IMG/VR virus record: IMGVR_UViG_3300030085_002156
Location: 1 to 24,179 of that record
Origin: a virus
Reading direction: 5' to 3' (one strand)
DNA length: 24,179 bases
A model generated the notes under the pieces. The model did not search any database, was not told the origin of the DNA, and worked only from the letters and a program-made list of their open reading frames with translations. Below are positions 1 through 24,179 of this stretch, in pieces; within the stretch, counting starts at the first letter, position 1, and each line of letters begins with the position of its first letter. Position numbers and translations under genes: made by a program.

Positions 1-3000
1 CAACCTCTAACATCTTCTTTATAGGTTATTGTTTGTCCGCTGTTAGGTAGTGTTAAGTTATACTCGTCTTGTCTATCGTCATAACTACCAATAATTTTAT
101 TTTCTAACCTTAAATTATCTCTAAAAAAGTCTTTCATACCAGCTTCAGATATAGGTGTTAAACCGTCCATAGAAAGCCTCATTACAGCGCCACGTACTCT
201 ATCGGTAAAGTAAGCTCTATAAGCTTCTGAAACAAAAGACTCTGGATTTGTAGATATACCATATTCACCAGAATAAGGTATTGTTTCACCTAAAACATTG
301 TTTGTAGAAGTAATGTTAGTATTACCATCAGCATTAAATAAAGCATCTTTATTTGCTAATATTTTTAAAATCCTGTCTTCACAAAGAGTTATTAAATCAC
401 CACCTTGTCCCCAACCAGCTTTTAACTTTTGTATACTACCATAAATAGGATTTATATCTTTAGTTATTTTTTCAGCCGCTATAAATTGATTTAAATTATT
501 AATACCGCTGTTTGAGTTGTATATACCAGAGTATATAAGACCATATTTTAAATGCTCTTCATAAGGATTTTCATCTAATGTTGTAGAAACTTTTACACCA
601 TTAGCTATAAACGGTAAGTTAAAAGTATCTCTAATTCTATTAGATTCAACACCATTTCCAAATGAATAACAATTGTGCCAACCTAAAGTGTACTTTGTGT
701 TTGGCCCGTGTAAAACTTCATCTATATATATAAGCGCTGTTCTTGTAGGGTAACCAGTAAATCCAATAGAAGCATCCCAACCAGTAACTTTAACGGTTAT
801 AATACTACCGTCTGGTTTTGTTATTTTTAAATGATCACCAATACTAATAAAACTAGCAGCATCGTTTACTAAAGGTGACTGTTGGGTAACTGTACTAGAT
901 ATAGATAAAGCCCACTGTCCTTCACCTTCCATACCATTTACAAGTGTATCTGGTAAAGGAATGTTTTTTACTTCGTAAACAATCATATCTTCGTTTTCAA
1001 CTAGCGTTGCAGCAGGATTTTCTACACATTCAACTAAAGATCCTAAAGGTATTGCTAAATACTTTGTTTCATCTGTTAATTCAAGTGGATTGTAACTACT
1101 AGCCTCATAGTACACGTCTAAATCCGTAGATTCTTTTGGCTCAGTTTCCCATATAGCTGGATTACTAGGAAACTCAGACTCTAAATTTATTTCTTCAATA
1201 AATTCTATATTATAACCAACAGCTAGTAAACCTGGATTAGCAGTGCTCCAACCACCACTGCCACCAAAAGTAGTATCTTGTGCATTTATTCTATTGACAG
1301 AATATTGACTATAACCGTTCATTGCAGGTTGTTGAAACACAAGGGTATCACCAGTAGCAATTGTTACATGATAAATTTTATGTTGTTTTCTATCTATACC
1401 TCCTATATTAACAGATCCACTGCTAGCTTTTAAAAGGCTAGTGTAACCAACTAAAGTTAACACGTACCCATTATTAACATCTTGTATTTTAGAAACTATT
1501 AATGGTTCATAAGAATAGTTAGCGTTTACACTAATAGGATGTGGATTGCTAAAACTGCCGTCTAAATTAAAACTTCCATAAGAAGTTAATATCATACCAA
1601 CCGTTATAGAGTGTTCGCCACCATTGTTATCACATGCTATGTTGTGTACATCACTAACAAAAACTTGATTAGAGCTTAATGTTAAAGGAAAATTACCAGC
1701 GTTTACTTGCAACTTTAAACCACCAGGTATTGGACCTGTATTACCATTATTAGTTGGATCCCAACTTATAGAACCATCATCAGTGCTATCGTTTTTAAAA
1801 GTTGTTTTATATCCCATGGTAAAGTTTGGAGATAATTGAGCAGCCTGTGCATTAACTGAGGTCCAAGCTGGAAATTCATCTGTTTGAGTATTGGTCATTA
1901 TATCACCATCACTCCATCTTAATCTTTGGTTAAAAGAAACTCCACTAGGTTGAATTGTGTATATTTCGCCTGTAGGATCTTCTCTAAATCTAAACTTAAC
2001 TGAAGGAGATATTTTTTTAACTAAATCTCTAAACTGTTGAGTATCATAATAAGAATTACCATTATTTGAACCTATATTAAAAAAGTCGTCTATTCTATCA
2101 CTGCCACCGCTAGTATTAGTACCGTTACACTCTTTATCATGGTAAATTCCTCCAATAGCTATTAACATTGAAGAGTTTTCATTTCCTTCAACTACACCTT
2201 GTTCTACACCATTAGTTGAGTGTATAAAAGGCCAGTGTAAGCTTGTAGATCCAGTACGTTGACCTGAGTAAGGACCGCCATCAATAAACCATACATTTCC
2301 TTTTTCTTGTTCTCCTTTAGCATTAAAAACACCATATCTTTCTGTGTCATTAAAACTAGAGTCATCAGCATTTTTTAAACCATTATCAGGTGGGAATTGA
2401 TTAGAAAAACCAGGCGATGGTGGACAAGCAAAAGTATAAAAAGCAGCTTCAGCTTTCCATTTAGACTCATCAGTATCATCAAATTTATATTGACCTATAT
2501 TGTGAGTGGTGCCCGGAGATATAGTACTAAAACTTGTAGACTCTGAATCAGAATCAAACCTGTAATTTCTAAAAAACGGAGCAAAAGAACCAAAAGTTAA
2601 ATTATTATTACTACCACCACCATCATACGTATCAAACTGACTTCCGGATGTATTTGTAACTATTGTTAAAGGATCATTATAAATACCGTGAGATTGACCT
2701 GTAAACGCAGGGTGATGTAATTTATGTTGATCACCACCCATATAATAAAGTTTTTTAGATACCGTTGTTCTATATCTTATTGATCCTATAGTTTCAGAGT
2801 AAACATTTGTATTAAAAACATCATCTCTATTTACTTTAACAAAAAACCTTCCGTCAAACTCGCTTGTGTTTTCTATAACATATTTATATATTCTTACAAC
2901 GGTATTGTCAACTATTCTTGTAGGACTTAACGGATCATCGCATATAAAATTAATATCGTCACCAAAGTTTTTATCTATCTTTATATTGTATTTAGCAACG

Positions 3001-6000
3001 TTAATGTTAGCTGCGGGTTGACTAAGTTCTGTTATTCTATATCTATCTGAAGTACTACCACCAATAGCAAATTCTATATATAAAATACCATCTTCTATAT
3101 TGTGAAGTTCAGAACCAGGGCTATCTTGAAATGGTGCGTAGTTTATTTGAAAAACATTTTTACCAAATAAAGGAGCATTGTTTATTGTGCTACCAAAAAG
3201 ACTATCATCAGTAGATGTAAATATATGTGTTTTTTCTTCTAATAATATTTTATTTGTTTTTATGTGATCTGGAGCTTCAGTTTCTATAGCTAGTACTTTA
3301 TATCTAGCCTTGTCTTCAACTAAAATATTAGAGCCTACACCTTTTTTAAGTATTAAAAACGTATCAATATTTATTTTATTTATATCAGAAGAAGGAAAAG
3401 ATATCCAAGCAAGTCCATCTTCAGCGTCCCACCATCTGTCCATAGACATGTTGTAATATTCTCCTGAAGTTTCTTTTACAAAAAACTTAAAATACTTCAT
3501 GTCTTTAGGAAACATTTCATCTGCAAAAGTAACTTCAAGCTTGTTGCTTTTGTTAGAATCTTTTTTAGTTATTTTTTTACTAGCGGTTGAGCTAGATAAA
3601 ACAGGAGTTTCTCTACCATACTCGTCGATAAACACAACTCCAAGCTGATACTCTCTTAGTGATTTTATAGATTTAACTGTATTTAAACCTTCATAAACAC
3701 TAGACAGGCTAACAGTTAAGTTTGCATAATACTCCTTATTTGTATTTTGTTTGATTAAATCAAAACCTTGAGTATAATTAGCATAAACAACTCTATTACC
3801 ACTAATCTCTTGTGCTAATGCTGTTTTAGGAACAGAATCCCAAGGTCTTAACAGTTGGTTTGAAGGAAGTGTTCTTTTTATTGTTTCTGACTTTACGATA
3901 TACTCATCTTTAGTCCAGATATCACTGTTATACTGATTATTTTTAATAGTATCTACAACATAAACATTTAAAGAACCTTCATCTTTATATAGTATATCAA
4001 CAGCAACAACATCTTGTCTTTGACTAGGAATAAATCCAGAAAGTTTAATTTCGTTAACATTGTTAACCATACCTAAATTATAAGCGTTTCTAGGATGATA
4101 ATCAAAAGATCCTGGTAAAAAGGCTATCTGTGTAAAAGGTGAAAACGTAGAGTACTCTTTATCTTCATACTGATACCTATAAGCAAATCTTGGAAATTTA
4201 TATTCAAATAATTTTTCTTCTTCATTTAATTTTTCAACAGCATATTTTAATTCATTAAAGTTTTGTGGTACAGTTAAAGGCACGCCTTCAAAACCTGTTA
4301 TTTCTAACTCTACTTCTGCGTCTTGCACGTCTTGTCTTTCTATTGAAAGGTTTAATATCTCAAAACTATTATTACTTGCACCTCCACTTTCAATAACAAA
4401 TTTATTATTATAAGCGTTATTATTGTAGGTACTACCAGTTGTAGCGTCTAACGTCAAAGTAATATCAACATTAGTTGCATTTGTAATTGAAGTTTGCCAT
4501 CTGTACTGAACACCATTAATAGTTTTTGATATAAAAAATCTATAAGTTCCAGAGATTATATTTTGCACTTCATATCTAATCCTGTAAACACCTCCAGTGG
4601 CCCAATTAATATCTTCACTAGAATAAACTTTATTATAACTACCGACGTTATTAAAAATAATTTTAGAGTTTAAAGAGTCGTAAGTTATATTATTGTGACT
4701 CCACTTGTAACCAAGAGGCTTACTACCGTCAGTATTTGGTAAGGTAAAGTCATTGTTAGGAGCAAATTCAGTAATATCGTCTGTTGGATTTATAACGTTA
4801 ATAACTTTAGCTTTTATACTATAGTTTGTTATAGGTAATGGTGGTACCTCATCGTAATTGTTGCCGCCAAATTCTTTTATTAAGACTGTATCACCATTAT
4901 TCCAAGATAAAGTAAAACCACTATTACCTTGTAAATCCGTTTCTATACGTGTAGAAAACTGACTACCAATTAAAAATTGACTAAAATCATAATATTGATT
5001 TGATGAACCAATAAAAGAAGATGCGTTTTGAGGATTTGCTCCACCAGGTGTTAAATTACCTGGATCTGTTGTTATTGTGATTACACCGCCGTTAGTAGCG
5101 TTAAGATTTTGTTGTGAAGATAATTCAATAATTGGAGCAGTTTTAGGTGATTTTCTAATAACAGTAATGTGCTCTTCTTGTAAATCTATTCCAGACAATA
5201 TGTTAATATCAATAGATTCGTTTATTAACTTAGTGTGTATTGTTCCTGATGGATCTGTTCCTTTTATAGAACGTGTAATGTTTATTTTTTTTGGTTCAGA
5301 GTGTCCGTCTGTAAAAAGCAGTATATCATCTATGATGTTTATACCAGTTATAATTCTATTTTTATTAAAATTTAAAATACCTTTTTTATCTACTAAAACA
5401 GGTGTAATTAAATCTTTTGTAGAATCATACTCGATTATAATACCAGACTTACTAATTAATGTTGCTTTTTTAATCCGTATTGTTTTTTCAAAAGTAAGGC
5501 CGTTAACCATTTCTATGTCTAAACGCATACTTGTAGAGCCATTATTTTGATTTTTATCAAAAGTAAAAGTATCAGTGTAATTTCCAGGATTTATTACTTC
5601 TGTACCACTAATTGGTCTATAAGCACTAACAGCTGATCCTCTTACAAAAAATTTTGTTTTTAACGCATCACCAGCATTGTCAATATCATCAAACTCAATG
5701 TTTAATTCATAAGTCTCTCCATCTATTAAATCAAAAGATTGTATAAATCTAGCTTGATAGTTAGGTGTAGTAGAACCATCAGGAATACTAGTAAGTAACA
5801 CACCATCACCACTAAAGTTTTGATCTACATTATTACCTTGCCAAAAATCACTGTTTATAATTTCTGTATTTTTAATAATATAATTACTAGTGTCTACAAA
5901 ATAATATAGCTTATCATTTTTTTCATCAGAAATACTACCAACGCAAGTAGCTCCTTGTGGAATAAAATCTTGTCCATCAACTAAAGAGTTACCTAATATA

Positions 6001-6143
6001 TTTTGAACAGTACCAACGTCAGATTCTTCTGAAGTAGATACCTGTATATTCATAGCGTCTCTATATTGTCCGTTTGGAACAAGTCTTTCATCAAGATCTT
6101 TGTTCATCTTACCACCGGTAAAATTATGCTTAAGTTCTGGCAT
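1..6143 (-). CDS. Giant tail/stabilisation-type structural protein, C-terminus cut by window edge
   Basis: The frame opens at ATG 6143 (MPELKHNFTGGKMNKDLDER) and stays open to the left edge, giving at least 2047 codons; the true C-terminus lies outside. I translated the first ~450 residues, the last ~80 and several spots between, all in frame without a stop. Residues ~10-70 (GGKMNKDLDERLVPNGQYRD, then VGSISDEKNDKLYYFV) resemble the start of phage tail-tubular or stabilisation proteins of the T7 gp12/P22 gp10 kind, which cap the portal and line the DNA exit. The rest is rich in beta-forming, Gly/Asn/Thr-rich segments. Near the edge is a conserved-looking MRLSMDGLTPISEAGMKDFF. It begins 3 bases after the stop of the connector gene, so the two are co-transcribed. 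The tail role is inferred from the N-terminus and position; no enzymatic motif was recognised in the parts read. Confidence 0.8.
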   Translation of the reverse strand, partial: MPELKHNFTGGKMNKDLDERLVPNGQYRDAMNIQVSTSEESDVGTVQNILGNSLVDGQDFIPQGATCVGSISDEKNDKLYYFVDTSNYIIKNTEIINSDFWQGNNVDQNFSGDGVLLTSIPDGSTTPNYQARFIQSFDLIDGETYELNIEFDDIDNAGDALKTKFFVRGSAVSAYRPISGTEVINPGNYTDTFTFDKNQNNGSTSMRLDIEMVNGLTFEKTIRIKKATLISKSGIIIEYDSTKDLITPVLVDKKGILNFNKNRIITGINIIDDILLFTDGHSEPKKINITRSIKGTDPSGTIHTKLINESIDINILSGIDLQEEHITVIRKSPKTAPIIELSSQQNLNATNGGVITITTDPGNLTPGGANPQNASSFIGSSNQYYDFSQFLIGSQFSTRIETDLQGNSGFTLSWNNGDTVLIKEFGGNNYDEVPPLPITNYSIKAKVINVINPTDDITEFAPNNDFTLPNTDGSKPLGYKWSHNNITYDSLNSKIIFNNVGSYNKVYSSEDINWATGGVYRIRYEVQNIISGTYRFFISKTINGVQYRWQTSITNATNVDITLTLDATTGSTYNNNAYNNKFVIESGGASNNSFEILNLSIERQDVQDAEVELEITGFEGVPLTVPQNFNELKYAVEKLNEEEKLFEYKFPRFAYRYQYEDKEYSTFSPFTQIAFLPGSFDYHPRNAYNLGMVNNVNEIKLSGFIPSQRQDVVAVDILYKDEGSLNVYVVDTIKNNQYNSDIWTKDEYIVKSETIKRTLPSNQLLRPWDSVPKTALAQEISGNRVVYANYTQGFDLIKQNTNKEYYANLTVSLSSVYEGLNTVKSIKSLREYQLGVVFIDEYGRETPVLSSSTASKKITKKDSNKSNKLEVTFADEMFPKDMKYFKFFVKETSGEYYNMSMDRWWDAEDGLAWISFPSSDINKINIDTFLILKKGVGSNILVEDKARYKVLAIETEAPDHIKTNKILLEEKTHIFTSTDDSLFGSTINNAPLFGKNVFQINYAPFQDSPGSELHNIEDGILYIEFAIGGSTSDRYRITELSQPAANINVAKYNIKIDKNFGDDINFICDDPLSPTRIVDNTVVRIYKYVIENTSEFDGRFFVKVNRDDVFNTNVYSETIGSIRYRTTVSKKLYYMGGDQHKLHHPAFTGQSHGIYNDPLTIVTNTSGSQFDTYDGGGSNNNLTFGSFAPFFRNYRFDSDSESTSFSTISPGTTHNIGQYKFDDTDESKWKAEAAFYTFACPPSPGFSNQFPPDNGLKNADDSSFNDTERYGVFNAKGEQEKGNVWFIDGGPYSGQRTGSTSLHWPFIHSTNGVEQGVVEGNENSSMLIAIGGIYHDKECNGTNTSGGSDRIDDFFNIGSNNGNSYYDTQQFRDLVKKISPSVKFRFREDPTGEIYTIQPSGVSFNQRLRWSDGDIMTNTQTDEFPAWTSVNAQAAQLSPNFTMGYKTTFKNDSTDDGSISWDPTNNGNTGPIPGGLKLQVNAGNFPLTLSSNQVFVSDVHNIACDNNGGEHSITVGMILTSYGSFNLDGSFSNPHPISVNANYSYEPLIVSKIQDVNNGYVLTLVGYTSLLKASSGSVNIGGIDRKQHKIYHVTIATGDTLVFQQPAMNGYSQYSVNRINAQDTTFGGSGGWSTANPGLLAVGYNIEFIEEINLESEFPSNPAIWETEPKESTDLDVYYEASSYNPLELTDETKYLAIPLGSLVECVENPAATLVENEDMIVYEVKNIPLPDTLVNGMEGEGQWALSISSTVTQQSPLVNDAASFISIGDHLKITKPDGSIITVKVTGWDASIGFTGYPTRTALIYIDEVLHGPNTKYTLGWHNCYSFGNGVESNRIRDTFNLPFIANGVKVSTTLDENPYEEHLKYGLIYSGIYNSNSGINNLNQFIAAEKITKDINPIYGSIQKLKAGWGQGGDLITLCEDRILKILANKDALFNADGNTNITSTNNVLGETIPYSGEYGISTNPESFVSEAYRAYFTDRVRGAVMRLSMDGLTPISEAGMKDFFRDNLRLENKIIGSYDDRQDEYNLTLPNSGQTITYKEDVRG

Positions 6144-6146
6144 GTA

Positions 6147-7703
6147 CTAGTGTTTTATGTGTTTCGACTTACCTCTAAGTATTTGAGTTAATTCTTCTAA
6201 TTTAATATTAGATAATCTTAATTTTGCTTGCCTTGTAGCTGCAAATTTTTCTTTTTTAAATCTAGGTACTAATTGTTGGTGTATTGGTTGAGAAGATGTA
6301 GATAAAAAAGCATGGGCTATATGTTTATACATAGCTTCTTCAGCAAATTTATGAACTTGCATTTCTTCGTCAGTACCAAGACTATCACTTATATAATCTA
6401 AGATTACAGTATTTCCTGAAATATTAGAGCTAAAATGTATTTTTCCAAGTCTTTCGTCTATATAAAAAGATCCGTTAACTTGAGTATATTGGGGATCTAA
6501 ACCATATCTATTACCGCTTAAAGGCCAATAAACATCATCTTTATAATCATCATCATCGTTTTCTGTTGGCGTAGACGATTTGTAGTTAGCCCAAGTTGTT
6601 GACTCACCACCATCTAGTAAATCTGGAGAAGCTCCTTCAAAGTTGAGAACAATATTATCTACTGTATTTGTAGGAATATTAGTAAAAGTTGTTGGGCTAA
6701 GTGTGTTATCTCCTCCTAAGTTTTCTAACATTGGCACGAAACTAGTTACTAAAACGTAAACTTCGTCATAACTTGAAACATCAATATTCTCAACAGATTT
6801 AGTAGTTGTAGAAGTTACCGTAGTACCTTCTGACCACTCAACGTAAGCAAATCCATTTAAACTACCTGGAACTGGTAAAAAATTAGGACCAACATCACCT
6901 CCTGTTGTTATTTGATCATTTGTACTTGCGTTACTAGATTTTATTAAGTTTGTGCTTGTATCTCCAGGAGTACTACTTATACCAACACGAACAACACCTT
7001 GATCTGAAAAACCAGCTTGAGCAGCAGCTGATAAACCGTCAGCTTTTAAATCTAGTAAATCTATGTTAGATGTGTCTATTAATTGCCAGCAAGCATAAGC
7101 TCTACCTGTAACCGCTCCTTGATAGTTGATAGCTTCTGTTGAAAAAGTTAAAACTCCATTAACAGCAGCAACAACATCGTTTCCTAAATTGGTGTTTCCA
7201 ACTGGATTATTAGCATTATTAGATGCTGGCGTTTTACTCCAGTTAACACCTGGCGTTAAAGAAGTAGAAAAATCTGAGTTTAAAAAATCTTGAACAACAC
7301 CAGCTGTAGTTACAAAGTCGTAATTACCATCATCGTCTTGTTTTATTTTAAAAGGATTTGAAGTTTTATTAGTTGGATATAAAATGTGTTTTATACCAGC
7401 AGAGTCTACACTACTAACTTTAGTGTAATTAACGTAATCATGAGGAAGTATCATTTGTAAACTTGCAGGTAAAACTATTTCTTGTGATTTAATACATTTA
7501 AAAGTATCAAAAGAAAACTCTTGCAAAGCTCTTTGTGCGTGAAAAGCTATATCAGCTTTTTTTGCTTTTTGTATTATTTTACCTTCACCTACATAAGCTA
7601 TTTCAAATTGAGTTATTATATCATCTAAAGATATGAACTGATAGTTTCCAAGATTATTACTTTGGTAATAAGCCTGTTGTGTAGTGTTGTCTAATAATCC
7701 CAT
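6147..7703 (-). CDS. Head-tail connector/neck protein with a large central insertion
   Basis: This 518-residue protein starts MGLLDNTTQQAYYQ. Residues ~1-135 and ~395-518 look like one compact domain: an N-terminal helical part (DIITQFEIAYVGEGKIIQKA, then FHAQRALQEFSFDTFK) and a C-terminal part (GKIHFSSNISGNTVILDYIS, then EEAMYKHIAHAFL and a basic helical tail). Between them, residues ~140-375 form a Thr/Ser/Asn/Gly-rich beta stretch with no helix-forming blocks, probably a jelly-roll or Ig-like insertion. It lies 4 bases after the 260-residue gene and 3 bases before the giant tail gene and ends in TAG. Position and the split domain suggest a neck or adaptor protein between portal and tail. 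That is an inference, because I recognise the family only as one common in marine phage contigs. Confidence 0.75.
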   Translation of the reverse strand: MGLLDNTTQQAYYQSNNLGNYQFISLDDIITQFEIAYVGEGKIIQKAKKADIAFHAQRALQEFSFDTFKCIKSQEIVLPASLQMILPHDYVNYTKVSSVDSAGIKHILYPTNKTSNPFKIKQDDDGNYDFVTTAGVVQDFLNSDFSTSLTPGVNWSKTPASNNANNPVGNTNLGNDVVAAVNGVLTFSTEAINYQGAVTGRAYACWQLIDTSNIDLLDLKADGLSAAAQAGFSDQGVVRVGISSTPGDTSTNLIKSSNASTNDQITTGGDVGPNFLPVPGSLNGFAYVEWSEGTTVTSTTTKSVENIDVSSYDEVYVLVTSFVPMLENLGGDNTLSPTTFTNIPTNTVDNIVLNFEGASPDLLDGGESTTWANYKSSTPTENDDDDYKDDVYWPLSGNRYGLDPQYTQVNGSFYIDERLGKIHFSSNISGNTVILDYISDSLGTDEEMQVHKFAEEAMYKHIAHAFLSTSSQPIHQQLVPRFKKEKFAATRQAKLRLSNIKLEELTQILRGKSKHIKH

Positions 7704-7707
7704 TTAT

Positions 7708-8490
7708 TTATTGTTTTTCTTGTTGAACTTGAGCACCTTGAAGCCCAGCTGCAGTTTGTGCAAGCACTGGCTTTTCAATAGCTATACCAGCTAACGTTAA
7801 TATTCTATATACTAACTCTGTTTCGTCTGAAGGATGTAGATCAAAATCTACAGCGTTAGTTGAGTTATATAATGCTTTTTGTCCTACTACATCATAAGCC
7901 CAATTAGGTTTTCTAGGTTTTTTTATATAACTTATTTTTATATTATCACCTTCTGTTACATATAGATTTTCTATATCTCCAAACTTTGGTGGAGGTGGAA
8001 ATATTTTTATATCAGCTCTTACACCTGCTGTAGGACTAATATTATGATAAAGAGCTGCAGGTCTTTTTTGTGTAGGTTTTGTTAATGGACTTTTTCTATA
8101 TAAATCAAACTCTTTTCTATCTTGTATTTTACAAGCTACATGATCTGTATTTGATCTTGTGTAGCTAACATCAATGCTAGTTAATCTATAAAAGTTTTCA
8201 AACTGACTTAAGGTTAAATCACCAAATTCATTGCTAAGTACAGTGTTAGCATGAACAGGTCTATGATCAAATGCATTTATTTTTTCTTCTAAATTTGTTA
8301 CCATATCTGAGTAAGCAGTGTTATTACCAGGTACTCTTAAAAATTGATTTAAATCGTAGAAGTATTGCTCAAATATTTCCATTTGTGCATGGTCGGCAAA
8401 TAAGTTAAATTCTTGAGGTGTTATATAACCTCTTTGCTCTTTATTAGCTAACGCTAAAACTTTTTGATATACTTTATCTATACTTACCAT
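7708..8490 (-). CDS. Probable head completion/connector protein
   Basis: The 260-residue product starts MVSIDKVYQKVLALANKEQR. The N-terminal ~70 residues are helical (TPQEFNLFADHAQMEIFEQY), the middle is a beta-rich core, and a helical segment near the end (ETELVYRILTLAGIAIEKP) is followed by a Gln/Ala-rich tail. This outline, and its place between a putative virion gene and the larger connector, fits a small neck or ring protein such as P22 gp4-like adaptors. No catalytic motif is visible. The leader just upstream holds a UUCG-capped hairpin (8504-8541) rather than a Shine-Dalgarno sequence. The structural role is inferred; the exact fold is not shown by sequence alone. Confidence 0.7.
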   Translation of the reverse strand: MVSIDKVYQKVLALANKEQRGYITPQEFNLFADHAQMEIFEQYFYDLNQFLRVPGNNTAYSDMVTNLEEKINAFDHRPVHANTVLSNEFGDLTLSQFENFYRLTSIDVSYTRSNTDHVACKIQDRKEFDLYRKSPLTKPTQKRPAALYHNISPTAGVRADIKIFPPPPKFGDIENLYVTEGDNIKISYIKKPRKPNWAYDVVGQKALYNSTNAVDFDLHPSDETELVYRILTLAGIAIEKPVLAQTAAGLQGAQVQQEKQ

Positions 8491-8503
8491 AATTTCTTTT
8501 TAT

Positions 8504-8541
8504 TGTAGTTTACGATCGCCCCGAAGAGCGACCGCTCTACA
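8504..8541 (-). other. UUCG-capped hairpin without a U-tract, between two structural genes
   Basis: Read on the minus strand, arms TGTAG (8537-8541) and CTACA (8504-8508) flank an internal loop and a second stem of about ten pairs (three of them G-U) closed by a TTCG tetraloop (8522-8525). The 3' side runs into A-rich sequence, not a T-run, so it is not a normal intrinsic terminator in either direction. It sits 7 bases beyond the stop of the 277-residue gene and 14 bases before the start of the 260-residue gene. An RNA processing site, a 3'-end stabiliser or a translational control element are all possible. Confidence 0.55.
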
Positions 8542-8547
8542 GTTTGA

Positions 8548-9381
8548 TTAGTTGTTTAATCTTTTTTCTATATTTGTGTATATTTCCATACCTTCATCAG
8601 TTTTAAACCACGCAGCTAAAGCTGTATATGGATGCTCTTCAAAAGGAACAGTAAATAATTTTCTATCGGTTGAAGCCCATAAAAAATCTCTTTGATTTTG
8701 TGACAATTTTAATATACCAGCTTCAACAGCTTTAATACCAAAATTTCTTAACATTACATTATCATCAGAAGCTAATTCTAAGAACAAAACAGGGTTTGAC
8801 TTAGCAAATATTAATAAATCTCTTTTAACTTCTTTAGAGCTCATCTTAGACACTTCAGATCCTTTTTCTACACGCATAATAGCTTCCGCCATATCAATAT
8901 CCATATCTCTAGCAGCCATAAGAGCGTCAACTTCTAATTCTAAATAATCTATTTGTTCAGCAGCTACTTCTGCAGGTTTATGCTCATAAAATAATTTGTC
9001 TCTATGTGGGTGGTATAAAGACAATAGCTTTTGTAAAACTGTTTTATTTTTAGGAACAAATAAACCGCCATTTTGAAATATAATATGTTCTAACCTTTGT
9101 TCTCCTTTCATCTCATCTACAAATGGAGTTCTTTGATTAGACGTGTATTTTAATTCTCTTTCATAACCTTTTTCTTCGTCAAACCAAAATATATTACTAC
9201 CTCTTATTAAATAAGTTAAAGGTGATTTATTGTGAGAAAGATAATACATTCTATCTTTTATTTCCCACTCAGGTTTTTTAGGTTCAACTTTTTTTGGTGT
9301 TGGTTTTTCAATAACCACTTTTTCTACATGCTCATCACCAGGATCTCCTTGGTAAGAGTCTTTTTTTGTTTTCTTTGCCAT
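8548..9381 (-). CDS. Putative virion protein of unknown function (277 aa)
   Basis: The protein begins with a lysine- and proline-rich, probably disordered arm (MAKKTKKDSYQGDPGDEHVE, then KPTPKKVEPKKPEW, to residue ~40). A beta-rich part follows (MYYLSHNKSPLTYLIRGSNI), then a mostly helical C-terminal half. It follows the major capsid gene after a strong terminator-like hairpin and is followed by the connector genes. Position suggests a minor head or neck protein. I do not recognise a defined family or catalytic residues, although similar sequences seem common in marine phage contigs. The leader is almost only A and T, without a Shine-Dalgarno motif. Confidence 0.65.
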   Translation of the reverse strand: MAKKTKKDSYQGDPGDEHVEKVVIEKPTPKKVEPKKPEWEIKDRMYYLSHNKSPLTYLIRGSNIFWFDEEKGYERELKYTSNQRTPFVDEMKGEQRLEHIIFQNGGLFVPKNKTVLQKLLSLYHPHRDKLFYEHKPAEVAAEQIDYLELEVDALMAARDMDIDMAEAIMRVEKGSEVSKMSSKEVKRDLLIFAKSNPVLFLELASDDNVMLRNFGIKAVEAGILKLSQNQRDFLWASTDRKLFTVPFEEHPYTALAAWFKTDEGMEIYTNIEKRLNN

Positions 9382-9410
9382 AATATAATATATAATAAAA
9401 TTAATAAAAT

Positions 9411-9440
9411 AAAAGTCCGAGGCCGAAGCCCCGGTCTTTT
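9411..9440 (-). terminator. Rho-independent terminator with UUCG tetraloop after the capsid gene
   Basis: On the minus strand the 5' arm AAAAG-A-CCGGGGC (9428-9440) pairs with the 3' arm GCCTCGG-A-CTTTT (9411-9423) around a TTCG loop (9424-9427). There is one A/A mismatch and one G-U pair, and the 3' arm ends in TTTT followed by ATTTTATT. It begins 9 bases after the capsid stop codon. The near symmetry means it could also act on plus-strand RNA. Since connector and tail genes lie downstream, it probably acts as a partial terminator that raises capsid mRNA above downstream mRNA, or protects the capsid mRNA 3' end. Confidence 0.85.
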
Positions 9441-9449
9441 AAAATTGTT

Positions 9450-10880
9450 TTAGTTCATCAACATGAAGTTATTAGCTCCTTGAGTGATTAAACATCTTTC
9501 AGATAAGTAATGAACTTCCATTACATCTTTACCAGATGTAGCAGCGCCAACAGAACCAGTAATCCAAGTTTTCATTCTTCGATCATCAGTTTGTGAAGCT
9601 CTATATCTAACATGTAAGAAAGGACGTTTCATATTTGTACCTAATTGCTCGTCATAAACTGAAGAAACACCAGCTGGTATAACAACACCTCTAATGTTTG
9701 TTACAGTATCATTTAAAGCACCTCTAGTACCTTTATCATTAAGGTATTTAAAGTCAGACTTGTAGAAGTCATAAGAACCTCTTCTGAAACCAGAGAAACC
9801 TAAGTTAAGCGCCATGTCTTCAGAGTTGTTAAATACACCGTAAGATGTACCACCAGCTCCGTAAGAGTTCATTGAAGCTAACATATCATCAATAGCTAAG
9901 CTAGTTGATCTATCAACAAACATCATGTTTTCTTCAATAGCACCGTTTTGGTCAAACACAGCTAAAATAGCGTCAAACTCAGCTAAATCAGTAGCAGCGT
10001 TAACACCAGTAACACCTGTAGTTTGGTGACCTCTAGTAGTGATAGCTTGGAATAAACCTTGCGTACCATCTTGTAAAGCACCACCATCAGTACCACCAAT
10101 TGCACCAGCGTTTGCCACAGCAGTTTCAGCTTCTAACATAGTCATTTCTAAGTAATCAGTAAAACGAGCTCTAGTATCACCTTCAGCTTTTAAGTACCAT
10201 AAGTAACCTGACTGACCTTCTTCTCCAGCAACTTCAATCCAACCAATTTGCGTAGTATCAGATCCAGACACTTCGTAGTAATCTTTCATGATAATATGCT
10301 TGTTAGAGTGAGATTTAAACTTAGGAGAATTAGCAGAAGATCTACCATCAGTTCCTTTTTCAAACTCAGAACCAATAACTAATACTCTGTAAGCTCCAGC
10401 ACCAGCTGAATCAGAGAAACCAGCAGCATCAAAATCAGCTTCTGCGTAAGGTAAAATAGTAACATTAGCACTAGAAACAGCTGAAACGTAACCTCTTAAA
10501 GTTAAAGAAGCATTAGAAACTAATACCATATCTCCAACTCTAATACCGTGATCAGCTCCAACAGAGTTACCATCAACATCATTTACAATTGCAAATATGT
10601 TAGCAGAAACGTCTTCATTTGTAGCCGTGTAAGCTAAATGTAATCTACCTTGCTCTGACCATATAACTCTATCAGAAGTAGAAGGCTCTTCAGCTCCAAC
10701 TTGAGCTAAAAATCCTGCGATTGTTCTTTTACCGTAAACCTCAGCTTCTTTTTCCATAAGGTCTGGTAAATATTGTTGTGCCCAACCTTCAGTTGCTGAA
10801 GACGTAAAGTCTACGTAGTTAGACGACAACGTTTGTTTTCTAGGAGCAGCATCTATACCACTCGCACTTGTAATTGCCAT
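9450..10880 (-). CDS. Major capsid protein
   Basis: A 476-residue protein (MAITSASGIDAAPRKQTLSS) of the size and place expected for an HK97-fold major capsid protein: directly after portal and scaffold-like genes and before a strong terminator. Residues ~30-70 form the helical N-arm (EGWAQQYLPDLMEKEAEVYG), the middle contains a Gly/Ala/Asp-rich beta insertion (~90-160), and a long helix region (EMTMLEAETAVANAGAIGG) is followed by a beta-rich end (HYLSERCLITQGANNFMLMN). Codon use looks richer in C and G than in its neighbours, which fits a highly expressed gene. No protease is fused to it. The phage chaperonin genes upstream make it a likely folding client. Assignment rests on size, order and composition rather than a single motif. 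Confidence 0.85.
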   Translation of the reverse strand: MAITSASGIDAAPRKQTLSSNYVDFTSSATEGWAQQYLPDLMEKEAEVYGKRTIAGFLAQVGAEEPSTSDRVIWSEQGRLHLAYTATNEDVSANIFAIVNDVDGNSVGADHGIRVGDMVLVSNASLTLRGYVSAVSSANVTILPYAEADFDAAGFSDSAGAGAYRVLVIGSEFEKGTDGRSSANSPKFKSHSNKHIIMKDYYEVSGSDTTQIGWIEVAGEEGQSGYLWYLKAEGDTRARFTDYLEMTMLEAETAVANAGAIGGTDGGALQDGTQGLFQAITTRGHQTTGVTGVNAATDLAEFDAILAVFDQNGAIEENMMFVDRSTSLAIDDMLASMNSYGAGGTSYGVFNNSEDMALNLGFSGFRRGSYDFYKSDFKYLNDKGTRGALNDTVTNIRGVVIPAGVSSVYDEQLGTNMKRPFLHVRYRASQTDDRRMKTWITGSVGAATSGKDVMEVHYLSERCLITQGANNFMLMN

Positions 10881-10899
10881 AATTTTTTAATTTTAAATG

Positions 10900-12084
10900 T
10901 TATTTATTGTTTTTAATTTTAAACTTAAAACCAGATGAATCATTACCTAACACTTTAAACTTTAAACCACCAGTTTCAATTGTACCGTGACTTTGTCTTG
11001 GATTCATATCAACATTTTTAGATTTAGCAATACTATCTTTCATAGCATCTGCCTTACCTTGTTCATAAAAGTGTTTTGCAACAGCGTCTGCATTCATTGC
11101 TGTAAATAGAGATTTATGATAACCTTTAGCGTCTACTAAAGCAGAGTTTTTATCCAAAAACTTTTTGGTAAAATTGCTTATATCGCTTTGAGTGTTTTTA
11201 ATCTCGTCAACATTGTTTACATTAAACCTATATTTTTTATCACCGACGTTATATTCAAAACCTTTGAATTTGTCGTTAAAAACTTGATTAGTTTTTTGCG
11301 TAAAAATATTAGAGTTTGCTTTAACTGTTTTTTGAGTTTCTTCTGACTCTTTGTTATATCTATTAAAGAAATCTACAGCTTTTTGTTGTTCAGGCGTGAG
11401 CTTTGAACCAGCTTTAATTTCTTCATAGTATTTAGACTTTTGCCCGTCTAAGTGGCTTTTAGCGTTGGCAACTTGCTCTTTTAACGCTAATTTTTTTCTT
11501 CTTATATCTATTTCTTCATCAACTTCTTCATCGTAAGAAAATTGATCTTCCATAAGAAAGTTAATTTCTTCGTTATTTAAATGAGGTTTAGTTTGTCTGT
11601 AGTATTCATATAATAAATTAGTATCATCTAATTTACTATAATCTTGATTAAGCTTAACATAATCATTTAAATCACCTCCAGTTTCTTCCATAAAGTCTAT
11701 TAACTTTTGGATATTTTCTGGTAAAGGCTTTCCAGTTTCTAAATTTTCTTTAATAGCTTCTTCTGCTTCTGCAGCTATTTCTTCAACTTCTTCAGTAACT
11801 TCTTCTAGTACTACTTCTTCTTTTTTCTCTTCACTTTGTTCGGTAGACTCTTTAAGCTCTTCTTTGTTTTCTTCACGAACTTCTTCGCTAGCTTCGGATC
11901 CGTCGCGAACAGGTACCTCATCTGTGCTTTGCTTCTCAGTGGCATCTTCTTCTTTTTTTATTGGTTTGTTTAAATCTACTTTGATAACTGTATCATCACC
12001 AGCTGACTCAAACTTATTTTCTTCAACTTGTTCAGTTGTATCTTGTGTAGTTTCTTCAACTACTTTTTCATTTTCTTCTTCCAT
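10900..12084 (-). CDS. Scaffold-like capsid assembly protein, very acidic
   Basis: The 394-residue product has an extremely Glu-rich N-terminal ~115 residues (MEEENEKVVEETTQDTTEQV), a helical middle (NIQKLIDFMEETGGDLNDYV; LALKEQVANAKSHLDGQKSK) and a short basic, aromatic C-terminal tail (GFKFKIKNNK). An acidic coiled protein with a basic tail between portal and major capsid genes is the usual layout of an internal scaffold, whose basic end binds the coat. No protease motif was found, so its removal by proteolysis is not shown. Residues ~24-31 (KFESAGDD) closely match a peptide near the portal C-terminus. The start at 12084 is preceded by AT-only sequence and a TTATTAAC box. Confidence 0.75.
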   Translation of the reverse strand: MEEENEKVVEETTQDTTEQVEENKFESAGDDTVIKVDLNKPIKKEEDATEKQSTDEVPVRDGSEASEEVREENKEELKESTEQSEEKKEEVVLEEVTEEVEEIAAEAEEAIKENLETGKPLPENIQKLIDFMEETGGDLNDYVKLNQDYSKLDDTNLLYEYYRQTKPHLNNEEINFLMEDQFSYDEEVDEEIDIRRKKLALKEQVANAKSHLDGQKSKYYEEIKAGSKLTPEQQKAVDFFNRYNKESEETQKTVKANSNIFTQKTNQVFNDKFKGFEYNVGDKKYRFNVNNVDEIKNTQSDISNFTKKFLDKNSALVDAKGYHKSLFTAMNADAVAKHFYEQGKADAMKDSIAKSKNVDMNPRQSHGTIETGGLKFKVLGNDSSGFKFKIKNNK

Positions 12085-12110
12085 AATATAATATAATAAT
12101 AGTTAATAAT

Positions 12111-14531
12111 TTATCTAGGATCAAACACACCTAAATCAAATCCTCCACCTAGTATATCATTACCTGCGGACTCAAAGTTTTTAGGTGGTTTTCCACTTTT
12201 TCTCTGCTCAATCATTTCTGATTGCTGTGTAGCTTGTATTTTTGTTCTTTCGTCTTTTCTATCTTCTTTTTCTTTTTCTCTCTGTTGTAGACTTTGAGTT
12301 TCCATACCTTTAAGCTGCATGTTGTATTGAAACTCTAAAGCCATTAACTCTTTTTTCATTTGAACTTCTTGCATCATTTTTTGAGCATCTACTTGCGCTT
12401 GCATTTGCATTAGCTCTGCTTTACTAGCATTTAGCGCTTGATTTTTTTGAACTTCAACTTGTGCTGCTACTTGCGCTGCTTGAGAGTTAGACTGTGTTTG
12501 CGCTTGAATATTTTCCATTTGCAACTGTCTATCTTTTGCTTCTTTTCTTTTTCTACGTATTTTTAACATTTGATTTGCTAACTTTATATTACGTATCTCT
12601 CTAAGATCTATAGCATCTTCAAGCTCTATTGTTTTTTGTTGTAAAGCCATTTGAATATTATTTTCTAATCTAGCTTTTTCTTCTTCATCTGGTTGTAATT
12701 CTATAAATATACCAAAATCATATAAGTGTAACTCAGACATTTCTTCTAACGTAGCAACATTATGAACGCCTATAGCTTGTATAAACGCATCTTTTGTTGG
12801 TGAATATTCTATAATATCAGATATTCTAAGTGACAAACACTCTGCTGTCTCTGCGGTTAAGTACAAACCAGCTTGTAGTATATGTCTTGTTGCTGTGTTA
12901 GAATTAGCGGCTGCTAACTTTTGAACTCCTACTAAAGCATTTTTATCAGGCATACTACCATCTCTTGCTTCATTTAAACCGGTTACATCTCTTATCATTT
13001 GTAAGTAGTAATTATAATTAGCAATAAGAGCTTGCATTTTATTACCACCAGATCCAGATGTAATTTCTTGAATAGGTACTTTGCCAGGGTTTAAATCACC
13101 TTCAGATGTAAAGCTTCTACCAATAACACTACCAGTTTGGAAGTACATGTTTAAAGCTTCTTGTGGATTATAGTTTGTTCCGTTACCTAAATCAACTTCA
13201 GCTAAACCATCAGCATCTAAATAAACACCATCTGGCACCATTCTAGACATTACCTGTTGTAGCTTTAAATGTGTTAATTGAATCATATCTGCAAAACCAG
13301 TTATACGTTTTACTAGCGAATCAATTCTACCATCATACATCCTAGGAGCACAAATAGCATAATTCATTTTAACCTTAGTAAAATCACTTTTAGGACGCAT
13401 CATGTTTTTAGCCATGCCCCATTTAAGTAATCTATCAGTACCAAGTATTATAGCGCCTTCATATAAAGTTTCTATAGATCTTAACATCCTACTATATCCT
13501 CCTTCTTTATTTTCTGGCGGATTAAAAGAATCATCTTTAGGTATAATTTTATTAGCACCAGTAGCAGTTTCTTTTACTTTATAAACTTCGTTCATATATG
13601 TTTTGTAATTAAAATACAAAACTTGAATAGTATTATTATCTTCTTTGTAATCAGTATGTCTAGAGCTATAGTTAGATCTATTATAAGGTTTGCTCTTCAT
13701 TATATCTTCAAGATCACTTTCAGATAAATGAGGAAACTCTTTTGCTAGTTCGTTTACTGGAATAGTTTTTACTTCACCAACATAATATATATCTTCAAAA
13801 TAAGGGGATTCTGTGTAAGAGTAAACTAAGTTTGCTGGATCAACGTATTCAACGCAAACTCCTTGTGAGGTGTTAAAAGATGTTTTTACAGCACCAATAC
13901 CTAAAACTGTTAAGTCGTAATAAAATCTTTTCTTTATTAATTCATAATCATTACCTTCTAACAAAACGTTTAAAGCTTGTTCTTCAGCTACTTCAACGGC
14001 TTGTTTGTAACTAAGCTGCATGTGTAGTTCTAGTTCTTCTTTAGTTTCAGGTAGTGTGTCTTCATCATTTTCAGCAATAGACATGTTAAACGCTTGTTTA
14101 GTAAATTCGTTTAATTCTTTAGTTCTCATGTCAGACAGCATTGACTCCATATATTCAGTACGTTTTGCAACGCCATAAGGATCCTGCGAATAAGCTTTTA
14201 TATCATAAGTTCTTTCTGCAATACCATTTACAACTATATCTACAAACTTAGGTATAATAGGAACTGGCTTCCAGTCTAAATTTAAATAAGACAAATCACC
14301 ATTTATAGATAATTCATCTTTGTATTTTTGTATAGATTGTTCGCCTCTTGCGTATAATCTTAAATTATGAAAATCATTATGATTTGTTCTATATTTATTA
14401 TAGCCTCTTTCTTCGTGAAACCACTCTTGCTCTATTGCTTTACCTACTTTCAAACCATATTCATAACTTAGCTTTTCAGCGTCACTTACTGTTTGACTAG
14501 GAAAATAACTTTTCATGCCAGACTCTGCCAT
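12111..14531 (-). CDS. Portal protein
   Basis: At 806 residues this matches the large portal size class. The N-terminal two thirds include LDWKPVPIIPKFVDIVVNGI (~90-112), a helix-rich wing and stem region, and DVTGLNEARDGSMPDKNALV (~540), a type of segment often seen in portals. From ~residue 610 the protein becomes a long Gln/Lys/Glu-rich coiled coil, ending in a Gly/Asp tail with NFESAGND at ~785-792. The portal forms the ring at one capsid vertex through which DNA enters and leaves. It sits 5 bases after TerL and 26 bases before the scaffold gene, the classical packaging-head order. The long coiled C-terminus probably lies inside the capsid as a barrel. No Shine-Dalgarno is present; the leader is A/T-rich. 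Confidence 0.9.
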   Translation of the reverse strand: MAESGMKSYFPSQTVSDAEKLSYEYGLKVGKAIEQEWFHEERGYNKYRTNHNDFHNLRLYARGEQSIQKYKDELSINGDLSYLNLDWKPVPIIPKFVDIVVNGIAERTYDIKAYSQDPYGVAKRTEYMESMLSDMRTKELNEFTKQAFNMSIAENDEDTLPETKEELELHMQLSYKQAVEVAEEQALNVLLEGNDYELIKKRFYYDLTVLGIGAVKTSFNTSQGVCVEYVDPANLVYSYTESPYFEDIYYVGEVKTIPVNELAKEFPHLSESDLEDIMKSKPYNRSNYSSRHTDYKEDNNTIQVLYFNYKTYMNEVYKVKETATGANKIIPKDDSFNPPENKEGGYSRMLRSIETLYEGAIILGTDRLLKWGMAKNMMRPKSDFTKVKMNYAICAPRMYDGRIDSLVKRITGFADMIQLTHLKLQQVMSRMVPDGVYLDADGLAEVDLGNGTNYNPQEALNMYFQTGSVIGRSFTSEGDLNPGKVPIQEITSGSGGNKMQALIANYNYYLQMIRDVTGLNEARDGSMPDKNALVGVQKLAAANSNTATRHILQAGLYLTAETAECLSLRISDIIEYSPTKDAFIQAIGVHNVATLEEMSELHLYDFGIFIELQPDEEEKARLENNIQMALQQKTIELEDAIDLREIRNIKLANQMLKIRRKRKEAKDRQLQMENIQAQTQSNSQAAQVAAQVEVQKNQALNASKAELMQMQAQVDAQKMMQEVQMKKELMALEFQYNMQLKGMETQSLQQREKEKEDRKDERTKIQATQQSEMIEQRKSGKPPKNFESAGNDILGGGFDLGVFDPR

Positions 14532-14536
14532 ATTTA

Positions 14537-16750
14537 TTATTTTATTATTCGTGAATTACTTCCAGTATTAGTATACTTAGAAATTTTTAAATTTATTTTT
14601 GGTTTTTCAACCTTAACGTTTGGAGCGTATAAATGTCTATTGTTAGCCATAATAGCTAAACCAGAACTTATTGAAGCATCAAACTTTGTTCTTTTGTTTA
14701 TGTCAAACTTAGCCCAATCATTTAACAACTCGTTAAAATAAAGATCACCAACAGAACCATCTTGCATTATACCAACGTGATCTTGTATATACATTTCAAT
14801 AGCTGCAGCATGAGCTTGTTTAATATCTTCTGAGGAGTTAGGTATACCACCTATTTCTTTTTCTGCAACAGATAGTTTATTCCATAATTTATCTGGTCTA
14901 TTCATACTAAAACCTCTATAACCTCTTCTTCTTAAATAGTATAATAACCTAGGTTTATTATTCTCTGCTAATATTGGCATACCATAAAAAACTAAAGCCA
15001 TTAATACATCTTCAAAAAATATTTCAGCCGTAGGTGGTCTTGATAAGTATTCTAAAAAAAAGCTGTTCGCAGGAGCGTCCTCCATACTAAACCTGGTTAA
15101 GCCGTGTAATGCTCCTTTAGATCCTTTTCCATCTACGGTCCCTGATATATCATAAGAGTCACAACCAAATGCCCCTACGTGTTCATTACCAGGATATTTA
15201 ACACCATTTTTAAGTACCACTCTATTTTGTAGTTGTTGAGGTGGAACCCAACTAACTTTAAATCTACCTTTTGGATCTGGATAAAATATAACTTGTGTAT
15301 CTTTTACTCCGTTAATCCATTGGAAATTACCAGATGTAACTCCAAGGCTTCTAGACATTTCTTCGTTATAATCTATTTGTTCGTATATTTTAACTAAATT
15401 AAAAATAGAGTTTTTGGTTTCATCTCTAAAAGCATGCTCTTCTGTTCTAGGGAACTGTCTGTAAAACTCGTTTAAAGCGTCTTGATCATCTTTCAAACCA
15501 TCAGCTTCGTTTTGCCAACTATCTATTACACCTACATCTATTAGTTCGCCGTCTGGCGCAAATCTGTCGATATCAGGAGTAGTAAAGACTGGAACTCCAT
15601 ACTCGTCAATAAATCCTTCGTAGTTCCATTCCATTGGGATAAAAAGAGAGTATAGTCCAGACTTTGTCTGACCATTTCTATTTCTTTTTGTGACATCTGA
15701 TGCGTTGTATAGTTTTTTAAAATTTTCTCCACCTTTATCTAAAGCATTTGAAGTAGAGCCCATCATACATTTACCAATAATCCTACTACCTAATCGTAAA
15801 CATGTTTTTGTAACTCTCCAGTTATTTAAAATATTATCGGGTCTTTCCCATTTACCACTTTCATCATGAACTAACAACGCTAATTTCTCACCGTCATAGC
15901 TATTGTCTCCTGTATTTTTCCAGTCAATTGTTGTATCTAAACCTTCAAGCTCTTCAACTTTTTCGTTAGCAGTTATTTTCTTTCTTGTAAACTTACTAGC
16001 TGGAACTCTATAAGCTAACTCAGTTTTAGGTCTATCCATACCATCTTGTATTGGCTTGAAGAAAAACGGATAGTTAATACTAATAGGTACAACTTTATCT
16101 GTAAACATTTTTTTAGCGTCAGCACCAGTTTTAGAAAGTATACCAAATCTACTATCACTTGCAAGAGTTGCTAAATTAACTGTTTCAGCGCTACTCATAA
16201 AAGAAAATCCAGATCGTCTGTTTTTAAGATAACACATACCATAACATCTACTATCTGCCTTGCAAGCTTCCCAAAATATAAAGAATAACCTATTTGCTTC
16301 TCTAAAATCAGGTGCACCAACATCAATCTTACTCCATTGTAAGTACATATAATGTGTTCCTACTATATAAGTTGGTTTATTGTTATTTATAAACCAAAAA
16401 CCTTCTTCTCTTCTTTTAAACTCTTCGTCTATATAATCGAACCATTTTTCTTTATTTTCGTCCGGATAGTTTCTCCAGTCAAATATGTTTTTTATTCTAC
16501 TTAGTTCTTTAGGATATTCTTGTTTCACCCATTTATTTTTTGGGTTTTTATATACCTCTTTAGGAACTTTTGGCAAAGCAATAGCTAAACCTTGTATTTC
16601 TATTATATCACCTATTTGTCCTGTTCTAGATATTATAACAATATCATGCTCTTTATTGTAACCGTATTTCCACTTTTTACCTTTATTAAGACGACTAACA
16701 GTAGTCTTTTTAACAGGTTCAACTATTTTAACTAAACTTTGACTGTACAT
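14537..16750 (-). CDS. terL: Terminase large subunit
   Basis: A 737-residue packaging motor. ATPase: a deviant Walker A-like segment KNRRSGFS (176-183), Walker B LALLVHDES (290-298) with Asp296 and Glu297, and a coupling motif GSTSNA (331-336). Nuclease of RNase H-like type: Asp531/Asp534 in CDSYDISG, an acidic pair at 580-581 (FFEDVLMAL) and Asp691 in KFDASISSGLA. The N-terminal ~130 residues form an extra domain before the ATPase core. ATG 16750 shares its A with the stop of the upstream gene (TAATG), which points to coupled translation. It is followed 5 bases later by the portal gene. It would translocate and cut concatemeric DNA; the cutting mode (cos, pac or other) cannot be told from the sequence. 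Confidence 0.92.
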   Translation of the reverse strand: MYSQSLVKIVEPVKKTTVSRLNKGKKWKYGYNKEHDIVIISRTGQIGDIIEIQGLAIALPKVPKEVYKNPKNKWVKQEYPKELSRIKNIFDWRNYPDENKEKWFDYIDEEFKRREEGFWFINNNKPTYIVGTHYMYLQWSKIDVGAPDFREANRLFFIFWEACKADSRCYGMCYLKNRRSGFSFMSSAETVNLATLASDSRFGILSKTGADAKKMFTDKVVPISINYPFFFKPIQDGMDRPKTELAYRVPASKFTRKKITANEKVEELEGLDTTIDWKNTGDNSYDGEKLALLVHDESGKWERPDNILNNWRVTKTCLRLGSRIIGKCMMGSTSNALDKGGENFKKLYNASDVTKRNRNGQTKSGLYSLFIPMEWNYEGFIDEYGVPVFTTPDIDRFAPDGELIDVGVIDSWQNEADGLKDDQDALNEFYRQFPRTEEHAFRDETKNSIFNLVKIYEQIDYNEEMSRSLGVTSGNFQWINGVKDTQVIFYPDPKGRFKVSWVPPQQLQNRVVLKNGVKYPGNEHVGAFGCDSYDISGTVDGKGSKGALHGLTRFSMEDAPANSFFLEYLSRPPTAEIFFEDVLMALVFYGMPILAENNKPRLLYYLRRRGYRGFSMNRPDKLWNKLSVAEKEIGGIPNSSEDIKQAHAAAIEMYIQDHVGIMQDGSVGDLYFNELLNDWAKFDINKRTKFDASISSGLAIMANNRHLYAPNVKVEKPKINLKISKYTNTGSNSRIIK

Positions 16751-17025
16751 TACTTAGATCTACTTTCTGCGAATCCTTTAAAAGTCTTTTCCTTTGTCTC
16801 TTCAGGTGCTTTGCCCTCGAGTATGTTTTCTTCTTCTTGGATTCTGTTAAGTATTTCAAATGCGTCAAATATAGCTAGTTTTTTAGTAGCTGCGGCATTT
16901 TTAAGTCTATCTGCTGATATGTCATCGTTTGAATCAACGATCGCTTCTTTTGCTACTTTAATCAGCTCTTCAACTGCTTTGTGCCCAGCTTGGATTATAC
17001 TCTTCTTCGTTTCCTTGATGTTCAT
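16750..17025 (-). CDS. Putative terminase small subunit
   Basis: I choose the start at 17025 (MNIKETKKSIIQAGHKAVEE), giving 91 residues. A longer start at 17112 would overlap the previous gene by 143 bases and add an ill-fitting N-terminus, and the chosen start has the same ATCAAAT leader as groEL. The product is almost entirely helical (IKVAKEAIVDSNDDISADRL; KLAIFDAFEILNRIQEEEN) with a basic tail. Small size, helical nature and direct TAATG coupling to terL suggest the DNA-recognition subunit of the packaging enzyme. No clear helix-turn-helix is visible, so the function is an inference from position. Confidence 0.6.
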   Translation of the reverse strand: MNIKETKKSIIQAGHKAVEELIKVAKEAIVDSNDDISADRLKNAAATKKLAIFDAFEILNRIQEEENILEGKAPEETKEKTFKGFAESRSK

Positions 17026-17560
17026 ATTTGATTGTAATAAAATTAGATAAAACTCGAAACAGTCTCTCGCCATCAACGATAAACTCATATTCACTATTTG
17101 GTCTAAAACCAACTAAATCTCCAACGTTTACCGTACCGTCTGAATACTTAACAATACCTTGTAAAGGTTTTTCAGATTTAGTATTAAACTTGTCTGTTGC
17201 TTTTAAAGGTATTACAAAACAATAACCTTTTGGACTTATCCATTTAGTATCTCTTTTGTATAAAAATATTTGATCATTACTTATAAAGTAAGTATCTTCA
17301 TTAAAATAAGCTCTACTATTTTTTTCAATACCTTTTACGTTATGCCATCTACGAAACACATTGTGATGTACTATAACTATATCACCTGGTTTTATGTCTG
17401 TATTACCAATTATAGGTGTAGATATAACTTCTGCTTCTCTATTAACATATTGGTGGTTAAAAATCTCAGTGTTAAGAATTAACTCTTTACCATTTAATTT
17501 TTTAGTATTATTATATCTTTGTCCTTTTGGTTTTACAACAAAGTTGTAAACACTTTTCAT
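16970..17560 (-). CDS. Tandem GroES-like (double Cpn10 barrel) protein
   Basis: Two GroES-like repeats can be read in this 196-residue protein. Repeat 1 (~1-104): first strand VYNFVVKP, a long loop containing GKELILNT (25-31), then AEVISTPIIGNTDIKPGDIV (43-62) and a closing DQIFLYKRD. Repeat 2 (~110-180): strand GYCFVIPL, a loop (121-134), then GIVKYSDGTVNVGDLVGF (135-152) and closing FITIKYE. In GroES the same order is strand, mobile loop with a hydrophobic triplet (IVL), G-V-L-A-V-G, V-G-D-I-V and a final strand; LIL at 27-29 could be the counterpart of IVL. It starts at a TAATG junction and ends in TGA, 55 bases inside the next gene. A capsid-assembly co-chaperonin is possible; a neutral barrel protein is the alternative. 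Confidence 0.6.
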   Translation of the reverse strand: MKSVYNFVVKPKGQRYNNTKKLNGKELILNTEIFNHQYVNREAEVISTPIIGNTDIKPGDIVIVHHNVFRRWHNVKGIEKNSRAYFNEDTYFISNDQIFLYKRDTKWISPKGYCFVIPLKATDKFNTKSEKPLQGIVKYSDGTVNVGDLVGFRPNSEYEFIVDGERLFRVLSNFITIKYEHQGNEEEYNPSWAQSS

Positions 17561-17781
17561 TAGTACTGTAAGTTGTATTCTACAGACACAGCCATATTCT
17601 TGTTAAAGTCTTTCCAAGGTAATACATCTTTATTTTTCTTAATGTAAATAGAATACTTATCGTCTTCTTCTATAATATTACAAATAGTATGTCCGCCATA
17701 CACTTCTTGTCCTACAGAATAATGCATAGCGTCGTTTTTGTAATCTTTACCTACACTTATTTTACGAATTAACTTTGACAT
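17560..17781 (-). CDS. Small hypothetical protein
   Basis: A 73-residue protein (MSKLIRKISVGKDYKNDAMH) with alternating beta-type segments (HYSVGQEVYGGHTICNII; DKYSIYIKKNKDVLPWKDF) and no membrane segment or known motif. It overlaps the end of the upstream 96-residue gene by 20 bases and its TAA stop overlaps the next start as TAATG, so it belongs to a tightly packed pre-terminase cluster. I do not recognise a function. Confidence 0.6.
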   Translation of the reverse strand: MSKLIRKISVGKDYKNDAMHYSVGQEVYGGHTICNIIEEDDKYSIYIKKNKDVLPWKDFNKNMAVSVEYNLQY

Positions 17782-18052
17782 CTTCTTTATAGTTTATTTT
17801 ACCATCTTGAATATCAATATCAAAAGTACCATAGTCTTTTTCAAACTCATCTTGTAATGCTTTTAACTGATCTTTTAAACCAGCTATTCTATGCATCATC
17901 TCGTGTTTTTTTAACTCTATAGAACCTATTTCTAATTGAGATCTATTTAAACTATTTACTGTATCTTGAACTTTTTTTAACTGTTCGTCAGTTATTTTTT
18001 CAGGCTTAATGCCTCTAAGTTGTTTAATTTTTGCACTTGTATTTTTTGCCAT
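17762..18052 (-). CDS. Small coiled-coil protein
   Basis: A 96-residue, highly charged protein. Residues ~20-75 (ITDEQLKKVQDTVNSLNRSQ; HRIAGLKDQLKALQDEFEKD) should form a helical hairpin or coiled coil, followed by a short end (FDIDIQDGKINYKED). It lies after the LamG-like gene and overlaps the next gene by 20 bases. Its leader is A/T-only and carries AATTAAC 14 bases before the ATG. Similar small coiled-coil genes occur near terminase genes in marine phages, but I know no function. It could be an assembly chaperone or a minor head component. Confidence 0.65.
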   Translation of the reverse strand: MAKNTSAKIKQLRGIKPEKITDEQLKKVQDTVNSLNRSQLEIGSIELKKHEMMHRIAGLKDQLKALQDEFEKDYGTFDIDIQDGKINYKEDVKVNS

Positions 18053-18077
18053 TTTATTTAATTTAAGTTAATTTAAT

Positions 18078-18791
18078 TTATCCTTCGTTTTCAGCTGCCA
18101 TCCACGTGTTAAGCTCCGCTCTATCACTGTCGCTTAAAGATTTATTTGCTATTACTACCTCAGAAACTATAGCGTTGTTACCACCTTTTATATTATCAAT
18201 TAAAAAATTTCTCGATGGACTACCACCAAAAGCAATTGTTTGACTTGCACCATTAGCAGTTCCGTTTAAATAACTAAAAACTTCACCATCGGTTTGACGT
18301 TCCAAACCCATTATAAAATAAGTGTTGGCAGTTAAAGTTGTTGAACTATGAAGAGTATAGTTAGTAGCACTAGAGCCACCTACTTTAATTCTAATAGAAG
18401 TTGTGTTTTGTATTCTCCAAAAGTTGTTTGCAGTATCGTCATCATTTATCAAAACATCACTTGATGTAATAGTAGAGTCAGTAAACCTTATTCTAATGTA
18501 TAAAGAAAATTCTTCTAACTCTAACTGAGGTATTTGTAAGCTATCACTTGCACCAGAAAATTCAGGAGCTTTATGCGTTGCGTTGTAGTTAGCTAGGTTT
18601 GAAGATTTTGTAGCGTTGTTACCTTGACCAGAAGCGTCGTCCCATTGAGTTATACCGTCACCATCTGATGGAAAAGCTCCACCACTTTTTTGTAAACCGG
18701 TATTAAACCTGTACCAACCAACTAATCCTGATATATCAGACGGTGTCCAACCGCCTGGATATCCACCTATGCTATTTCCTAATCCTAACAT
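18078..18791 (-). CDS. LamG/concanavalin-like domain protein, probable virion surface protein
   Basis: A 237-residue protein. After a Gly-rich start (MLGLGNSIGGYPGGW) comes the typical opening of a LamG/concanavalin A-like jelly roll, ISGLVGWYRFNTGL then GDGITQWDDASGQGNNAT, and further strands (ELEEFSLYIRIRFTDS; NTYFIMGLERQTDGEVFSYL; IVSEVVIANKSLSDSDR). Such domains bind carbohydrates or decorate virions. No signal peptide or catalytic residues are seen. It starts at a TAATG overlap with the preceding small beta protein, so the two may act together as fibre or head decoration. Its place between holin-type and terminase genes is unusual for a tail fibre. The fold assignment is fairly strong; the ligand is unknown. 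Confidence 0.7.
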   Translation of the reverse strand: MLGLGNSIGGYPGGWTPSDISGLVGWYRFNTGLQKSGGAFPSDGDGITQWDDASGQGNNATKSSNLANYNATHKAPEFSGASDSLQIPQLELEEFSLYIRIRFTDSTITSSDVLINDDDTANNFWRIQNTTSIRIKVGGSSATNYTLHSSTTLTANTYFIMGLERQTDGEVFSYLNGTANGASQTIAFGGSPSRNFLIDNIKGGNNAIVSEVVIANKSLSDSDRAELNTWMAAENEG

Positions 18792-19126
18792 TAATGTCCA
18801 AAATAAAATATAACTCCTCCAGCTGTTGACGTTGGTGGAGTAAAACTATCCCATCTACCATATATAGTTAATCCTTTTGGAAACTTAGTAGCACTATCTG
18901 TTTCAGCAGCACCGCCACCGTTATTAGCTACAGCTGTTGTATGGCTAAAATAAGCTGTGTCAGGAGTGTCTGTAGCTGCTACTAAAGTACTAAGCACAGT
19001 ATCTTCTAAAAATGTAATAGCTACTATTTTCTTTCCAGTTGGAGGTGTAACTTCTACAGCCTCATCACTAAAACCACTGCCTAACTGACCAAAGCTATAT
19101 GCTATTTCTGTTGAATTTATTCCCAT
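18791..19126 (-). CDS. Small beta-rich putative virion protein
   Basis: A 111-residue protein (MGINSTEIAYSFGQLGSGFS) dominated by Thr, Gly, Ala and Val, with beta segments KKIVAITFLEDTVLSTLVAA and GGVIFYFGH and few charges. This suits a small structural or decoration protein. It is joined by TAATG overlaps to the holin-like gene before it and the LamG-like gene after it. No family recognised. Confidence 0.6.
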   Translation of the reverse strand: MGINSTEIAYSFGQLGSGFSDEAVEVTPPTGKKIVAITFLEDTVLSTLVAATDTPDTAYFSHTTAVANNGGGAAETDSATKFPKGLTIYGRWDSFTPPTSTAGGVIFYFGH

Positions 19127-19512
19127 TATTTCTTTACTTTTTCTAGTGATCTACCGCCAAAATAAGCGCCGATCACAGTTATTAATACTAATTGTAAAAG
19201 ATCTATATAAGAATCTTTCACGTTAAATTTTATTGCACCTGCATCTATAAATATTAATAGCATGGTGCATACTATTAAAAATATCAAAACCATAGGTCTA
19301 ACGTTTTTACTAAGCCATGAGTCTGATTTTAAATCTGCTTGCCAACGAGAAGTTATATTCTTCTCCATCTCTACTTCATAGTCACTTATAAGTTGCTTGA
19401 TTTTAAGTTCTGCTTCAAGCTTTTCTTCTTTGGAAGTGTGTAGGTTATCTATAACATTACCTACGTTTTTTACTAAATCAGCAGCACCACCAGAAAATAT
19501 TTTACCTAACAT
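19126..19512 (-). CDS. Holin-like membrane protein (GTA/3TM holin type)
   Basis: The 128-residue protein has an N-terminal amphipathic helix with charged repeats (TSKEEKLEAELKIKQLISDY), then RWQADLKSDSWLSKNVRP (~57-74), a hallmark of the phage holin family known as GTA holin 3TM. Two hydrophobic segments follow, ~75-97 (VLIFLIVCTMLLIFIDAGAI) and ~105-121 (LLQLVLITVIGAYFGG), and a basic end. It would form the inner-membrane lesion at the end of infection. It lies 1 base after another small membrane protein gene and overlaps the next start as TAATG. The lysin partner is uncertain; the nearby HExxH protein is a candidate. Confidence 0.75.
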   Translation of the reverse strand: MLGKIFSGGAADLVKNVGNVIDNLHTSKEEKLEAELKIKQLISDYEVEMEKNITSRWQADLKSDSWLSKNVRPMVLIFLIVCTMLLIFIDAGAIKFNVKDSYIDLLQLVLITVIGAYFGGRSLEKVKK

Positions 19513-19513
19513 A

Positions 19514-19729
19514 TTATTTTGTTTTTACTTTTTCAAACGAACTAATACCAAAACAACCTAATGTAACCCACACAAAAGAATTATATATTACTTCATTAAT
19601 CACTAGGTCTTTTCCTACCCAACCTGTTACAAGATCAGCTATAGCAAATAAACACATTACTACAAAAGAAGCAAACCCAACTATATTCTTTTCGTTAATC
19701 TCGTTTTTATCTTTAAATAAACTCCACAT
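19514..19729 (-). CDS. Second small membrane protein, possible antiholin
   Basis: A 71-residue protein with two predicted membrane segments, ~17-37 (VGFASFVVMCLFAIADLVTG) and ~46-62 (VIYNSFVWVTLGCFGIS), and a C-terminal SFEKVKTK that resembles the SLEKVKK end of the next protein. The similar tails and adjacency suggest a holin/antiholin pair. It begins 1 base after the HExxH gene ends and ends 1 base before the holin-like start. The antiholin role is an inference. Confidence 0.65.
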   Translation of the reverse strand: MWSLFKDKNEINEKNIVGFASFVVMCLFAIADLVTGWVGKDLVINEVIYNSFVWVTLGCFGISSFEKVKTK

Positions 19730-19730
19730 A

Positions 19731-20162
19731 TTATACTATTTGTTTTGTTCCGTTATTAGCATCGTCTTCCCACGGAAAATCATGACTACCAGCTTCTTTT
19801 GCGACACCATCTACAATTATCATATCTTTTCCGTTAATTTCTTTTCTTTCAAATACTTGGCCATTATAAGTAACGCTATCATCAGTATAGGCTAATTTAC
19901 CTATACGCATGTCAGTAGCGTGTCTCATTTCATGGTTTATTACTTGTTTATCTTCAAGACTGCCTGGCACTATGTTTTCATTAACATATATACTACCATC
20001 CATATTAGCTTCACCCATTACACCTTCAGCTAATGGCACTCTAATAACAGGTGTACCAGGTACAGAACCAATATCTCCAGCTTGTTTACCAAAACGCATT
20101 TTTGTTTTGATTACACCACCTACAGCATAGTTGCCTCTATTTTTACCTAGTTTAAATCCCAT
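19731..20162 (-). CDS. Small HExxH-motif protein, putative metallopeptidase
   Basis: This 143-residue protein contains HEMRHATD (77-84), an exact HExxH zinc-binding signature in a predicted helix (DKQVINHEMRHATDMRIG), preceded by a beta hairpin (GSIYVNENIVPGS) as in zincin folds. A basic Gly-rich start (MGFKLGKNRGNYAVGGVIKT) and an acidic end (FPWEDDANNG) flank it. Only one motif is visible and the third zinc ligand is not certain (Asp84 or a later acid). It is TAATG-coupled to the winged-helix-like gene and directly precedes the two holin-like genes, so a lysis role (peptidoglycan or protein cleavage) is attractive. A virion-associated or maturation protease is the alternative. No signal peptide is seen. 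Confidence 0.55.
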   Translation of the reverse strand: MGFKLGKNRGNYAVGGVIKTKMRFGKQAGDIGSVPGTPVIRVPLAEGVMGEANMDGSIYVNENIVPGSLEDKQVINHEMRHATDMRIGKLAYTDDSVTYNGQVFERKEINGKDMIIVDGVAKEAGSHDFPWEDDANNGTKQIV

Positions 20163-20602
20163 TATCTATTTTTATCTTTTATCATATCATCTATAGCTTT
20201 GTTGTAAACTTTATCAGTATATGATTTGTTATTGTAAAATACACTTCTATCTGAAGTGGGTAAGTCTTCCTCACCTAATAGGATTCTATATATCCTACTT
20301 ATTATCTGTGAACATTTAAAAGAAGTTTTAAACACAGAGTACTTTATAGTAGTACGGTTTCTTTGTCTCCAAACTTCTATCCACCCTTCTTTTCTAAGTC
20401 TTTCCCAACGGTTTTTATCCCAACTCATAGTATAAACACCATCTATAAACTCTTGTCGTGTAAATCTTTTTTTACAATCTAAATAAATTAATAGTTCTAA
20501 ATCTGCATCAGTTAATCCGTAAGTTTTACAGACCCACTTTCTAGTGAGCCTGTAATACTTAAGGATGTTTAATTCACGCAAATCTTGCGCTGTTAATCTC
20601 AT
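20162..20602 (-). CDS. Winged-helix-like (MarR-type) putative DNA-binding protein
   Basis: A 146-residue basic protein. LTDADLELLIYLDCKKRFTR (residues ~30-49), RWERLRKEGWIEVWRQ (~66-81) and the strand pair TTIKYSVFKTSF follow the helix, recognition-helix and wing order of MarR-like regulators. The C-terminal helix FKCSQIISRIYRILLGEEDL would be the dimer helix. It could regulate late transcription, or act as a DNA-recognition subunit for packaging. Unlike most regulators it lies inside a block of structural and lysis genes, 3 bases after a virion-type gene. The fold is inferred by pattern only. Confidence 0.55.
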   Translation of the reverse strand: MRLTAQDLRELNILKYYRLTRKWVCKTYGLTDADLELLIYLDCKKRFTRQEFIDGVYTMSWDKNRWERLRKEGWIEVWRQRNRTTIKYSVFKTSFKCSQIISRIYRILLGEEDLPTSDRSVFYNNKSYTDKVYNKAIDDMIKDKNR

Positions 20603-20605
20603 CTA

Positions 20606-21004
20606 TTAAGATAAGTCAGCAGCTAATGATATAGCTCCACATGAAGTAATGTCTGCGTGTAAATATACAGCAGCAGCATTATTGTCATCAGTAGCATCGT
20701 CAGCCACGGTAATAACACCATCTGAATATTGAGGTCCAGTAGCGTTAGCGGCATTTGCAATAGCATACATAACTTCTCTATGCGCGTTTGTGTTTACGTT
20801 TAAAACAACTTTGTCACTGTTAACAACAGCACCATCTTGCCCGTCAGCCATAATAGCATTTACAGGAGTAAACGTAACAGTAAGAGCAGTATCAGAAGTT
20901 GGGTACATACCTAGCAGACTATCAACTGGAATCATTACAGATCTTGCGATATCATCATCGTCCGCTACAGCAGCTTCAGTTCTAAAATAAAAATACTTTC
21001 TCAT
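20606..21004 (-). CDS. Small beta-rich protein, probable virion decoration
   Basis: A 132-residue acidic protein (MRKYFYFRTEAAVADDDDIA) with Ala/Asp/Val-rich beta segments (TALTVTFTPVNAIMADGQDG; DKVVLNVNTNAHREVMYAIA) and a HADITSCGAIS end. It lacks membrane segments and catalytic motifs. Composition fits a capsid decoration or other virion protein; the role is not proven. The leader carries TTATTAACC 15 bases before the ATG and several AGGTT-type repeats on the plus strand. Confidence 0.6.
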   Translation of the reverse strand: MRKYFYFRTEAAVADDDDIARSVMIPVDSLLGMYPTSDTALTVTFTPVNAIMADGQDGAVVNSDKVVLNVNTNAHREVMYAIANAANATGPQYSDGVITVADDATDDNNAAAVYLHADITSCGAISLAADLS

Positions 21005-21079
21005 TTTTTTTACTTTTAAGGTTAATAATTAGGTTAATTTTACGTTTTAAGTTTAAGGTTTCAGGATTATGGTTTAGGT
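21005..21079 (-). promoter_or_regulatory. Leader with repeated ACCT-type elements and a TTATTAACC box
   Basis: Between groES and the 132-residue gene, the plus strand shows AGGTT at 21019, 21031 and 21056 and AGGTC at 21076, with GGTTAA repeated 12 bases apart (21020, 21032). On the coding strand TTATTAACC (21020-21028) lies 15 bases before the ATG, exactly as in the leader of the 97-residue gene. This may be a promoter or a translation-related box. No canonical Bacteroidota -7 element (TAnnTTTG) was seen. Confidence 0.35.
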
Positions 21080-21337
21080 CTAATCTACTAGAACAACGTC
21101 ACCATCACGAATAACTCTATAAAGAGTATCTTTCCATGATATGTCGTGCCCAGCATGTTTATCGTAATATATCGTGTCTCCATCTTTTAATCCTTCAACT
21201 AAATTACCACACGATATTATCTTAGCTTTTAAATACCTATTGTCAACATCGGTATCATCTGTCATTATAAGACCAGCAACCTTTTTAGGTTCTGTCTTTA
21301 TTTTATCTACTATTATATATCTATTAATTGCTTTCAT
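21080..21337 (-). CDS. groES: Phage GroES co-chaperonin
   Basis: An 85-residue Cpn10 family protein, about ten residues shorter than bacterial GroES. The first strand (NRYIIVDKI) is followed by a mobile loop with hydrophobic triplet LIM (23-25 in AGLIMTDDTD), then YLKAKIISCGNL, LKDGDTIYYDKHAG (~50-64) and the final strand DGDVVLVD. It should cap the chaperonin ring encoded by the upstream gene and form the folding chamber. It overlaps the end of groEL by 14 bases, so translation is probably coupled. The gene order groEL-groES is the reverse of most bacteria. The stop is TAG. Confidence 0.9.
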   Translation of the reverse strand: MKAINRYIIVDKIKTEPKKVAGLIMTDDTDVDNRYLKAKIISCGNLVEGLKDGDTIYYDKHAGHDISWKDTLYRVIRDGDVVLVD

Positions 21338-22886
21338 TCATTCTCATATTTGAAATTACACAATCAGCAGATATAATAGTTGTAACTACACTTACTGCAT
21401 TTTTAAGCGCAGACTTAGTAACAAGCACAGGATCGATTATACCAGCTTTAATCATATCAACACTTCCACCTGTTACAACATCTACACCTAGACCTTTAGT
21501 AGGTCGTTGTTCTGTTTGTTCTAAACCAGCGTTTGCTAGTATAGTATGAAAAGGTGCTGTAATAGCTTTTAATAGTATATCTTCTCCTACGTTTTTAGCT
21601 ATAGTTTCTTGAGAAGCATTTAACAGTGCTATTCCTCCGCCAGGTACTATACCTTCTTTCAACGCTGCTTTTGTAGCGTATATCGCGTCTTCAACTCTAT
21701 CTTTTTTCTCTTTCATCTCTACTTTAGAGTTAGCACCTACTTTTATAATACCAACGCTACCTGATAGCATTGCTAGCCTTTGTCTATGTTTCTTTTGTAT
21801 AAACGGGTTTTTCTCCCATTTATCTATAGTTTTCTTGATACTCTCTATTCTCTCTTCCATTTGATCTTCTGGAGTATCTATAGTTAACACAGTGTTTTTA
21901 TCGTCAGTTATAGCAGTATATGCTTCACCTAAGCAGTCGATGTCTATTAAATCAAGATCATCACCTAATTGCTCGTTTATTACCTTAGCACCAACAAGAA
22001 AAGCAAGATCTGCTACAGTATCATCTTTAGTAGGACCAAAGCCTGGTAAATCAACTATATTAACTTTTATATTACCTTTTACTTTATTCATAAGAAGAGC
22101 AGCTTTAACTTGCTGATCAACTGGAGCAACAATTAATAAAGATCGTTTGTTCTTTATTACATACTCTAATACTGTTTGTATTTTTCTTATGTTTGGTATT
22201 TCTGAAGATACTATTAATACTAATGGGTTATCAAGCTCACAAATATGCTTGTCCTTATCAGTAACAAAATGTGGTGATGTGAGCCCTGAGTCGATTTGAA
22301 CACCGTCAACTACTTCAACGTATGTCTCTTCAGTTGGAGACTCTTCCATTAATACCACACCATCTTTACCTACTTTAGTATAAGCTTCCGCTATAATCTT
22401 TCCTAGTTCCGCATCATTGTTGCAACTTATTGAACTAACAGATTTGAGCATATCGCCTTCGATCTTGACAGAAATCTTATCAAGGTAATCATTTACTTTT
22501 TTAAGACCAGATTTAATCCCGTCTTTTATTTCTCTTACGCTAGCATCGTTTTTGCTAACTTCTTTTAATAGTGCTTCAGCAAGTACAGTAGAAGTTGTCG
22601 TACCGTCACCTGCTTCTCTCACTGTGTTTCTAGCAGCTTCTTTAATAAGGGTTGCACCCATATTTTCAACCGGGTCAAATAAGACAACTGATTCTGCTAC
22701 AGTTACTCCGTCTTTTGTTATTACCGGTAAACCTCTAGCATCTTCGTAAATTACACATTTACCAGACGCTCCTAAGGTTGATTTTACTGCTTTTGCTAGC
22801 TTTTCAACGCCAGCAACTATTTTACTTTTAGCATTATCGCCAAAGTTTACGTCTTTGACAATCTCGCTAGGCTGATTGTATTCCAT
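21324..22886 (-). CDS. groEL: Phage GroEL chaperonin
   Basis: The 520-residue protein aligns with bacterial GroEL over its whole length. The nucleotide-binding parts are AGDGTTTSTVL (92-102; Asp94 matches Asp87 of E. coli), RVEDAIYATK with the catalytic Asp at 400, and PGGG (415-418). In the first ATP loop the usual TLGPKG is TLGASG (37-42). In the apical domain GVQIDSGLTSPHF replaces GMQFDRGYLSPYF, so two substrate-binding Tyr are changed to Leu and His, and Lys261 stands at the place of Leu259. The C-terminus ends MRMNESN without the GGM repeat tail. It would act with the phage GroES in the cytoplasm, probably on virion proteins. The leader contains the palindrome AATTTAATTAAATT and no Shine-Dalgarno. 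Confidence 0.95.
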   Translation of the reverse strand: MEYNQPSEIVKDVNFGDNAKSKIVAGVEKLAKAVKSTLGASGKCVIYEDARGLPVITKDGVTVAESVVLFDPVENMGATLIKEAARNTVREAGDGTTTSTVLAEALLKEVSKNDASVREIKDGIKSGLKKVNDYLDKISVKIEGDMLKSVSSISCNNDAELGKIIAEAYTKVGKDGVVLMEESPTEETYVEVVDGVQIDSGLTSPHFVTDKDKHICELDNPLVLIVSSEIPNIRKIQTVLEYVIKNKRSLLIVAPVDQQVKAALLMNKVKGNIKVNIVDLPGFGPTKDDTVADLAFLVGAKVINEQLGDDLDLIDIDCLGEAYTAITDDKNTVLTIDTPEDQMEERIESIKKTIDKWEKNPFIQKKHRQRLAMLSGSVGIIKVGANSKVEMKEKKDRVEDAIYATKAALKEGIVPGGGIALLNASQETIAKNVGEDILLKAITAPFHTILANAGLEQTEQRPTKGLGVDVVTGGSVDMIKAGIIDPVLVTKSALKNAVSVVTTIISADCVISNMRMNESN

Positions 22887-22919
22887 ATTTGATTAAATTT
22901 AATTAAATTGTACTTCTTA

Positions 22920-23030
22920 TTAGTTAAATATTAAAAAAAGTGGAGCTATAGCTAAGTAATACAGTAGTATTGTTACTATTATACCTACCCATCCTAACGC
23001 TATGAGCCCTACTTTCTTCAATTTACTCAT
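22920..23030 (-). CDS. 36-residue single-pass membrane peptide
   Basis: This short frame reads MSKLKKVGLIALGWVGIIVT and continues with a second hydrophobic part to LIFN and a TAA stop. Its start overlaps the stop of the 97-residue gene as TAATG, the same junction used by several certain gene pairs here, which supports translation. A basic start (KLKK) followed by a single hydrophobic span of about 25 residues predicts an N-in membrane peptide. It fills the gap before groEL. A function (host membrane modulation, holin-like, or an anchor) cannot be told. Confidence 0.6.
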   Translation of the reverse strand: MSKLKKVGLIALGWVGIIVTILLYYLAIAPLFLIFN

Positions 23031-23323
23031 TATTTGAATGTTTTTACCACTTTTGGGCCTTTTGTAGCCTCTAGTTTCTTTGAGAAATGGTCGATGCTGC
23101 CATTAATTGCAGCTTCTGCACCTTCTATGGTCTCTCTACGTGTAACATCGTGCCAATTTTTATCATTTTCTGGGTCATTTACCTCAGTTTGATAAAAACC
23201 GTTAGGTAACTGTGTAATACGCCAGTTCTTTTTATCAGCTAGATGTTTCCATTGGTTAATAGTTTTCTCATTTGGTTTTGTGTTGCTAGTATATGTACTA
23301 GTCTTGTAGTATAAATAAGTCAT
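23030..23323 (-). CDS. Small hypothetical protein (97 aa)
   Basis: Starts MTYLYYKTSTYTSNTKPNEK. It includes NWRITQLPNGFYQTEVND, a beta pattern like a small sheet domain, and a helical, basic C-terminal part (IEGAEAAINGSIDHFSKKLE; GPKVVKTFK). No family recognised. Its leader carries TTATTAACC exactly 15 bases before the ATG. The TAA stop overlaps the start of the membrane peptide. Confidence 0.65.
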   Translation of the reverse strand: MTYLYYKTSTYTSNTKPNEKTINQWKHLADKKNWRITQLPNGFYQTEVNDPENDKNWHDVTRRETIEGAEAAINGSIDHFSKKLEATKGPKVVKTFK

Positions 23324-23338
23324 TTTGGTTTATTTTTT

Positions 23339-23347
23339 GGTTAATAA
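23339..23347 (-). promoter_or_regulatory. TTATTAACC leader box, 15 bases before a start codon
   Basis: The nonamer TTATTAACC on the coding strand lies 15 bases before ATG 23323. The identical nonamer at the identical spacing precedes the 132-residue gene (21020-21028), and ATTAAC/TTATTAAC variants occur 14-17 bases before the starts at 18052 and 12084. Role unknown: a promoter core or translation signal. Confidence 0.35.
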
Positions 23348-23354
23348 CTTGGTA

Positions 23355-23369
23355 TAGGGTACTTCCCTA
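23355..23369 (+). other. Perfect 5-bp inverted repeat overlapping a stop codon
   Basis: TAGGG (23355-23359), a five-base loop, and CCCTA (23365-23369). On the plus strand CTCTTTTTT follows at once, so it resembles a weak terminator for plus-strand (antisense) RNA. On the minus strand it overlaps the TAG stop of the 77-residue gene and no T-run follows. Confidence 0.3.
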
Positions 23370-23600
23370 CTCTTTTTTAGTGCCTTTACCATCGTTACCA
23401 CGATTAGCTTTAACACTTTTAAATTTTTTATCTTTGTGGTCGTAGTCTTTACCACGTATGTTTTTACCGGCTTTCTTAGCAGCACGTCTTTTACGCTGGT
23501 TCTCTGCTTTTTTCTCACGTCTATCCGCCGTCATAGCTGCTTGCTTATCGCGAATAGCTTTCATACGTTTTGCAGTAGGTGTAAGTTTCTGTTTTGCCAT
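23367..23600 (-). CDS. Small, very basic protein, possibly nucleic-acid binding
   Basis: A 77-residue protein (MAKQKLTPTAKRMKAIRDKQ) with a helical basic centre (ADRREKKAENQRKRRAAKKA) and a Lys/Gly/Asp-rich, probably disordered tail. The high Arg/Lys content suggests DNA or RNA binding, but there is no defined fold. It is the first gene of the leftward transcription unit, next to the divergent control region, so it would be among the earliest made from that promoter. Frames on the same or opposite strand here were judged shadows. Confidence 0.65.
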   Translation of the reverse strand: MAKQKLTPTAKRMKAIRDKQAAMTADRREKKAENQRKRRAAKKAGKNIRGKDYDHKDKKFKSVKANRGNDGKGTKKE

Positions 23601-23640
23601 ACTCTAATTATCACATAGTAAAAAGGTAATTTACACTAAG

Positions 23641-23686
23641 TGTGACAATAGCCTGTTACCCTAATAATTAGCTAGCTAATGTCACA
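23641..23686. repeat. Inverted repeat TGTGACA/TGTCACA enclosing a 14-base palindrome
   Basis: TGTGACA (23641-23647) and its exact reverse complement TGTCACA (23680-23686) are 32 bases apart. The palindrome ATTAGCTAGCTAAT (23667-23680) overlaps the right arm by one base. This looks like a compound operator near the leftward promoter, but no regulator can be assigned. Confidence 0.5.
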
Positions 23687-23720
23687 AAAAAAAGCATTAT
23701 AAATATTTGGAGTTTGCATA

Positions 23721-23747
23721 GCCCCCTACCCCCCTGGCCCCACCGCC
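23721..23747 (-). other. C-rich tract with G-quadruplex potential on the minus strand
   Basis: Plus strand runs of 5, 6, 4, 2 and 2 C occur within 27 bases (19 C in all), making it the most GC-rich stretch in a very AT-rich window. On the minus strand the G runs could fold into a two-layer G-quadruplex; a three-layer form would need a bulge because only three runs exceed three G. Confidence 0.5.
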
Positions 23748-23823
23748 TAAACTAAAACGGCTTGTAAAAAGCCCACGGGCCTGCTATTTACAGTATTTTG
23801 CTGTAAGTTTTTAGCTTTTTATA
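23721..23823 (+). ncRNA. Candidate structured RNA ending in a terminator-like hairpin
   Basis: Three compatible stems can be drawn on the plus strand. GGCCC (23736-23740) pairs with GGGCC (23777-23781). Inside it GGCTT (23759-23763) pairs with AAGCC (23769-23773). Downstream TTACAG (23788-23793) pairs with CTGTAA (23801-23806), extended by one G-U and one A-U pair, and is followed by TTTTTAGCTTTTT. The last stem has the layout of an intrinsic terminator for plus-strand RNA, yet no protein gene precedes it, so a small RNA or an attenuated leader of gene 23919 is possible. Confidence 0.3.
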
Positions 23824-23918
23824 CAGCAACTATATTAATGGCCTCACAAAATAGATACAATAGTTAATAGATAATATATATGTAACCAATAAATAATAAT
23901 AATAAAAATAAATAAACT

Positions 23919-24101
23919 ATGTCAAAAAATAAAATAATAGAAGAAACAGTAGAAACTATAATAGATAAATTATATCAAGAGTCAGAATATTATATGTATG
24001 AGTATGGTAAATATAGTGAGTCAGATGATAAATTTATAGAAGACCAAGAACAAATTGTAGTAGAAATTATAAAAGAATTAAATAATAGAATAAATAAATA
24101 A
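23919..24101 (+). CDS. Small acidic protein, first gene of the rightward module
   Basis: A 60-residue protein (MSKNKIIEETVETIIDKLYQ) that is helical and acidic, with a Tyr-rich middle (ESEYYMYEYGKYSES) and no known motif. The leader is A/T-only, ending AAATAAATAAACT before ATG, closely like the leader of the next gene at 24175 (AAATAAATTAAATT). Such small acidic proteins are typical of early phage regions, where they often bind host proteins, but no specific role can be shown. Confidence 0.6.
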   Translation: MSKNKIIEETVETIIDKLYQESEYYMYEYGKYSESDDKFIEDQEQIVVEIIKELNNRINK

Positions 24102-24174
24102 TTAACTCACAATATAAATACAACTAATAATAGATAATATAAACAAATAAATAACTAACTAAATAAATTAAATT

Positions 24175-24179
24175 ATGTC
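24175..24179 (+). CDS. Start of a further rightward gene, cut by the window edge
   Basis: ATG TC at the last five bases follows an A/T-only leader like that of the 60-residue gene, and the start ATGTC is identical. Only the first codon is inside the window, so this is a prediction from the leader alone. Confidence 0.4.

Follow-up and report, generated by a model that had tools for sequence, protein, structure and literature searches.

The design closest to the protein described here is that of plastid Cpn20, a two-domain co-chaperonin type that has been called chloroplast-specific in a review (PMC5780408). In chloroplasts, Cpn20 works in mixed rings with Cpn10, for which seven-domain lids are proposed, and Cpn20 tetramers and concatamers with an even number of domains (six or eight) work with the seven-fold GroEL (PMC5780408). 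Chlamydomonas co-chaperonins have also been reported to cap ClpP (PMC8889267). GroEL has already been reported in phages of the kind studied here (PMC5332604; PMC11590407), and "chaperonin cpn10" is a core protein of the Pervagoviridae (PMC8776804), where either of two cpn10 genes could be meant. The family examined below is itself already labelled GroES or cpn10 in PHROGs, in RefSeq, and by the depositors of relatives, and the word "cryptic" used for it in the original prediction does not hold. What sets it apart is the double-domain layout, known mainly from chloroplasts. In the literature searchable without subscription, we found no paper that states this layout or that describes joint action of three chaperonin genes.

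The window analyzed is one entire IMG/VR contig of 24,179 bases from a marine phage with relatives among the phages of Bacteroidetes, a podovirus-type relative of Cellulophaga phi38:1 and the Flavobacterium elemo phages (Table 1). Its tandem gene, P0001, encodes exactly the motifs that had been read from the DNA, namely LIL (L27-I28-L29), PGDIVIV (residues 58-64), and VGDLVGF (residues 146-152). This open reading frame is a genuine conserved gene: at least 599 relatives were found in IMG/VR, a freshwater homologue used as the query gave 540 (a set that overlaps the first), and the median dN/dS of P0001 against 88 equal-length relatives was 0.16. The named phages that carry the tandem are the Flavobacterium elemo phages, Cellulophaga phi38:1, phi40:1, and Calle, Maribacter phage Panino, and MW202828. 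The tandem had 23 matches in collections of bacterial and archaeal genomes, all on MAG contigs; 20 of these also carry the terminase large subunit gene (TerL), and the other three stop just past the tandem and carry gp73, so that a host-gene origin was rejected. One 1.05-Mb MAG record named as an Aenigmatarchaeota chromosome holds the tandem, TerL, portal, and capsid genes (L288, CP070801.1:863639-884193), and this phage segment is probably there by misassembly or misbinning.

Table 1. Positions of the tandem gene, its predicted domains, and the neighboring and chaperonin genes in the window.
Feature	Position	Strand	Evidence or remark
P0001, tandem Cpn10/GroES-like protein, 196 aa	16970..17560	-	PHROG, AlphaFold2, Foldseek, TerL linkage
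Predicted N-terminal Cpn10-like domain, residues 1-106	17243..17560	-	domain folded alone; mobile-loop-like segment at about residues 20-40
Predicted C-terminal Cpn10-like domain, residues 107-196	16973..17242	-	C-half PHROG and Pfam matches; short loop 121-130
gp73, 73 aa	17560..17781	-	directly upstream, one-base overlap with tandem start; no match in family searches
ORF91, 91 aa	16750..17025	-	between tandem and TerL, overlapping both; no match in family searches
Terminase large subunit (TerL)	14537..16750	-	phrog_6681, E = 1.4e-171
Portal protein	12111..14531	-	phrog_6547, E = 2e-159; transcribed in the direction of the tandem
Virion structural protein, 476 aa, major capsid position	9450..10880	-	phrog_13704 "virion structural protein", E = 2e-102
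Single GroES/Cpn10, 85 aa	21080..21337	-	mobile loop KKVAGLIMTD; Pfam Cpn10 32.6 bits (cut-off 21.1); phrog_3188, E = 1e-12
GroEL/Cpn60, 520 aa	21324..22886	-	overlaps GroES; Pfam Cpn60, E = 7e-50

Profile searches revealed that P0001 matches PHROG 13932, "co-chaperonin GroES" (E = 2.2e-18, residues 1-169 on 1-189 of 200), and that the single GroES of the window also matches the C-terminal half of this family (1e-6). When homologues were split, 20 of 54 C-halves (best 5.7e-8) and 6 of 95 N-halves (best 4e-4) matched the single-GroES family phrog_3188, the N-half of the elemo protein in register. The window GroES aligned over its full length with the C-half of the phi38:1 protein (E = 1e-6), with GLIM opposite GLRVI in the loop. 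The Cpn10 profile search proposed with the original prediction gave a divided answer: the C-domains of the phi38:1, Calle_3, and G019 homologues exceed the Pfam Cpn10 cut-off (24-26 bits versus 21.1), and 10 of the 96 homologues reach E < 0.1 (best 2.2e-6), while P0001 itself falls below the cut-off and its single-sequence searches of PDB and Pfam gave no significant match.

Structure prediction gave two Cpn10 barrels. From an input alignment of 96 diverse homologues, AlphaFold2 modeled P0001 with a pLDDT of 84.9 and a pTM of 0.77, and mid-chain confidence was weakest at residues 20-40 and 121-130, which are the two mobile-loop positions. In a Foldseek search of the PDB, the first two ranks were 7ekq_R and 7ekq_Q (E 6.9e-5, 205 columns, TM 0.55, rmsd 6.8 Å), two tandem co-chaperonin chains of the Chlamydomonas ClpP complex that aligned along the entire protein and of which chain R is named "Cpn20 co-chaperonin subunit"; GroES and T4 gp31 followed, and Cpn10 structures were retrieved with probabilities up to 1.00. 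Single-domain GroES chains reached a TM of at most about 0.33 (normalized to query length) compared with 0.55 for 7ekq_R, which indicates that both barrels superpose together, and the model hints that the two domains may be arranged like ring neighbors, as in that chain. When the N-domain was folded alone, its best 15 PDB matches were all Cpn10, GroES, or gp31. Direct comparison of the N-half and C-half profiles gave an in-register alignment at E of about 0.02-0.05, and comparison of the halves with the GroES profile of the window lineage was likewise in register at E 0.01-0.05, the alignments being shallow in both cases. Because this self-similarity is weak, the duplication call rests on the fold and on the match of each half to GroES models; on this basis, P0001 is best described as two predicted Cpn10/GroES domains in one chain, and both the two GroES-like repeats and the likeness to plastid Cpn20 that had been proposed are borne out. 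Weak matches to Cupin_2 and LpxA (3hsq), and those of N-halves to Lac_Phage_Head (5/95, best 4e-4), were dismissed as chance or fold-unspecific since AlphaFold2 and Foldseek gave Cpn10. A viral protein of 304 aa in BFVD (A0A516L046) aligns to the whole tandem (TMq 0.70), and its approximately 100 extra residues may reflect a fusion or form a third domain.

The two domains differ in their loops, a point absent from the original prediction. Across the 96 diverse homologues, positions L27, I28, and L29 carry a bulky hydrophobic residue in 100, 99, and 96%, respectively, and the GD turn of the first domain is conserved in 95 and 98%. The GroEL-binding type of loop proposed for repeat 1 is supported, and the homologues do not lack both the triplet and the turn. 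In the second domain, D148 is conserved in 92% and G147 in 68%, and in the window lineage the loop is cut to about 10 residues with no hydrophobic triplet. The corresponding loop of phi38:1 is longer. Judged from these alignments, the window lineage keeps the hydrophobic, GroEL-binding type of loop in the N-domain only, and the picture of two equivalent lid domains is not supported. H65-H66-N67 (window 17360-17368) is invariant in all 96 homologues and is possibly a metal site or an interface; Y16, N18, and R41 are also invariant. The C-terminal tail of the tandem (EHQGNEEEYNPSWAQSS) is confined to the marine group to which the window belongs.

The placement of the gene beside the terminase, likewise part of the original prediction, proved to be general. 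In the window, gp73, the tandem, ORF91, and TerL follow one another with successive end-to-start overlaps, ORF91 covering the final 56 bases of the tandem gene, and TerL is thus the next-but-one gene. TerL lies downstream on the same strand in 211 of the 211 loci with room for it (167 within 600 bp, the others within about 1.1 kb) and in every MAG contig that is long enough, while gp73 lies directly upstream in 212 of 235 loci and in all 23 MAG contigs. By position alone, ORF91 is a possible small terminase, and the product of 9450..10880 is possibly the capsid protein and a candidate chaperone client. In several loci (L204, L221, L231, L237, L244, and others), inserted sequence widens the interval from the tandem to TerL to about 0.7-0.9 kb, compared with the usual 0.2 kb or so. 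Conservation of gp73 can exceed that of the tandem (90% versus 65% in L279), and among the named phages gp73 was found only alongside the tandem.

The window also carries the normal GroEL/GroES pair that had been noted besides the tandem. The best PDB match of its GroEL is the Bacteroidetes-type ancestral GroEL 9rwr (E = 3.5e-112, aligned end to end), and inspection of the alignment showed that the ATPase-site segments KDGVTVA, GDGTTTST, and RVEDA are retained. In 18 related tandem-bearing records of at least 48 kb (14 from IMG/VR and four named phages), a separate single GroES was present in 18 and GroEL in 17. The one exception is a 72.8-kb record with the tandem and a single GroES (L177/G019), in which no GroEL was detected, including by a direct protein search run without a positive control; this phage possibly uses the host GroEL, as T4 does, and the partner of the tandem therefore need not be a phage GroEL. 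The groEL gene and the tandem lie on opposite strands in elemo, phi38:1, and Calle_3; MW202828 and the window have both on one strand. The tandem thus travels with the packaging and structural genes and not with groEL.

We hypothesize that P0001 is a Cpn20-like lid for the phage (or host) GroEL that is made with the late packaging and capsid genes, possibly in mixed seven-domain rings with the single GroES, and we consider this the probable explanation. The loop of the first domain would cap the phage GroEL and perhaps that of the host. Gene order suggests that the protein would be made late, together with the packaging and capsid genes, and would aid the folding of virion or packaging proteins. 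The likeliest lid would be a ring of tandem and single GroES chains, for example three tandems and one single chain giving seven domains, because two-domain chains alone cannot evenly fill seven positions; in the window lineage, the second domain may be mainly a ring filler, as its loop is cut short. A bolder version, which we put forward only tentatively, is an asymmetric double co-chaperonin for virion assembly, in which only the first domain would anchor to GroEL, the loop-less second domain would fill the ring or make a taller dome, giving a more weakly anchored or enlarged cage, and the phage GroES would complete the ring.

Alternatively, one GroEL might have two separate lids, as the original prediction proposed; late in infection, an oligomer of the tandem alone (six or eight Cpn10 domains) would take the place of the single GroES. 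The genes for the two co-chaperonins lie apart, often on opposite strands, and the function of even-domain Cpn20 assemblies on the seven-fold GroEL (PMC5780408) is in keeping with such a lid; however, the single GroES is present in every one of the 18 tandem records, and a mixed ring accounts for this no less well. The constant presence of the single GroES thus favors the mixed ring and is compatible with two lids, and we regard the latter as possible but doubtful. Our confidence in the two readings overlaps since both take P0001 as a co-chaperonin and differ only in ring composition.

The main rival, which we judge unlikely, is that P0001 no longer serves GroEL and that its Cpn10 barrel has been turned to another use in packaging or in the head, either structural or in association with the terminase. 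The invariant linkage to gp73 and TerL would fit this role, as would the additional invariant residues (H65-H66-N67, Y16, N18, and R41) and a C-domain without a GroEL-binding loop. Against it, the hydrophobic triplet in the flexible loop is kept in 96 to 100% of homologues and GroEL/GroES are nearly always present; moreover, the phi38:1 record labels most neighbors of the tandem as structural but not the tandem itself, a weak point that concerns annotation only. That P0001 caps or inhibits a different ring of the host, for instance ClpP, which the Chlamydomonas co-chaperonins cap in 7ekq, is very improbable: the Cpn20-type chain that ranks first in the structural comparison does belong to a ClpP complex and such capping has been reported (PMC8889267), but the match reflects the fold and not the partner, and none of the 18 related phage records has ClpP, although a host ClpP exists.

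If the preferred reading of P0001 as a Cpn20-like lid is true, a widespread phage family would provide tandem lids independently of chloroplasts, alongside a GroEL and a GroES of its own. The phage system would be small enough for reconstitution, so that the action of even-domain lids on a seven-fold chaperonin could be tested directly, and why phages carry dedicated lids could be addressed in the cultured phages phi38:1, Calle, and elemo.

Among known proteins, the nearest by sequence are the members of PHROG 13932 (Cellulophaga phi38:1 gp089 and the cpn10 proteins of Calle and elemo), which form the family of P0001 and share its position before TerL; full-length homologues show 30 to 43% identity, and in the papers found they are annotated as GroES/cpn10 only, without mention of a double-domain layout. 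The single GroES shares the fold, the loop triplet, and the GD turn with the tandem, but it has one domain of 85-100 aa and is paired with groEL. T4 gp31 is, like P0001, a phage protein of co-chaperonin fold, and the N-domain matches its structure (1g31, probability 0.92); in contrast, gp31 has one domain and works with the host GroEL, whereas here two domains occur together with a phage GroEL, and no sequence relation between the two proteins was seen. In the comparison with plastid Cpn20 at the sequence level, P0001 had no PDB match, and profile A2 matched GroES only, and weakly. Nevertheless, plastid Cpn20/Cpn21 (7ekq chain R) likewise joins two Cpn10 domains in head-to-tail order within about 200 aa, with both barrels aligning, and it too occurs alongside a chaperonin of the GroEL type and a single Cpn10. 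P0001 differs in being a phage gene with a shortened second mobile loop, and the phage tandem is presumably a fusion that arose independently of plastid Cpn20.
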